DNA of 64,000 nt, taken from positions 1-64,000 of the forward strand of contig CAMCOS010000003.1 of the NCBI GenBank assembly GCA_945876565.1, in the 5' to 3' direction. The position numbers were made by a program, and so were the translations under genes. This document shows positions 1-64,000 of the stretch, in pieces; position 1 is the stretch's first letter; each line of letters opens with the position of its first letter. Source of the stretch: Lautropia mirabilis. GTDB lineage: Bacteria > Pseudomonadota > Gammaproteobacteria > Burkholderiales > Burkholderiaceae_B. Below the pieces are notes generated by a model. That model made no database searches. It worked only from the letters and a program-made list of their open reading frames with translations, and had not been told where the DNA came from.

Positions 1-1209
1 GGTGGTGGTGGCGGTGAAGCGCCTCAACAGCGCCGAGGTAATTCTGAGCCACAAGAGCGCACTGTGCCGCGCGGGGTGGGGTCGGGGTTCTTTATCAGTG
101 CCGATGGCTACATCCTGACTAACCATCACGTTATTGATGACGCATCTGAGATTTTTGTGACGCTGACCAACGGCACGGAGTACAAAGCCAAGGTCGTTGG
201 TAGCGACGAGCGTACCGATGTGGCGCTGCTAAAGATCGACGCAACGGACATGGCGACCTTGCCCATTGGCACCGCGGTGGATCTCAAGAAAGGTCAGTGG
301 GTATTGGCCATCGGTTCGCCCTTTGGTCTGGAGTCAACGGTCACTGCTGGTATCGTGAGTGCCATCGGCCGGGAAACTGGTGATTACCTCCCATTTATTC
401 AAACTGATGTGGCTGTGAACCCGGGCAACTCGGGCGGACCGCTGCTTGATCTCGATGGGGAGGTGGTTGGCATCAATGCGCAGATTGTGTCTCGCAGCGG
501 TGGCTTTATGGGCATTTCCTTGGCGATCCCGATTGACGAAGCCATGGAAGTGGCGCAGCAGTTACGCGAGAACGGTAAAGTCACGCGTGGGCGAATCGGT
601 GTTCAGATTGGTGAAGTCAGCAAGGATGTGGCGCAGGCCAGTGGCCTCTCGAGTGCTGCCGGTGCGATGGTCAGTCGGGTTGTGCCCGATGGTCCGGCTG
701 AGCAGGCCGGTGTGCAGCCAGGCGACATCGTTCTCGATTTTGACGGTAAGAAAATCGAGAAGTGGTCCGATTTGCCTCGAGTGGTCGGATCGACTGCGCC
801 AGGAACGAAGGCCAAGATGAACGTTTGGCGCAAGGGCAAGCCGGTTAGCCTAACCATTACGGTGGGCGAGGTGCCCTCGGCTGAGCCCGTGGCAGCGGCT
901 AGCCCGCCAGGTGAACCGAAGGTGGCAGTTGAATCAGCGCTGGGCATCACGGTTGTGGGTCTGACTGATGCGCAGAAAAAGGAGATTCGGGTCAATCACG
1001 GTGTCAGGGTGACGGCCGTTGAGGGTGCTGGTGCGTCTGCTGGCTTGACCGTGGGTGACGTCATTTTGACGGTTGGCAATACCGATGTTGGTTCGGCTAA
1101 GCAGTTTGTTGAGCTTGCCAGCAAGGCCGAGCAAGGCAAGCCACTTGGCATGATGGTGCAACGCAGCGGTCAGGCTCAATGGGTTTTGGTGCGCCCAACC
1201 AAGAAGTAA
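1..1209 (+). CDS. mucD: Periplasmic serine endoprotease, DegQ/MucD family (5' end outside window)
   Basis: HtrA-type envelope protease that degrades misfolded periplasmic proteins. The reading frame is open from base 1, so the signal peptide and true start lie outside; a GTG at 64 is internal. The first visible residues are a glycine-rich linker, followed by a trypsin-like domain. The catalytic triad is visible: His in TNHHVI, Asp in RTDVALLKI and Ser in GNSGGPL (codon at 430-432). Two PDZ domains follow, each opening with a GASAGL- or GPAEQAGV-type loop, at roughly 610-860 and 940-1190. In this bacterial group mucD ends the sigma-E/anti-sigma operon and precedes lepA, as here. A hairpin after the stop separates it from lepA. 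The family is certain; the choice between DegQ, DegP and MucD rests on the neighbourhood. Confidence 0.93.
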   Translation, partial: GGGGGEAPQQRRGNSEPQERTVPRGVGSGFFISADGYILTNHHVIDDASEIFVTLTNGTEYKAKVVGSDERTDVALLKIDATDMATLPIGTAVDLKKGQWVLAIGSPFGLESTVTAGIVSAIGRETGDYLPFIQTDVAVNPGNSGGPLLDLDGEVVGINAQIVSRSGGFMGISLAIPIDEAMEVAQQLRENGKVTRGRIGVQIGEVSKDVAQASGLSSAAGAMVSRVVPDGPAEQAGVQPGDIVLDFDGKKIEKWSDLPRVVGSTAPGTKAKMNVWRKGKPVSLTITVGEVPSAEPVAAASPPGEPKVAVESALGITVVGLTDAQKKEIRVNHGVRVTAVEGAGASAGLTVGDVILTVGNTDVGSAKQFVELASKAEQGKPLGMMVQRSGQAQWVLVRPTKK

Positions 1210-1248
1210 CCCGCATCAGGCTAAAATAGACGTCAAATGACGCGACAA

Positions 1249-1279
1249 GACGAAGGGGGCGATCTGCGCCCCCTTCGTC
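1249..1279. terminator. Terminator-like hairpin after mucD
   Basis: A 12-bp perfect inverted repeat (gacgaagggggc / gcccccttcgtc) encloses a 7-nt loop, 40 nt after the mucD stop. It has only two T residues after the stem, so it may be a weak or attenuating terminator ahead of lepA. Confidence 0.6.
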
Positions 1280-1346
1280 TTGGTGGCCAAATGAGTAGTT
1301 AAAGTAGCTTGCTCGAATAGAGCCAACTCAACAGTTTGCAGGTCTC

Positions 1347-3140
1347 ATGCAGCATATTCGTAATTTCTCGATCATCGCCCATATCGACCATGGTAAGTCG
1401 ACGCTGGCTGACCGCCTGATTCAGCGTTGTGGCGGTTTGGCTGCCCGGGAGATGTCGGCTCAGGTGCTTGATTCCATGGACATCGAGAAGGAGCGCGGTA
1501 TTACCATCAAAGCGCAAACGGCTTCTTTGCTCTATCGCGCAGCCGATGGCCATGACTACCAGCTTAACCTGATCGACACCCCCGGGCACGTGGATTTCTC
1601 CTATGAGGTAAGCCGGTCCTTGTCGGCGTGTGAGGGTGCGTTGCTGGTGGTTGACGCATCGCAAGGGGTAGAGGCACAAACCGTTGCCAATTGCTATACG
1701 GCCATTGAGCTTGGCGTTGAGGTCGTGCCAGTTTTAAACAAAATGGACCTACCCCAGGCTGATCCTGAGAGCGCTCGCGCTGAAATCGAAGACGTCATCG
1801 GGCTTGATGCCAGCGATGCGGTGGCGGCGAGTGCTAAAACGGGTTTGGGCATCGATGAGATTCTTGAAGCCATCGTGGCCAAAGTGCCCGCCCCCAAGGG
1901 GGATCCTGGCCTACCACTGCAAGCACTCATCATCGACTCGTGGTTTGACAATTATGTGGGTGTGGTGATGCTGGTGCGGGTGGTTAATGGCACTTTAAAG
2001 CCCAAGGATAAATTGCGTTTTATGGCCACGGGTGCCACCCACCCCTGCGAGCAGGTTGGGGTGTTTACACCGAAGTCAGAGCCGCGCACTGAGCTCTCGG
2101 CTGGGCAGGTGGGGTTTTTGATTGCGGGAATCAAAGAGCTCAAAGACGCCAAGGTGGGCGACACGATTACTTTGATCAATCAACCGGCTGCATCGCCTTT
2201 GCCTGGTTTCAAAGAGGTGAAGCCACAAGTGTTTGCGGGGCTTTACCCGGTTGAAAGCAGTGAGTATGACCAACTGCGCGACTCGCTCGAGAAGCTCAAA
2301 CTGAATGACTCGGCCCTGATGTTTGAGCCTGAGGTCTCACAGGCGCTTGGGTTCGGGTTTCGCTGCGGGTTTCTCGGCCTGTTGCACATGGAGATCGTGC
2401 AGGAGCGCCTTGAGCGCGAGTTTGACATGGACATCATTACCACCGCGCCGTCAGTGGTGTACGAAGTCGAGCTTAATGATGGCGAGGTCATCGACATCGA
2501 GAGCCCATCGCGCATGCCTGAGATCGCCAAGATCCGCGAAATCAGGGAGCCGGTGGTGTCGGTGACCTTGTTTATGCCTCAAGACTATGTGGGTCCGGTG
2601 ATGACGCTTTGCAACAATAAGCGTGGCGCGCAGCTCGATATGAGCTATCACGGCCGGCAAGTTCACTTGCAGTATGAGATCCCGCTAGCTGAGATCGTGC
2701 TGGATTTCTTTGACAAACTGAAATCCGTGTCGCGCGGTTACGCCTCGATGGACTACGAGTTCAAAGAGTTTCGGGCGGCCGATGTGGTCAAGGTCGACGT
2801 TTTGATCAACGGCGATCGGGTCGACGCACTTTCAACCATTTGCCATCGTTCCAATGCCCGTTATCGGGGGCGTGAGATGGTTGGCAAAATGCGTGAATTA
2901 ATCCCGCGCCAGATGTACGACGTGGCGATACAGGCTGCGATTGGCGCTGAGGTGATCGCCCGGGAAAACGTTAAGGCTTTGCGCAAGAACGTTCTGGCCA
3001 AGTGCTACGGGGGTGACATCAGTCGCAAGAAAAAATTGCTGGAAAAACAAAAGGCTGGCAAACGGCGCATGAAACAGGTGGGTAGCGTGGAGATACCGCA
3101 AGAGGCGTTTCTAGCAATACTTCAGGTCGAAGACAAGTGA
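1347..3140 (+). CDS. lepA: Elongation factor 4 (LepA)
   Basis: Ribosome-associated GTPase that back-translocates stalled ribosomes. The 597-residue length is the family norm. The N-terminus carries the G1 loop AHIDHGKS, G3 DTPGH and G4 NKMD. EF-G-like domains II, III and V follow, then the LepA-specific C-terminal domain, whose lysine-rich [15 protein letters not shown] stretch is diagnostic. ATG 1347 directly begins the conserved [18 protein letters not shown] start. It lies between mucD and lepB, a conserved order in which lepA and lepB are usually co-transcribed (42-nt gap here). Confidence 0.98.
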
Positions 3141-3182
3141 TGGTACTCAAACAGAGTTGCTACAGGCAAGGGGCGTGAGCGC

Positions 3183-3977
3183 ATGAGCTGGAATTTCTCG
3201 TTGATTTTGTTTGTGGCATTGGTGGTGACAGGGCTTGTCTGGGCGCTAGATCGTTGGGTTTTAGGCCCCAAGCGCAGCGAAGATGCCAAGCGTCCTTGGT
3301 GGGTTGAGTACGGCGCGAGCTTCTTTCCGGTCATTTTGTTTGTGTTCGTGTTGCGCTCATTCATTGTCGAGCCGTTTCGTATACCGTCGGGCTCGATGCT
3401 ACCGACTCTGAAGGCGGGCGACCTGATCTTGGTCAACAAGTTCACCTATGGTGTCCGCTTGCCAATCGTTGATACCAAGGTGGTGCCCATTGGTGAGCCG
3501 GCACGGGGCGACGTGATGGTGTTTCGCTACCCGGTTGATCCTTCGGTTGATTACATCAAGCGGGTCATTGGTTTGCCCGGGGATGAGGTTGCATACCTGA
3601 ATAAGCGTTTGTATATCAATGGCCAGGAAGTGCCAGTGCAGCGAGACGGGGATTATTTTGAGCCTGACAGGATGGCTTATGCCGCCCAGTACATTGAAAA
3701 GCTGGGTGACGTTAGCAACAAAATACTCGTAGATAGGGGCAGTAGGCAAGATTTAAGACCCGTTTGGCGGTTTGAGCATCGAGAAAACTGCGATTTCCGC
3801 ATAGATGGCATTGTGTGTCGCGTGCCTGAGGGTGTTTACTTTATGATGGGAGACAACCGGGACAACAGTCTGGACAGTCGGTTCTGGGGGTTCGTCCCCG
3901 AGTCCCATATTGTTGGCAAGGCCTTTTTTATCTGGATGAATTTTTCCGAACCGAGCCGTATCGGTCGATTCCATTGA
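3183..3977 (+). CDS. lepB: Signal peptidase I
   Basis: Inner-membrane Ser/Lys protease that removes signal peptides from exported proteins. Two N-terminal membrane segments (residues about 6-25 and 45-62) precede the catalytic domain. The nucleophile is in SGSMLPTL and the general-base lysine in DYIKRVIGLPGD; the GDNRDNSLDSRFWG box near the C-terminus is also characteristic. At 264 residues it is compact compared with the 324-residue E. coli enzyme but keeps every signature box. It is downstream of lepA and 44 nt upstream of rnc. Confidence 0.97.
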   Translation: MSWNFSLILFVALVVTGLVWALDRWVLGPKRSEDAKRPWWVEYGASFFPVILFVFVLRSFIVEPFRIPSGSMLPTLKAGDLILVNKFTYGVRLPIVDTKVVPIGEPARGDVMVFRYPVDPSVDYIKRVIGLPGDEVAYLNKRLYINGQEVPVQRDGDYFEPDRMAYAAQYIEKLGDVSNKILVDRGSRQDLRPVWRFEHRENCDFRIDGIVCRVPEGVYFMMGDNRDNSLDSRFWGFVPESHIVGKAFFIWMNFSEPSRIGRFH

Positions 3978-4021
3978 GAATCATCGACACATGCCCGATT
4001 CGGATGTGTTGGTGACTAACC

Positions 4022-4783
4022 ATGTCTGTTGCACCCCTGGAAGCCGTTTTAGGCTACACCTTTGAGAACAAGTCGCTGTTGGAGCTTGCGTTAACGCATC
4101 GCAGCCACAGCGCGCGCAACAACGAACGATTAGAGTTTCTAGGCGATTCGGTGCTTGGTACGTCAGTCTCTTCTTTGCTGTTTCACCGCTTCTCAAAGCT
4201 CGATGAAGGAGACCTGTCGCGCGTGCGTGCCAATTTGGTCAAGCAAGCAGCACTGGCTGACATCGCGCAGCGTCTTGGCTTGTCTGAATATTTGCGACTT
4301 GGCGAGGGTGAGCTTAAAAGTGGCGGATTTCGCAGACCTTCGATTCTGGCTGACACCCTGGAGGCTATTTTGGGGGCAGTTTACTTAGACGGTGGCTTCC
4401 AAAAAGCGCAGTCAGTGATTCACGAGTTATATGAGCCCATCGTCAAGTCAATTGATCCGCAGACGATCGGCAAGGACGCCAAAACTTTGTTGCAGGAGTT
4501 TTTGCAGGCTCATAAGTTGGCCTTGCCGACCTACACCGTGGTTGCCACGCATGGCGCAGCCCATAGCCAGCAGTTTGAGGTTGCCTGCGACATCGAGCAG
4601 CTAGCTATTCATGTGCAGGCTGCGGGTGCAAGCCGGCGGGCTGCCGAGCAGACGGCTGCCCGTGAGGCGTTAGAGAAAGCCATGGCTGCCAAACCAGCCG
4701 GTGGCGCGCGCAAGTCCGTCCAGCGAGCCCGCAAGGCTGCGCAACTGAGCTTGCCCGTGGCGGTTGCACAGGACGCCCAATGA
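4022..4783 (+). CDS. rnc: Ribonuclease III
   Basis: Double-strand-specific endoribonuclease that processes rRNA precursors and structured mRNAs. The catalytic domain contains the invariant signature [11 protein letters not shown] (residues about 36-46) and a second acidic site in [16 protein letters not shown] dsRNA-binding domain covers about residues 155-225. A basic alanine/lysine-rich tail of about 25 residues ([10 protein letters not shown]) extends past it. The stop overlaps the era start as ATGA, indicating translational coupling. Confidence 0.97.
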
Positions 4784-5676
4784 CTGAGATCAGTTTGCCT
4801 TATCGCTGTGGCTATGTTGCCCTGGTCGGACGCCCCAACGTGGGTAAGTCCACCCTGACCAATGCTTTGATTGGTGCCAAGGTTTCGATTACTTCGCGCA
4901 AGGCCCAAACCACTCGTCATCGAATTATGGGTGTGCTGACTCGTGAGGATGCGCAATTTGTGTTTGTGGATACGCCTGGGTTTCAGACTCGCCATGGTGG
5001 CGCCATGAACAAGATGATGAACCGGGTGGTGAGTCAGACGCTCGCTGATGTGGACGTGGTACTTTTTCTGGTGCAGGCCAACCAATGGACGGCGGCTGAC
5101 GAGGCTTTGCTTGCGATGTTGCCCAAGGATGGGCAGGTCATTCTCGTGTTGTCCAAGACCGACATGGTCAAAGACAAGGCCAGTCTGTTTCCTTTCACGG
5201 CCACGGTGGCAGCCAAGTTCCCCTTTGCGGCGGTCGTGCCAGTCAGCGCGGTGAAGGATCGTCAGCTTGATGATCTCTTGACCGAAATCGCTCGCCATCT
5301 CCCAGAGAACGAGGCGTACTTCGATGAGCAGACGCTCACTGATCGGCCAATGCGATTTTTAGTGGCGGAGCTGATCCGGGAGAAAATTTTCCGGCTTGTA
5401 GGCGATGAGTTACCTTACGGTTGCACGGTGGTGATTGAGCAGTGGGAGGAGAGTGACGCCAAGGCGTCGATTCATGGGTGCGTGATTGTTCAGCGCGAAT
5501 CGCACCGACCGATTTTGCTTGGTGCCAAGGGCGCTCACATGAAGCGCATCGCAACCGAAGCCCGGCAAGACATTGCCAAGCTGCTAGATAAGCCAGTGCA
5601 TCTAGAGGTTTATATCAAGGTCAAGAAGGGCTGGGCTGACCGTCAAAGCAGTTTGCGTGAATTTGGCTATGAGTAA
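4780..5676 (+). CDS. era: GTPase Era
   Basis: Essential GTPase that binds the 3' end of 16S rRNA during 30S assembly. G1 is [10 protein letters not shown]3 is DTPGF, and the G4 box reads SKTD instead of the usual NKxD, a known tolerated variation. A C-terminal KH domain is recognised by the [13 protein letters not shown] segment and the VKVKKGW-type ending. It is translationally coupled to rnc (4-nt overlap) and its last codons overlap the recO start. Confidence 0.97.
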
Positions 5677-6265
5677 GCGAAGCCAGCGGATCACGGATGC
5701 GCCAGCCTATGTATTGCAAACCACGGCGTGGCGTGAGACGTCTCTCGTGGTCAAAGTGTTTGCCCGTGATCACGGCATTGTGACATTGGTTGCCAAGGGT
5801 GCCAAGCGCCCTTACTCGGGCTTGCGAGCAGTGCTCATGCCATTTCAGCCGCTGATGCTGTCATGGACTGGTAGCGCGGAAGTTAAAACCCTGATACATG
5901 CTGAAGTGGTGCGCATTCGGCCTTTGCCAGGCGCTGTTCTGATGTCATGCTGGTACATGAATGAGTTGGTGCTCAGGCTACTAGCCAGCGAAGATCCGCA
6001 TCCTGGTCTTTACCAAGCTTATGCCGAGGCAGTCCAAGCCTTGTATGAAGGCCAGTTGGCCGCGCTTGCTTTGCGGCAGTTCGAATGGCGCATGTTGCAA
6101 GAAACAGGCTACGGCTTTGATGGCCCTGAGCCTGACTTTGGCGACCGCAGTCAATCGGGCGGCTTGCGAGAGCAGTTTCAGCAACGGTTGCTCGAGCACG
6201 TGCCAGGTGGTCGTCTGAATAGTCGTGAGGTGATGTTAAGTCTCAGGCGTCTGGCAGACACCTGA
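5669..6265 (+). CDS. recO: DNA repair protein RecO, internally shortened
   Basis: RecO loads RecA onto SSB-coated single strands with RecR. The OB-fold N-terminus (YVLQTTAWRETSLVVKVF, VAKGAKRPYSGL) and the helical middle (MNELVLRLL, ALRQFEWRMLQETGYG) are clear, and the end matches the RecO C-terminal helices (LEHVPGGRLNSREVM). About 40 residues normally found between the LGYG motif and the last helices, the region holding the Cys-containing loop in many homologues, are absent, giving about 198 residues instead of about 240. ATG 5669 (ATGAGTAAG, overlapping the era stop) is preferred; an in-frame GTG at 5657 is possible. Its last 23 bp overlap the convergent adh gene. Confidence 0.88.
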   Translation: MSKRSQRITDAPAYVLQTTAWRETSLVVKVFARDHGIVTLVAKGAKRPYSGLRAVLMPFQPLMLSWTGSAEVKTLIHAEVVRIRPLPGAVLMSCWYMNELVLRLLASEDPHPGLYQAYAEAVQALYEGQLAALALRQFEWRMLQETGYGFDGPEPDFGDRSQSGGLREQFQQRLLEHVPGGRLNSREVMLSLRRLADT

Positions 6266-7337
6266 GGCTTTGTCCAGACTCATCCACGAGCACCGCGCGG
6301 CCAATGACTTTGCCATCGTGCAAGGCACTCAATACCGCTGATGCGGCCGACAAGGGATGTTGTGTGACAGGAATCGGGTTGACTATGCCTGCTTTGACTA
6401 ACGCAAGCAGTGCTTTGAGCTCACCCAAAGAGCCGGTGTAGCTGCCCTGAATGCGAATGGCGCGCATTGGAATGAACGCCAGCGACCAAGTGGCAGCCCC
6501 GCCAAACAAGCCAACAATGACCAAGGTGCCACCTTTGCTGAGGGCGTTGAATCCAAGCTGTGTTGAAGTCGGTGAGCCGACCAAGTCGATGACAGCGCCC
6601 AGTTGTTTGCCACCATTGGCTGCCAGAATTTGCTCGGCAGCGTCTGCGTCATTGCCATTGATAACGGCTAGCGCGCCCGCATCTTTGGCAGCTTTGAGTT
6701 TGTCTGCCTCGATGTCCACAACGATGGCTCCATGGCCACCCATGGCACGTAAAATCTCAATGGCCATGAGCCCAAGGCCACCGGCGCCAATAATAACCAC
6801 CGGATGTCGCGTATAAATCTGAGCGTCGATTTTATTAATGGCACTGTAAGTGGTCAGCCCTGAGCAAGCGTGCGGCGCCAGTGTGGCGGGGTCTAAGTCA
6901 CCGATATCGAGCAGGTATCTGGGGTGCGGCACCAGAATATGGTCAGCGTAGCCACCATCGGTGTAAATGCCAAGTGATCTGGGCGCAGCGCAATAGTTCT
7001 CCTGGCCAGACAAGCAGACTTCACATTGTCCGCAGCCAATCCAGGGAAAGATCAGGTAATTTTTACCCGGCTCCACCCCCGAGGCATCTGGCCCCATGGT
7101 CACAGGCGTGCCCACGGTTTCGTGACCCATGGTGAGCGGCAGCTTGATCCCACGCTCCTGCAGTGATAAACGTTTCCCGTGGCCCAGGTCATAGCCGCCT
7201 TCCCAGATGTGCAAGTCACTGTGGCACACGCCGGCTGCGCGGGTCTTGAGCAACACCTCGGTGCCTCGGGGTTCAGGAGCCTGGCGCTCAATGAGTTCGA
7301 GTGGCTGGCTAAATTGGGTGATGCAATAACATTTCAT
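6243..7337 (-). CDS. Zinc-dependent alcohol dehydrogenase (MDR family)
   Basis: NAD(P)-dependent medium-chain dehydrogenase interconverting an alcohol and an aldehyde or ketone. Catalytic zinc ligands are in GVCHSD (about residue 38) and MGHE. The structural zinc is held by the four cysteines of CGQCEVCLSGQENYC, and the Rossmann motif is GAGGLGLMA. It lies 41 nt downstream of the TPP-dependent enzyme gene on the same strand, suggesting that the decarboxylase product (an aldehyde) is its substrate. The substrate is not determinable. Its 3' end overlaps recO tail to tail, an arrangement that probably arose when this block landed behind recO. Confidence 0.9.
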   Translation of the reverse strand: MKCYCITQFSQPLELIERQAPEPRGTEVLLKTRAAGVCHSDLHIWEGGYDLGHGKRLSLQERGIKLPLTMGHETVGTPVTMGPDASGVEPGKNYLIFPWIGCGQCEVCLSGQENYCAAPRSLGIYTDGGYADHILVPHPRYLLDIGDLDPATLAPHACSGLTTYSAINKIDAQIYTRHPVVIIGAGGLGLMAIEILRAMGGHGAIVVDIEADKLKAAKDAGALAVINGNDADAAEQILAANGGKQLGAVIDLVGSPTSTQLGFNALSKGGTLVIVGLFGGAATWSLAFIPMRAIRIQGSYTGSLGELKALLALVKAGIVNPIPVTQHPLSAASAVLSALHDGKVIGRAVLVDESGQSLRCLPDA

Positions 7338-7378
7338 CTTTGTCTCCCGGGGTTTGTTCTGGTCATTGTTGGCTCGAA

Positions 7379-8941
7379 TTAGATGCGCAGTGCGATCAGT
7401 GAAGGGCCCGGCGTGGCAGTTGCTTTCTTGAGTGCCTGCTCAAAGCCCGACAGTGTGTCAGTGGCCATGCCTGGCACGCCGTGCGCTTTGGCCATCGAGA
7501 CCCAGTCAAGTTCAGGCGCATCAAGATCAAGCATGCGGCTGGCATTCACGCCCGGCTCAGGTCCACCCATGTTGTTGAGCTCGCCGCGCAAGATTCGGTA
7601 GGACCGGTTGTCAAATATCACGGCCGTGACATCGAGTTCCTCTCGTGCCATGGTCCAAAGTGATTGAATGGTGTACATGGCACTGCCATCACCGACGAGT
7701 GCGATGACACGGCGACCGGGTGCAGCCACTGCTGCACCCACTGCCGCTGGCAATCCAAACCCAATGGCACCGCCCGTGATATCAATGCAATCGTGTGGTG
7801 CAAAATAGGGCACGCTGTCAGCGAGCAGTCGACCAGAGGTGACTGCTTCATCGACTAAAATGGCATCTTCTGGCAGGGCACGTGCCAAGACCGAGCCAAT
7901 GGTGGCGGGCGTTGGAGGGCCATCTTCATATGAAGGCGTGGACAAGTTGCTTGACAGAAAGGCGGGCTTGGTTTGATTGGCGCTCACCGCATCACACAGT
8001 GCTTGCAAGCTGCCCATCAAGTCGTGGCCCGGCGTGGCCAGCGTGTGTACGGTGCAGTTTTCAGAAATGGTCAGGCGCGGCTTGCCTGGATACGCAAAAA
8101 ACGCCACAGGCACGGTGCTGCCAATCAAGACCAGGTGATCGGCGTCTTTGAGTGCGTTCACGGCAGCGTCCACGGCAAATGGAATCGGATGCACGTTGAT
8201 CCGACCGCGTCCACGTTGCAAGCGCGCACTACGAGGCTCGGACATGAGCTGACAGCCCGTCTTGGCTGCGATTTGACCGGCTAGCCACGTGTGGGTCTGC
8301 ATCAAGGCAGTGCCACCGAGCAACAAAAGAACCCGTTTGGCTGTTTCCGGTTTGCTCAAGAGGGCAGCCACTTGCTCGACTGTTTGTTCAAGCACGGGTG
8401 CGGGTTCTCGGGCTGCCACAAAACTGTACTGGCCAGCATCGGCCGACTCCCAAGCGCAATTGGCCGGCAGAATTAACGATGCAATTCGACCAGGCGCACT
8501 TTTTGCCTGGCTTATGGCCTCGGCCGTGTCCATCGCAGCCTGGGTGGACGACGTGATGGTTCGTACCCAGTTCGACATGGGTCTGGCCACGCCTTCGACG
8601 TCTGAGTTCAAAGGTGCATCGTTGTGGATATGGTCCAGCGCGTGTTGACCAATGACGTTGATAATGCCTGAGCGCGCTTTACGGGCATTGTGCAAGTTAG
8701 CCAGACCATTGCCTAGGCCCGGCCCCAAGTGAAGCAGCGTCGCAGCCGGCTTACCAGCCATTCGGTAGTAGCCGTCGGCAGCACCCGTGACCACCCCTTC
8801 AAATAGTCCCAGCACACAGCGCATCTCGGTAGCCTGGTCCAGCGCTGCCACAAAGTGCATTTCCGAGGTGCCCGGATTAGCGAAACATACGTCAACGCTG
8901 CCAGCCAGTAACGTCTTCACCATGGCTTGCGAACCGTTCAT
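7379..8941 (-). CDS. TPP-dependent enzyme, acetolactate synthase/benzoylformate decarboxylase-like
   Basis: Thiamine-diphosphate enzyme of the IlvB-like family, probably a 2-oxoacid decarboxylase or a related carboligase. The N-terminal pyrimidine-binding domain has FANPGTSE with the activating Glu, and the C-terminal domain has the TPP/Mg motif GDGSAMYTIQSLW...N. ATG 8941 is chosen because GGGAGAGA lies just upstream and the protein then starts exactly at the conserved domain (520 residues); the longer frame to 9217 reads through unrelated sequence. It forms a pair with the adh gene downstream. The 3' remnant of an acyl-CoA dehydrogenase gene lies immediately upstream on the same strand. No IlvH-type small subunit is nearby, so true acetolactate synthase is unlikely. 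Confidence 0.85.
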   Translation of the reverse strand: MNGSQAMVKTLLAGSVDVCFANPGTSEMHFVAALDQATEMRCVLGLFEGVVTGAADGYYRMAGKPAATLLHLGPGLGNGLANLHNARKARSGIINVIGQHALDHIHNDAPLNSDVEGVARPMSNWVRTITSSTQAAMDTAEAISQAKSAPGRIASLILPANCAWESADAGQYSFVAAREPAPVLEQTVEQVAALLSKPETAKRVLLLLGGTALMQTHTWLAGQIAAKTGCQLMSEPRSARLQRGRGRINVHPIPFAVDAAVNALKDADHLVLIGSTVPVAFFAYPGKPRLTISENCTVHTLATPGHDLMGSLQALCDAVSANQTKPAFLSSNLSTPSYEDGPPTPATIGSVLARALPEDAILVDEAVTSGRLLADSVPYFAPHDCIDITGGAIGFGLPAAVGAAVAAPGRRVIALVGDGSAMYTIQSLWTMAREELDVTAVIFDNRSYRILRGELNNMGGPEPGVNASRMLDLDAPELDWVSMAKAHGVPGMATDTLSGFEQALKKATATPGPSLIALRI

Positions 8942-8952
8942 CGAGTCTCTCC

Positions 8953-9186
8953 CTAATGCTGCCGCATGGTTTCGCGGGCAATGACCACCTGTTAAACCTC
9001 TGTGGCGCCTTCGTAAATTCGCAAGGCGCATATCTCCCGGTATAGCATCTCCGCGGGGTGCTCTAACCTGACGCCGAGGCCGCTTTGCATCTGCGAGTTG
9101 CGGTCGATCAGGCGTTGGGCATCTTCTGTGGCAAAAAGCTTTGTCAAGGCGCAAGACTTGGTGGAGCGTTGTTTGAATGGTTCCAT
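8953..9186 (-). pseudogene. 3' remnant of an acyl-CoA dehydrogenase gene
   Basis: The minus strand reads KLFATEDAQRLID, then a QM..GLGV segment, then LYREICALRIYEGATEV. This is the highly conserved C-terminal helix bundle of acyl-CoA dehydrogenases. A TAA at 8992-8994 interrupts the frame, and after it the frame continues as QVVIARETMRQH to a stop at 8953, the normal family ending. The nonsense codon can arise from CAA by one transition. Nothing resembling the rest of the enzyme (FAD domain, catalytic Glu) exists upstream, where the frame closes near 9214. It is therefore both truncated and stopped. It points in the same direction as the TPP-enzyme/adh pair and was probably once in their operon. 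Confidence 0.8.
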
Positions 9187-9333
9187 GGTGTGTGGCTCCC
9201 CAACGTGCGGTGGTCAAGCCGGTGTTGTTTGATTTTCAGTCGATCTTGCAACACCGACTCGCTGTCGGTCTGTACACCACCTAGGCAAGTTCAACAGGTA
9301 AGATCAGCACATAAAGATCATGGAGGCACAACC

Positions 9334-10059
9334 TTGGAAAAATATCTTGCGCTTGTGACGGGTGGCAGTCGCGGCATCGGTCGAGCCATTGTTCAGCGTT
9401 TACTGGCTGACGGTTTTGCGGTGCTGAACTTTAGCCGCACGCCCCCCGCCAATACGTTACCTGGCGAAACGTTCGAGTCCGTTGACTTGTTAAGCCCCGA
9501 GGTCTGCTGTCAGGCAATGGACCATTGGACGAGACAGCGGGAGATTGTGCACTTGGTCAATAATGCCGGCATGATCGAGGCAGCCTCGCTCGAAGACGTT
9601 ACAGCCGAGCAGGTGCAGAAGATGGTGGATCTGAACTTGATGGCACCCCTGCTATTAACCCAGGCGCTGATCCCCGCCATGAAAGCAAAAGGCCACGGTA
9701 GGGTGATCAATATTGGCAGTCGTGCCGCCTTGGGTAAAGTAGGGCGCACGGTGTATAGCGCAACCAAAGCCGGCATTGTCGGCATGACGCGCACGTGGGC
9801 GCTTGAGTTGGCCAGGCATGGCGTGACTGTCAACGCCATTGCACCAGGTGCCATTGCCACTGAATTGTTTTTGGCGGCTAATCCGCCAGCGTCCGAGCAA
9901 ACCAAGCAATTGAAAGCGGCAGTACCGTTGGGTCGTGTTGGCGAGCCAGCCGAAATTGCCCACATCGTCAGCATGTTGATGCACCCGTTAGGTGGCTATA
10001 CGACGGGTCAGGTCATTTACGTGTGCGGCGGCTTGTCGGTTGGTTTGGCTGGCAGTTGA
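9334..10059 (+). CDS. SDR-family oxidoreductase (FabG-like)
   Basis: Short-chain dehydrogenase with the cofactor loop TGGSRGIGR at the N-terminus, NNAG, the catalytic SRAALG...YSATKAG segment, and the PG motif after the active site (APGAIATELF). TTG 9334 is the start: a GGAGG lies 7 nt before it and the protein then begins right at the Rossmann fold (241 residues); the open frame back to 9085 overlaps the acyl-CoA dehydrogenase remnant and looks non-coding. FabG-like SDRs reduce 3-oxoacyl thioesters or ketones; here the substrate is unknown. It stands alone on the plus strand and ends in a strong hairpin. Confidence 0.88.
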   Translation: MEKYLALVTGGSRGIGRAIVQRLLADGFAVLNFSRTPPANTLPGETFESVDLLSPEVCCQAMDHWTRQREIVHLVNNAGMIEAASLEDVTAEQVQKMVDLNLMAPLLLTQALIPAMKAKGHGRVINIGSRAALGKVGRTVYSATKAGIVGMTRTWALELARHGVTVNAIAPGAIATELFLAANPPASEQTKQLKAAVPLGRVGEPAEIAHIVSMLMHPLGGYTTGQVIYVCGGLSVGLAGS

Positions 10060-10084
10060 CGATTGGTTTAACTTCCCCAAAGGT

Positions 10085-10118
10085 ACGAGGCCCATCAAAA
10101 CGATTTGATGGGCCTCGT
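10085..10118. terminator. Bidirectional terminator-like hairpin
   Basis: A perfect 15-bp inverted repeat (arms 10085-10099 and 10104-10118) with a 4-nt loop lies between the convergent SDR and BI-1 genes. The stem ends in A/T-rich loop-side bases, and the flanking T content is low. Confidence 0.7.
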
Positions 10119-10176
10119 GTTGTGTGCAGGCAGTTGTCAGTTCGAGGCCAAGGTTTTGGAGCTTGGCCGTTTATGG

Positions 10177-10881
10177 CTACTCGCGGTCGCCGCCAAAGAT
10201 GCCAAGCAGCATTAGCAGGTTGGAGAAGACATTGTAGACGTCAAGGTAGATCGCCAGTGTGGCACTCACATAGTTGGTCTCACCGCCGTTGACCACACGT
10301 TGCAAGTCCACCAGCATGAAAGCAGAGAAGATGCCAATGGCCATGACCGAAATGGTGAGCATCAGGGCTGGCATTTGCAGGAACATGTTGGCAAGAGCTG
10401 CCACCAAAATGATGACCGCGCCAATAAAGAGAAAACGCTGCATGCCTGAGAGGTCACGCTTGATGGTGCTGGCCAATGTTGCCATCGTGGCAAACACGGC
10501 CGCTGTGCCGCCAAACGCCAGCATCACGAGCTGCGCACCGTTGCCCATGCCAAACACAAATCCGAGCAGGCGTGAGAGCATGATGCCCATAAAGAAAGTG
10601 AACAGCAACAATAGGCCAACGCCCAATGAAATGTTCTTGTACTTCTCGACCGCAAACATCAAACCAAATGCGCCACCTAGAAACACAATGACGCTGAGCA
10701 TCGGGCTGGCGTTCATCACCTGGTTCAAGCCAGTAAACAAACCAAGTGCGGCACCGGCCACGGTGGGGATGAGCGAGATCGCCAGCAGCCAATAGGTGTT
10801 TCTGAGCACTTGGTTGCGGGCCGCTTGCTGGCCCGCGGTGCCAGCGTAACCGCGTGACAGGGAAGGACGGAAATCGTTCAT
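10177..10881 (-). CDS. Bax inhibitor-1/YccA family membrane protein
   Basis: Polytopic inner-membrane protein of the BI-1/TMBIM family (YccA/YbhL-like), with seven hydrophobic helices after a short polar N-terminus. The late SATLAIYLDVYNVFSNLLMLLGI segment is the family's conserved final helix, including the aspartates linked to pH-sensitive calcium leak in characterised homologues. YccA in E. coli modulates FtsH proteolysis; the role here is inferred only from family. It is monocistronic, ending against the shared hairpin, with about 160 bp of non-coding sequence upstream. Confidence 0.93.
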   Translation of the reverse strand: MNDFRPSLSRGYAGTAGQQAARNQVLRNTYWLLAISLIPTVAGAALGLFTGLNQVMNASPMLSVIVFLGGAFGLMFAVEKYKNISLGVGLLLLFTFFMGIMLSRLLGFVFGMGNGAQLVMLAFGGTAAVFATMATLASTIKRDLSGMQRFLFIGAVIILVAALANMFLQMPALMLTISVMAIGIFSAFMLVDLQRVVNGGETNYVSATLAIYLDVYNVFSNLLMLLGIFGGDRE

Positions 10882-11043
10882 TGATCACTCCAATGCAGGG
10901 GTTTAGGTAACGACCTGAAGCGTGCGATTAAATCGTCGCACGCCTCGATGTCTTCTTAAGACCCTCAGGGTAACCGATAGTTCCTTGAATTCAAACATGA
11001 ATCCAGAAAATTTGTGAGGTTTTTGAGACAGATTTCAGTGTCT

Positions 11044-11502
11044 CTAGCCGACACGACGATTGCTGAGTTGGTGGGCGTGCAGATCTAGTCCCATCGACTG
11101 GTACTGGCGCCAACGCAGGCGAGCCTGCTGGCGTTCTGTCTCGTCTTTGCTCACCACCTCAAGGACCCGTGCAAACAGGGTGGGTTCGGGCGGGCAATCG
11201 TCGTCAAGGTTAACAAGCCAGTCGAGCTCGGTCACACGGGGGGCAATCAACGGCCAATTAGCCTGATTCACGAGGTAGATCGGCAGCTCCTCGGTGCTAT
11301 CTTGGACGAGGAGTTCATGGGGAACAAAAGTGGTGTCTTCAACAGTCCAGAGAGCCTGGTCGATCAGCCTGAGGCGCTCTGGATCATCACAGTAGACAAA
11401 AAGCCGTGATCCGCGAGCGACGTGCCGCAAGGCGCTGCGAGCGGCTTGCGGCACGCGGGCATCAGCATCAAAGGCAAAGTCGACTCGGGTCGTCACGTTC
11501 AA
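11044..11502 (-). CDS. holC: DNA polymerase III chi subunit
   Basis: Chi bridges the clamp loader to SSB. The family signatures RVDFAF at the N-terminus, RLFVYCDDPERL..IDQALWT and the FVPHELL segment are all present. Start codon is uncertain: TTG 11502 or GTG 11496, both downstream of a weak GAGAA. It follows pepA on the same strand with a 40-nt gap, the conserved pepA-holC arrangement of proteobacteria. About 152 residues, normal for the family. Confidence 0.93.
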   Translation of the reverse strand: MNVTTRVDFAFDADARVPQAARSALRHVARGSRLFVYCDDPERLRLIDQALWTVEDTTFVPHELLVQDSTEELPIYLVNQANWPLIAPRVTELDWLVNLDDDCPPEPTLFARVLEVVSKDETERQQARLRWRQYQSMGLDLHAHQLSNRRVG

Positions 11503-11542
11503 TTGTTCTCGGCTTTAATTCTCTGTCATCGCTTATCGCTTA

Positions 11543-13060
11543 TCAAGCCGATGGACTGGTTTGGCGAAGTAAAAACTCCACCAAAAGCGGCACTGGGCGG
11601 CCTGAGGCGCCCTTCTGTGCACCACTTAGCCAAGAGGTTCCTGCGATGTCTAGGTGCGCCCAGCGGTATGCCTTGGCAAACCGCGCCAGAAAGCAGGCCG
11701 CAGTCACGGCACCCGCTTTGGGTCCGGCGTTGCCAATATTGGCCATATCGGCGAAGTTCGACTTCAGGTAGTCCTGGTACTCGTCCTCGACTGGCATGCG
11801 CCACGCGGGATCGAGCGCGCGTTGACTGGCCGCGAGCAACTCGTTAGCCAATTCGTCATCCGGTGAAAACAGCCCTGAGTTCACGCTGCCGAGCGCTACC
11901 ACGCAAGCACCGGTCAGTGTGGCGATGTCGATCACAGCCGCTGGCTTGAAGCGCTCAGCATAGGTCAGTGCATCACACAAGATCAAGCGACCTTCGGCGT
12001 CGGTGTTGAGCACCTCAATTGTTTGGCCTGACATGCTCTTGACAACATCACCAGGCTTGGTGGCTGAGCCGCTTGGCATGTTCTCACAGGTGGGGATCAG
12101 GCCGATGAGTTCGCCAGGCCATTGAAGTTTGGCGATGGTCAGCATGGTGCCAAACACCGAGGCAGCACCACACATGTCGAATTTCATTTCGTCCATGGTG
12201 GCAGCAGGCTTGATCGATATGCCACCGGTGTCAAAGGTAATGCCTTTGCCAACTAAAACAATAGGACCGGATGTCTTAGGCTTTTTGGTGTCTTTGCCTT
12301 TGTAATGCATCACGATAAAACGTGGCGGCTCACTCGAGCCTTTGGCCACGGACAGAAAGGACCCCATGCCCAAGGCTTCAATCTGTTTCTGCTCAAGCAC
12401 TGAAACGTTGATTGACTTGAACTGGCGACCCAAGGCTTTGGCCTGATTGCCAAGATAGGCAGGGGTGCAGATGTTGCCTGGCAAGTTGCCAAGCGTGCGC
12501 GTGAGCGCCATGCCTTGGCCCAGGGCAGCACCTTCGTCAAGGCCAGTTTGGATCGGCTTGGCATCGGCCCGATTGGCCAGTAGCGAGTACTTCTTTAGCT
12601 TTGGGCGCGACTTAGGGTCCGGTTTGCCCATGGTTTGGTCGTAATGGTAAGTGGCTGCGCTAACGGCTTGTGCACTTAAGCGGGCAAGCTGGCTGGGATC
12701 TGAGTTCGGGCACGCAATGGTTGCCAAGCTAGAGGTGGCTTGCGTTAGACGCAAGGCCACGCATTGTCTGGCAAATGCACTTTCCGCTTTTTGAAATGAT
12801 TTGGCGTTGTAATCTGCTTGCTTGCCCAAGCCCACCAGCATCACACGCTCAGCACGCACACCGGTTAGGTTACGCAAGACCAAGACTTCGCCGGTTGCAC
12901 CGAGAAAGTCCGTGCCGATGACAGACTTCACGGCGCCCTCACTGGCGCGATTGACAATATCAGCGGCAGCTGACAATTCGCCACCGGAAAACACGCCGAT
13001 CGCTAAGGCGAGGGTGTTGATCTGTTGGTAGGCCGAAGTGACCTGTGTGCTAAATTCCAT
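11543..13060 (-). CDS. pepA: Leucyl (cytosol) aminopeptidase, M17
   Basis: Hexameric dimetal aminopeptidase; E. coli PepA also acts as a DNA-binding architectural protein in Xer recombination. The C-terminal catalytic domain shows VGKGITFDTGGISIK (catalytic lysine and metal ligands), DMCGAASV, and the diagnostic NTDAEGRLIL signature. ATG 13060 is chosen because AGAGAG sits 8 nt upstream; the GTG at 13069 would abut that site. The protein has 505 residues. It diverges from lptF across a 75-bp interval carrying a 9-bp palindrome. Confidence 0.97.
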   Translation of the reverse strand: MEFSTQVTSAYQQINTLALAIGVFSGGELSAAADIVNRASEGAVKSVIGTDFLGATGEVLVLRNLTGVRAERVMLVGLGKQADYNAKSFQKAESAFARQCVALRLTQATSSLATIACPNSDPSQLARLSAQAVSAATYHYDQTMGKPDPKSRPKLKKYSLLANRADAKPIQTGLDEGAALGQGMALTRTLGNLPGNICTPAYLGNQAKALGRQFKSINVSVLEQKQIEALGMGSFLSVAKGSSEPPRFIVMHYKGKDTKKPKTSGPIVLVGKGITFDTGGISIKPAATMDEMKFDMCGAASVFGTMLTIAKLQWPGELIGLIPTCENMPSGSATKPGDVVKSMSGQTIEVLNTDAEGRLILCDALTYAERFKPAAVIDIATLTGACVVALGSVNSGLFSPDDELANELLAASQRALDPAWRMPVEDEYQDYLKSNFADMANIGNAGPKAGAVTAACFLARFAKAYRWAHLDIAGTSWLSGAQKGASGRPVPLLVEFLLRQTSPSA

Positions 13061-13085
13061 CTGATTCACTCTCTGGTTGCGTGGT

Positions 13086-13110
13086 CTGTTGAATGATCCC
13101 TATTCAACAG
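13086..13110. repeat. Inverted repeat in the pepA/lptF divergent interval
   Basis: A 9-bp perfect inverted repeat (ctgttgaat / attcaacag) with a 7-nt spacer lies midway between the two divergent genes. It could be an operator or part of a leader hairpin. No T-run accompanies it, so it is not a terminator. Confidence 0.5.
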
Positions 13111-13135
13111 GCATTATGGCGCATTTGATGCTTGC

Positions 13136-14251
13136 ATGTCTCTCTTTAAACGAGCTGTTGTCGCGGAAGTCTCCAGCAACGCCAGTGTGGTCATGTCCAC
13201 ACTGGTGGTGGTATGGCTGAGCGTTGTTCTGGTTCGCTTGATTGGTCAAGCCGCTAGGGGCCTGATTGGAGCCGATGTCGTCGTGGGTCTGGCTGCGCTG
13301 ACTACCATCGCCGCTTTGCCAACCATCATGGCGATTTCGCTTTTTATCGGTGTGTTGACCACCGTCTCGCGCAGCTATCGTGAGTCGGAAATGGTGGTTT
13401 GGTTTGCCAGCGGGCTGTCTTTGGCCGGGTGGATACGTCCCATATTGCGCTTGGCGATTCCAGTGGCTGTCGCCGTCGGCGCTTTGACCCTGTTTGCCAC
13501 ACCATGGTCGCATCGGCAGATCGAGGACTATCGCGCCCGCTTCGATTTGCGCTCGGAAATTTCCCAGATCTCGTCTGGTGATTTTCTTGAGCTTGATGGC
13601 GGCAACCGTGTCGTCTTTGTCGAGCCCTCACTGACCAATCCTGATGAGCTTGGCCATGTGTTTGCTCGTATCACCACGCCAGATTGGCATGCTGTTATCA
13701 ACGCACAGTCCGCACGCACTGAAATAGCCCCCAACGGCGATAAGTTTCTAGTTCTGGTTGACGGCACGCGCTATGAAACCAAGCCAGGTGCGGCAGAAAC
13801 TCGTATTACAGGTTTTGATGAGTTTGCGTTCAGGCTAGAAACACCCAATATGGATGAGACGTTGGCTCAAGCGCGGGCTCGCGCGCTCGATAATCGCAAG
13901 GCTCGCCCAACACAACTGCTGATAACTGATGATCAGTCGAGTTCTTACGGTCAATTGATGTGGCGTTTGGCGATCCCAATTGCGACGATCAATTTGGCGC
14001 TACTGGCGATCCCACTTGGGGCTGTGAACCCGAGGGTGGGGCGCTCCTTCGACTTGTTGATTGCTGGGCTTGTTGCTTTGCTCTACATGAATTTGATCAA
14101 CGCCTCGCACGGCTGGATCAATAACAACATTTTGCCCTTTGGGTTCGGCGTTTGGCTGGTGCACGGCGTGTTTCTTGGCTTGACGCTGTTGCTATTCTGG
14201 TGGCGATTGAGAATGCGAAGACCGAAAGAGCCCGTGGTGGCGCCCGCATAA
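13136..14251 (+). CDS. lptF: LPS export permease LptF
   Basis: Inner-membrane component of the LptB2FG ABC transporter that extracts lipopolysaccharide for transport to the outer membrane. Three N-terminal helices, a periplasmic beta-jellyroll domain (roughly residues 120-260) and three C-terminal helices match the YjgP/YjgQ family. The cytoplasmic coupling segment SRSYRESEMVVWFASGLS is characteristic of LptF. It is divergent from pepA, the usual placement in beta- and gammaproteobacteria. The partner lptG, normally directly downstream, is not here; cysB follows after a 259-bp gap. Confidence 0.93.
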   Translation: MSLFKRAVVAEVSSNASVVMSTLVVVWLSVVLVRLIGQAARGLIGADVVVGLAALTTIAALPTIMAISLFIGVLTTVSRSYRESEMVVWFASGLSLAGWIRPILRLAIPVAVAVGALTLFATPWSHRQIEDYRARFDLRSEISQISSGDFLELDGGNRVVFVEPSLTNPDELGHVFARITTPDWHAVINAQSARTEIAPNGDKFLVLVDGTRYETKPGAAETRITGFDEFAFRLETPNMDETLAQARARALDNRKARPTQLLITDDQSSSYGQLMWRLAIPIATINLALLAIPLGAVNPRVGRSFDLLIAGLVALLYMNLINASHGWINNNILPFGFGVWLVHGVFLGLTLLLFWWRLRMRRPKEPVVAPA

Positions 14252-14400
14252 ACCGCCCGCATAAACCCTTTGTACAAATTCATGCGGCGCCGGTAAGCTC
14301 GTCGAGCGCGCACTACTCACATTCCATCATGTTGTTACTTGCATGGGTGGTGCGCAATGGGGTCAATGGGGTGTGGCGATTTGGTTTTTTTGTTTCTATC

Positions 14401-14440
14401 AAAATAACAAAAAGTTATTTTAAATAATTTTGATATAACT
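14401..14440 (+). promoter_or_regulatory. AT-rich probable cysB promoter region with inverted repeat
   Basis: A sharply AT-rich stretch contains the inverted repeat aaaataac/gttatttt (arms 14401-14408 and 14414-14421) and a TATAAC-like -10 about 75 nt before the cysB start. CysB proteins bind AT-rich upstream sites and repress their own gene in enterics; the link here is inference. Confidence 0.35.
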
Positions 14441-14510
14441 TAAAATGCAAACCGGTGAACCGCTAGGTGCATCACCATCGAAGATCATCATTGCATTGAT
14501 TGAGAGCCAC

Positions 14511-15449
14511 ATGAACCTGCAGCAATTTCGCTTCGTTCGCGAGACCATTCGACGAAACTTTAATCTCACTGAGGCCTCCAAGGCGCTCTTTACGTCCCAA
14601 CCAGGCGTCTCCAAAGCCATCATGGAGTTTGAGCAAGAGCTTGGCGTACAGATTTTTGAACGTCACGGCAAGCGCATCAAGGGACTGACCAAGCCCGGGC
14701 AAGCGGTCGCCCAAGTGGTTGAACGTATCAACCGCGAAATTGAGAACCTGAAACAAGTCAGTGACGAGTTCGCCAAGCGCGATCAAGGCAGCTTGATCAT
14801 TGCGTGCACGCATACTCAAGCGCGTTACGCACTACCCAAGGTGATCCCGGCGTTTCGAGAGCAGTTCCCTAAAGTACGGTTGGCCTTGGCAGAGGGCAGT
14901 CCGACCCAGCTAGCCAACATGGTGCTTGCGGGTGAGGCGGATTTGGCCATTGCAACCGAATCGTTGGCACAAACGCCCGGACTAGCAAGCGTGCCTTGTT
15001 ACAGTTGGGAGCACGCGGCCGTTTGTCAGCCCGAGCACCCATTGGCCAAGCATTGGCAGAAGATTGGACGAGTCACTTTGGCGGATTTGGCCCAATACCC
15101 CATCGTGACTTACGACTTTGCCTTCTCTGGTCGTCGCAACATTGATGATGCCTTTGGTTCAGCTGGCTTGCAGCCAGACATCGTCTTGGCAGCCATCGAT
15201 GCCGATGTCATTAAGACGTATGTTGAGGTTGGGCTTGGGATCGGCATCATCGCCGGCATGGCCTATGACGCCGACCAGGATAAGGGCCTTGTCAGCATAC
15301 CGGTGGGGCATTTGTTTGGCAAACAAACATCGCGCGTGGCGGTTAGGGCTGGTGAGTTTTTGCGGGACTATGTGTACACATTCATTGGTATGTTGGCGCC
15401 TGAACTGAAGACCGGTGAGATTTCCGCGCTACTTAGGCCGAAACTATGA
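14511..15449 (+). CDS. cysB: LysR-type regulator CysB
   Basis: Activator of sulfate assimilation genes that responds to N-acetylserine or O-acetylserine. The N-terminal winged helix has MNLQQFRFVRETIRRNFNLT and TSQPGVSKAI, and the C-terminal substrate-binding domain has ACTHTQARYALP, the CysB-type effector pocket. ATG 14511 gives 312 residues starting at the conserved N-terminus; the in-frame ATG at 14445 would add 22 unconserved residues. No sulfur-assimilation operon lies within the window, so it acts in trans. Confidence 0.94.
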   Translation: MNLQQFRFVRETIRRNFNLTEASKALFTSQPGVSKAIMEFEQELGVQIFERHGKRIKGLTKPGQAVAQVVERINREIENLKQVSDEFAKRDQGSLIIACTHTQARYALPKVIPAFREQFPKVRLALAEGSPTQLANMVLAGEADLAIATESLAQTPGLASVPCYSWEHAAVCQPEHPLAKHWQKIGRVTLADLAQYPIVTYDFAFSGRRNIDDAFGSAGLQPDIVLAAIDADVIKTYVEVGLGIGIIAGMAYDADQDKGLVSIPVGHLFGKQTSRVAVRAGEFLRDYVYTFIGMLAPELKTGEISALLRPKL

Positions 15450-15506
15450 CAATACTGTAGTCAATAGAAAATATTCCCGGGCCAAATGTCGTGTTTCTCT
15501 TGAAAT

Positions 15507-15528
15507 TATAATGATAATCATTATCATT
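15507..15528 (+). promoter_or_regulatory. Fur box overlapping a -10 element
   Basis: The 19-mer aatgataatcattatcatt (15510-15528) is a perfect 9-1-9 inverted repeat that matches the classical Fur operator in nearly all positions. A TATAAT at 15507-15512 overlaps its left edge, so Fur-Fe(II) binding would cover the promoter. It sits about 30 nt before the DUF2325 start. Confidence 0.88.
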
Positions 15529-15557
15529 TGAATGTCTTCATCATTGGGATATTCAAC

Positions 15558-15920
15558 ATGTCGCTGATCAACTCTTTAAACGCCGTTGTGGTGGGTGCTG
15601 ACCGTTTGGGAAACATTCCTGACCTGCTTGGCAGCCACAACATCCGAATTATTCACCACGTCAGCGGCCGTGACCCATCGCACCAACGCCGCACTCTTTC
15701 GCTGCCCAGTGGCACGGAATTGGTGATTCTATTGACTGATTTTTTGGGGCACAACGTGATGAAGTCGTTTCGGCAGGCGGCTCAGAAGTCGGGGGCGCGA
15801 GTTTTGGCTTGTCGACGTTCGGTATGCGCCATGCAGCAGGCATTGGAGCAATCGGGGCTGTGTGTTCGCGACGAACCGGTCAAAGAGATTTGCCATCATT
15901 GCCCGAATAGGGGGCGGTGA
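15558..15920 (+). CDS. DUF2325 domain protein, Fur-controlled
   Basis: Small (120-residue) cytoplasmic protein of the DUF2325 family, whose biochemical role is not established. Recognisable family features are VVGADRLGNIPDLL at the N-terminus, GRDPSHQRR, LVILLTDFLGHNVMKSFR, and ACRRSVCAM. The C-terminus adds EICHHCPNRGR, a CxxC that with the upstream cysteines could bind a metal. ATG 15558 follows a weak GGGAT; the frame can be opened at TTG 15528, but that would put the start inside the Fur box. The operator makes it an iron-starvation gene. It is a single gene between cysB and a convergent NlpC/P60 gene. Confidence 0.82.
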   Translation: MSLINSLNAVVVGADRLGNIPDLLGSHNIRIIHHVSGRDPSHQRRTLSLPSGTELVILLTDFLGHNVMKSFRQAAQKSGARVLACRRSVCAMQQALEQSGLCVRDEPVKEICHHCPNRGR

Positions 15921-15967
15921 GGCGCATTGATCTGAGGAGCTGCGCCGAATTCTGCGGGTTTTGCTAA

Positions 15968-16531
15968 TTAGCTGCGGTATGCGAGCAATATCGGATCGAT
16001 ACGGCGAGCCCCGTTGTATCGGGCTACCCAATAGTCCTTGGTCATGTTCTCGACGCGAACTCCGCCACCCGACGAAGGAGCGTGCACAAAAAGTTCATTG
16101 CCCAAATAGATCCCGACATGTGAGTAGCGACGACCCAGCGTGTTAAAGAACACCAAGTCGCCGATTGCAAGCTCTTGACGATTCACTTTTTGACCGACCC
16201 GAGCGAGTTCCACTGAGCGGCGTGGTAATTTCAGACCGAGCGACTCTTTGGCCGAGTAGTAAATTAAACCGCTACAGTCAAAACCCTGTTCAGGTGCCTT
16301 ACCGCCGTAACGATAGTTGATACCAAGATGCGTCAGTGCTTGACGCGTCAGTGGGTGTTGTGCGGCTGCAATGGCAGTCACAGGGTCTAGGGCGTCAATG
16401 TCAGCTCTGGCATTACGGCTACCCTGGGGATCGAGCCAATTGGCCTGGTTGGCGCTCGTGCCAGTCGTACTAGCACATCCAGCTAGCAGCACCACAGAAA
16501 CAGATAAAACCCAAGTTGCCACGCGTGACAT
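15968..16531 (-). CDS. NlpC/P60 peptidoglycan endopeptidase lipoprotein
   Basis: Outer-envelope cysteine peptidase that cleaves within peptidoglycan stem peptides. ATG 16531 is preferred since an AGG lies just upstream and the protein then begins with a compact lipoprotein signal peptide ending in LLAGC. In-frame ATGs at 16588 and 16696 would put a long polar segment before it. The NlpC/P60 domain has the nucleophile in FDCSGLIYYS and the base in YSHVGIYLG, with a third polar residue in LFVHAPS. Resembles E. coli MepS (Spr)/NlpC lipoproteins. It is divergent from prpE. Confidence 0.9.
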   Translation of the reverse strand: MSRVATWVLSVSVVLLAGCASTTGTSANQANWLDPQGSRNARADIDALDPVTAIAAAQHPLTRQALTHLGINYRYGGKAPEQGFDCSGLIYYSAKESLGLKLPRRSVELARVGQKVNRQELAIGDLVFFNTLGRRYSHVGIYLGNELFVHAPSSGGGVRVENMTKDYWVARYNGARRIDPILLAYRS

Positions 16532-16749
16532 CGTACCTGGTCGCAAAGGGCGTTGACTGAAATCAATCGTGGTGGGGTTTTGAGCCATAACTTGAACTGG
16601 TGAGCCACTATTGGCTTGATTCTGTATCGTCTGACCGCCGATTGTACAGCGTGAATGGCGCGGATTGCTTTGATCGCTCCGATTCGCAAGCCTCACGAAA
16701 GATTAGTGGGGCAATATAGTCACAAAATCACAACATTTGGAGACTCGCA

Positions 16750-18636
16750 ATGGCAAACCTCGAATCCGTGCATCGTCGCTCGATTGAGCAGCGAGATGAG
16801 TTCTGGCAAGGCGAGGCGAAGCGGATTCATTGGCAAACTCCTTTTGAACAAGTGCTGGATTTCTCTAGCCCGCCCTTTGCGCGCTGGTTTGTGGGTGGCA
16901 CGACCAATCTTTGCCATAACGCAGTTGATCGCTGGCTGAATTTAGAGGCGCAAGAGCCTGCGCTCATTTGGGTCTCGACCGAGGTCGATGAGCGCAAGAC
17001 GTATAGTCGGCGCGAGCTCTATGAAGAAGTCAACGCCACGGCCGCCATGTTGCGCTCCCATGGCGTTGGACCCGGGGATCGTGTCTTGATCTACATGCCA
17101 ATGATTCCGTCGGCGGTGTTTGCGATGCTTGCCTGTGCCAGGTTAGGTGCCATTCATTCGGTGGTCTTTGGTGGCTTTGCCTCGGTTAATTTGGCCAGTC
17201 GAATCGATGATGCCCAGCCCAAGGTTATTTTCAGTGCCGATGCGGGCGCGCGCGGTGGCAAGGTCACGCCCTATAAGCCCTTGCTGGACAAGGCGATTGA
17301 GCTTTGTAAACACCCACCACAATCCCTGATTATTCATAACCGTGGTCTGTACCCGTTTGAACCGGTGGCTGGTCGCGACTTCGATTATGAAGCGTTGCGC
17401 GCTGAACATTGGGGGCAAGAGGTGCCGGTGCAATGGATGGAGTCGTCTGATCCAAGCTATGTCCTCTATACCTCCGGCACCACTGGCAAGCCCAAAGGTG
17501 TGCAGCGTGATACGGGTGGATACGCCGTGGCGCTGGCAAGCTCCATGGAATATATCTTTGGTGGCAAGCCTGGCGAAACTTTTTTGTGCACCAGCGATAT
17601 CGGCTGGGTGGTGGGCCATTCCTACATCGTTTATGGTCCCCTGATTGCGGGCATGGCCACGATTCTGTATGAAGGCACGCCCGTGCGACCTGACGGCGGG
17701 ATTCTGTGGCAACTGGTGCAGGACTACAAGGTCACGGTCATGTTCTCGGCACCCACCGCGATTCGGGTGCTCAAGAAACAAGACCCAGCGTTGCTTAAAA
17801 AGTATGACCTGTCGAGCCTGCGGTCGCTATACATGGCAGGTGAGCCGCTCGATGAGCCCACTGCAGTCTGGATTTCAGAGGGGTTGGGCAAGCCCATTAT
17901 CGACAACTATTGGCAGACAGAGACTGGCTGGCCAATTTTGGCGGCACAGGCTGGTATCGAAGAGCGTCCCACTAAATTCGGTAGCCCTTCGTTTCCGGTT
18001 TACGGGTTTGATGTGCGCGTGGTGGATGAGCAGACTGGCCAGGATCTTGGTGCGAACCAAAAAGGTGTGGTTGCCATCGTGCCACCGCTGCCGCCCGGTG
18101 CCATGAGTACCGTCTGGGGCGATGACACCCGCTTCGTTGATACTTACTTTTCGTCAGTGCCCGGCCGCCAGGTCTATTCAACCTTCGACTGGGGTTTGTT
18201 TGATGCCGACGGTTACTGGTTTATTCTGGGGCGCACGGATGACGTGATCAATGTGGCTGGTCATCGCCTTGGCACGCGTGAGATTGAAGAGTCGGTTAAC
18301 TCTCATGCCGGCGTTGCTGAGTCGGCTGTTGTGGGTGTGGCTGATTCCCTGAAAGGTCAAGTGGCGGTTGCCTTTGCTGTGCTCAAGCAACCTGAGCTGC
18401 ATGAGTCGGCCGATGCGCGGCGTGCCCTCGAAGCTGAGATCATGAAGGTGGTTGACGGCCAATTGGGTGCTGTGGCACGTCCATCCCGAGTTTTGTTTGT
18501 CAATGCGCTACCAAAGACGCGATCCGGTAAAGTATTGCGACGGGCGATTGTGGCAGTTTGCGAGGGTCGTGACCCTGGTGATTTGACCACCATCGAAGAT
18601 CCGTCCACATTGCAACAATTGAAGGAAACTTTATGA
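16750..18636 (+). CDS. prpE: Propionyl-CoA synthetase
   Basis: AMP-forming acyl-CoA synthetase activating propionate. The phosphate loop TSGTTGKPKG, the WQTETGWP adenylation motif, GRTDDVINVAGHR hinge and C-terminal PKTRSGKVLRR catalytic lysine are intact. Length of 628 and the N-terminal RDEFWQGEAKRIHW block match PrpE rather than Acs. GGAG is 8 nt before ATG 16750. No prpBCD genes are nearby, so it is not in a methylcitrate cluster; instead it is translationally coupled (ATGA) to a GlcG/HbpS-type protein. Confidence 0.92.
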   Translation: MANLESVHRRSIEQRDEFWQGEAKRIHWQTPFEQVLDFSSPPFARWFVGGTTNLCHNAVDRWLNLEAQEPALIWVSTEVDERKTYSRRELYEEVNATAAMLRSHGVGPGDRVLIYMPMIPSAVFAMLACARLGAIHSVVFGGFASVNLASRIDDAQPKVIFSADAGARGGKVTPYKPLLDKAIELCKHPPQSLIIHNRGLYPFEPVAGRDFDYEALRAEHWGQEVPVQWMESSDPSYVLYTSGTTGKPKGVQRDTGGYAVALASSMEYIFGGKPGETFLCTSDIGWVVGHSYIVYGPLIAGMATILYEGTPVRPDGGILWQLVQDYKVTVMFSAPTAIRVLKKQDPALLKKYDLSSLRSLYMAGEPLDEPTAVWISEGLGKPIIDNYWQTETGWPILAAQAGIEERPTKFGSPSFPVYGFDVRVVDEQTGQDLGANQKGVVAIVPPLPPGAMSTVWGDDTRFVDTYFSSVPGRQVYSTFDWGLFDADGYWFILGRTDDVINVAGHRLGTREIEESVNSHAGVAESAVVGVADSLKGQVAVAFAVLKQPELHESADARRALEAEIMKVVDGQLGAVARPSRVLFVNALPKTRSGKVLRRAIVAVCEGRDPGDLTTIEDPSTLQQLKETL

Positions 18637-19043
18637 AAACCAAGGCAGTTCTGCAAGAATCCGATGTGAACCAAATCCTGACAGCTGCTAGAGCATATGC
18701 ACAGGAAAAAGGGTGGGCAGTCACCATTTCCGTGGTTGACGATGGGGGTCATTTGCTGGGTCTGGTCAGGCTAGACGGTGCAGCGCCGGTCTCGGCTTTT
18801 ATCTCACCGGCAAAGGCCCAGACAGCTGCGCTTGGTCAGCGAGCCACCAAGGTGTATGAAGACATTATTAATAACGGCCGCACGGCTTTTTTGAGTGCGC
18901 CGCACATACAGGGCATGCTCGAAGGTGGTGTGCCCGTGTTGGTTGACGGCCAGGTTGTGGGGGCAGTCGGTGTGTCAGGTGTTCAGTCAAATCAAGATGT
19001 TGAAATAGCTCAAGCCGGGATTGCTGCACTTGGCTTAAAGTGA
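18633..19043 (+). CDS. GlcG/HbpS family protein
   Basis: A 136-residue protein of the GlcG/HbpS (PF03928) family. Matching features include the VVDDGGHLLGLVRLDGA segment, SPAKAQTAA, and the C-terminal GGVPVLVDGQVVGAVGVSG followed by NQDVEIAQAGI. Characterised relatives bind haem or cobalamin-related ligands or modify enzyme neighbours; many are unassigned. Its ATG overlaps the prpE stop, and acs starts 47 nt further on. The gene order suggests an auxiliary role in short-chain carboxylate activation, but nothing in the sequence shows what. Confidence 0.85.
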   Translation: MKTKAVLQESDVNQILTAARAYAQEKGWAVTISVVDDGGHLLGLVRLDGAAPVSAFISPAKAQTAALGQRATKVYEDIINNGRTAFLSAPHIQGMLEGGVPVLVDGQVVGAVGVSGVQSNQDVEIAQAGIAALGLK

Positions 19044-19090
19044 TTTCAGTGTGGTTATAACAAAGTGTTGGGGCAAGGAGACTCACAATC

Positions 19091-21070
19091 ATGTCCAATT
19101 CAATTCAGTCCGTAATGGTAGAAACGCGGGTGTTCCCGCCGCCAGAAGGGTTTGTTAAGCAGGCCAATGTTTCTGGTCAGGCGGCTTATCAGGCGCTGCT
19201 AGATGAATCTGATCGTGATCCAGATGGCTTTTGGGGGCGATTGGCCAAAGAGAATTTGCATTGGCTCAAGCCCTTTACCCAAGTGCTTGATGAGTCCAAC
19301 GCCCCGTTTTACAAATGGTTCGGCGACGGTGATCTTAACGTGTCTGCCAATTGCCTGGAAGCCAACATTGAGCGTGGCTTGGGTGGCAAAGTTGCGTTGA
19401 TTTTTGAGGCCGACGGTGGTGAAGTGACCAAGGTCACTTACCACGAACTCTATGAGCGTGTTTGCCAGATTGCCAATGGCCTGAAGGCGCTTGGCTACAA
19501 ATCTGGTGACAGGGCCATTATCTATTTGCCGATGTCGGTAGAAGCGGTGGCCTGCATGCAGGCATGCGCCCGTTTGGGGGTGATCCATTCCGTGGTGTTT
19601 GGCGGCTTTTCCGCCAAGGCCCTGCACGAGCGCATCATCGACGTTGGAGCTTCGCTGGTGATTACGGCTGACGAGCAGGTGCGCGGTGGCAAACAGATTC
19701 CCCTGAAGCCCGCAGTTGATGAGGCTTTTGCAATGGGTGGCTGCGAAATCGTACGCCACTGTATTGTTTATCAGCGCACGGGTGGCAAAGTTGCCTGGGA
19801 TGACAAGCGGGACATGTGGTTGCATGACTTGGCCAAGGATCAACCCAAAACGTGTGCGGCGGTGCCGGTCAATGCGGAACACCCGCTATTTATCCTATAC
19901 ACATCGGGTTCAACGGGTAAGCCAAAAGGCGTTCAGCACAGCTCGGGCGGCTATCTGCTTTGGGCCAAGCTCACCATGCAGTGGACCTTTGATGCCAAGC
20001 CTGACGATGTATTTTGGTGTACAGCGGATGTGGGTTGGGTCACGGGTCACACCTACATCACCTACGGACCGCTTGCCAATGGCATGACACAGATTGTGTT
20101 TGAGGGTGTGCCAACCTATCCCAACGCCGGCCGCTTTTGGCAAATGATCGAGCAGCATAAGGTCAGCATTTTCTACACGGCTCCCACCGCTATCCGTTCC
20201 TTGATCAAGGTATCAGAAGCCAATGAGGCTGTGCATCCCAAGTCATTTGATCTGTCGAGCCTCAGACTGTTGGGCTCGGTCGGTGAACCGATCAATCCAG
20301 AGGCCTGGATGTGGTACTACATCAACGTCGGCGGCGAGCGCTGTCCGATTGTCGACACATGGTGGCAGACAGAGACGGGCGGTCATATGCTCACGCCGTT
20401 GCCAGGTGTCACGCCCTTAAAGCCGGGTTCATGCACCACGAGGCTGCCCGGCATTACGGCCGCCATTGTGGACGAGACCGGCGGTGATGTCGAGGCTGGG
20501 CACGGTGGTTTCTTGGTGATCAAGCGCCCATGGCCATCGATGATTCGCACCATCTGGGGTGACCCGGAGCGCTTCAAGAGCAGTTATTTCCCACCGGAGC
20601 TGCGCGGTTACTACCTCGCCGGTGATGGCGCCCAGTGTGATACTGACAACTGCTTCTGGATCATGGGGCGCATTGATGATGTGCTTAACGTCTCAGGCCA
20701 CCGCCTTGGCACCATGGAAGTGGAGTCTGCGCTGGTGGCTCATGAGCTCGTGGCAGAGGCTGCTGTTGTGGGGCGCCCAGATGCAACAACGGGTGAGGCG
20801 GTGGTCGCGTTTGTCGTGCTCAAGCGCACCACACCGGAAGGTGAGGAGGCCGTTGCCATTGCCAAACAGTTGCGCGATTGGATTTCCAAGGAAATCGGTC
20901 CAATTGCCAAGCCCAAAGAGATCCGGTTCGGCGACAACTTGCCCAAGACGCGTTCGGGCAAGATCATGCGCCGCTTGCTAAGGGTGGTTGCCAAGGGTGA
21001 AGAGGTCACGCAGGACGTCTCAACCTTGGAGAACCCTGCGATTCTTGCTCAGTTGACCAAGCCGGTCTAA
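19091..21070 (+). CDS. acs: Acetyl-CoA synthetase
   Basis: AMP-forming enzyme that makes acetyl-CoA from acetate. It carries the ATP-binding loop [20 protein letters not shown], the [13 protein letters not shown] hinge and the [11 protein letters not shown] motif whose lysine is catalytic and the target of reversible acetylation in this family. The 659-residue length is standard. AAGGAG is 9-10 nt before ATG 19091. It is followed by a strong terminator, so prpE-glcG-acs is a likely transcription unit. Confidence 0.95.
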
Positions 21071-21105
21071 GCGCATCAGCGAAAGTCAGCAGCAAGCGCA
21101 ACAGC

Positions 21106-21139
21106 AAAAAGCCCTGGTTCAGTTCAACCGGGGCTTTTT
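21106..21139 (+). terminator. Rho-independent terminator of the prpE-acs unit
   Basis: A 14-bp stem with one G-U pair (arms 21106-21119 and 21126-21139) and a 6-nt loop ends in TTTTT. The A-run on the other side makes it potentially bidirectional. Confidence 0.88.
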
Positions 21140-21154
21140 GCTTGTTGTAGTCAC

Positions 21155-22399
21155 ATGCGATATGAAGTGAGTGATTTGAAGCGTGTTTTGAATCTGGAAT
21201 CTTCTGTCAATGCTGATCGCATGATGCATGATCAGCCCGTTTGGCCTGCGCTGCTCTCTGGCATCATGGCGACATTGGTTGGCATTGGGCTGGCGCGATT
21301 TGCCTACACACCACTCATTCCTGTGCTGATTCAGTCAGGTTGGTTCACCGTTGGCGAGGCTGTCTATTTGGGTGCGGCGAACTTGCTGGGCTATCTGATT
21401 GGGGCTTTGTCAGCGCATCGCCTGACTGAGCGGTTTGCTCCCCGCATGGTTCTGGCGTTCAGTTTGTTAACCATTGTGCTGAGCTTTTTGCTGTGTGCTT
21501 GGCCAGCTGACTTTTACTGGTTTTTTGTGTGGCGATTTTGCGCTGGCTTGGCCGGGGCGATCTTGATGGTGGTGGTGCCCTCGATGGCACTGTCGTGCAC
21601 GCCCTTGAATCAAAGAACCATGGTTGGCACGCTGATGTTCAGTGGGATCGGGATTGGTGCGGTCTTGGCGGCCATCGTGATCCCGGCCTTGCTTTCGTGG
21701 AACCTGACAATCACCTGGTTTGCCCTCGCTGCGCTGGCGTTGGTGTGTGGGCTCGCGTGTGATCAAGGCGTGCGTCCAATGGCGCTTAACAGCCAAGTCT
21801 TCAGAGTCAATGCAATTCCAACGACAAACACCAAGGTAGTGCCAATCATTGTGGTCCTGGTGATATCGGCTTATGCGCTAGATGCCGTTGGGTTCGTGCC
21901 TCACACCGTGTTTTGGGTAGACTACCTCGCTCGTGAAAAAGGTTTCGGTCAAACGGCTGCATCGCTACAGTGGGCACTGTTTGGTGTTGGTGCCGTGTGT
22001 GGGCCACTGATTGCTAACCGCATGGTGGCGCGGTTTGGCTGGGGCGCCAGCCTTGCTTTGGTGTTTGGGCTGAAGGCTTGCGCGATCTTGATGCCGGTGT
22101 TGTCATTGGCATGGATCAGTCAGTCGCTGTCGTCTTTGCTGGTCGGCGCGTTTGTGCCAGCCATCACGGCTTTGACCTCTGGTCGATTGGCTGAAATCGT
22201 TGGTCCGGCGCGCCATAAGCAAGCTTGGGGTCAAGCCACTGCGGCATTTGCTGCGGCACAAGCCTTGTCTGGCTATCTCATGTCAGCAGCCTATGGTGTG
22301 TTGGGAAGCTATACGCCGCTGTATGTCATTGCCAGTGCGCTACTTGCGCTTGGCGCATTGCTGATCGTGACTAGTAGCCGCTATCGGTGCGGTGGCTAG
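21155..22399 (+). CDS. YbfB/YjiJ-type MFS transporter
   Basis: Twelve-helix major facilitator protein. The opening helix GIGLARFAYTPLIPVLI is the hallmark of the YbfB/YjiJ group (PF06779), whose substrates are mostly unknown. The start is uncertain: ATG 21155 lies only 15 nt after the terminator and lacks a ribosome-binding site, while in-frame ATGs at 21221 and 21224 would begin just before the first membrane helix. It is expressed separately from acs if the preceding terminator works. Confidence 0.85.
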   Translation: MRYEVSDLKRVLNLESSVNADRMMHDQPVWPALLSGIMATLVGIGLARFAYTPLIPVLIQSGWFTVGEAVYLGAANLLGYLIGALSAHRLTERFAPRMVLAFSLLTIVLSFLLCAWPADFYWFFVWRFCAGLAGAILMVVVPSMALSCTPLNQRTMVGTLMFSGIGIGAVLAAIVIPALLSWNLTITWFALAALALVCGLACDQGVRPMALNSQVFRVNAIPTTNTKVVPIIVVLVISAYALDAVGFVPHTVFWVDYLAREKGFGQTAASLQWALFGVGAVCGPLIANRMVARFGWGASLALVFGLKACAILMPVLSLAWISQSLSSLLVGAFVPAITALTSGRLAEIVGPARHKQAWGQATAAFAAAQALSGYLMSAAYGVLGSYTPLYVIASALLALGALLIVTSSRYRCGG

Positions 22400-22458
22400 G
22401 GTTTGCTGGTCTTGGCTGGCGTTGCTGGCTGGCGCTGTTGGTTGGTGCCGGCTGTGTC

Positions 22459-22752
22459 CTAGCGAAGCTCGATTTCCACAAAAACCAAAGGCTTGTCACC
22501 GGCATTGACGACGTTGTGGTGCACGCCAGCAGGGCGACTGTAGGCAACCCCTTGCGTTAATTCGGCGCGCACTGGCCCGTCCGGCGTCTCTAGCAACAGT
22601 TGGCCATCGGTGGTAGGTACCACCACATAGTCGTGGCCGTGGGTGTGCCAGCCTGTTTCTGCCCCAGGCTCAAAGTGCCACTGAGTGACGATGACACGGT
22701 CATTGTCAATTTGTCGGCTCGGTGTCGCTTGGGGGCGAGCATTGGTTGTCAT
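22459..22752 (-). CDS. Cupin-domain protein
   Basis: Single-domain cupin of 97 residues. Motif 1 reads ETGWHTHGHDYVVVP (metal-ligand histidines and Glu) and motif 2 PAGVHHNVVN. It overlaps the preceding alpha/beta hydrolase gene by 4 nt (ATGA), so the two are translationally coupled. Small cupins of this type may be isomerases, dioxygenases or ligand sensors; no specific function can be assigned. Confidence 0.85.
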   Translation of the reverse strand: MTTNARPQATPSRQIDNDRVIVTQWHFEPGAETGWHTHGHDYVVVPTTDGQLLLETPDGPVRAELTQGVAYSRPAGVHHNVVNAGDKPLVFVEIELR

Positions 22753-23705
22753 GTGGCTTCCTTATGCAGGGCGCGTTTGAGCGCAACCGCGCAGACGCCG
22801 ATGGCAAGGTTGGCTTCGTCGATGAGTTTACCCATCAGTACAAAGCCGTGGATTTGTCGGGTGAAACAGATGTACTGAGTGGCAGTGCCCGCTTTGGAAA
22901 GCGCGTTGGCGTAGGCAAGTCCCTCGTCGTGCAGAGGGTCAAATCCGGCGGTCAGCACAAATGCCGGGGGCAAGCCCGAAAGGTCGGTGGCGAACAAGGG
23001 TGAGGCTAATAAGTCCTTGCGCCCTTCAGGCGACTGGAAATAGTGGTCGTAGAAGTAGGCTAGGTCATGTTTGCTCAACAGATAACCTTCGCCGTTGCGG
23101 TCGATAGAATCACTTTGCATCAGTGCGTCAGTGATGGGATAAATGAGCAACTGAAATGTCAACTTGATGTTTGCGTCGTCACGCAAGGTTAAAGCCGTTA
23201 CTGCCGCTAGCTGACCACCTGCACTATCACCACCAACGGCAAGACGGCTTGGATCAATACCCAAGTCAGTCGCGTGGTGGTGCACCCATCGTGTTGCGAC
23301 TAGACAATCTAGCGCGGCTGCTGGGTATGGATGCTCGGGCGCCAATCGGTAGTCGACTGCGACAACCACGCAGGTGGCCTGGTTGCATAGTTCACGGCAC
23401 AAACCGTCGTGCGTCTCGAGATTGCCGATCACAAAGCCGCCACCATGAAAGTAGACCAGCGCCGGCAACGCCGAATGTGTGTTGTGCGCAGGGCGATAGA
23501 CGCGCAGCTTTAATTCACCACCGGACCCAGCCATGGAAATATCATTGATTTGCCCTACAGGCACGGGTGGTGGCTGCATGAGATCGCGCCGTGCAAGGTA
23601 AGCTTGGCGCGCATCAACGGGGGTGAGCTTATGCGTTGGTGCGGCCCCGCGTTCGGCCACCCAGTCAAGCAGTGCCTGGGTTTGTGGATCAAGCCTGTTG
23701 CTCAT
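22749..23705 (-). CDS. Alpha/beta hydrolase (HSL/acetyl-esterase family)
   Basis: Carboxylesterase of the hormone-sensitive-lipase group. The oxyanion-hole motif HGGGFVIG (residues about 86-93) and nucleophile elbow GDSAGG are intact, with the acid in DPLHDE and the histidine in QIHGF near the end. Length 318 is typical. Family members hydrolyse short acyl esters. It is the first gene of a two-gene unit with the cupin and directly follows the ETF-QO gene on the same strand (6 nt), so it may share its transcript. Confidence 0.9.
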   Translation of the reverse strand: MSNRLDPQTQALLDWVAERGAAPTHKLTPVDARQAYLARRDLMQPPPVPVGQINDISMAGSGGELKLRVYRPAHNTHSALPALVYFHGGGFVIGNLETHDGLCRELCNQATCVVVAVDYRLAPEHPYPAAALDCLVATRWVHHHATDLGIDPSRLAVGGDSAGGQLAAVTALTLRDDANIKLTFQLLIYPITDALMQSDSIDRNGEGYLLSKHDLAYFYDHYFQSPEGRKDLLASPLFATDLSGLPPAFVLTAGFDPLHDEGLAYANALSKAGTATQYICFTRQIHGFVLMGKLIDEANLAIGVCAVALKRALHKEAT

Positions 23706-23711
23706 TTTTCC

Positions 23712-25358
23712 TCACATGCCCGTGTACACAGGGCCTTCGCCGCCTTGTGGCGCCACCCAGACAATATTTTGTGAAGGGTCTTTAATGTCACAGGTTTTGC
23801 AGTGCACGCAGTTTTGGGCGTTGATTTGCAACCGGTCTGACCCCGTGTCATCTTTGACGTATTCGTAAACGCCGGCTGGACAATAGCGCTGCTCAGGGCC
23901 TGCATAAGTTGCCAGGTTGAGCTTGACTGGCACAGTTGTGTCTCGAAGCGTTAAGTGAACCGGCTGATTTTCTTCATGATTGGTGTTGGAAATGAACACG
24001 GAACTCAGGCGATCAAAGGTGATCTTGCCATCTGGTTTGGGATAGTCAATGCGCATGCATTCGGCTGCTGGCTTTAGGCACTCGTGGTCTGCCTTGTCGC
24101 GGTGGATGGTCCAGGGAATATTGCCGCGCAATAGCCACTGCTCAATACCGGTCATGACCGTGCCAACCGTCCTGCCTTTTTTGAACCACTGTTTGAAATT
24201 ACGGGCTTTGTTTAGCTCTGCATGCAGCCAAGATTGCTCAAAGGCTGCAGGGTAGGCAGTCAGTTCATCCTGACTTCGCTCGGCCACAATGGCATCAAAC
24301 GCAGCCTCAGCTGCCATCATGCCTGACTTGATCGCGGCATGGCTGCCCTTGATCCTTGAGGCATTCAGAAAGCCCGCTTCGCAACCCACCAGCACGCCGC
24401 CGGGGAAGGCCAGTTTCGGCAACGACAGCAGTCCACCAGCGGTGATCGCTCGTGCGCCATAGGCAATTCGCTTGCCCCCCTCGAAAGTGGGTTTGATGGC
24501 AGGATGTGTTTTGTAGCGCTGAAACTCTTCAAATGGAGATAGCCAGGGGTTGGCATAGTCAAGACCCACCACCACACCAACGGCGACTTGGTTGTTCTCC
24601 ATGTGGTAGAGGAAAGATCCACCGTACGTGTCTGCATCGAGCGGCCAGCCAGCCGTATGAATAACTAAGCCGGGTCTTGATTTGGCTGGATTAATTTCCC
24701 ACAGCTCTTTGATACCGATGCCGTAGCTTTGTGGATCACGCCCTTGGTCCAGTTTGTAATGAGCGATCAACTCACGCCCGAGCTGGCCGCGAGCGCCTTC
24801 AGCAAAGACCGTGTATTTCGCCAAAAGAGCCATGCCGGGCTGGAACTGGTCGGTGGGTTGGCCATCGCGGCCGACTCCCATGTCACCAGTGGCCACACCG
24901 ACAACCTGATTCTGTTCACCATAGAGTAGTTCCGTTGCGGCAAACCCTGGGAATATCTCAACCCCAAGCGCTTCGGCCTGCTCGGCTAGCCAGCGGGCGA
25001 CTTGTCCCAGGCTAATGATGTAGTTGCCATGGTTCTTAAAGCATTCCGGCAATAGCCATTCTGGGGTTTGCTTCGCACCGGATGGCGACAAAAAGAGAAA
25101 CTGATCCTCTGTTACAGGTGTATTTAGGGGCGCGCCGCGATCTTTCCAGTCAGGAATCAGCTCGGTCAGTGCCTGTGGGTCCATCACTGCGCCAGACAGG
25201 ATGTGTGCACCGATCTCACTTCCTTTTTCTAGGACACAGACCGAGATTTCCTGGCTCTTTTCATGGGCGAGCTGCTTGATCCGTATGGCAGTGGCGAGAC
25301 CAGCAGGTCCGCCGCCTGCGACCACTACGTCGTATTCCATCGACTCTCTTTCTGACAT
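23712..25358 (-). CDS. Electron transfer flavoprotein-ubiquinone oxidoreductase
   Basis: Membrane-associated FAD and 4Fe-4S enzyme that passes electrons from ETF (fed by acyl-CoA and other dehydrogenases) to ubiquinone. The N-terminal FAD fold has DVVVAGGGPAGLATA, and the C-terminal cluster domain has CVHCKTCDIKDP with a further Cys in ERYCPAGVYE. ATG 25358 is chosen because GAGGG lies 8 nt upstream and gives 548 residues, the family norm; the frame open to 25493 adds unrelated sequence. It is divergent from a hotdog thioesterase and next to ScoAB, consistent with acyl-CoA oxidation. Confidence 0.95.
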   Translation of the reverse strand: MSERESMEYDVVVAGGGPAGLATAIRIKQLAHEKSQEISVCVLEKGSEIGAHILSGAVMDPQALTELIPDWKDRGAPLNTPVTEDQFLFLSPSGAKQTPEWLLPECFKNHGNYIISLGQVARWLAEQAEALGVEIFPGFAATELLYGEQNQVVGVATGDMGVGRDGQPTDQFQPGMALLAKYTVFAEGARGQLGRELIAHYKLDQGRDPQSYGIGIKELWEINPAKSRPGLVIHTAGWPLDADTYGGSFLYHMENNQVAVGVVVGLDYANPWLSPFEEFQRYKTHPAIKPTFEGGKRIAYGARAITAGGLLSLPKLAFPGGVLVGCEAGFLNASRIKGSHAAIKSGMMAAEAAFDAIVAERSQDELTAYPAAFEQSWLHAELNKARNFKQWFKKGRTVGTVMTGIEQWLLRGNIPWTIHRDKADHECLKPAAECMRIDYPKPDGKITFDRLSSVFISNTNHEENQPVHLTLRDTTVPVKLNLATYAGPEQRYCPAGVYEYVKDDTGSDRLQINAQNCVHCKTCDIKDPSQNIVWVAPQGGEGPVYTGM

Positions 25359-25492
25359 GAGTGCGCCCTCGTGATTGCCCCTACAATCAGTTGATTGTAT
25401 TGCACCGCCTTGCTCTACAAGGTGGTTGCGGCCTTGCAATCTGCCAAAGAAGCTCTTCGGCCGATTGGTAAACATGCCTGTTGGAGAAAGCA

Positions 25493-25936
25493 ATGGCTGG
25501 TTCTCGTCAATTGTCTGCGGGTGACGTGTTTGAGGTTGATCTGCCGATGCGCTGGGCTGATGCAGACATGCTGCGCCACATGAATAACACGGTTTATTTT
25601 CGGTTCATGGAAGAGGCCCGCGTTCAAATGCTTGCAGCCGCTGGCCTAGAGGTTGCCGGTGAGGTCAGCAATATGGTCGTGCATTGTTCGTGCGATTTTT
25701 TGCGCGCCATCACCTACCCGGCCACGGTTCGGGTCAAGCTGATTGTGGAAAAGGTTGGGCGCACGAGCCTTACCCAAATTAACGAGATCTACGTCGTTGG
25801 GGATACGGCTTCTGGACCTTACGCGCGGGGTAAGACTGTACTGGTCAGCATCGACACACTGAATCACTGCGCTGCGCCCTGGACTGCGGAGGCTTTGGGC
25901 GCACTAGGTGCAGTCTGCAGCCGGGGGGATGAGTAA
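25493..25936 (+). CDS. Acyl-CoA thioesterase, 4-hydroxybenzoyl-CoA thioesterase-like
   Basis: Hotdog-fold thioesterase of 147 residues. The active-site region RWADADMLRHMNNTVYFRFMEEAR matches the 4HBT motif with the catalytic Asp and the N-terminal helix. ATG 25493 is preceded by GGAG at 25483-25486; the upstream TTG would remove that spacing. It diverges from ETF-QO. Substrate unknown; the family acts on acyl- or aryl-CoA esters. Confidence 0.85.
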   Translation: MAGSRQLSAGDVFEVDLPMRWADADMLRHMNNTVYFRFMEEARVQMLAAAGLEVAGEVSNMVVHCSCDFLRAITYPATVRVKLIVEKVGRTSLTQINEIYVVGDTASGPYARGKTVLVSIDTLNHCAAPWTAEALGALGAVCSRGDE

Positions 25937-26040
25937 TCAGCGGGTCTGTCTGTTTTGTGTCTAAATCGCAAGTAAACTCTGTGACATCAATGCCAATTTT
26001 TACTATCAAATGCCCTAAGGCCGGGCGAGGAGTCGTTTGA

Positions 26041-26742
26041 ATGGAAAAAGTCTATGCCAGTGCTGCTCAAGCACTTGCCGGTGTGGTCAAGGACGGGCAA
26101 ACCATTGCCGTGGGTGGTTTCGGTCTTTGCGGTATTCCCGAGGCACTGATTGCTGCCTTGCGTGACAGCAAAGTCGGAAATTTGACTTGCATCAGCAACA
26201 ACGCCGGCGTTGATGGTTTTGGTCTTGGCATGCTGCTGCAAACCCGGCAGGTCAAAAAGATGATCGCCTCCTATGTGGGTGAAAACAAAGAGTTTGAGCG
26301 TCAGTACCTGGCTGGCGAGCTTGAGCTTGAATTCACCCCGCAAGGGACCTTGGCTGAAAAGCTGCGCGCCGGTGGTGCGGGCATACCGGCGTTCTACACC
26401 AAAACCGGTGTGGGTACGATCGTGGCCGATGGCAAGGAAACCAAAGAATTTGACGGCCAAACCTACGTGATGGAGCGCTCGCTCGTGCCAGACGTGTCCT
26501 TGGTCAAGGCGTACATTGCGGATCGCAGCGGCAACCTGGTGTTTCGCAAGACAGCGCGTAACTTCAACCCGAACGTGGCCATGGCGGGCAAGATCACGAT
26601 TGCTGAGGTCGAGCGCGTGGTCGACACCGGCGAGCTTGACCCGGACATGGTCCATCTGCCAGGTATTTACGTGCATCGTATTGTGATCAACGACGCCCCG
26701 GAAAAACGCATCGAGCAGCGCACTGTGCGCGCCGCCAAATAA
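26041..26742 (+). CDS. scoA: 3-oxoacid CoA-transferase subunit A
   Basis: Alpha subunit of a class I CoA-transferase, most like succinyl-CoA:3-ketoacid CoA-transferase, which activates acetoacetate. The N-terminus has the [15 protein letters not shown] glycine-rich CoA loop, and [13 protein letters not shown] follows. GAGGAG lies 8 nt before ATG 26041. The B subunit follows 14 nt downstream with its own GGAG. Together with BktB and the BKACE operon elsewhere in the window it could recycle acetoacetate to acetyl-CoA. Exact CoA donor is inferred from family. Confidence 0.93.
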
Positions 26743-26756
26743 AGGAGATAGACATC

Positions 26757-27410
26757 ATGGCATGGACTCGTGATGAAATGGCTGCGCGCGCTGCGCGCGA
26801 ATTGCAGGATGGTTTTTACGTCAACCTGGGTATTGGGTTGCCAACCCTGGTGGCTAACTACGTGCCTGATGGCATGGAGGTGTGGTTACAGTCAGAAAAT
26901 GGTCTGCTTGGTATTGGGCCGTTTCCGACCGAAGATGAAGTTGATCCGGACATGATCAATGCGGGCAAGCAGACCGTCACCACCTTGCCTGGCTCGTCGA
27001 TTTTTTCTTCCGCAGACTCTTTTGCCATGATTCGTGGTGGCAAAATCAATTTGGCTATTTTGGGTGCCATGCAGGTCTCAGAAAAAGGGGACTTGGCCAA
27101 CTGGATGATCCCAGGCAAGATGGTCAAAGGCATGGGCGGTGCCATGGACTTGGTTGCTGGCGTCAGCCGTGTGGTCGTGCTCATGGAGCATGTGGCCAAG
27201 AAAAAAGACGGTACCGAGGACATGAAGTTGTTGCCTCAATGCAACCTGCCGTTGACCGGTGTGGGTGTGGTGGACATTATCATCACCGATTTGGGTGTGA
27301 TGGAAGTCACCTCAGATGGTCTGAAACTGATCGAGTTGGCGCCAGGCGTCACGGTCGATGAGGTTAAGTCCAAGACGCTGGCCAAACTCGATGTGTCGGC
27401 GGTGGCGTAA
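26757..27410 (+). CDS. scoB: 3-oxoacid CoA-transferase subunit B
   Basis: Beta subunit of the CoA-transferase. The catalytic glutamate lies in [10 protein letters not shown] (residues about 43-52), preceded by the [15 protein letters not shown] block, and the C-terminal [10 protein letters not shown] is typical of ScoB/OXCT. The 217-residue length and spacing to scoA are standard. The M24 peptidase gene starts 6 nt after its stop and may be in the same transcript. Confidence 0.94.
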
Positions 27411-27416
27411 CCGGTA

Positions 27417-29222
27417 ATGGGTCACTCAAGCCTTGCCCAATTGCGGCTAGCGGCGCTGCGCGGTGCGATGGCGAGCCACGCCATCGATGCTTGCCTGATG
27501 CCATCGGCCGACCCCCACTTATCTGAGTATTTGCCCAAGCACTGGCAGATTCGGCGTTGGTTGACAGGATTCACTGGCTCGGTGGGATCCGTGTTGGTGA
27601 CTGCCTCCGAGGCACATCTGTGGGTTGATAGCCGCTACTGGGTGCAGGCTGAGCAAGAGCTGGCTGGCAGTGGATTTGAGCTTAAGCGAATCGGTATCGT
27701 GACGGATCCGGGTCCGCTTAATTGGCTGGGTGAGTCGTTAGCTGATGGCCAATGTTTGGCCGTTGATGGTCGAACCCTTTCGGTTTCGGCGCATGCTCAG
27801 CTGACTGCGGCGCTTTCGTCTGGGGTTACGATCAATTTGGACCTTGATTTGCCGGGTCAGGCCTGGCAAGAGCGGCCTGATCTGCCTCGAGCGCGCGTGA
27901 CGGTGTGGCTAGATCAGTTGGCTGGTCTGACCCGCGCAGACAAACTGCGCATGATCAGAGAGCAGATCAAGCAGCGGGGTGCCACGCATCACCTGGTGAG
28001 TTCCCTGGATGATGTGGCTTGGATTTTGAACTTGCGCGGCAGTGATGTTCCGTTCAATCCCGTGTTTTTAGGGCACTTGCTCATCACTGCGGGTGATGCG
28101 GTGTGTTTTATGGACAGCGCCAAAGTCACGCCTGACATCGTTGATTTGCTTGCCGCCGACGGTGTTTCGGTTGCTGATTACGACACACTTTTGGTCAGCA
28201 TGCTTGGGCTCAACGTCAGCGACACTTTGCTCATTGATCCAGCGCGCACCGCGAGTGCGTTTGTGCTGCCGTGTCCGGCACAGCGCGTGGAGACGATTAA
28301 TCCAAGCACGCTAGCCAAGTCTCGCAAGAATGCCGTGGAGTTGGCGCATTGGCGCGACGTGATGGCCATGGATGGTGCGGCCTTGTGTGAGTTTTTTGCT
28401 TGGCTCGATGATGCGATCGAGCGTCGGGAGCAAGCGCCGTTGACTGAGCTGACGATCGATGAGCAGGTCTGTGCGTCTCGTGCGAGGTCACCCAAGTTCA
28501 TCGGACCAAGTTTTGCGACCATTGCTGCATTCAATGCTAACGGTGCGATGCCGCATTACCGGGCAACCGAGGAGGCTCATGCGCGCATTCAGGGCGATGG
28601 GCTCTTGCTGATCGATTCGGGTGGCCAGTACCTCGGTGGCACCACCGACATCACACGCATGGTGCCCGTGGGGCAACTGTGTGCCCAACAGTTGCTCGAT
28701 TGCACGCTGGTGCTCAAAGCCATGATTGCCTTGTCCCAATTACGGTTTCCGCAAGGCATTGCCGCGCCGCTCATCGATGCGATTGCGCGCGCTCAGCTTT
28801 GGCAACAGGGTTTGGACTATGGTCATGGCACTGGGCACGGTGTTGGATATGGCTTGAACGTGCACGAAGGACCGCAAGTGCTGTCATATCGGGCGCCCGT
28901 GAATCGGAACATGGCGCTTTGGCCCGGCATGGTCACCTCCAACGAGCCGGGTCTTTATCGCCCGGGGCAATGGGGCGTTCGTATTGAGAACCTGGTGTGC
29001 GCCGAGCCCTATGCGGAGAATGAATTTGGTACGTTTTTGCAGTTTGAGACGTTGACAGTCTGTCCAATTGATCTGCGTTGCATCGATGGTGCGCTGCTAA
29101 CGACAGCCGAGCGGGTCTGGGTCAACGAGTATCACGCTCATGTCAGGCAAACATTAGGGCCGCGACTTTCCGGGCGGTCATTGCAATGGCTACTGGATCG
29201 AACCGAGCCGCTACCGCTATAA
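27417..29222 (+). CDS. Xaa-Pro aminopeptidase (M24B)
   Basis: Aminopeptidase P-type metallopeptidase that releases N-terminal residues next to proline. The 601-residue architecture is that of the large APP1-like form: two creatinase-like N-terminal domains, then a pita-bread catalytic domain. Metal ligands are in LLIDSGGQYLGGTTDITR (two Asp), GHGTGHGVGYGLNVHEGPQ (His), SNEPG and GVRIENL (Glu). It starts 6 nt after scoB, an unusual neighbour. Its final codons carry TATAAT (29218-29223), a possible -10 element for pyrG. Confidence 0.92.
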   Translation: MGHSSLAQLRLAALRGAMASHAIDACLMPSADPHLSEYLPKHWQIRRWLTGFTGSVGSVLVTASEAHLWVDSRYWVQAEQELAGSGFELKRIGIVTDPGPLNWLGESLADGQCLAVDGRTLSVSAHAQLTAALSSGVTINLDLDLPGQAWQERPDLPRARVTVWLDQLAGLTRADKLRMIREQIKQRGATHHLVSSLDDVAWILNLRGSDVPFNPVFLGHLLITAGDAVCFMDSAKVTPDIVDLLAADGVSVADYDTLLVSMLGLNVSDTLLIDPARTASAFVLPCPAQRVETINPSTLAKSRKNAVELAHWRDVMAMDGAALCEFFAWLDDAIERREQAPLTELTIDEQVCASRARSPKFIGPSFATIAAFNANGAMPHYRATEEAHARIQGDGLLLIDSGGQYLGGTTDITRMVPVGQLCAQQLLDCTLVLKAMIALSQLRFPQGIAAPLIDAIARAQLWQQGLDYGHGTGHGVGYGLNVHEGPQVLSYRAPVNRNMALWPGMVTSNEPGLYRPGQWGVRIENLVCAEPYAENEFGTFLQFETLTVCPIDLRCIDGALLTTAERVWVNEYHAHVRQTLGPRLSGRSLQWLLDRTEPLPL

Positions 29223-31762
<2,540 letters not shown>

Positions 31763-31785
31763 AGCAGTTTATTTTGACGATTTAG

Positions 31786-33096
<1,311 letters not shown>

Positions 33097-33107
33097 AGGG
33101 CAACGCC

Positions 33108-33491
33108 ATGCGGCTGATTTTTCTGACGCTGCTGGTGTTGTTTGTGTTGATTCAATACCCCCTGTGGTTCGGGCAGGGGGGATGGATGTCAGTTTGGGAC
33201 TTGCAGCAAAAAGTCGCCGAGCAACAAGCAATCAACGACGGTTTGCGCGCTCGCAATCAAGCGATGGAAGCTGAAGTGGAGGATTTGCGTTCGGGCACTC
33301 AGGCCAGTGAGGAGAGAGCCCGCCGTGAGTTGGGTTTGATGCAGGACAGAGAGGTCTTTATTCAGATCCTGCCAGCACAAACGCCAGGTTCACAGGTGAG
33401 TGTCCCAGGTGCTGCGACCACACCCGAAGTCTCGCCCACATCCTCCACATCCTCCCCGGCAACGCAGTTGCCAAGGCTGAGGTCTCAGTAA
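33108..33491 (+). CDS. ftsB: Cell division protein FtsB
   Basis: Bitopic divisome protein that complexes with FtsL and FtsQ. Short cytoplasmic N-terminus, one membrane helix (about residues 3-20), then a coiled coil (QQKVAEQQAINDGLRARNQAMEAEV is its core, only parts cited as motif: DLQQKVAEQQ and LRARNQ), and the conserved RARRELGLMQDREVFIQI ending. A Pro/Ser/Thr-rich tail of about 30 residues follows, longer than in E. coli. Located directly downstream of eno as usual. Confidence 0.93.
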   Translation: MRLIFLTLLVLFVLIQYPLWFGQGGWMSVWDLQQKVAEQQAINDGLRARNQAMEAEVEDLRSGTQASEERARRELGLMQDREVFIQILPAQTPGSQVSVPGAATTPEVSPTSSTSSPATQLPRLRSQ

Positions 33492-33508
33492 CCTTAACAA
33501 ATCTCGAA

Positions 33509-34099
33509 TCAACGCTGATTCAGCGTCACGCATGGCCTGGTCAATCGTTGCCGGTGGCTTTGCATGATTGCGCGGTGCTCCAGACGAATCGTGACAGGGT
33601 CAACGATCTTGCGCACCCACGGGCTTAGCGCTCGATACTCGATAATGGCTAGCACGTTTAACTGGTTAGCCTCGAATATCGTTTTGTGACTGCGAGGACC
33701 CATGCCATCAGGGCGGCCTCGGTCGATTGCAGCGCGGTGCTGGGCCACCAAATGGTCATGGCGAATGACAGGCTTGCCCAGCTTTCTGGACAGTGGCTTG
33801 TCCACGAAGTCCGTCATCATGGCATTGACTGGGTCGGTCACGCAGAGCTTGATGGGCACTTGCAGGTCACGTGCCAAGTGCTTTTTGAGTCGCGCCAACA
33901 AGGCCTCGATCGTGCCGCCCGCGAGGGCGGTATCGTCGGTGGCGCGTTGTACGGCCAAAGCAAGGCGCTGCCTCGCATTATGCCAATGGCTCGCTTCAAT
34001 GGTCATAGAGCCAAGCAGCAGCAAAGGCAACGCGGCAATGCACCATTGCAACATGGCACTGCCGCGTGTAGTTTGGTGGTTAGATGCGGTGTGAGACAT
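33509..34099 (-). CDS. Probable TadE-like pilus assembly protein
   Basis: A 196-residue protein with a short cytoplasmic N-terminus (TTRGSAMLQW), a single hydrophobic helix ending in ALPLLLLGSMTIEA, and a periplasmic remainder, the layout of TadE/TadG pseudopilins. ATG 34099 is chosen since it begins just before that helix; the frame is open to 34180. The C-terminal VLAIIEYRALSPWVRKIV segment resembles TadE periplasmic strands. No other tad genes are in the window. The opposite strand carries overlapping open frames (33686-34276), but those lack protein-like features. Family assignment is moderate. Confidence 0.55.
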   Translation of the reverse strand: MSHTASNHQTTRGSAMLQWCIAALPLLLLGSMTIEASHWHNARQRLALAVQRATDDTALAGGTIEALLARLKKHLARDLQVPIKLCVTDPVNAMMTDFVDKPLSRKLGKPVIRHDHLVAQHRAAIDRGRPDGMGPRSHKTIFEANQLNVLAIIEYRALSPWVRKIVDPVTIRLEHRAIMQSHRQRLTRPCVTLNQR

Positions 34100-34381
34100 G
34101 TCGTTATGATGCCCAAAGCCCGCACGTTTGGATATTCGTGTGAATACGCAGTGACGCCGTCCGTTGTCGCAATGAGGCACGACATTCGGGCAGGTGTTGA
34201 GAATTTAGACCAACGCTTCAGGCAAAACGCCAACGGGAAGTCCAAAGCAAACAGCAAGCCAAACATCGAACACTAGCATCACGATGCCCGAGGACTTTGT
34301 TCAATTCGTATTGTCGGGTTATCCAGAAGTGTCGGCAATCTTGCCCTCTGATATGTTTTCTGAATAAAAAGGAGAGACAAC

Positions 34382-35182
34382 ATGCAAATCCCCACAAGAC
34401 TCTTTCGGCTCATCGCTGGCGCTTTAGCGACGCTTTTGGTTGGCGCGGCCGCATGGGCGCAATCGCCCAACATCAAAGACCCCTTGGTTCAGGATCCGGA
34501 ACGTGTCTTGCTTGTCGGCAATAGCTATTTGTACTACGGCGACAGTCTGCACAATGTGCTGCGTCGCATGGTCGCTGCCGACCAACCGGAGTTGGGGAAA
34601 AAACTGAAGTACAAGTCGGCAACGATCGGTGGCGCGAGCCTCGATCATCACAACATTGACTGGCTTACGACACCCGGCAAGATTGGCATTGCCGAGCCGT
34701 TTCAGTTGGTCATACTGCAAGGGCACAGTGCCGCTGCGCTCGGCGAAAAGCAGTCAAAGATTCATCAAGACGCATCCCGAGAAGCGACCGCGATCATCAA
34801 GTCGCGCGGTGGTGAAGTCGCCCTCTACATGACGCAATCCTATGTTCCTCCGCATAAGGGAACTAACCCGGAGAATGTCAAAAAGAACCGAGATTTTTAC
34901 GTTCAACTGGGCAATGAACTCGGCGCCATGGTGCTTCCTGTCGGGCTAGCCTTCGAGGAAGCCTATCGTCGTTACCCGGATATTAAGCTTCACAAGGATT
35001 ATGACGGAAGCCATCCATCGCGCGCGGGAACTTACCTGGCTGCTGCGACCATTTATGCGGCCATCTATGGCAGGTCGCCTGTGGGCAACTCGTTTGACGC
35101 GTTTGGCGAAGTAGACCCCGAGACCATTCGCAAGCTTCAGGAAGTCGCCCAAGACACGGTGCAAACGTTTTATGGCCGCTGA
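34382..35182 (+). CDS. Secreted SGNH-hydrolase-like protein
   Basis: Exported 266-residue protein with a clear signal peptide (residues 1-26, ending AAAWAQ). The mature part starts with LLVGNSYLYYGD, matching SGNH block I but with GNS in place of GDS as in DUF4886-type members, followed by a Gly in ATIGGAS, and a C-terminal DGSHPSRAG that supplies the Asp-His pair. Such enzymes are esterases or carbohydrate deacetylases; substrate unknown. AAAGGAGAG lies 7 nt before ATG 34382. Stands alone with about 280 bp of non-coding sequence upstream. Confidence 0.78.
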   Translation: MQIPTRLFRLIAGALATLLVGAAAWAQSPNIKDPLVQDPERVLLVGNSYLYYGDSLHNVLRRMVAADQPELGKKLKYKSATIGGASLDHHNIDWLTTPGKIGIAEPFQLVILQGHSAAALGEKQSKIHQDASREATAIIKSRGGEVALYMTQSYVPPHKGTNPENVKKNRDFYVQLGNELGAMVLPVGLAFEEAYRRYPDIKLHKDYDGSHPSRAGTYLAAATIYAAIYGRSPVGNSFDAFGEVDPETIRKLQEVAQDTVQTFYGR

Positions 35183-35231
35183 TGTGGTTCAATTGCGCAG
35201 CAGATTCGAGTGCGACCATAGAGGGGGTTGA

Positions 35232-35378
35232 TTGCGGTGCGGCATCGCCATCGCCATTGCCGTTGCTTTTTTGTGCTCGAATGGCGCACAGTTTGATCTC
35301 GCGTCGGTTCAGCGTGAACGGATGGCGAAACAGCAGGCTGAGGCGTCGCTGGCAACGCAAGCTCTAGCGTCGGGCTAA
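35232..35378 (+). CDS. Possible 48-residue exported peptide
   Basis: A TTG at 35232 follows AGAGGGGG and opens a 48-codon frame. It starts with a hydrophobic segment (GIAIAIAVAFLC) like a signal peptide or lipoprotein leader and continues with the polar, Ala/Gln-rich VQRERMAKQQAEASLATQA. The Cys is preceded by Leu, so it is not a canonical lipobox. No homologue is recognised. It could be chance. Confidence 0.25.
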   Translation: MRCGIAIAIAVAFLCSNGAQFDLASVQRERMAKQQAEASLATQALASG

Positions 35379-35427
35379 AGGCAGATCGAGTGGCGCCCGC
35401 ACTCGTTTCGCCAGCCGGGTAACAGAC

Positions 35428-35468
35428 GAATTTAGGATTAACCAAAAGAGGAATTTAGGATTAACCAA
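35428..35468 (+). repeat. Direct repeat, 18 bp, period 23
   Basis: gaatttaggattaaccaa occurs at 35428-35445 and again at 35451-35468, separated by five bases. The second copy runs straight into the hairpin at 35472. Such short tandem pairs can be target duplications or binding sites. Confidence 0.7.
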
Positions 35469-35470
35469 CA

Positions 35471-35505
35471 AGCCCCCACCTCAACCGCAGGCGGTTAGTG
35501 GGAGG
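35471..35505 (-). terminator. Imperfect hairpin downstream of hslO
   Basis: The arms cccac..aaccgc and gcggtt.agtggg pair with one or two bulges. On the minus strand it lies 20-50 nt after the hslO stop and is followed by CTTGTTGG, so it may terminate that operon. Its form also resembles the right-end hairpin of IS200/IS605 elements; neither reading is secure. Confidence 0.4.
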
Positions 35506-35524
35506 CATTCCAAGTTCAGTGACC

Positions 35525-36445
35525 CTATTGCAGTTGATCGGTGCTCTCTGGGCTTACAGGCTTGAATAGGGCGGCGGCGTCAACGGCATCAAAGCGATAG
35601 GGTGTTGCGCAGAACTCGCAGGTCACTTCAACTTGGCCTTGCTCAGCAATGATGTCATCGACCTCTTGTTGGCCAAGGCTGCGCAGCATCGCTGCCACGC
35701 GATCACGGTCACAGCCACAACGCCAACTCAAGCTAGCGCGCTCAAGGCCAATCACTGGCGTCTCCCAAAACAGCCGGTGCAACAAAACCTCGCTGTCTAG
35801 ATCAACGAGCTCGCGCGCTTCAATGGTGTCACATAGTGCTTGGGCGTGCTCCCAAGAGGCGGCAAGGGCCTGACTTGATGCAACCGCAGTGCCACCGTCG
35901 TGGGGCATGCGTTGCAGCAATAGGCCGCCAACGCGTGTTGTGGCTGCGGCTAGCCATATCCGGGTCTCGAGTTGCTCGGATTGGCGCATATAGTCCTCTA
36001 GGACTTCTGCGACCGTGTCGCTGCTAAGCGGCACGATGCCTTGATAGGGTTGGCGACCCGGATTGTCGCGTGGTGGATTCAAAATGACAGAGAATCGACC
36101 TTGCCCATCGGCATTCAGCAGCGATTGCAAACCAGCCTGATCGTCTTCTGGACTGTGGTTGAGCTTGATAGTGGCCCGCAGACTCATGTCGTGGCGACAC
36201 TCCACCACAATGAGTTTGACCGCGCCATTGCCTTGTAACTGAAGTAACAATGACCCATCAAACTTTAGATTGGCTGTCAGCAGGGTTGCGGCAGCAACTA
36301 ATTCGCCAAGCAGGTTGCGCACGGCTGGTGATGGTGATTGGTGCAACTGTGCCGTCTGCCACACCTGCTCGATTTGCACCGAAATGACACGTGCACTGCG
36401 ATCGTGCAAAAGAAACTTGTTCAAACAGTCCGACTTGCTCATCAT
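35525..36445 (-). CDS. hslO: Redox-regulated chaperone Hsp33
   Basis: Holdase chaperone activated when its zinc-bound cysteines are oxidised. The C-terminal zinc centre reads CGC (in LSWRCGCDRD) and, 30 residues later, CEFC, the CxC...CxxC pattern. The N-terminal domain has ELVAAATLLTANLKFDG and the GNGAVKLIVVEC segment. ATG 36445 forms a 4-nt overlap with the upstream carbonic anhydrase gene; the frame open to 36628 runs through that gene. 306 residues, slightly longer than E. coli Hsp33. Confidence 0.95.
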   Translation of the reverse strand: MMSKSDCLNKFLLHDRSARVISVQIEQVWQTAQLHQSPSPAVRNLLGELVAAATLLTANLKFDGSLLLQLQGNGAVKLIVVECRHDMSLRATIKLNHSPEDDQAGLQSLLNADGQGRFSVILNPPRDNPGRQPYQGIVPLSSDTVAEVLEDYMRQSEQLETRIWLAAATTRVGGLLLQRMPHDGGTAVASSQALAASWEHAQALCDTIEARELVDLDSEVLLHRLFWETPVIGLERASLSWRCGCDRDRVAAMLRSLGQQEVDDIIAEQGQVEVTCEFCATPYRFDAVDAAALFKPVSPESTDQLQ

Positions 36446-36963
36446 CCAATCCGCTTCAACGATTTGGCATAGAACTGAGCACGCTCTTGGTAGTTCAGAT
36501 TGTTGGCATGCATGTCGGCTATTTCCTCGTCCGTGAGCGAACGCACGATTTTGCCGACTCCGATCACGAGGCTGCCATCCGGAATCTCGCGGCCTTCGGG
36601 CACGATCGCACCGGCGCCGATCAGGCAATTTTTGCCGATCACTGCATGATTTAAGACGATTGCCTGCATGCCGATCAGTGAGCCGCTGTGAATCGTGCAG
36701 CCGTGAAGCATGGCTTGATGCCCGACGGTAACGTTGTCGTGAATGGTCAGTGGCGTATCAAGGTCGACGTGCAGCACGCAGCCTTCCTGAATGTTGGAGC
36801 CGGCTCGAATGTCAATTCGGGTGTTGTCGCCACGGATGCTGACATTGGGCCAGACACTCGCATTGGGCCCTATGCGCACATCACCGATTAACACGGCAGA
36901 CTCGTGCACCCAGGCTGTTGGGTCAATGTGCGGCACAAGTTGGTCAAGCTGATAGATAGGCAT
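36442..36963 (-). CDS. Gamma-type carbonic anhydrase-like protein
   Basis: Left-handed parallel beta-helix protein of the YrdA/PaaY group, built on hexapeptide repeats (IGDVRIG, IGPNASVW, IRAGSN). The three zinc-ligand histidines are present in VLHVD and VGHQAMLHG. Function is predicted carbonic anhydrase or acyl-thioesterase; not decided by sequence. Translationally coupled to hslO. Confidence 0.9.
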   Translation of the reverse strand: MPIYQLDQLVPHIDPTAWVHESAVLIGDVRIGPNASVWPNVSIRGDNTRIDIRAGSNIQEGCVLHVDLDTPLTIHDNVTVGHQAMLHGCTIHSGSLIGMQAIVLNHAVIGKNCLIGAGAIVPEGREIPDGSLVIGVGKIVRSLTDEEIADMHANNLNYQERAQFYAKSLKRIG

Positions 36964-37004
36964 GGTCAGGCTGTCTTTTAGTTGGTTTTTAAAGGGTGAT
37001 CGCT

Positions 37005-38696
37005 CTAGAGGAAGTCAATCAGCGCTTGGTATGCGCGGGTCTGCCAGGGACAACGGCTGACCTGATCAGCTCGCGACATCGCCTGGTGGTCCACCAGACC
37101 GATGCGTATGTTTACCTGATCATTAGCCAAACCCATCGCATTTAAAATACGCTTTGCCATATCCATGCGAAGGTTCAAGCGCCAAGGTTTCATGTGACGT
37201 TCATGAGTAGGTCCGGTATCCAGCACAACCCATACTTCCGTCTTCTGCGTCATCTGCGTTTGCTGCTTGCGAGCAGCAACGAAAGCCACCTGCGCCCATT
37301 TCACTTGCGGTTCAAGCAATACCGCTTGCTCGAGTTGCCACAGGCTGATTGAGCATCCGGCAATGGTTTGCCACTGATCGGTATACCCCAGTACCCGCCA
37401 GCAACCATCTTCTAGTTCTTGGGCGTAGAGGTTGGTGCGCCACCACGTTGGCAGCTGCGCGCTCAAGTCAAGGCTGTCTTTGACTGGCCAAGCCTGAGTG
37501 AACTGCGCCGGGTCGGTCTGTTGCGCCAGATCCGTGCGTGAGATTTCGATTTGACCGGTTGTTAAGCGAGCGTCGGTTGCTTGGGCCTGAGTCCCTGCCA
37601 GGCGGATGCGATGCCCGGGTACCAGACGTCCGCTGCTGTGGTTAGGTTCATGCCACTTCGCCAAGCTCTGTGCAATGAACAAACCAGCGCCACTGATGAA
37701 CGTGCTCAGGTTGGGTTTAACGCCATAGGCTTGTTGTGCCTGTGTTTGCCAGTCCGGGTGCAGTGAATGGTCAAGCAGTGCCAGGCCCGACAACGGGTTC
37801 GAGGCGGGCTGTCCACTCGTGTCGGACTTTAGTGCCGTGATCAGGCTATGCGCAGTCGTGACCACATGCGTCACCTGACTTGGCAGATTGGCTGGCGTGG
37901 GTAGTCGTGGCGCTAGCAACACTGTTTGCCCAAAATAGAGGGTGGGCAATATGGCGGCTAGCAGTCCTGCCTCATCCCAAGGCATTAGCGTGGTCATCAG
38001 CTGCCTGCTATGGGCAGGAAACCAGTTTGCCGCCATCACAAAGCCGGGCAATTGACCGATCAGTGACTGATGTGACAGCACCATGGCCGACTGCGGGTCC
38101 AAGTCAGGGCCAGTGTGTTCTGGCCAGACCATGAGCGCTGGATCGGACGGTAGCGGTTGCATGGGCATATGGGTGGTTGCCTGGCGGGCAATCAGACCAC
38201 GCCAGTTCATCACACGACCATCATAGACATCGATACCAATCGTGTGTTTGATGCGGGGGCAGCGAGAGATGGCCAGAAGTGTTTCAGACTGGGTGCTGCC
38301 GTCGATCAAGGCGACTTGGCTGCGTGCTTGTTTGATTTTTGGTAGCAGCACATCGGCGCTGCTCGAGGGTGGCAAAGGCACGGCGACAGCGCGTACTGCC
38401 CAGCATGCCAGCAACGATACAAGAACGTCACTCGGGTTACTCAGTACGATCACCACGCGATCGCCCGGTATGACGCCCAAACGAGTCAAGCCATTGGCAA
38501 GCTGCGCTGTCATGCGTCCCAACTCAGCGAACGTTGTGAGCCGCGTGTTGCCGAGCGTGTCTTGACGTATCAGGGCAGGGCGCTGCTCGTGGCTTGGTAA
38601 GCCAGACCATTGCAAGCAACATGCCGCGGCCAGGCTAAAGCCCTTGGGCACATGCCAGCGGAATGTCTTGTAAAGCTCGGAATATGACTCCACCAT
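37005..38696 (-). CDS. AMP-binding (acyl-CoA synthetase) homologue lacking ATP-site motifs
   Basis: The N-terminal 180 residues follow the medium-chain acyl-CoA synthetase pattern closely (YKTFRWHVPKGF, LTTFAELGRMTAQLANGL, GVIPGDRVVIVLSNP, AVRAVAVPL). Where the ATP loop TSGTTGxPKG should be (about residues 189-203) the sequence reads WPEHTGPDLDPQSA; downstream LSHQSLIGQLPG resumes the family pattern. The WxTE adenylate motif is not seen, and the C-terminal catalytic lysine motif is replaced by SRADQVSRCPW. The frame is intact over 563 codons, so it looks maintained but enzymatically altered or dead. Alternatives: regulator, or a synthetase with a changed mechanism. Isolated on the minus strand. 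Confidence 0.7.
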   Translation of the reverse strand: MVESYSELYKTFRWHVPKGFSLAAACCLQWSGLPSHEQRPALIRQDTLGNTRLTTFAELGRMTAQLANGLTRLGVIPGDRVVIVLSNPSDVLVSLLACWAVRAVAVPLPPSSSADVLLPKIKQARSQVALIDGSTQSETLLAISRCPRIKHTIGIDVYDGRVMNWRGLIARQATTHMPMQPLPSDPALMVWPEHTGPDLDPQSAMVLSHQSLIGQLPGFVMAANWFPAHSRQLMTTLMPWDEAGLLAAILPTLYFGQTVLLAPRLPTPANLPSQVTHVVTTAHSLITALKSDTSGQPASNPLSGLALLDHSLHPDWQTQAQQAYGVKPNLSTFISGAGLFIAQSLAKWHEPNHSSGRLVPGHRIRLAGTQAQATDARLTTGQIEISRTDLAQQTDPAQFTQAWPVKDSLDLSAQLPTWWRTNLYAQELEDGCWRVLGYTDQWQTIAGCSISLWQLEQAVLLEPQVKWAQVAFVAARKQQTQMTQKTEVWVVLDTGPTHERHMKPWRLNLRMDMAKRILNAMGLANDQVNIRIGLVDHQAMSRADQVSRCPWQTRAYQALIDFL

Positions 38697-38766
38697 CGGT
38701 CTGCGGCCGCTCTAGTTTTGTGAAAAAATGTAAAGCATCGCCGACTCTAGCGGACTTGGCAAGTGG

Positions 38767-39342
38767 CTAGGTGTTTTTTTTGTGCTTTGCAGCGTGACGT
38801 AGATGTTCTGGAATGTCCACAATCTGGGTGCCAGCCAGTCTGTCATGTAGAAATTGCCCCTCAGGGATAAACCAGGTGGGGATAAAAATCAGAAAAGGGA
38901 CAACGACGGCAAACGTGTAGATGGCAGGCCAACCGGTGATCAGCACGAGGCCGTAAATCAAGGCCATGCCAGCTAGCGGCACCGGCCACATTAGAAAGTA
39001 GCGGGTAGTCAATTGCTTCAGGCTCGGGCGCGAGCCATCAGCACTGACCAGTTTGATGTGCCAGGCTCGCATGGGCAACGTTTGACCGCCACGGCGCCAG
39101 CACAGCAAGAAATACCCACCAATCACAATAAACAGCCAGACCTGGCGGCCTGGCCGAAACATCAGGGCATGCTTGCTTTGCGTGAGCGTGTCAAACAAGT
39201 AGTCGGCCGTAAAGACAACACCAAAGAGTAGTGCGGCCTCGTACATCATGGATACAAACCGCTTGCCCCGCGATGCGGGCAACAAGACTGTCGGTGGCAA
39301 ATCCGGGGTGGTTACTTCGGAATTTAGTGACATGTCGTGCAT
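38767..39342 (-). CDS. RDD-family membrane protein
   Basis: Four-helix inner-membrane protein of about 190 residues. RDD marks are RGKRFVSMMYEAALL near the N-terminus (the Arg of RDD), CWRRGGQTLPMRAWHIKLV and the terminal FLHDRLAGTQIVD. Start is ambiguous between ATG 39342 and ATG 39333; the frame reaches 39390. Function unknown; some relatives take part in ion transport. A lysine-rich tail ends the protein. Confidence 0.82.
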   Translation of the reverse strand: MHDMSLNSEVTTPDLPPTVLLPASRGKRFVSMMYEAALLFGVVFTADYLFDTLTQSKHALMFRPGRQVWLFIVIGGYFLLCWRRGGQTLPMRAWHIKLVSADGSRPSLKQLTTRYFLMWPVPLAGMALIYGLVLITGWPAIYTFAVVVPFLIFIPTWFIPEGQFLHDRLAGTQIVDIPEHLRHAAKHKKNT

Positions 39343-39397
39343 TATCCGACATTGTCGTGAACTTTGCAGGGCTGACGCACAGCCCCGCAATCCAGAC

Positions 39398-39595
39398 TTA
39401 GGCAGAGCGCAAGCCTGCCTTGCTAGCTGAGCGTGCGCTAACGATCAGGCTACGAACTTTGGCGAATAACTGACGAACACCTCGTGCAATTGCCCGCGCA
39501 GCAGCGCGTTGCGCCATCGATCGAAGTTCCTGCTCAAACAATTCACGCTCGAGCGCATCGGTCATGTAGTTGATTTGCGTAAGTTTCGGATTCAT
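39398..39595 (-). CDS. Small conserved-looking protein, unknown function
   Basis: A 65-residue basic, alanine/arginine-rich protein likely to be one amphipathic helix (ALERELFEQELRSMAQRAAAR is its core region; motifs cited: ALEREL, ARAIARGVRQLF). A GGAG lies 7 nt before ATG 39595, and a promoter embedded in nested palindromes sits just upstream, so it is likely real and regulated. Not recognised. No membrane segment or signal peptide. Confidence 0.6.
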   Translation of the reverse strand: MNPKLTQINYMTDALERELFEQELRSMAQRAAARAIARGVRQLFAKVRSLIVSARSASKAGLRSA

Positions 39596-39613
39596 TTAGG
39601 GCTCCATCAATCG

Positions 39614-39653
39614 AACCTAGGGATAACCCTAATTATAGGGAAATCCCTAGGTT
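39614..39653 (-). promoter_or_regulatory. Promoter embedded in nested palindromes
   Basis: Outer 11-bp arms (39614-39624 and 39643-39653) flank an inner 5-bp pair (cccta 39627-39631, taggg 39636-39640). On the minus strand the centre reads TATAAT (39632-39637), a consensus -10, about 40 nt before the 65-residue gene. A regulator bound to these arms would block the promoter. Confidence 0.6.
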
Positions 39654-39682
39654 ATTGGGAATTTATCTTCGATCGTCTGAAC

Positions 39683-41431
39683 CTAACTAGTGCCTATATG
39701 TTGTTTTTTTGCAGTGCCTCGCATCGATTTGGGGTCATAGTCCGCACTGACCATCTCGAACATGAACAAACGGCAATCGAGCGCGCCGTTAAAGAGCGGC
39801 ACCCGACGTTTCGGCTTAAGCCGAAGTGCGCCGGGCAAAGTCTGGTCGGCACTGATGACGTTGACCTGCCAGCCAGCGTAGTGGCGCTTCAGTTCAGTGG
39901 CCCACGCGGGCATTAACTCGGCATCGATATCGAGGCGCTCGCCATAAGGTGGGTTGGTGACAATCATGCCGGTTTGAGCCGGTGGTGCCAGCTGTCTGGC
40001 ATCGGATTTGAGCCACCGGATGGTGTCGGGCTGCAGGCCGGCCCGGTGTGCGTTGCTTTTTGCGGCTTCGAGCGCTTCATGCGACAGATCGCAGCCCACG
40101 ATCGGTGCAGGCAGTTCGGTCCGAATCGATTCGGTCGCATCTTTGCGCATCGCCTGCCAAGCTTGCGGGTCATGGGCTCGTAGGCGCTCAAACGCGAACG
40201 GTCGGTTAATGCCGGGCGGAATGTTGAGCGCCATCCAAGCCGCTTCGATCAGGATGGTGCCACTGCCACAGAAAGGATCGAGCAGCGCCTGGTTTGCTTG
40301 CCAGCCACTGATGGCGAGCAGGCCCGCGGCGAGATTCTCACGGATGGGTGCTTGCGCTTTATCCAAACGCCAGCCACGCTTAAAGAGAGATTCGCCCGAT
40401 GTATCGAGGTAAAGGGTCGCGCTGTCATGCGCCAGAAAGGAGTGCACACGTACATCGGGACGAACGGTATCGATCGATGGGCGCGCACCTTCCTTCTCGC
40501 GCAAGCGGTCACAAATGCTGTCTTTAACCAATAGATTGCAAAACTGCAGGCTTTGCATGGGGCTGCGTATGGCTGAGGTGTCAACGCGCAAGGTTCTTTC
40601 TGGACCAAGCCACCGCTCCCAGTTCACGCTTAGCGCGAGTGTTCGTAGATCGTCTTCGCGTGCGACTTTTCCATGCGCTAGTTGCACCAGTATGCGTGTG
40701 GCGAGACGGCTATGCAGATTGGCGCGCCACATATCGAACCAGTTTCCATGGAAGCGACAGCCTGCTTGCGCAGGCTCTACGCCGGCTAACCCTATCTTGG
40801 AGAGCTCCTCAGACAGTGCCTGCTCAAGGCCACGTGGACATGATGCAAACATCCGGAAGATTTCACTTGCTTCTGGTGCGGTGGTCTCTGAGTGCGAATG
40901 ATGCTCGGTGGTCCGCGCGGTGGTTCGCTCGGTGGTTCGCTCGGTGGCTCCATCGTTGCGGCTTCTTTGTCCAAGGGCATTCGGTTCCCGGCGTGTAGAT
41001 GAGCGGTCATTGCGGTCATTGCGGTCATTGCGGTCATTGCGGTCATTGCCGCGTCCGGCATGGCCCCATTCACCGCCATTGTCGTTGCGATTGTCGCTGC
41101 GATTGTCGCTGCGATTGTCGCTGCGTTGTTCACTTCGGCTTTCGCTGCGGTTTCTGTTTCGTGAATCACCACCCACGTCGCTGCGCATGCTGCCGCGACT
41201 CATCACACGGGTGGGGTTTTGTCGTTCGCTGTCGGTCGTCGGATGATGGTGGCTTGCGACCTTGCTAGGCGTTTCTGTGCGTTTTTGCTCCGTTTCCATG
41301 CGCGCGCGCTGATGCGCGCGAGCGCCCGTCTTTAGGCTTTGGGATTTGCGCGGCTTGTCGCTGTTCTGCGCCGAGCTTGCCCGGGGCTTGACGCTCAGCG
41401 TGGTAGGTTTTTTGCTTGGTGAGTCTGACAT
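39683..41431 (-). CDS. THUMP-domain 23S rRNA guanine-N2 methyltransferase (RlmL N-half-like) with repeat-rich tail
   Basis: SAM-dependent methyltransferase modifying 23S rRNA, related to the N-terminal (m2G2445) half of E. coli RlmL. After a disordered N-terminal 190 residues come the ferredoxin-like/THUMP region (MFASCPRGLEQALSEEL), the methylase fold with LLDPFCGSGTILIEAAW, GCDLSHEA, and the catalytic IVTNPPYGERL. The N-terminal tail is extremely Arg/Asn/Asp/Thr-rich with RSDN, NDR and TERT repeats coded by DNA microsatellites. AGGT lies before ATG 41431. The RlmK half is absent, as is common in this class. Confidence 0.88.
   Translation of the reverse strand: MSDSPSKKPTTLSVKPRASSAQNSDKPRKSQSLKTGARAHQRARMETEQKRTETPSKVASHHHPTTDSERQNPTRVMSRGSMRSDVGGDSRNRNRSESRSEQRSDNRSDNRSDNRNDNGGEWGHAGRGNDRNDRNDRNDRNDRSSTRREPNALGQRSRNDGATERTTERTTARTTEHHSHSETTAPEASEIFRMFASCPRGLEQALSEELSKIGLAGVEPAQAGCRFHGNWFDMWRANLHSRLATRILVQLAHGKVAREDDLRTLALSVNWERWLGPERTLRVDTSAIRSPMQSLQFCNLLVKDSICDRLREKEGARPSIDTVRPDVRVHSFLAHDSATLYLDTSGESLFKRGWRLDKAQAPIRENLAAGLLAISGWQANQALLDPFCGSGTILIEAAWMALNIPPGINRPFAFERLRAHDPQAWQAMRKDATESIRTELPAPIVGCDLSHEALEAAKSNAHRAGLQPDTIRWLKSDARQLAPPAQTGMIVTNPPYGERLDIDAELMPAWATELKRHYAGWQVNVISADQTLPGALRLKPKRRVPLFNGALDCRLFMFEMVSADYDPKSMRGTAKKQHIGTS
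40914..41122. repeat. Minisatellite tracts inside the methyltransferase gene
   Basis: Five exact copies of the 9-bp unit gcggtcatt (41003-41047), three exact copies of the 12-bp unit gcgattgtcgct (41087-41122) and two or more copies of a 12-bp ggttcgctcggt unit near 40920-40945. All units are multiples of three, so length changes keep the frame. Confidence 0.92.
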
Positions 41432-41440
41432 GAGACCTGC

Positions 41441-41869
41441 TTAAAAGGGCTTGAGCACAACCATGGCAATGATGGCGAGCATGAGTACCACCGGGATTTC
41501 ATTGAACCAGCGGTAAAACACATGGGAGTGCGGGTTACGGCCTTGTTCAAACAGCTTCAGGTAGTGGCGGCACGCTAGGTGGAAGATGATAATGAGTCCG
41601 ACTAGAAAGAGTTTGACGTGCATCCAGCCATTGCCGGGTCCCATGCCAATGCCATAGTAGAGATATAGCCAAAAACCAAACCCCAAAGCAGGGTAGGCAA
41701 GTATGGTCATAAAGCGATAGAGCCGATGGCTCATGCCGATCAGCGTCTCTTTGACGGCAGGGTCAGTGGCTTGTGCGAGGTTGACGTAAATGCGTGGCAG
41801 ATAAAAAAGACACGCGAACCAAGAAGCCATGAACAAAATATGAAACGTTTTAACCCACAGCAATGCCAT
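41441..41869 (-). CDS. hemJ: HemJ-type protoporphyrinogen oxidase (UPF0093)
   Basis: Four-helix membrane protein of 142 residues of the HemJ/CopD-like family, converting protoporphyrinogen IX to protoporphyrin IX in haem synthesis. Diagnostic motifs are KTFHILFMASWFACLFYLPR (with the conserved His and Trp), WMHVKLFLV (conserved Lys), and the SHVFYRWFNEIPVVLM segment near the end. It lies between proA and the methyltransferase gene on the same strand; not in a haem cluster. Confidence 0.85.
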   Translation of the reverse strand: MALLWVKTFHILFMASWFACLFYLPRIYVNLAQATDPAVKETLIGMSHRLYRFMTILAYPALGFGFWLYLYYGIGMGPGNGWMHVKLFLVGLIIIFHLACRHYLKLFEQGRNPHSHVFYRWFNEIPVVLMLAIIAMVVLKPF

Positions 41870-41903
41870 TGACTGGCTCCTCGTGTTTGAATCGTTCAGG
41901 AAC

Positions 41904-43163
41904 TTAACCGCGTATCTGGCCTTCGCCGCGCAGCACCCATTTCTGCGTGGTCAGTCCCTCAAGCCCCACTGGACCCCGCGCGTGTAGTCGGTTGGTCGAG
42001 ATGCCGATTTCAGCGCCCAAGCCGTACTCAAACCCATCTGCAAAGCAAGTTGGCAAGTTGACATAGACTGAGCTTGAGTCCACTTCGCGTTCAAACTGGT
42101 TCGCGGCATCGACATCCTGCGTGACGATTGCATCTGTGTGTCCTGAACCCCAGGTGGCGATGTGGTCAATGGCCTGATCGATTGAACTCACCACACGCAC
42201 CGCTAAGATTGCGGCAAGGTATTCCTCTGCCCAGTCTTCTTCGGTGGCTCGCGTCATGTTCGGGCAAATGGCCCGTGACTGCTCACAGCCGCGCAGCTCA
42301 ACCCCATGATCCTCCATCGCTTTTGCAAACATCGGTAGGAAATCGGCTGCAACCTTCTCGTTGACCAGCAGCGTTTCCATGGCACCACAGATTCCATACC
42401 GAAAGGTTTTAGCGTTCACGGCAATGTCGAGTGCCCGTTGCAAGTCTGCGTGCTCATCGACATAAACATGACAGTTGCCATCGAGGTGTTTAATCAGGGG
42501 CACGCGCGCTTCGTCTTGCAAGTGTCGAATCAGGCTTTTGCCGCCACGCGGCACGATCACATCGACATACTCGGTCATCTTCACCAGATGGCCAACCGCT
42601 TGGCGGTCAGTGGTTTCAATTAACTGGACTGCATCGGCGGGCAGCGCTGTTTGTGCCAGTGCCTCGCGCAATATGGCCGCTAGTGCCATGTTGCTGTTAA
42701 AGGCTTCGCTGCCGCCACGCAAAATGCAGGCATTGCCCGATTTCAGGCAAAGCGCAGCCGCATCCACCGTGACGTTAGGGCGAGACTCATAAATAATGCC
42801 GATCACGCCTAGCGGCACTCGCATTTGAGATACCCGCATCCCATTGGGGCGAATGATGGTGTTGGTGAGACTACCCACAGGGTCTGGCATCGAGGCAATT
42901 TGACGCAAGCCATTTGTCATGGCGGCCAGCGATTTGTCACTGATTTTCAAGCGATCAATCATGGCAGCAGCTAGTCCGCGTTGTGCGGCGGCATCCAGAT
43001 CGATTTGGTTGGCTTTAATCAGGCTGTCGTGTGAGGCTTCAACGCGTTGGGCGATTGCCATTAGTGCCTTGGTTTTATCCGCGTCACTGATGCACGCCAT
43101 TTGTCGCGCGGCAGATTTGGCGCGTTGTCCAATGAGATTGAGGGTTTGAGCGAGTTCGGTCAT
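41904..43163 (-). CDS. proA: Gamma-glutamyl phosphate reductase
   Basis: Second enzyme of proline synthesis, reducing gamma-glutamyl phosphate to the semialdehyde. Aldehyde-dehydrogenase fold with [32 protein letters not shown], the active-site Cys region [14 protein letters not shown], and the terminal [13 protein letters not shown] 43163 gives 419 residues, the normal length; the frame is open to 43193. Follows holA, the usual betaproteobacterial order. Confidence 0.97.
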
Positions 43164-43235
43164 GACAAAATGAGGCGGTGTCTGGGCTTGCAATCGGGCT
43201 GCGAAGCTAATAAAGCCAGCAGCAGTAGTGACAGT

Positions 43236-44270
43236 TTAGCCTGAGCGGCTAGCAGCAATGCTCATGCCCAGCCTTGCAAGCTCGTGCCAGGGGTCGGTTA
43301 AGCGCGTGGCCACCGGCACGCCTTTAATAATCCGATCGACATCGTGGGCGTGTGCAACGGCCCGCCGCCAGCGGGCAGGGCTGACTCGATTCAAGGCTGC
43401 CCGCGCGCGCTGTTCGCGTGCGCCAAACAAGCGGTTGGACTTGATGGCGGCGCTCAAAGGCTGCCCACGTTCAACCGCCTGGTTGATTCGATCCATGGTC
43501 CTGATTTCCTCGCCCATCGCCCAAAGCACCAGCGGCGGTTCTTCCCCCTCGGCTTTGAGCCCCCAGAGCACACGCAGCATACGCTTGGCGTCTCCATCGA
43601 GCATGGCATCGCGTAGCGCAAAAACGTCGTAGCGAGCAACATTCAATACCGCCGCCTGGCATTGCTCGAGCGTGATTTCGCCCGCGGGATAAAGCAGGCC
43701 AAGCTTTTGGATTTCCTGGTGTGCCGCCAGTAAATTCCCCTCCACTCGATCAGCGAGCCATTGCAGTGACTCACGATTCAAGGATTGCTGCTGTCGGGCC
43801 AGGCGTTGGTCAATCCAGGCGGGCAGGGCTTGTCGGGTGATATCAGGTAGGTCAATGACAAGCCCTGTGCCAAACAAAACCTTAGCCCAATTTGAATCCC
43901 GGGTCGCTCGGTCTAGTCTAGGCAATTTGAATACGGTCAGTACATCACCGACTCGCTGTTGAGCGCATTGCGACGATAAAGTCTCGATTGCACTCGCACC
44001 GGTTTTACCTGGCTTGCCGCTCGGCAAGGCAATCTCCACCATTTGTCGGTCACCAAACAGAGAGCCGTTCGATGCCGCACCAAAAATTGGTTGCCAGTCA
44101 CTGCGGGCATCCATGACAAATCGATGCTGTTGGGTAAATCCTTCGGCGCGAGCTCGCTCTCGCAGCGCGTCGCCTGCTTCGAGCACCAGCAAAGGCTCAT
44201 TGCCCGTGATGACAATGAGCGCCGGCAATGGCCGCTTTGGATCTAGTGCGTGAGTCCCTGGGTCAGTCAT
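43236..44270 (-). CDS. holA: DNA polymerase III delta subunit
   Basis: Clamp-loader subunit that opens the beta sliding clamp. The N-terminal ATPase-like domain has ALIVITGNEPLLVLEAGDALR (beta-binding region), then RLDRATRDSNWAKVLF and NLLAAHQEIQKLGLLY, which are typical of HolA. 344 residues. The start overlaps the lptE stop by 4 nt, indicating coupling. Confidence 0.95.
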   Translation of the reverse strand: MTDPGTHALDPKRPLPALIVITGNEPLLVLEAGDALRERARAEGFTQQHRFVMDARSDWQPIFGAASNGSLFGDRQMVEIALPSGKPGKTGASAIETLSSQCAQQRVGDVLTVFKLPRLDRATRDSNWAKVLFGTGLVIDLPDITRQALPAWIDQRLARQQQSLNRESLQWLADRVEGNLLAAHQEIQKLGLLYPAGEITLEQCQAAVLNVARYDVFALRDAMLDGDAKRMLRVLWGLKAEGEEPPLVLWAMGEEIRTMDRINQAVERGQPLSAAIKSNRLFGAREQRARAALNRVSPARWRRAVAHAHDVDRIIKGVPVATRLTDPWHELARLGMSIAASRSG

Positions 44271-44851
44271 TTTCCGGTGGATTGCACATCGGCATAGCGT
44301 TTGGCAACGTTTTCTGAGCTGACCTGTCGGACAATGCGAGATACCAAGCTGGTTTGCATTTGTTTGAACAGCGTGGCCTGTTCGCCTTCTTTGGCTTGTA
44401 CGACCCGATCATCAAATGGCAAGTTTCGCACCACACGCAGGGTGGTGTTGGGCAGTATGATTTCGCCGTTGGCAGCCACAATATTGAAGGTGTAAGTCAA
44501 GACTAACTCGTATTCCTCAACCCGGCCCTGGGCGTTCAAAGACACTTCGCGAGCGGTGCGCGTCTCTGAAATCTGTTGTAACGCGGCTTCATAAGTCTGA
44601 GTCGGACTCTCGATCAGTTGCGTGTTAGGCGATGCAGCGCGCAACGCCCGCCGCAGGTCTGCGCCAAATGCCGTGTTATCAGGCACCTTCATTAACAAGG
44701 TATTGAAGGGCAGGGGTGTTGATCCTTGCAGCTTAAAGCCGCAGGCGCTGACAGCCAACATCAGGCTGACCAACACCAAAACCCACCTGATTCGAAAACC
44801 GCCGTACCCGGTCTGGTTACTGGTCAATGCAAGCTCGAAGGTTGGTCGCAT
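44267..44851 (-). CDS. lptE: LPS-assembly lipoprotein LptE
   Basis: Outer-membrane lipoprotein that plugs the LptD barrel. A hydrophobic N-terminal segment ends in the lipobox AVSACGF (Cys about residue 37), followed by KLQGSTPLPF, the standard opening of mature LptE. The segment before the signal peptide is longer than usual, so the true start may be internal. Between leuS and holA, the conserved order. No lptD in the window. Confidence 0.93.
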   Translation of the reverse strand: MRPTFELALTSNQTGYGGFRIRWVLVLVSLMLAVSACGFKLQGSTPLPFNTLLMKVPDNTAFGADLRRALRAASPNTQLIESPTQTYEAALQQISETRTAREVSLNAQGRVEEYELVLTYTFNIVAANGEIILPNTTLRVVRNLPFDDRVVQAKEGEQATLFKQMQTSLVSRIVRQVSSENVAKRYADVQSTGK

Positions 44852-44876
44852 GTCGATTGTCCTGTCTTGTTTGGCT

Positions 44877-47543
44877 CTAGCCCACCACGTTCACGAGTTT
44901 GCCAGCCACGATGATAATCCGTTTTGGCGGGCGCCCCTCAAGGTGTTTTTGTACAGCGTCATGGGCAGCAGCGAGTGTTTCAATGTTTGATTTGTCTGCA
45001 TTAGCCGCCACGGACAGGGCGCCACGGACCTTGCCATTGACTTGCAAAACGAGATCGAGCGTATCGGCCTTGAGTGCTTGCTCGTCTACCACAGGCCAAC
45101 TTGCGTCGAGCAAGTCACCGTGAGCATTAAAAAACGACAGATCACGCCACAGTTGCCAGGTGATGTGTGGCACCACCGGGTAGAGAACGCGCAACAAAAT
45201 GCTAAAAGCTTCTGCAAGCGCGGGGGCAGCCATGGGGCTGTCAATGGTAAGTTTGGCTTCGTCAATAGCGTTGAGCATTTTCATGCAAGCAGATACAACG
45301 GTGTTGTACTGAATACGGTCATAGTCGTAGTCGGCTTGTTTAAGCAAACCGTGAACGGCACGACGCAGGTTTGCCACTGCCTCGTTGGCGATTGACCAGT
45401 CGGTGACTTTGGATTGCGCCACGCCTGTCTGTATTAGCTCGCGGTGCTGATAGGCACTTGACCAGAGACGGCGCAGGAAGCGCAACGATCCGTCAACGCC
45501 CGAATCGGACCACTCAAGGGTTTGTTCCGGTGGGCTGGTAAACATGACGAACAGGCGCGCCGTGTCTGCGCCTTGATTGTCGATCAAAGACTGTGGGTCA
45601 ACGCCGTTATTCTTTGACTTTGACATGGTGCCCACGCCACCGTACTGGATCTGATGGCCGGTGGCCTTCAGGCGCGCCCCAATAATGGCACCTTTGGTGT
45701 CGTAGATATTCTCTACTTCATCGGGCCAAAAGTATTCAATGCCACCACGCTCATTCTTGTCAAAGTAGATGTGGTTTAGCACCATGCCTTGAGTCAGTAG
45801 GCGCGTGAATGGCTCATCGAACTTCACCAAGCCCAAATCGCGCATGACTTTGGTCCAAAACCGCGCATATAGCAGGTGCAACACCGCATGCTCGATGCCA
45901 CCAATGTACTGGTCCATGGGCATCCAGTAATCATTGCGGGCGTCGACCATGGCTTGATCGTTGCCGGGCGACGTGTAGCGCATAAAGTACCAGGACGAGT
46001 CCACGAATGTATCCATGGTGTCCGTCTCGCGACGGGCTGGCTTGTGGCACTTGGGGCATTGGCACGAAAGGAATGGCTCGTGCTTGGTCAGTGGGTTGCC
46101 CGAGCCGTCTGGAATCAGGTCTTCAGGCAGTACCACAGGCAGGTCTTTCTCTGGCACTGGCACGGGCCCACAATCGTCGCAATGGATGATGGGTATCGGG
46201 GTTCCCCAATAGCGCTGGCGCGAAATACCCCAGTCGCGCAGTCGCCACGTGGTTTGACGTTCGCCAGCTCCCATGGATTGCAGGCGATCTGCAATCGTGC
46301 CAATGGCGTGGGTCGATGTCAGGCCATCAAATTCGCCTGAGTTCACGAGCTTGCCTGCCTGCTTGTCGGCATACCACTCATGCCATTGCTGCGCGTCAAA
46401 CGCATGCGTGCCCACTTGCACAACTTGTTTAATCGCAAGCTGATACTTCAGTGCAAACGCAAAGTCGCGTTCGTCGTGCGCTGGCACACCCATCACAGCG
46501 CCACTGCCGTAGCTCATCAGGACATAGTTACCGACCCACAAGGGTACTGCTTGCCCTGTTAGAGGGTGTGTCACACTCAGGCCGGTGTCCATCCCTTCTT
46601 TTTCCCGGGTGGCGATCTCCGCCTCCGTCTGCCCGCCTTGCTGACAGCGCTCGATGAAGCTAGCAAGCTCAGGTCTTGACTGAGCGGCATGACTGGCTAA
46701 TGGGTGCTCTGGTGCGACTGCACAAAAGGTGACCCCCATGATGGTGTCGGCTCTTGTGGTGAAGACAAGCATTTGACCGTCTTGTATGAGATCACCCTGT
46801 TCATTTCGAATGTCGTGGCTAAACGCGAACTCGACACCTTCACTTTTTCCGATCCAGTTTTCCTGCATGGCCCGCACTCGGTCAGGCCAGCCGTCAAGCT
46901 TGTCTTTGACAAACGATAGAAGCTCTTGCGCGTAATCCGTAATACGCAAGTAATACCCAGGTATTTCTCTTTTCTCCACGAGAGCGCCTGAACGCCATCC
47001 TTTGCCATCGATCACTTGTTCGTTGGCCAGCACTGTTTGGTCCACCGGATCCCAGTTCACGACTTGAGTCTTGCGATAAGCAATGCCTTTTTCCAGCATT
47101 TTGAGAAATAGCCATTGATTCCATTTGTAGTACTTCGGATCGCAGGCGCACATTTCTCTGGACCAATCGATCGCTAAGCCCATCGACTGCATCTGTTTTT
47201 TCATATAGGCGATGTTGTCGTAGGTCCACTTCGCTGGTGGCACATTCGACTTAATCGCTGCGTTCTCAGCGGGCATACCAAAGGCATCCCACCCCATCGG
47301 CATCAGCACGTTGAATCCCTTCATGCGCAGTTGCCGAGTCATCATGTCGTTGATGGTGTAGTTACGCACGTGGCCCATGTGTAGCTTGCCGCTAGGGTAG
47401 GGCAACATCGAACAAGCATAAAACTTGGGTTTTGGGTTGCCATTGGCATCCAAAGCCTGTTCAGTGACAGCATAAACATTGTGAGCGTCCCAAGCCTGCT
47501 GTGCCTGAGACTGTACTTCATTGGGTTGGTAGCGTTCCTGCAT
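44877..47543 (-). CDS. leuS: Leucyl-tRNA synthetase
   Basis: Class I aminoacyl-tRNA synthetase. HIGH motif in [20 protein letters not shown] motif in [13 protein letters not shown], and the editing (CP1) domain between them with the threonine-rich [15 protein letters not shown] 47543 begins at the conserved [11 protein letters not shown] opening, giving 888 residues; the frame to 47663 crosses a terminator and is not coding. No leu-codon leader peptide was found. Confidence 0.97.
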
Positions 47544-47639
47544 GAATTTTCTTTGTGATGTATTCGGTGGATGGACTAGATGACACGGTATCGGCATTAT
47601 AGGAGGCAGACATACAGGGCATGGATAGTCCCCATACAA

Positions 47640-47676
47640 AACAAAAAACCCCGCCATGTTCAATCGGGCGGGGTTA
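47640..47676 (-). terminator. Rho-independent terminator of rpmB-rpmG
   Basis: Arms 47647-47655 and 47667-47675 (aaccccgcc / ggcggggtt) with an 11-nt loop; on the minus strand the stem is followed by TTTTTTG. It lies about 90 nt after the rpmG stop and before leuS. Confidence 0.88.
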
Positions 47677-47766
47677 GCGTTACCAAGCTACTTCAGGTGT
47701 CAGATCAATGTAGATCGGTCTAAAAAGTACCGAGCGATCTGACAAATACAACCAGTGTGCTAAATA

Positions 47767-47934
47767 TTACTTAAGCTTGGTTTCTTTGTAGTCAACGTGC
47801 TTGCGCGCAACGGGATCAAATTTCTTCATGATCATCTTGTCGGGCGTGCTGCGTTTGTTCTTGGTCGTGGTGTAGAAATGACCCGTACCAGCGGTCGATT
47901 CCAATTTGATTTTTTCGCGAATGCCTTTGGCCAT
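47767..47934 (-). CDS. rpmG: 50S ribosomal protein L33
   Basis: A 55-residue basic protein read as [13 protein letters not shown]...[10 protein letters not shown]...[22 protein letters not shown], which matches L33 along its entire length. It lacks the zinc-binding CxxC pairs, so it is the C-minus form. It lies 32 nt after rpmB on the minus strand, the standard pair. Confidence 0.97.
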
Positions 47935-47966
47935 GTCGTAATCTCCGTATCTTGATTAAGCAGTGC

Positions 47967-48203
47967 TCAGACTGCTTCGCCGCGGGCGCGCAGATCAGCC
48001 AAGACAGCTTCAATGCCGACTTTGTCGATGGTGCGAAGTGCGTTGGTACTCACACGCAAGCGAACCCAGCGGTTCTCGGTCTCGACCCAGAAACGACGGT
48101 ACTGCAGATTCGGCAGAAAACGACGCTTGGTCTTATTGTTGGCGTGGGAGACGTTGTTGCCCGACATCGGGCCTTTTCCAGTTACTTGGCATACACGTGC
48201 CAT
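47967..48203 (-). CDS. rpmB: 50S ribosomal protein L28
   Basis: A 78-residue L28 with [29 protein letters not shown] and [12 protein letters not shown]. The first gene of the rpmB-rpmG unit. L28 of this zinc-free type has only a single Cys near the start. Confidence 0.97.
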
Positions 48204-48409
48204 GATCGCACCTTATTCTTCAGCGCAGACAAAAAGCCTGCCGGTTCAGTCCTAAACCCGAGATGATACCGTGATTTTCTTGTTTTTGGCAAGTTCTGAG
48301 AGAACAAGTCTGCCATCCGGGTGGCTTAGTCACGCTAGTCAGTTTCCTCAAAACGAAAAATCCGATACATTTTGCACCATTAAGTCCAATTTTGTGCAGG
48401 AGGAATGTT

Positions 48410-49675
48410 TTGAATCCACTGGCTAGCCTAGTCGAAAAGAAGCTTGCAGCCATGCCCGTCGCCCTCAGGCTGCAAATGCCTGATGGTCAGTGGCTCGGCC
48501 CTAAAGACGCCCAAGTTGAGTTTGTTGCTAGAACAAATGGTGCGCTAAAAAATTTAGCATCTGGTGATATTGGCAAAATCGGCGAGGATTATGTTGAAGG
48601 TCGTGTTGACCTCAATAGCTCGATGCGGGATTTGATGGCAGCGGCCACCGCGCTGATGCCCAGTAATCCAGTCGAGGCGGCCAGGCAGGGTGCTTTTACA
48701 GCTTTGATTCAACGCTTGGTATCGGTTTGGCGCCATTCCCCGGAGCGCGATGCCAAGCAAATTGAGTTTCACTACGATTTGTCTGATGATTTTTACGCGC
48801 TGTGGCTTGATCCGAGGCGCGTATATTCTTGCGCCTACTATCGAGAGCCTGATTTTTCTTTGGCCCAGGCCCAAGAAGCCAAGCTAGACCATATCTGCCG
48901 AAAGTTGCGCCTGAAGGCGGGTGAGCGTTTTGTCGATATTGGGGCCGGGTGGGGAGGGCTGCTGCTGTGGGCGGCTGAAAATTATGGCGTTGATGCCACC
49001 GGCATCACGCTTTCGAAGAACCAGCATGCCTATGTCAACAGTCTGATCGAGAAAAAAGGTTTATCCGGACGTGTTCGGATGCAGTTGCTGGATTACCGTA
49101 AACTCGACATTGATCAGCCATTTGACAAAATTGCATCAGTGGGTATGTTTGAGCATGTCGGTCGAGCCCAACTTGATAGTTACTTTACCCGGTTGCGAGA
49201 GTTGCTTGCGCCGGGCGGGCTGATCATGAACCACGGCATCACAGCGGGTGGGGTTGATAATGCGCAGCTTGGTCACGGCATGGGGGACTTTATTGAAAAA
49301 TACATTTTCCCGGGCGGTGAGCTCGTGCACATTGGTCACGTGCTCACCCACATGGCCAACGGCGGTTTGGAATCGCTTGATATTGAAAACCTTCGGCCGC
49401 ACTATGCCAGAACGCTCTGGGCTTGGAGTGACGGTTTGGAGGCGAACCTCGATAAAGCCAAGGAAGTCCTGAGCTCTGAGCGCGGGCAAAAGGCGCTCAG
49501 AGCCTATCGCCTTTATCTTGCCGGGTGTGCGGCTGGCTTTGAAAACGGCTGGATTGCGCTGTATCAGATGTTAGGTGCGCGTTTGCCGCAGTCGGGAAGA
49601 TCTGACGAGCTGGATAACCCCGAGGATTTGGCCTACCGGTGGCGGCGTGACTACATGTACGGTGCGCGTGACTAA
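48410..49675 (+). CDS. cfa: Cyclopropane-fatty-acid-synthase-like methyltransferase
   Basis: SAM-dependent enzyme of the Cfa/CmaS family that methylenates unsaturated acyl chains of membrane phospholipids. It has [14 protein letters not shown], the SAM loop [24 protein letters not shown], and [17 protein letters not shown] 48410 is the start: AGGAGG is 6 nt upstream and the nearby ATG (48404) is out of frame and closes at once. 421 residues. Its stop overlaps the convergent luciferase-like gene by 4 bp. Related enzymes can use tuberculostearate- or mycolate-type substrates, so exact product is inferred. Confidence 0.88.
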
Positions 49676-50697
49676 GTACCCGTTGCCTCGGTCAACCCCG
49701 GGGCGGTCGTGATCTCATGCATGGCGTGTGCCGCTATGTCAAAGGACTGCAACCTGGCAGTGTGATCGTAAATCTGCCCGGCAAACATCAGCTCATTGGC
49801 CTGTGTTTTGTCCAAGATTTGTTGCAAACTGTCCCGGATGCGCTCTAAGCCACCGACGGCCGAACAGGCGAGCATTTGTGTGGCGAAGTGGCGCTCCGAC
49901 TCACTCCAAAATTCGTTGATGTCTGCGATCGGGGGCGGTAGTTGCCCGCGGGTATTTCGGCGCATTCGTACAAAGTGTTGCTGAACTGAGGTGTATAGAA
50001 ACTGTGCCTGCTCGTCTGTGGGTGCAGCAATGACATTGACGAGTACCATCGCATAAGGCTCGTTTAAGTATTTAGATGCTCTGAATGTCTGGCGGTACAC
50101 CGCGAGCGCGTCCAGAAGATCGGCTGGCGCAAAATGTGACGCGAAGGCGTAAGCCATCCCAAGGTGTGCCGCTAGCTGCGCACCGTATAGGCTAGAGCCT
50201 AAAATCCAGATTGGCACTTCGGTGCCCATGCCTGGGATTGCCTTGACGGGGTGCTGCTCAGCTTCACGGCTAAGGTAACTCTGTAACTCCATAACATCTG
50301 GCGCAAACCCCTCGCCAGTGTCTTGAAGATCCCGGCGCAGTGCGCGTGCGGTTAGCGGATCGGTGCCTGGCGCCCGCCCAAGACCTAAGTCAATTCTGTC
50401 AGGAAACAGACAAGCTAACGTGCCAAACTGTTCAGCAATAATCAATGGTGTGTGATTGGGTAGCATGATGCCACCCGACCCCACGCGGATGCGTTGGGTT
50501 CCTGCAGCGACATGGCCGATCACCACGGCGGTTGCTGAACTGGCATTGCCGATCATGTTGTGATGTTCGGCTAGCCAATAGCGCCGGTAGCCAAGGCGCT
50601 CGGCGTGCTGAGCCAGGCTCAGAGAGTTGGCAAGCGCTTGAGCGGCAGTAGAGCCCTGCGCAATTGGCGATAGGTCAAGTATCGAGTATGGCGTCAT
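49672..50697 (-). CDS. LLM-class flavin-dependent oxidoreductase
   Basis: Luciferase-like monooxygenase domain protein (341 residues) of the MsnO8-like subgroup. Marks: [22 protein letters not shown] (opening), [24 protein letters not shown] and [12 protein letters not shown]. Such proteins use FMNH2 or F420H2; substrate unknown. It converges on cfa with a 4-bp overlap; about 160 bp of non-coding sequence separates it from the divergent bktB. Confidence 0.88.
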
Positions 50698-50857
50698 CGT
50701 CTTAAAACCAACACAATAACGGGTTATTCTTTAACTAATGTAACCAAACAGATCACCGTTTGGAGAACAAGCAAAGATTAAGTCGCTTGGTGGGTAGCAA
50801 TCGAGCGGCGGATCTTGACTCTACACGATCGAAAAGACCATTTAAAAGGAGCACATT

Positions 50858-52039
50858 ATGCGTGAAGTTTGGGTAACAGCCGCCGTCAGAACGGCGGTGG
50901 GTGATTTCGGTGGTTCGTTAAAAGATGTACCGCCAATCGACCTAGGAACCACGGTCGTCAAGGCAGCTCTTGAGAAGAGTGGTGCGCCGGTTGATCAAGT
51001 GGGTCATCTGGCGTTTGGTCATGTGGTTCACACTGAGGCGCGTGACATGTACTTGTCGCGAGTGGTGGCGCTAAATGCTGGTCTGCCGCAGACCACTGCT
51101 GCCTTTAACGTCAACCGTTTATGCGGCTCTGGCTTGCAGGCGATCATTTCAGCGTCGCAGTCAGTCCTGCTTGGTGACACTGAAGTGGCCGTGGCCGGTG
51201 GTGCTGAGGTGATGAGCCGCGGTGGCTATCTGTCTGAAGCCATGCGTTTTGGTGCTCGCATGGGCGACACCAAGGTCACTGACATGATGGTGGCTGCGTT
51301 GACTGACCCGTTTGGTCGCATGCACATGGGTGTGACAGCAGAAAACGTCGCTTCAAAATTTAACATCAGCCGCGAACAGCAGGATGCACTTGCGGTTGAG
51401 TCGCACAAGCGAGCTATCCGCGCTCAGGATGAGGGTCGTTTCAATGATCAAATCGTGCCCGTGGTTATTAAAAGCCGTAAAGGCGACGTGGTGTTTGACA
51501 AAGACGAGCATCCCCGTCGCGATATCAGCGCTGAGAGTCTTGGAAAGCTGCGGGCTGTATTTCAGAAAGAAAACGGCACGGTGACTGCCGGCAACGCATC
51601 CGGCATTAATGACGGGGCGGCTGCGGTGGTTCTCATGAGTGGTGAGGCATTGAAGTCTTCGGGTGCCAAGCCTTTGGCCAAACTGGTTGCTTACGCGCAT
51701 GCAGGTGTTGATCCTGAGATCATGGGCATTGGCCCTGTGCCAGCGTCCGAGCTGGTGCTAAAGCGCGCTGGCTTGACGCTCGACCAAATTGACGTTATCG
51801 AAGCCAATGAGGCATTTGCTGCTCAGGCATGCGCGGTTACTCAAGAGCTTGGGCTTGATCCGGAAAAGGTTAACCCCAATGGCAGTGGCATCTCGCTTGG
51901 GCATCCGATCGGCGCCACAGGTTCGATTGTCACGGTCAAAGCGATCCATGAATTGCACCGCACTGGCGGGCGTTATGCCTTGGTGACGATGTGTATCGGT
52001 GGTGGCCAGGGTATTGCTGCAATTTTTGAGCGCGCCTAG
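50858..52039 (+). CDS. bktB: Beta-ketothiolase (BktB-like acetyl-CoA C-acetyltransferase)
   Basis: Thiolase condensing or cleaving 3-oxoacyl-CoA. Catalytic Cys in NRLCGSG (residue about 90), His in GHPIGATG, and second Cys in CIGGGQG; NEAFAAQ also present. It follows the Cupriavidus BktB pattern from LRDMYL-like ARDMYLSRV through NPNGSGISLGHP to AIFER at the end. AAGGAG lies upstream. BktB supplies 3-ketovaleryl-CoA or acetoacetyl-CoA for polyhydroxyalkanoate or breaks them down; no phaC/phaB in the window. Confidence 0.93.
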   Translation: MREVWVTAAVRTAVGDFGGSLKDVPPIDLGTTVVKAALEKSGAPVDQVGHLAFGHVVHTEARDMYLSRVVALNAGLPQTTAAFNVNRLCGSGLQAIISASQSVLLGDTEVAVAGGAEVMSRGGYLSEAMRFGARMGDTKVTDMMVAALTDPFGRMHMGVTAENVASKFNISREQQDALAVESHKRAIRAQDEGRFNDQIVPVVIKSRKGDVVFDKDEHPRRDISAESLGKLRAVFQKENGTVTAGNASGINDGAAAVVLMSGEALKSSGAKPLAKLVAYAHAGVDPEIMGIGPVPASELVLKRAGLTLDQIDVIEANEAFAAQACAVTQELGLDPEKVNPNGSGISLGHPIGATGSIVTVKAIHELHRTGGRYALVTMCIGGGQGIAAIFERA

Positions 52040-52041
52040 GT

Positions 52042-52761
52042 CTACGTATTACTGTGAGTTGGCAGGCCCATCAAAGGTGGGTCTGCCATGTAGCCTAGTT
52101 CGAATAAGGATATGGTTCGCGGCCCGGCAACGATAATATGATCAATCAGTACCACATCGACCACTGACAGGGCCTCAGCCAATGCGTGTGTCATCGCGAT
52201 ATCGCCCGGACTAGGTTCGGCAAATCCCGAGGGGTGGTTGTGTGCCAGGATGAGGGCGCTCGCGTGATGCTCAAGCGCTAGTTTGACGACCTCGCGTGGA
52301 TACACAGCAGTCTCTGTCAATGTGCCTTTAGAGACGTGTTTGCAATCGAGCACTTGATTCTGGGCGTTTAGCATCACGGCAATGCAGTGCTCAACCGGTT
52401 TATTGGATAGCAGCATGCGGCAATGGTCGTGAATTTGACTGGGCTTACGTATCGAACTGCCACTCATGAGTTCTGAAAGGCTGGAACGCTCACCAATCTC
52501 AAAACAAGCCGCCAGTACACTTGCGCGGGCAAGACCCAAGCCCTTCAGGCGCATTAAATCTTTCACTGATTTGCGTTGCAGTCCTCTGAGACCCGCACAG
52601 CTCTCTAGTAGGTCCTTGGCTAGCGCAATGGCGTGACGTCCTTTGATACCACTGCCTAGTAGCAATGCCACGAGTTCGGCGTCTGTCAAAGCATGGGCGC
52701 CAAGTTTAGCCAAACGTTCTCTTGGTCTTTCGTCCGGGGTCAGGATTTCGCGCAAAGTCAT
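52042..52761 (-). CDS. radC: RadC-family protein (JAB/MPN domain)
   Basis: Family named for DNA repair, although that role has been questioned. The N-terminal helix-hairpin-helix (LMRLKGLGLARASVLAA) precedes the JAMM/MPN+ domain with LILAHNHPSG and the trailing Ser-x-x-Asp (SPGD) metal ligands. 239 residues. Its 3' end converges on bktB with a 2-bp gap. Confidence 0.93.
   Translation of the reverse strand: MTLREILTPDERPRERLAKLGAHALTDAELVALLLGSGIKGRHAIALAKDLLESCAGLRGLQRKSVKDLMRLKGLGLARASVLAACFEIGERSSLSELMSGSSIRKPSQIHDHCRMLLSNKPVEHCIAVMLNAQNQVLDCKHVSKGTLTETAVYPREVVKLALEHHASALILAHNHPSGFAEPSPGDIAMTHALAEALSVVDVVLIDHIIVAGPRTISLFELGYMADPPLMGLPTHSNT
52061..52087. terminator. Hairpin at the bktB/radC convergence
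   Basis: A 10-bp stem with one G-U pair and a 7-nt loop lies inside the last codons of radC, just past the bktB stop. No T-run follows, so it may only slow polymerase or protect the mRNA end. Confidence 0.3.
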
Positions 52762-52824
52762 GTGTCAACCTTTAGAATACGGAAGATTGATTTTGAGGCA
52801 CAATTTGAAATGCAAGAGCCAACC

Positions 52825-53286
52825 ATGACAAATTCACCCAAGGTTCGCGAGGACTCGTACCTGACATTGCACTATCGCATTGTGATCGAGAGTGGTAATG
52901 GTGCTGGGTCGGTTTTTATTGACACCTTTGATGGCCGTCCGGCCACCCTCCAGATGGGTACGGGGCAGTGGGCGCCGGGCATGGAGCAAGCGCTGCTAGG
53001 GCGGCTTGAGGGCGATTGTTTCAGCATTCATTTGCCTGCTGACCAGGCCTATGGCGATCGCAACCCAGATCTTATTCAGCGCGTTAGTCGTCAGATGCTT
53101 TCCGAGCATGCCGGGGAGGATGTTGAGTTTGTACCAGGTGATCTGGTGTCGTTTACAGCACCTAACGGTGGGCAATACTCAGGCGTACTGAAGGAAATTG
53201 ATGATCAGGGTGCGATGTTTGACTTTAACCACCCCTTGGCCGGACGTGAGCTGCGGGTAGATATTGATTTGCTGGGGGTGATTTGA
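52825..53286 (+). CDS. FKBP-type peptidyl-prolyl isomerase (SlpA-like)
   Basis: Small FKBP with an inserted IF/chaperone domain. The FKBP half has [40 protein letters not shown] and the return strands at the C-terminus; the insert carries [18 protein letters not shown] is 6 nt before ATG 52825; an ATG at 52810 is also in frame. It precedes ispH with a 1-bp overlap, the conserved slpA/fkpB-ispH pair. Confidence 0.9.
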
Positions 53287-54242
53287 TGGCGCAAATGGAC
53301 ATTATTCTGGCTCAGCCGCGTGGTTTTTGCGCTGGAGTTGATCGTGCAATTGAGATCGTCGAGCGTGCTTTGCAGATTCATGGCGCACCGATTTATGTTC
53401 GTCACGAAATCGTTCACAACAAATTTGTCGTCGAGAATTTACGGGCCAAGGGTGCTGTGTTTGTGAAAGAGTTGGATGAGGTTCCAACTGGTTCGATTGT
53501 TGTGTTTTCTGCGCACGGTGTCTCTAAAAAAATCCAGTCCGAAGCACGAACCCTGGGCTTGCAGGTGTTTGATGCAACCTGTCCGTTGGTGACCAAGGTT
53601 CATGTCGAGGTCGCCAAGATGCGTGCAGCCGGCTTGGAGGTGATCATGATTGGTCACCAGGGGCACCCGGAGGTTGAGGGCACACTGGGCCAATCGGCTG
53701 AGGGTATGCATCTGGTTGAGACAGTTCAGGACGTTCAGGCGCTGAAGGTGAACGACCCAACCAATCTTGCTTTTGTAACCCAAACGACACTGTCGGTTGA
53801 TGATGCCGCCACGGTGGCTCAAGCTTTGCGCGATCGATTTCCTGATATTCAGGAGCCAAAGAAAAGTGACATCTGCTATGCCACTCAGAATCGCCAAGAT
53901 GCTGTCAAACTCATGAGCCAGCAATGCGACTTGGTGTTGGTGGTTGGCAGCGCCAATAGTTCAAATTCCAACCGTTTGCGCGAGGTGGCGACACGTCTGG
54001 GCATTGAGTCTTATTTGATTGATGGGCCGAGTGCGATTGACCCGAATTGGTTGGTGGAAAAAGGGCATATTGGCATAACAGCTGGTGCTTCGGCGCCCGA
54101 GGTTCTGGTGCAGGATGTGATCGCTCGACTCAAGGAACTTGGGGCCATCTCAGTGCGCACCATGGATGGTCTTCAAGAGCACGTGTCTTTTCCTCTGCCG
54201 AAAGGCTTGAGTGAGAAATTACTCGTAAACAAATCAACATAG
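53286..54242 (+). CDS. ispH: 4-hydroxy-3-methylbut-2-enyl diphosphate reductase
   Basis: Last step of the MEP isoprenoid pathway, a 4Fe-4S enzyme. The three cluster cysteines are in [19 protein letters not shown] and [24 protein letters not shown] and [10 protein letters not shown] are the substrate-binding motifs. 318 residues from ATG 53286. Confidence 0.97.
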
Positions 54243-54269
54243 ATGCCTGTCTGCGTTGTAATGGACGAT

Positions 54270-55202
54270 TCAGAAATCGACTTGACCCCCGCCTTTTAGC
54301 TGCAAAATCTGTCTGGCTTCATCCGGTGTGGCGATCTCGAGGTTTAGTGCCTCAAGAATGATCCGGATTCGACTGACTTGCTCGGCGTTTGATGAAGCCA
54401 TTTTGCCTGGCTCAATCCAAAGCGAGTCTTCAAGACCGACGCGCACGTTTGACCCCATCGCAGCGCCCATGGTGGCGAGCGGGATCTGGTTGCGTCCGGC
54501 TCCCAGAATAGACCATTGATAGTTGTTGCCAAAGAGTCTGTCTGCCGTGCGACGCATGTGCATCAGGTCTTCGGGATCTGGACCTATTCCGCCCAAAATA
54601 CCAAAAACCGATTGCACAAAAGCCGGGCCCGGGACCAGGCCCTTGTCCATGAAATGCGCCAAGTTGTACAGGTGGCTGATGTCGTAGCACTCAAACTCAA
54701 AACGAGTACCGTTGTCCGAACCCTTTCTGAGAATCGTTTCAATATCGTTGTAGGTGTTCTTAAAAATCAAATCTCGGCTGTTTTCAAGGTGCTCACGCTC
54801 CCATGCATGCTCGAATGACTTGAATCGGTCGAGCATGGGAAATAAACCGAAGTTCATCGAGCCCATGTTTAAAGAAGCGACTTCAGGCTTGAACGTCATG
54901 GCGGGACGCATGCGTTCTTCGACAGTCATGTGGGGGCTGCCACCGGTCGTGATGTTGATGACCGCGTTGGTCTTGGCTTTGATGATTTGCAGGAACGCAC
55001 GAAACAGTGCCGGGTCTTGTGAAGGCTTGCCTGTGATCGGGTCTCTTGCATGCAGGTGCAGGATTGCTGCGCCCGCATTGGCAGCCCCAATTGCGGCATC
55101 GGCGATTTGCTGCGCTGTGACTGGCAATGCCTTGGACATGGATGGGGTGTGGATCGCGCCAGTGACCGCACAAGTGATGATGACTTTACGTTTGATTGCC
55201 AT
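54270..55202 (-). CDS. Beta-keto acid cleavage enzyme (BKACE, DUF849)
   Basis: TIM-barrel zinc enzyme that cleaves a beta-keto acid with acetyl-CoA to acetoacetate and a new CoA ester; the prototype is 3-keto-5-aminohexanoate cleavage enzyme. The N-terminus is KVIITCAVTGAIHTP, the zinc motif HLHARDP follows, then TTGGSPHMTVEERMRP, LNMGSMNFG and the late VRVGLEDSLWI. It is the last gene of the operon 61720-54270, 16 nt after the lambda-crystallin-type dehydrogenase, which would supply the keto acid. The substrate pocket residues cannot be interpreted by eye. BKACEs act in carnitine, lysine and other pathways. Confidence 0.9.
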   Translation of the reverse strand: MAIKRKVIITCAVTGAIHTPSMSKALPVTAQQIADAAIGAANAGAAILHLHARDPITGKPSQDPALFRAFLQIIKAKTNAVINITTGGSPHMTVEERMRPAMTFKPEVASLNMGSMNFGLFPMLDRFKSFEHAWEREHLENSRDLIFKNTYNDIETILRKGSDNGTRFEFECYDISHLYNLAHFMDKGLVPGPAFVQSVFGILGGIGPDPEDLMHMRRTADRLFGNNYQWSILGAGRNQIPLATMGAAMGSNVRVGLEDSLWIEPGKMASSNAEQVSRIRIILEALNLEIATPDEARQILQLKGGGQVDF

Positions 55203-55218
55203 GATGTGTTTTCCCGGA

Positions 55219-56178
55219 TCAAGTGTTGTCAGTGTTGCTGAAGTTCTTCCTGTTGTCGTCGAACTGAAGTTTGTGCCTCATGAGTGCCATTAGGCGCTCA
55301 TCACGCCAGAGACGGCGATTTAAAAGCTCTGCGCTTGGCAATTGCTTGCGCCGCTGCGCATTGGCATCGTCGATGACAGCGTCGCTCCAAGCGTCGGTGT
55401 TGGTTTGTTCAGTTGCAATGCGTTGATACATGCCGCCGTAGCGTTTGCAATAATCTGCCAAGCCGTCGGGGGCGTTTAGATCAATCGTCTCAAATGGGCC
55501 CATGAAAGACCAACGCAAGCCCAGACCATCTTTAATGGTGACGTCAAGATCTTCGACACTCACCACGCCTTGCTCTACTAGCCTAAATGCTTCACGCAAC
55601 AAAGCGCCCTGAAGACGGTTTAAGACGAAACCCTCGACCTCTCGATTAACGGTCACGGGTTTCTGTTTAACAAAGTCCATGAAGTCTCTGGCGCGCTCGA
55701 TCACGCTCGGATCGGTCCAAGGTGCGCCGCACAGTTCAACGACGGGCACAAGGTAGGGTGGATTGACTGGGTGAGCAACCAAACAACGGTTGCGCCCCGG
55801 CAATGTCTCGGTGAATTCCGATGCGGGGATACTTGATGTAGAGCTTGCCAGGATGGTGTCAGGCGCTGCCAGCACGTCCATGCGCTGATACAGGTTGCGC
55901 TTGATCTGAACGTTCTCAGGTAGGTTCTCCTGAACATACTGAACATCAGTCAGCGCGTCTTCGAGCGTTTTGGTGACCGTGATGTTCGACAAAGCGCCTT
56001 GGGCGTCTTGCACCAAGCCATGCGATTGAAGCTCTGTCATCTGCTGGGCAATGATCACAATGGCTTTTTCTAATGCTTGGGTATCGCCATCCCAGAGCTT
56101 TACCTTGCAGCCAGCGCGAGCAAATACAATTGCCCAAGCTTGTCCAATGAGTCCGCTGCCGATTACAGCTGTTTGCAT
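55219..56178 (-). CDS. 3-hydroxyacyl-CoA dehydrogenase-fold enzyme, lambda-crystallin/L-carnitine dehydrogenase-like
   Basis: NAD-dependent beta-hydroxy acid dehydrogenase. Rossmann loop is AVIGSGLIGQAWAIVFA; SSTSSIPASE, VAHPVNPPYLVPVVE (catalytic His) and EGFVLNRLQGALLREAFRLVEQG are the conserved marks. The C-terminal GLGLRWSFMGPFETIDLNAP resembles lambda-crystallin (L-gulonate 3-dehydrogenase) and CdhA carnitine dehydrogenase. Because BKACE needs a beta-keto acid, the likely reaction is oxidation of a free beta-hydroxy acid. A disordered tail (DDNRKNFSNTDNT) ends it. Confidence 0.88.
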   Translation of the reverse strand: MQTAVIGSGLIGQAWAIVFARAGCKVKLWDGDTQALEKAIVIIAQQMTELQSHGLVQDAQGALSNITVTKTLEDALTDVQYVQENLPENVQIKRNLYQRMDVLAAPDTILASSTSSIPASEFTETLPGRNRCLVAHPVNPPYLVPVVELCGAPWTDPSVIERARDFMDFVKQKPVTVNREVEGFVLNRLQGALLREAFRLVEQGVVSVEDLDVTIKDGLGLRWSFMGPFETIDLNAPDGLADYCKRYGGMYQRIATEQTNTDAWSDAVIDDANAQRRKQLPSAELLNRRLWRDERLMALMRHKLQFDDNRKNFSNTDNT

Positions 56179-56195
56179 ATCACTTGCTCCGTTTG

Positions 56196-56978
56196 TTAAA
56201 TCAGCGCTTGCGTATGGCCATCAACCACCAGTTCTTGGCCGGTGATATTGAGCGCTGCATCGCTTGCGGCAAAGAGGGCCATGTTGGCGATGTCTCGGGC
56301 GCTCACCAGGCGGCCAAGCACTGCTTGCTGTTCGTGACGTTTAGCCAACTCATCTTCTGGCACATTGAGTGCCTTGGCCTTCGCTGCAATGACAGCGCGA
56401 ATCCGCGGTCCTTCAACAGCGCCGGGCAAAATGGCGTTTACACGGATCCCGTGTGGACCGAGCTCAATGGCTAATGATTTGGTCAATCCAACCACAGCCC
56501 ATTTCGATGCAGAGTAGGGTGTTCGGCCCGCAAAACCCAGATGCCCAGCTGCCGACGAGAGGTTGAGTATGACACCATGTTTGGATGTCTTAAGCATCGG
56601 TACGGCCTCACGCGCGCAGAGAAATTGGCTGGTGAGGTTCACGTTGATGGTGTGATCCCAGTCTGCTTTATTGATCGTCTCGACAGGCCCTGTCGGGCCT
56701 GCTACACCAGCATTGTTAATGAGCACGTCAAGCCCGCCCAGTTTTTCCTGTGCGAGAGCAAACAGGGACTTTACGCTAGCCTCATCGGCGACGTTTGCCT
56801 CAGTGGTGATCAAGCCTTGCAGCTCTTTGTCTGCAGCTGCTAGCGCTTTCGGGTTGATGTCGCAGATCATCACGCGAGCATTGGCCTCTCTAAAAGCACG
56901 TGCTATTTCCAGGCCGATGCCGCTAGCACCGGCTGTGATGAGCACTCGTCGGTCTTTCATGCTGAATTTGTCAAACAT
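56196..56978 (-). CDS. SDR-family oxidoreductase
   Basis: Classical short-chain dehydrogenase of 260 residues: cofactor loop TAGASGIGLE, NNAGV, catalytic NLSSAAGHLG...YSASKWA, and LPGAVEGPR after the active site. NADH preference is suggested by the acidic DIN following beta-strand 2 (ICDIN). Fourth gene of the catabolic operon, 9 nt after the LivMGF fusion and 17 nt before the lambda-crystallin-type enzyme. It probably oxidises a hydroxyl group of the transported compound. Confidence 0.88.
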   Translation of the reverse strand: MFDKFSMKDRRVLITAGASGIGLEIARAFREANARVMICDINPKALAAADKELQGLITTEANVADEASVKSLFALAQEKLGGLDVLINNAGVAGPTGPVETINKADWDHTINVNLTSQFLCAREAVPMLKTSKHGVILNLSSAAGHLGFAGRTPYSASKWAVVGLTKSLAIELGPHGIRVNAILPGAVEGPRIRAVIAAKAKALNVPEDELAKRHEQQAVLGRLVSARDIANMALFAASDAALNITGQELVVDGHTQALI

Positions 56979-56987
56979 GGTCGGTTC

Positions 56988-59504
56988 TCATATCCAGAGT
57001 TTTTCTTTGCGGAATTCCAAGTCCGTTAACAACTGATAAGCACTGCCTTGATGCGAAACCCGGCCACGATCCAGTACCACCGCAGTGTCAGAGATGGCCA
57101 GCGCCAAATCTAAATTGTGGTCAACGATTAACATCGTTAGTTTGGATTTGAGCGCCAAAATAGCATTGAATACTTCTTCTGTCATGGCCGGCGATAGCCC
57201 TTCGAACGGTTCATCAAGCAGCAGCACCTGTACGTGGCCTGCCAGTGCTCGAGCAATGGCTACCATCTGCTGCTCGCCACCAGAAAGCAATGTGGCATCC
57301 AGAAGGTAGCGCTCCTTCAGGCGCGGGAACACTTTGAAGATCTCTTGGTCTGTCCAGCCATTGTTGCCTAGGCCAGATCGTTTGAGGCGTCCAAGCATGA
57401 GATTGTCTTTGACGGTCAGGCCAGGGAACAGTCGTCTGCCTTGCGGCACGAAGGCAATGCCTAAGCGAGCCATGACTTCAGGCACGGGGGAAGACGTTGT
57501 CGTGCCAGCCAGATCAATTGTTCCCGAACCGAGCCGTGCCAAGCCCAACAGGCTTTTTAGCAAGGTTGACTTACCCGCGCCATTTCTGCCAAGCACAGCA
57601 ATGATCTCGCCTTTGCGCGCCTGAAACGAAATGTCCGTGAGGATATGGCTCTTGCCGTAAAAGGCATTCAAGTCTGAGACTTTCAGTACATAGTCTTCGC
57701 CAAGCCGTGAGGGCTTTACCTTGGCTGCCAGGGCTTGGCTACCTGAGCCGATGTAGATTTCGCGTACGCGGACATCGGTGCGCACCTGCTCGGCTTGGCC
57801 CTCGACCAAAACTTCACCCTGATTCATCACCGTGATCTTATCTGCCATCATGAACACACGGTCAACGTCATGTTCTACAAGCAGCACGCCGATGCGATCG
57901 CCGAGCTTTCGGATGAGTCTTCCGATACGATCTCGTTCAGCCGCAGCTAAACCCGCCAGCGGTTCATCGAGTAGCAGTATCTTTGGGGCAGAACCAAGTG
58001 CGAGGCCCATATCGACGAGTCGTTGCCCACCGTAGGATAGGTCCTCAGCCAGTGCACGCTCCATTCCTTGAACACCGAGATATCTGATTAAATCCTCGGT
58101 CTGGTGCTGTGTCTCTTTAAGCGCAGCCAAGCGGCGTAGCATCGAGAAGCGATGAGGATCTCGGGCCAACACCGACAACTCCAGATTGCCCCGTACCGTC
58201 AGTCCTTTGAACAGGTTGGTGATCTGGAATGAGCGGGATAGGCCTTTGGTGCATATTTTGTTTGGTTGCGCCCCGGCAAGTTCTGCCTGTCCGAGTCGCA
58301 CTGACCCTGAATCGGCCGCAAACATCCCTGAAATGAGGTTGAAAAGTGATGTCTTGCCTGCGCCGTTTGGGCCAATTAAGGCATGCACACCTTGGCCAGC
58401 GACTTCTAGGTTCACACGGGTGACCGCTTTGATGCCGCCGAAACTCTTGGTTATTTCGCGGCATCGCAGCTGCGGTGCATTGTTCGTGACCAGAAACTCA
58501 GGAAAGAAGTCGGGATCAGTTGGCACCATGCGTTGACCCATGGCCGCCCCTGTAATCTTCTCTGGGACAACCAGTCGGTACAAGCGACTGCTTATGCCGA
58601 CTAGGCCCTGTGGCGTAACCAAAATGAAAAACACGAAGATCAGGCCAAAGTAGAGCAACCAGTCATCGGTATACATCGAAAGGTATTCGCGAAAAAGAAT
58701 GTAAAACAGGGCACCAAAGATCGGTCCTGAGAAGCTGCGCATGCCACCAATCAATGCGATGGCCAGAAGCTCCCCTGAAAACATCAGTGACATGGATTCA
58801 GCTGACGCGATTCGGTGTGACAGCACACCAAGCGCACCGGCAAGGCCCGTGATCGTGGCTGAGATGACAAACGCAAGCAGCTTGTAGGACTGCACATTGA
58901 ACCCAATAAAACGAGTGCGCTGTTCATTTTCTCGAATGGCAGTCAGGACATGACCAAATGGTGAGTTGGTCAGCCTTAACAAGAACGTGACAACGATCAG
59001 GGCGATAACGGCGACAAATGCGTAGAAAACGTAGCCATCGTCGAGATTAAGGCCCAGTACTGAGTAGCGTTCGATGCCACCTAGGCCATTTTCGCCGCCA
59101 GTTAGCGCAGTCCAGCGATACGCAACAGCAAAACACAGCGCACCAAAGGCAAGTGTCAATAGCGAAAAGTAAACACCGCGGCGCCTGAGTATCAGTAACC
59201 CAATGATCAGTGCAACACCTGCAACAATCAGTACGGCAGACACCAGGGGTAGCAGTGTTGATCCTTCAAACACCCGAAGCTGCAAAATGCCCATGGCATA
59301 GCCACCGATGCCAAACCAGGCACCATGACCAAAGGAGACTAGACCGGTGTACCCCAGCAAGATATTGAGTGCCAGTCCGGCTAGTGCAAGAACGACACAT
59401 TCAACGGCGGTGCTGTATGTCAATCCGCCCCAGGATAAGATAAATGGCAGCAGGATGAGTCCCACTGCAACAACGCATAGCTTTTTTAGTTCAGTCGATG
59501 ACAT
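56988..59504 (-). CDS. Fused LivM-LivG-LivF branched-chain-type ABC transporter protein
   Basis: One 838-residue chain holds a whole half of a HAAT-family ABC transporter. Residues 1-315 are a LivM-type permease (GLVSFGHGAWFGIGGYAMG). A linker of about 30 residues leads to a LivG ATPase with Walker A GPNGAGKTS (378-386), signature LSYGGQ (489-494) and Walker B ILLLDEP (509-515). The LivF ATPase has Walker A GRNGAGKST (639-647), signature LSGGEQ (740-745) and Walker B LLLDEP (761-766). Normally these are three genes. The frame is intact with no internal ribosome-binding site apparent. LivH is 3 nt upstream. Confidence 0.93.
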   Translation of the reverse strand: MSSTELKKLCVVAVGLILLPFILSWGGLTYSTAVECVVLALAGLALNILLGYTGLVSFGHGAWFGIGGYAMGILQLRVFEGSTLLPLVSAVLIVAGVALIIGLLILRRRGVYFSLLTLAFGALCFAVAYRWTALTGGENGLGGIERYSVLGLNLDDGYVFYAFVAVIALIVVTFLLRLTNSPFGHVLTAIRENEQRTRFIGFNVQSYKLLAFVISATITGLAGALGVLSHRIASAESMSLMFSGELLAIALIGGMRSFSGPIFGALFYILFREYLSMYTDDWLLYFGLIFVFFILVTPQGLVGISSRLYRLVVPEKITGAAMGQRMVPTDPDFFPEFLVTNNAPQLRCREITKSFGGIKAVTRVNLEVAGQGVHALIGPNGAGKTSLFNLISGMFAADSGSVRLGQAELAGAQPNKICTKGLSRSFQITNLFKGLTVRGNLELSVLARDPHRFSMLRRLAALKETQHQTEDLIRYLGVQGMERALAEDLSYGGQRLVDMGLALGSAPKILLLDEPLAGLAAAERDRIGRLIRKLGDRIGVLLVEHDVDRVFMMADKITVMNQGEVLVEGQAEQVRTDVRVREIYIGSGSQALAAKVKPSRLGEDYVLKVSDLNAFYGKSHILTDISFQARKGEIIAVLGRNGAGKSTLLKSLLGLARLGSGTIDLAGTTTSSPVPEVMARLGIAFVPQGRRLFPGLTVKDNLMLGRLKRSGLGNNGWTDQEIFKVFPRLKERYLLDATLLSGGEQQMVAIARALAGHVQVLLLDEPFEGLSPAMTEEVFNAILALKSKLTMLIVDHNLDLALAISDTAVVLDRGRVSHQGSAYQLLTDLEFRKEKLWI

Positions 59505-59507
59505 GTC

Positions 59508-60389
59508 TTACTCCAGGCGTTCGACTCGTTCACCGAGCAAGCCTCGTGGGCGTAGGATGAGAATCAGCAGCATCAGCAGGTATAGCGACGCTTCTGAGGC
59601 TGGTGGAAAGAAATAGGCGGTCAGTCCACGAATGACGCCCACTAGGATTGCGGCCACCACAACGCCCCAAAAACTTCCTAGCCCGCCGATCACAACCACC
59701 ACAAAGGCTGCGGTCAGAATTTCTTGTCCCATGGCTGGCTGGACACCAGTGATTGGCGCCAGTAGTACGCCCGCCAGACCGGCCAGCCCAATGCCCAAGC
59801 CCGCGACAGCTGTCATGATGGGGCTTAAGGAGATGCCCATTGCCCTGACCATGTCGGGATCGTTAATGCCTGCTTTGACAATCTTGCCAAAGGCTGTGCG
59901 ATTGAGCAAAAACCAGGTCGAGGCAACAGCAACCACAGCCACGCCCAGCATGCCAACACGGTAATACGGGTAGAAAAACTCACCGAGCATCAGTTGTCCG
60001 TGTGCGAACTTTGGGACTGCAAATGCCAGGGGCGAGGCACCATAAATCATTCGCAGGGTTTGCTCGATGATCATCGAGAGCGCGAAAGTAAAGAGTAGAC
60101 TCAGCGTGGGATCTGCCTTGTAGAAACGCCGCAAAAACAGGCGTTCAATCACCATGCCGAGTATGGCCACCAAGATGGGTGAGACCACAAAAGCGTAGCC
60201 ATAGTCCATGTATTTGGTTAGCGTGACGATCAAGTAAGCGCCGATGGCATAAAAAGCGCCATGGGCGAGGTTTACCACGCCACCTAGGCTAAAAATAATG
60301 GATAGCCCTAAAGCGATCAGCAGGTAATAACATCCAAGCAACAGGCCGTTGACGACCTGTTGAAACAAAAATATCAGCTCGATGGGCAA
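59508..60389 (-). CDS. LivH-type ABC permease
   Basis: Membrane permease pairing with the LivM part of the fused protein. About eight hydrophobic helices; GLLLGCYYLLIALGLSIIFSLGGVVNLAHG and the EAA-like loop SPIMTAVAGLGIGLAGLAGVLLAP are family marks. 293 residues. Placed 62 nt after the solute-binding protein gene and 3 nt before the fusion gene, so the set is complete: binding protein, LivH, and LivMGF. Confidence 0.92.
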   Translation of the reverse strand: MPIELIFLFQQVVNGLLLGCYYLLIALGLSIIFSLGGVVNLAHGAFYAIGAYLIVTLTKYMDYGYAFVVSPILVAILGMVIERLFLRRFYKADPTLSLLFTFALSMIIEQTLRMIYGASPLAFAVPKFAHGQLMLGEFFYPYYRVGMLGVAVVAVASTWFLLNRTAFGKIVKAGINDPDMVRAMGISLSPIMTAVAGLGIGLAGLAGVLLAPITGVQPAMGQEILTAAFVVVVIGGLGSFWGVVVAAILVGVIRGLTAYFFPPASEASLYLLMLLILILRPRGLLGERVERLE

Positions 60390-60451
60390 GATGATTTCTC
60401 CAGCATTGCGCGGCGCCCCGATGGTGGGGCGCCACTACCGTGATGGCTTGA

Positions 60452-61720
60452 TTACAAGTTACAAACGTTTCCTTCTGCCATCTGTTGCTCCCGAGTGGGT
60501 AACAGGACATCGAGGGGCTCGTTCGGTCCTGGCACTGGTGCGCTGGTCGCCATGAAGTCATTGGGACCATGATTCGGATTCGGATTGGGTTCAATGGTGT
60601 ACATCTCGTAAACCATTTGATGATCCCATGGTCGGAAGTAAGCTTTGCGGTCTCTGAGCGCATCAAACTTCACATCGCCTGCAAGATAATCAATGACCTT
60701 CTCTGCATCGATTGATTTTTGTGCCGTGATTGCCTGTGCAAGAATCTTGATCGCCAAATAGTCGTTGACGGCCTGATTGTCGGGGATTTTGTTCCAGCGT
60801 TTGTTAAAAGCAGCCACAAACGCCTGCGCAGCCGGGACATTGATCTGATGGGTCCAGATGATTGGCCAGATCCCGCTAAATGCGGTTTGGCCAGCGCCCC
60901 ATACACTGCTCATGTTCATGTCAGCACCTGCAAATGGCACCTTGATACCGAACTCGTTGTACTGCTTCACAAAATTGGTGGTCTGATTGCCTGCCAAGTT
61001 GCTCATGACAAGCTCAGGGTTTTGCTGACGAATTTTCAGCATGGCTGCGCTGAACTCTGTGGCGTCAGTCGGAATCATGTCATTGGAAACAAAAATTGCA
61101 CCATTGGCGTCCATGAAGTCTTTGGTGCGCTTAAATAAGTCATGTCCAAACGCATAGTCAGCCGTGAAGGCCATCCAGCGTTTGCCCTGAACCATGTTGC
61201 GCCTGACGAGCTCGCGCCCGACGGTGCGCACGTACATCGTATTTGAGGCTTCAAGGTGAAACATGTAACGGCTGCAGTCCTTTCCGCGCAATTGATCCGA
61301 GTTGCAACCGGTTTGCAGGAAGGGAATCTTGGCACGGGTGGCGACCTGAGAGATGGTCAAGCCAGACGCAGAACTGATTTCACCCACCAGGAAATTGATC
61401 TTGTCGCGTTCGACCATCCGCTGGGCTTTGGTGGTTGCAGTCTGGGGGTTAACGCTGTCCTCGGTTAACAGTTTGATTTGACGACCCAAGATCCCGCCTT
61501 TTGCATTGACTTCTTCGACGGCGAGGGTAACGCCCATAAAGGCATATTCACCCATGGGTCCCAAGAACCCCGTTCTTGGCGTCAGGTGACCGATGATGAT
61601 TGGTTGTTCACCTTGCGCGCGTACAAAGGCGGGCATGGCTAGTCCGGCTGCTAGCGCAGCAGAGCCTTGAAGTATGGTTCGCCGATTTGGCGATTGCACA
61701 GTCTGATGCTTGGTTTTCAT
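60452..61720 (-). CDS. Tat-exported LivK-type solute-binding protein
   Basis: Periplasmic binding protein of the branched-chain amino acid (HAAT) family, peripla_BP_6 fold. Starts with a twin-arginine signal peptide (NRRTILQGSAALAAG, cleavage near FVRAQ). The mature part begins IIIGHLTPRTGFLGPMGEY. ATG 61720 has GAGGAGA 6 nt upstream and leaves this signal peptide at the N-terminus (422 residues); the frame open to 61777 is upstream leader. Binding specificity unknown: HAAT proteins bind amino acids, aromatic acids, urea and others. Confidence 0.9.
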   Translation of the reverse strand: MKTKHQTVQSPNRRTILQGSAALAAGLAMPAFVRAQGEQPIIIGHLTPRTGFLGPMGEYAFMGVTLAVEEVNAKGGILGRQIKLLTEDSVNPQTATTKAQRMVERDKINFLVGEISSASGLTISQVATRAKIPFLQTGCNSDQLRGKDCSRYMFHLEASNTMYVRTVGRELVRRNMVQGKRWMAFTADYAFGHDLFKRTKDFMDANGAIFVSNDMIPTDATEFSAAMLKIRQQNPELVMSNLAGNQTTNFVKQYNEFGIKVPFAGADMNMSSVWGAGQTAFSGIWPIIWTHQINVPAAQAFVAAFNKRWNKIPDNQAVNDYLAIKILAQAITAQKSIDAEKVIDYLAGDVKFDALRDRKAYFRPWDHQMVYEMYTIEPNPNPNHGPNDFMATSAPVPGPNEPLDVLLPTREQQMAEGNVCNL

Positions 61721-61825
61721 TGAAGGTCTCCTCGGTTTTTTGTGTTGATGCACTACACTTGCTGCGGTAGTGTTCATATACTATTCACTGTGATCACAGA
61801 TCACATTAAGTGTTAACCCTTATTT
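61721..61825. promoter_or_regulatory. Divergent promoter/operator region of the transporter operon and gntR
   Basis: The 105 bp between the two starts contain a perfect 12-bp palindrome ctgtgatcacag (61788-61799), followed at once by a second gatcaca, and an IR cactac...gtagtg (61751-61756, 61767-61772). These are candidates for binding the adjacent GntR protein. Confidence 0.5.
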
Positions 61826-62548
61826 ATGCATATGAATGTTTCGTTGCTCAATCCGGCCCCCAGACGCGAGACCTTAGGCGCTAACGTATTGGCGCAAATT
61901 AAGGAGCTATTGCTGACTGGTCAGTTAATGCCTGGCGAGAGTCTGTCGCTTAGGTCTACTGCAGAGGCCCTCGGGGTGAGTGTGATGCCCGTTCGGGAAG
62001 CGGTCTATCAGCTGGTTGCTGATCAGGCATTAGAAGTTGCGCCGAACAAGTCAGTGCGAGTGCCGCAACTGTCTGCCGAGCAGTTTGTGGAAATTACGCG
62101 CATTCGCTTGGAAATTGAGGGGTTCGCGGCTGCGCAAGCTGCCCCAAACGTGAGCACCGAATTCATTGAGTCACTGCGGGCTTTAAATGGTCGATTATCG
62201 GCGGCGATGGATCAGGCAGGTAGCAAAGTTGACGCCGTGCGACTGAACAAAGAGCTGCACTTTTCTATTTACGCGGCGGCACAGATGCCGATGCTCATTA
62301 AGATTATTGAGACCATGTGGCTCAGAATCGGCCCGATATTGAATTACGATTTGCGCGTGGGCTCAGAGCGTACTGTCAAGAAAATTGCAGTTAAGCATCA
62401 TGATGATTTGATTACCGCACTTCAGGCGAAGGATTCGGCAGCGGCTCGAGCAGCGCTTTGTGGGGATATAGAAAGCGCCTTTCAGTCTATCTACCAAAAG
62501 CAATTTGGCTCTTCGTCATTAAGCGCACAAAAAGAAACATCTGCTTGA
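61826..62548 (+). CDS. GntR/FCD transcriptional regulator
   Basis: FadR-subfamily repressor or activator. The N-terminal winged helix (LGANVLAQIKELLLTGQLMPGESLSLRS..., with GVSVMPVREAVYQLV as recognition helix) joins an all-helical FCD effector domain whose metal-type ligands include D/H residues in RLNKELHFSIY and KHHDDLITAL. 240 residues. Divergent from the transporter operon, hence its likely regulator, responding to a carboxylate from that pathway. Confidence 0.9.
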   Translation: MHMNVSLLNPAPRRETLGANVLAQIKELLLTGQLMPGESLSLRSTAEALGVSVMPVREAVYQLVADQALEVAPNKSVRVPQLSAEQFVEITRIRLEIEGFAAAQAAPNVSTEFIESLRALNGRLSAAMDQAGSKVDAVRLNKELHFSIYAAAQMPMLIKIIETMWLRIGPILNYDLRVGSERTVKKIAVKHHDDLITALQAKDSAAARAALCGDIESAFQSIYQKQFGSSSLSAQKETSA

Positions 62549-62624
62549 TGGTGCCGATGAGAGGAGTCGAACCCCCGACCTTCGCATTACGAATGCGCTG
62601 CTCTACCAACTGAGCTACATCGGC
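62549..62624 (-). tRNA. tRNA-Thr (CGU anticodon)
   Basis: A 76-nt cloverleaf with encoded CCA: 7-bp acceptor stem (GCCGATG with CATCGGC), D arm GCTCAGTTGGTAGAGC, anticodon loop TTCGTAA with anticodon CGT, T arm with GGTTCGACTCC. Identity from the anticodon. Confidence 0.96.
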
Positions 62625-62764
62625 ATAGTTTGACATTCTAGCAGAATCTTCAATAGACTCCTGCTCTGTTGGACGTGGTGATCGACTATTCGGGAGGCTT
62701 GCGTATCGCATCCAGTCGATTTGCGTGGGCGGTGATTTCAATGCTAGAATCTTCGCTTCGCCGG

Positions 62765-62840
62765 TCCCCAATAGCTCAGTCGGTAGAGCGCCGGACTGTT
62801 AATCCGTAGGTCCCTGGTTCGAGCCCAGGTTGGGGAGCCA
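62765..62840 (+). tRNA. tRNA-Asn (GUU anticodon)
   Basis: 76 nt with encoded CCA. Acceptor stem TCCCCAA with TTGGGGA, D arm GCTCAGTCGGTAGAGC, anticodon loop CTGTTAA (anticodon GTT), T arm GGTTCGAGCCC. A Rho-independent hairpin follows 16 nt later. Confidence 0.97.
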
Positions 62841-62855
62841 AGCAATTCAAAAAAC

Positions 62856-62889
62856 AGCCGTCTTTCGCGAGAAAGATGGCTATTTTTTT
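62856..62889 (+). terminator. Rho-independent terminator after tRNA-Asn
   Basis: Arms 62856-62866 and 62871-62881 (agccgtctttc / gaaagatggct, one G-U pair), tetraloop GCGA, then ATTTTTTT. Strong classic terminator. Confidence 0.93.
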
Positions 62890-62917
62890 GCCCGCGTTGA
62901 ATTTCAAGCGTTTGACT

Positions 62918-63193
62918 CTAAAGTTGTCCGGCTAACTTCAACGATGCACGCAAGGCATCATTGATTCGTGTCTGCCAGCCTTCGCCACTGGCACGCAGGG
63001 CAGCAAGCACATCGGCATCCAATCGCAGTTTTACCGGCTCTTTGGGCGACGCAGACTTCGGTCTGCCGCGCGTTTTACTTTTAAGTTTGGTGCCTTCGTA
63101 TAAGTCGGCATTCTTGAAAAAGTCCTTTGTTAGTTCTGGTGCGTCGTCAGGATCTTTCCAAGTGGCGGGCGTAGAGCGCTTTTTCGCGGTCAT
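62918..63193 (-). CDS. brnA: BrnA-family antitoxin
   Basis: A 91-residue protein with a basic, disordered N-terminal half and a C-terminal ribbon-helix-helix-like domain. Marks include PVKLRLDADVLAALRASGEGWQTRINDALR, of which the GWQTRINDALR stretch is the BrnA signature. In intact modules it neutralises the ribonuclease BrnT and represses the operon. Here the upstream brnT is a pseudogene, so this is an orphan antitoxin. An N-terminal Lys/Arg run (TAKKRS) and GRPKS hook are typical. Confidence 0.85.
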   Translation of the reverse strand: MTAKKRSTPATWKDPDDAPELTKDFFKNADLYEGTKLKSKTRGRPKSASPKEPVKLRLDADVLAALRASGEGWQTRINDALRASLKLAGQL

Positions 63194-63358
63194 TTCCTTT
63201 CCTCATACTGATGATGCGACGGGCCTCGCCGCGAGGTCCTCGCCGCGAGGTGTCCATACCAAAACTACCAATCGAGCATCCAACCATCCTGCGGTTATGA
63301 ATCGATCTTCTTGATATGGGAGTCTGGTATCTTGTGCAAGTACGAAGGGCAACTTTGA
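63147..63358 (-). pseudogene. brnT: Decayed brnT toxin gene
   Basis: The minus strand reads LPFVLAQDTRLPYQEDRF, ITAGWLDARLVVLVWTPRGE in one frame, then shifts; deleting one copy of a 14-bp tandem duplication (63224-63237 and 63238-63251) restores ARRIISMRKGNDREKALYARHLERS and a stop at 63147, inside brnA as is normal. These are the BrnT C-terminal motifs. The first 25-30 residues of the toxin are missing, with a TAA directly before the retained part. Both defects would abolish toxin production. Confidence 0.85.
63224..63251. repeat. 14-bp tandem duplication in brnT
   Basis: Two consecutive copies of cctcgccgcgaggt. Each unit contains the self-complementary cctcg/cgagg pair, which favours slippage. 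The length is not a multiple of three, so it frameshifts brnT. Confidence 0.97.
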
Positions 63359-63372
63359 TTAATCAGGGTAAC

Positions 63373-63564
63373 CTAGTCGGTGTTGTGATCGTTGGGCGCT
63401 GATGGGCCCGTCGAATCTGCCTTGCTCGTTTGATCATCGCCGTCGCTTGTCTTTAGCGCAGGCAAATACATCTTTTCGCCATCCCATTGCTGTCCGCACC
63501 AACAGCGGCCCGCCGGGTCAATAATGCAGGTGCCGCTACCGCAGCAGCGAGGATCCTCTGTCAT
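63373..63564 (-). CDS. Small cysteine-rich protein, unknown function
   Basis: A 63-residue protein with five cysteines in a tight N-terminal block: CCGSGTCIIDPAGRCWCG, followed by QQWDGEKMYLPAL and a polar tail rich in Asp/Ser/Thr. This Cys block recurs in betaproteobacterial hypothetical proteins as far as I can recall; not named. AGGAG lies 6 nt before ATG 63564. The cysteines suggest a metal or Fe-S site. No signal peptide. Its stop lies 14 nt before the truncated brnT. Confidence 0.65.
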   Translation of the reverse strand: MTEDPRCCGSGTCIIDPAGRCWCGQQWDGEKMYLPALKTSDGDDQTSKADSTGPSAPNDHNTD

Positions 63565-63919
63565 GTCTTACTCCTGGTGATTAACAAATACGTCTTTTGA
63601 TGCCATTCAAATGGGCTAGACAATTCGTGAGATGGTGTTACTTAAAATTTATGAACCACCGCACTTTTTTACAATGTTTGGTGAATCGAACGGGTCATCA
63701 TTACAAAAACTGTTGTCAAATGTTGTCTGTCGCTTTAGCTATCAATGTACACCGACACGATCACTATACTTAGATTGTTTTTACTTAAAAAAAGGCCAAC
63801 TGAAAAGGTAAAGGTATTTGTTTATCGTACAGATGCCACCTAGCCAGCGCGGTAGAGATGCCTGAACTCTTGCACGCCGCGCGTGACGCTCAGTCTCTGG
63901 CTATATCCCTTCACCTATT
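63565..63919. other. AT-richer non-coding interval
   Basis: No open frame with protein-like features and no RNA gene is apparent. The stretch has A/T runs and a TATACT near 63767 but no clear promoter pair. It may be the upstream region of a gene that continues beyond the window. Confidence 0.5.
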
Positions 63920-64000
63920 ATGTTAGCTGCCCTGATCTATCTCGCTTTACTTTGGCCTGTGGTGCGCTTGCTTAGACATTATGTACTGACCTGCCACACC
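63920..64000 (+). CDS. Possible start of a membrane protein (runs off the window)
   Basis: ATG 63920 opens a frame that is still open at the window edge. Its 27 codons start with a hydrophobic segment, LAALIYLALLWPVVRLL, as in a signal anchor. No ribosome-binding site is visible, and too little is present to identify it. Confidence 0.25.
   Translation, partial: MLAALIYLALLWPVVRLLRHYVLTCHT

Follow-up and report, generated by a model that had tools for sequence, protein, structure and literature searches.

A predicted operon of Lautropia mirabilis for the uptake and cleavage of a 2-deoxyaldonate, most probably 2-deoxy-D-ribonate

Six genes in series in Lautropia mirabilis, divergent from an FCD-GntR regulator, are predicted to form an operon. 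Its likely substrate for import is a 2-deoxyaldonate, with 2-deoxy-D-ribonate the most probable candidate. The encoded enzymes would oxidize the acid at C3 and split the product with a beta-keto acid cleavage enzyme (BKACE), a reading from sequence that we hold with moderate confidence. The first-pass annotation of this DNA had proposed uptake of an acid, oxidation of its beta-hydroxyl and cleavage by BKACE, and sequence comparison supports this scheme. It had left the substrate unnamed, but the SDR, the BKACE, the regulator and the operator all go with the published deoxyribonate pathway.

Gene layout and importer

The whole stretch of DNA that was analysed, 64,000 nucleotides long, is referred to as the window. 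The features of the cluster are as follows.

54270 to 55202, minus strand: BKACE, beta-keto acid cleavage enzyme (PF05853, 362.1 bits)
55219 to 56178, minus strand: lambda-crystallin-type dehydrogenase of the 3HCDH family (NF004783, 448.8 bits; cut-off 347)
56196 to 56978, minus strand: SDR, predicted 2-deoxyaldonate 3-dehydrogenase (52% identity to the SDR of locus L281)
56988 to 59504, minus strand: LivM-LivG-LivF fusion of 838 aa (BPD_transp_2 and two ABC_tran stretches)
59508 to 60389, minus strand: LivH-type permease (BPD_transp_2)
60452 to 61720, minus strand: HAAT-type binding protein with a Tat-type signal (Peripla_BP_6, 243 bits)
61790 to 61797, no strand assigned: predicted operator GTGATCAC, extended form TGTGATCACAGATCACA (exact published motif; flank score 15.0)
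61826 to 62548, plus strand: FCD-GntR regulator (Pfam GntR and FCD), divergent from the six genes

From the binding protein to BKACE, the six adjoining minus-strand genes are separated by 62, 3, 9, 17 and 16 nucleotides, gaps so short that the series reads as one predicted operon. All seven genes, including the divergent regulator, were found where the first-pass annotation had placed them.

For the binding protein, ATG 61720 is a more probable start than 61777. A GAGGAGA ribosome site lies upstream of ATG 61720, and this start gives a protein of 422 aa, the six closest homologues being 422–423 aa long. The control region therefore spans 61721–61825. The TAT_signal match of the protein (21.1 bits) is slightly below the cut-off of 22.7. 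Models of the urea transporter fail on UrtA (95.3 versus a cut-off of 492.75) and UrtB (192.3 versus 250.3); the ATPase parts alone pass, as UrtD (307.2 versus 304.1) and UrtE (310.9 versus 285.8).

A binding protein, LivMGF, an SDR and a 3HCDH enzyme lie near BKACE in 15 of the 163 BKACE rows compared (window counted), so the grouping is more than chance. Among these 15 HAAT clusters, L061 and L228–L231 carry the SDR across the GntR gene, on its other side, and the HAAT cluster of L056 is rearranged. Relatives with the same operon include Candidimonas sp. SYP-B2681 (L008) and Sheuella amnicola (L003). The genes that flank HAAT clusters in other Burkholderiales loci (L168–L179) are mostly housekeeping-like; we take them to be TsaB, RimI, uracil-DNA glycosylase and LemA.

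Relatives of the cleavage enzyme and the SDR

The loci were picked by similarity to the window proteins and include identical rows (L029/L157, L076/L226 and L025/L027); their genes were called by our own codon-usage procedure. The 163-row tree takes BKACEs of at least 50% identity and more than 270 aa, and L164, which carries HAAT, SDR and 3HCDH genes, falls outside it because no BKACE was found in its stretch. A single clade of 131 of the 163 rows (support 99) brings the window together with Pseudomonas, lactonase-linked and glycerate-kinase-linked clusters. The strand with the catalytic Glu, RFEFECYD, is conserved in the window BKACE. Within the clade, a lactonase accompanies 22 of the 131 clusters and a glycerate kinase 5; a partner was scored as present if it lay within 9.5 kb and in the labelled cluster, so that absences partly reflect labels and short contigs. 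Because related clusters carry a gluconolactonase, a sugar-type ABC importer or a glycerate kinase, a 2-deoxyaldonate is indicated. Twenty of the 131 have neither dehydrogenase, and some clusters lie in unrelated neighbourhoods; BKACE kinship alone therefore does not fix the substrate. The SDR of the window falls in one clade of 117, separate from 38 other SDR rows; because an identity of 45% or more to the window SDR was the criterion for choosing the 117, their grouping is partly built in by the selection.

Oxidation of 2-deoxy-D-ribonate has been tested genetically in Pseudomonas simiae (PS417_07240-07265), where the deoxyribonate dehydrogenase, an SDR, was assayed, C3 oxidation followed by cleavage was proposed, and the lactonase was required mainly for deoxyribose (Price et al. 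2019, PMC6365646). In 18 of 199 genomes of one genus, which we infer to be Pseudomonas, a BKACE is encoded that is 66–70% identical to that of the window. Eight of these were fetched, and six show the P. simiae order GntR-SDR-BKACE-SMP30-MFS-MFS; L287 is without the second MFS gene and L288 is rearranged. The likeness to P. simiae is drawn through such L281-type loci, by gene order and operator position rather than from the P. simiae proteins. The window BKACE is 70% identical to that of L281, and the window GntR shares 35% identity with that of L281 and 54% with that of L227.

Like the window, the P. simiae pathway has a GntR with a GTGATCAC operator, an SDR and a BKACE. In contrast to the window, it has two MFS carriers in place of the HAAT ABC importer, and it is without the lambda-crystallin-type dehydrogenase. 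Neither an MFS carrier nor a lactonase was found among the seven genes of the window cluster; both absences were counted against deoxyribonate, as was the only moderate similarity of the SDR (52%) and the GntR (35%) to those of L281. The cluster of Paraburkholderia bryophila and Burkholderia phytofirmans also combines SDR, BKACE and transporter genes (PMC6365646), but loci with the P. bryophila order (L149, L151–L154) carry an AraC regulator, an MFS-type carrier and a second SDR, and their BKACE, 59% identical to that of the window, lies outside the window clade. A predicted cluster of Caballeronia grimmiae (L082), with the order GntR-SDR-BKACE-lactonase-CUT2-3HCDH-SMP30, shares GntR, SDR, 3HCDH and BKACE (76% identity) with the window, but its importer is of the sugar-type CUT2 class and it includes two genes of the lactonase family.

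A tartrate dehydrogenase gene (TIGR02089, 555.9 bits) adjoins BKACE in six loci. There it hints at C3–C4 hydroxy acids, and it is possible, if rather unlikely, that the same logic applies here to another chain length: the acid would then be either a 2-deoxyhexonate (C6) or a C4 compound such as 3,4-dihydroxybutyrate (2-deoxytetronate), which would yield acetoacetate plus glycolyl-CoA. The tested pathway relies on MFS carriers, from which the importer here differs, and BKACE15, a relative, accepts several short beta-keto acids; linkage to glycerate kinase (5 clusters) and the kinship with deoxyribonate-order clusters nevertheless favour C5.

Regulator and operator

The 8-mer GTGATCAC is the published operator of the P. 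simiae deoxyribonate-cluster GntR, and AkgR shares it. It is present at 46 of 64 linked GntR genes versus 20 of 1947 other genes, and 5 of the 15 HAAT clusters are without it. The window holds just two copies, at 5766 and 61790, the latter (61790–61797) between the GntR and binding-protein genes. A second FCD-GntR locus in this genome also carries TGTGATCACA, and upstream stretches fetched for the six FCD genes of the genome contain the 8-mer in two cases; the 8-mer alone was therefore judged insufficient.

The flanking nucleotides, which played no part in selecting the 61790 site, were scored with a model of 55 training sites, two of which score below 0 themselves. The score of the window site, 15.0, fits the 54 other cluster operators, and the flank test set it apart from six further 8-mer copies that were read elsewhere in this genome, with scores from 1.3 to -20.7. 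Locus L009 has an operator before SDR-3HCDH-BKACE and a further one before a unit of sugar importer and lactonase; in L288, an operator stands directly before 3HCDH-BKACE.

ScoAB (26041–27410) and BktB (50858–52039) lie in the window, and their use of the acetoacetate, as suggested by the first-pass annotation, is possible, but no operator adjoins either, since the only copies are those at 5766 and 61790.

The second dehydrogenase

The closest solved chains to the 3HCDH-family enzyme are lambda-crystallins, the best being 3ado (235.6 bits). L-gulonate 3-dehydrogenase is presumably the activity name for this type. The enzyme is present in 38 of 40 rows with an ABC importer versus 1 of 49 with an MFS carrier (Fisher p ~1e-21, ancestry ignored). 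A tree-aware test gave three independent pairs on supported branches; on average, 3HCDH follows the importer in 2.2 of these and runs counter to it in none. As this test cannot reach 0.05, the link between importer and 3HCDH is claimed as a pattern and not as significance.

Clusters with an SDR only (46 of 131) and with a 3HCDH enzyme only (10 of 131) both exist. The substrate had earlier been described as oxidized once or twice; oxidation stands, but these clusters make the pair better read as two alternative 3-dehydrogenases. Fold kinship and stereochemistry suggest that the 3HCDH enzyme may oxidize the C3 epimer of opposite hand, in which case both stereoisomers would feed into BKACE. We tentatively propose that a high-affinity ABC importer, the SDR and the lambda-crystallin-type enzyme together scavenge both C3 epimers of 2-deoxyaldonates such as oxidized DNA sugar, which would yield one 3-keto acid for one BKACE.

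A less likely reading keeps a 2-deoxyaldonate as substrate, but with a 3HCDH enzyme that is no stereo-partner of the SDR and acts on a CoA ester, another carbon or a separate hydroxy acid; we consider this unlikely. The family annotation is 3-hydroxyacyl-CoA dehydrogenase (NF004783) and Klebsiella has a CoA-linked deoxyribonate route, but the closest solved relatives are lambda-crystallins rather than CoA enzymes, 10 of 131 clusters carry 3HCDH and BKACE without an SDR, and the L288 operator directly precedes that pair.

Slightly less probable still are two successive oxidations of 3,5-dihydroxyhexanoate or a hydroxy-oxo-hexanoate to triacetate, with cleavage to acetoacetate and acetoacetyl-CoA. 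This was our initial reading, as the window BKACE passes the NF053538 "3,5-dioxohexanoate" model (559.6 bits; cut-off 430). In Clostridium scatologenes, likewise, a 3HCDH-family dehydrogenase of phloroglucinol degradation acts on a free 3-hydroxy acid to make triacetate, which BKACE cleaves (PMC10470551); that branch differs in its substrate (3-hydroxy-5-oxohexanoate), its gene cluster and its anaerobic host. The reading was demoted because NF053538 also passes on BKACEs of three other contexts, the deoxyribonate-order L281 (542.3 bits), the AraC-type L149 (509.8 bits) and the carnitine-like L246 (499.3 bits), so that its name does not discriminate. Clusters with one dehydrogenase also speak against it, and lactonase, sugar importer and glycerate kinase are unfitting partners.

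Carnitine clusters combine BKACE with a CdhA-like dehydrogenase. Loci L246–L249, which we take from their gene content to be carnitine-like, resemble such clusters; L246 has a Rieske oxygenase by Pfam, and three of the four have 3HCDH relatives at 36–37%. Carnitine or a carnitine-like betaine is nonetheless very improbable and was rejected, in agreement with the first-pass annotation: carnitine-dehydrogenase models score far under their cut-offs (196.7 versus 592 and 177.5 versus 414 bits), the window BKACE and dehydrogenase are 57% and 35% identical to those of L246, and both enzymes of L246–L249 fall in clades other than those of the window.

For a 2-deoxyaldonate, uptake would fall to the LivH/LivMGF importer with its exported binding protein, under control of the GntR through the palindrome at 61790–61797. 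The SDR, by homology to the P. simiae dehydrogenase, would oxidize a D-configured C3 hydroxyl with NAD, and the lambda-crystallin-type enzyme would oxidize the L-configured epimer to the same 3-keto acid. By its family chemistry, BKACE would split this acid with acetyl-CoA into acetoacetate and, if C5, glyceryl-CoA. ScoAB and a thiolase would convert acetoacetate to acetyl-CoA, and glyceryl-CoA would give glycerate for a glycerate kinase encoded elsewhere; the genome has one of PF02595 on contig C7 (491 bits), but, as a point against deoxyribonate, a MOFRL-type glycerate kinase is absent from it.

The proposed source of deoxyribonate is oxidized or damaged DNA sugar (PMC6365646), and the operon therefore bears on the recycling of deoxyribonate by bacteria. 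The published pathway would be extended to bacteria that import by ABC systems, and whether two stereo-complementary dehydrogenases feed one cleavage enzyme becomes a directly testable question. If they do, the class of importer, ABC or MFS, would predict whether both epimers are eaten or only one.

Layout of the predicted operon and its importer

Seven genes lie between positions 54270 and 62548 of the window. Six of them, for the binding protein, LivH, a LivMGF fusion, a short-chain dehydrogenase (SDR), a lambda-crystallin-type dehydrogenase (3HCDH) and the β-keto acid cleavage enzyme (BKACE), are in close series on the minus strand with spacings of 62, 3, 9, 17 and 16 nt, and the seventh is a divergent FCD-GntR gene. 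These positions confirm the first-pass annotation, which had described six tightly spaced genes facing such a regulator. For the binding protein, 61720 is a more probable start than 61777.

Profile models show that the importer is HAAT-like. In the stretch from the LivMGF fusion to LivH (56988–60389), both ATPase parts of the fusion exceed the NCBIfam cut-offs for the urea transporter proteins UrtD and UrtE, which is an annotation trap; in the window, the binding protein and the permease score below the NCBIfam cut-offs for UrtA and UrtB. The interval between the binding-protein gene and livH contains a perfect 8-bp inverted repeat, GGCGCCCC / GGGGCGCC, with a 6-nt loop (60412–60433). No obvious T-run is present alongside it, and the repeat could possibly make the importer genes less strongly expressed than the binding-protein gene. 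The BKACE is the only one in its genome (2.82 Mb, 89 contigs, 100% complete by the completeness tool).

Relation to the tested deoxyribonate pathway

After gene calling, 80 loci from named genomes were compared, together with five plasmid loci, 60 regions (20+20+20) that surround a BKACE or 3HCDH gene, and further sets of 6 and 14. The neighborhood comparison proposed in the first-pass annotation, carried out on these loci, reveals that an SDR, a lambda-crystallin-type 3HCDH and a GntR recur as partners, together with one of several importers. In a FastTree tree of 163 BKACE rows, the window falls inside a clade of 131 rows (support 99), which also holds the Pseudomonas clusters and those with CUT2-lactonase or glycerate kinase; BKACEs of the AraC-type and carnitine-like loci are situated outside it. 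The HAAT importer of the window is found in 15 of the 131 rows and a different HAAT type in 11. CUT2 sugar-type ABC importers account for 14 rows and MFS carriers for 39, and the other 52 have no importer or one of another kind. SMP-30/gluconolactonase-cluster genes occur in 22 rows (the two members tested are Pfam SGL), and glycerate kinase-cluster genes in five, all Arthrobacter (the one member tested is TIGR00045). The 117 SDRs that are at least 45% identical to that of the window group in a single clade, apart from the 38 remaining SDR rows.

Mutant fitness data for P. simiae link growth on deoxyribose and/or deoxyribonate to an SDR, a BKACE and a lactonase, as well as to two MFS carriers and a glycerate kinase, and the SDR was assayed on deoxyribonate; cleavage to glyceryl-CoA is a proposal of the same authors (Price et al. 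2019, PMC6365646). A BKACE at E ≤ 1e-100 was found in 31 of 199 genomes of the genus inferred to be Pseudomonas, and 18 of these 31 share 66–70% identity with that of the window. Eight of the 18 loci were fetched (L281–L288). The order GntR-SDR-BKACE-SMP30-MFS-MFS is present in six (L281–L286); L287 has only the first MFS, and L288 shows a rearranged order and contains a 3HCDH. L281, a locus of this order, matches the P. simiae deoxyribonate pathway also in its operator, as GTGATCAC starts 47 nt upstream of the called GntR start, compared with a published position of -47 to -40 (PMC6365646). Identity between the window and L281 is 70% for the BKACE, 52% for the SDR and 35% for the GntR. In seven loci fetched from the genus of a Paraburkholderia locus (L044), an AraC adjoins the BKACE; five (L149, L151–L154) match the P. 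bryophila order as published in PMC6365646, but L143 and L156 differ in that the extra SDR is absent. For the three compared with the window (L149, L152 and L153), the BKACE is 59% and the SDR 50–52% identical.

Over eight motif strands, with residues presumed to contact the substrate, the BKACE of the window is near-identical to that of L281, and the strand with the catalytic glutamate is retained. The BKACE of L246 is more divergent in these strands (e.g. Ser to Met, Gly to Ala, Arg to Lys). L246–L249 are Pseudomonas-type loci that carry genes for a Rieske oxygenase and SDRs as well as an aldehyde-dehydrogenase-like gene; their BKACE is 56–57% identical to that of the window, and three of the four have a labelled 3HCDH (36–37%). 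Presumably, these are clusters for catabolism of carnitine or another betaine. The 3HCDH of the window shares 35% identity with its L246 counterpart and clusters with those of L008, L038 and L163.

NCBIfam labels the BKACE of the window "3,5-dioxohexanoate:acetyl-CoA acetone transferase" (559.6 bits, cut-off 430). 3,5-Dioxohexanoate was a first lead as substrate, later corrected; because the BKACEs of L281, L149 and L246 also pass this model, the name tells little about the natural substrate.

Other arrangements were observed. A tartrate-dehydrogenase-type gene (TIGR02089) adjoins the BKACE in six Burkholderiales loci (L168, L170, L172, L174, L175 and L177). L164 has HAAT, SDR and 3HCDH genes, but no BKACE was found within the stretch and an in-frame TAA is reported inside the 3HCDH match; perhaps it is a decaying copy. 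Close BKACEs (81–82%) in L012, L015, L016 and L018 share a different neighborhood, with neither SDR nor 3HCDH nearby, which suggests either that the enzyme has a further use or that the dehydrogenase genes are at other loci.

The core pathway has been published and all parts fall into known families, which makes the operon a variant. Among the matches listed in a literature search that included few subscription papers, no HAAT-importing or lambda-crystallin-containing version was described. According to PMC9007349, the enzyme that hydrolyses glyceryl-CoA in this pathway is unknown, and the operon contains no candidate for it.

A predicted operator and its probable regulon

The predicted operator, GTGATCAC at 61790–61797, is located in the interval from the GntR gene to the corrected start of the binding protein. 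The window contains one other copy, at 5766, which is inside a reading frame. The 8-mer occurs within 360 nt around the GntR start in 46 of 64 BKACE-linked clusters, compared with 20 of 1947 other genes. With later loci added, an intergenic copy is present in the fetched stretch for 56 of 72 clade rows with a nearby GntR homologue and for 1 of 59 without; 10 of the 15 HAAT clusters have the 8-mer in the stretch fetched.

Two observations count against specificity of the operator. The same motif is noted for AkgR (PMC6365646), and two of the four TGTGATCACA copies in the window's own genome are at a different FCD-GntR locus, which carries amidohydrolase-type genes. At this locus (L233, contig C45), the positions are 464–471 and 7831–7838; a second FCD-GntR with TGTGATCACA upstream, 33% identical to the GntR of the window, neighbors genes of amidohydrolase and mandelate-racemase-like type and an ABC importer. 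In this genome, more than one regulator thus uses the 8-mer.

A matrix of the 8+8 flanking bases only gives the operator of the window, left out of its own matrix, a score of 15.0. The 55 training sites, each left out in turn, score from -1.5 to 19.2, and six other copies read from the same genome from 1.3 to -20.7. More high-scoring sites are situated upstream of the SDR in L009, L013, L019 (from position only) and L288, and upstream of the 3HCDH in L288. By these predicted sites, both dehydrogenases and the BKACE therefore appear to be under one regulon.

Two dehydrogenases and the configuration at C3

The SDR would have the role assigned to it by homology. The solved structures nearest to the 3HCDH are lambda-crystallins, also called L-gulonate 3-dehydrogenases, with an L-configured C3 hydroxyl in the substrate. 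C3 of 2-deoxy-D-ribonate is D-configured, and we propose for this reason that the 3HCDH would act on the opposite C3 hand. A 3HCDH is present in 38 of 40 clusters with ABC importers, compared with 1 of 49 with MFS carriers (89 of the 163 rows, those with a dehydrogenase and a classed importer); a tree-aware test of this link was not significant (three independent pairs on supported branches). Among the 131 clade clusters, 46 contain only the SDR, 10 only the 3HCDH, 55 both and 20 neither. A 3HCDH for the opposite hand would fit the existence of SDR-only, 3HCDH-only and two-enzyme clusters, as well as the association of the 3HCDH with ABC importers.
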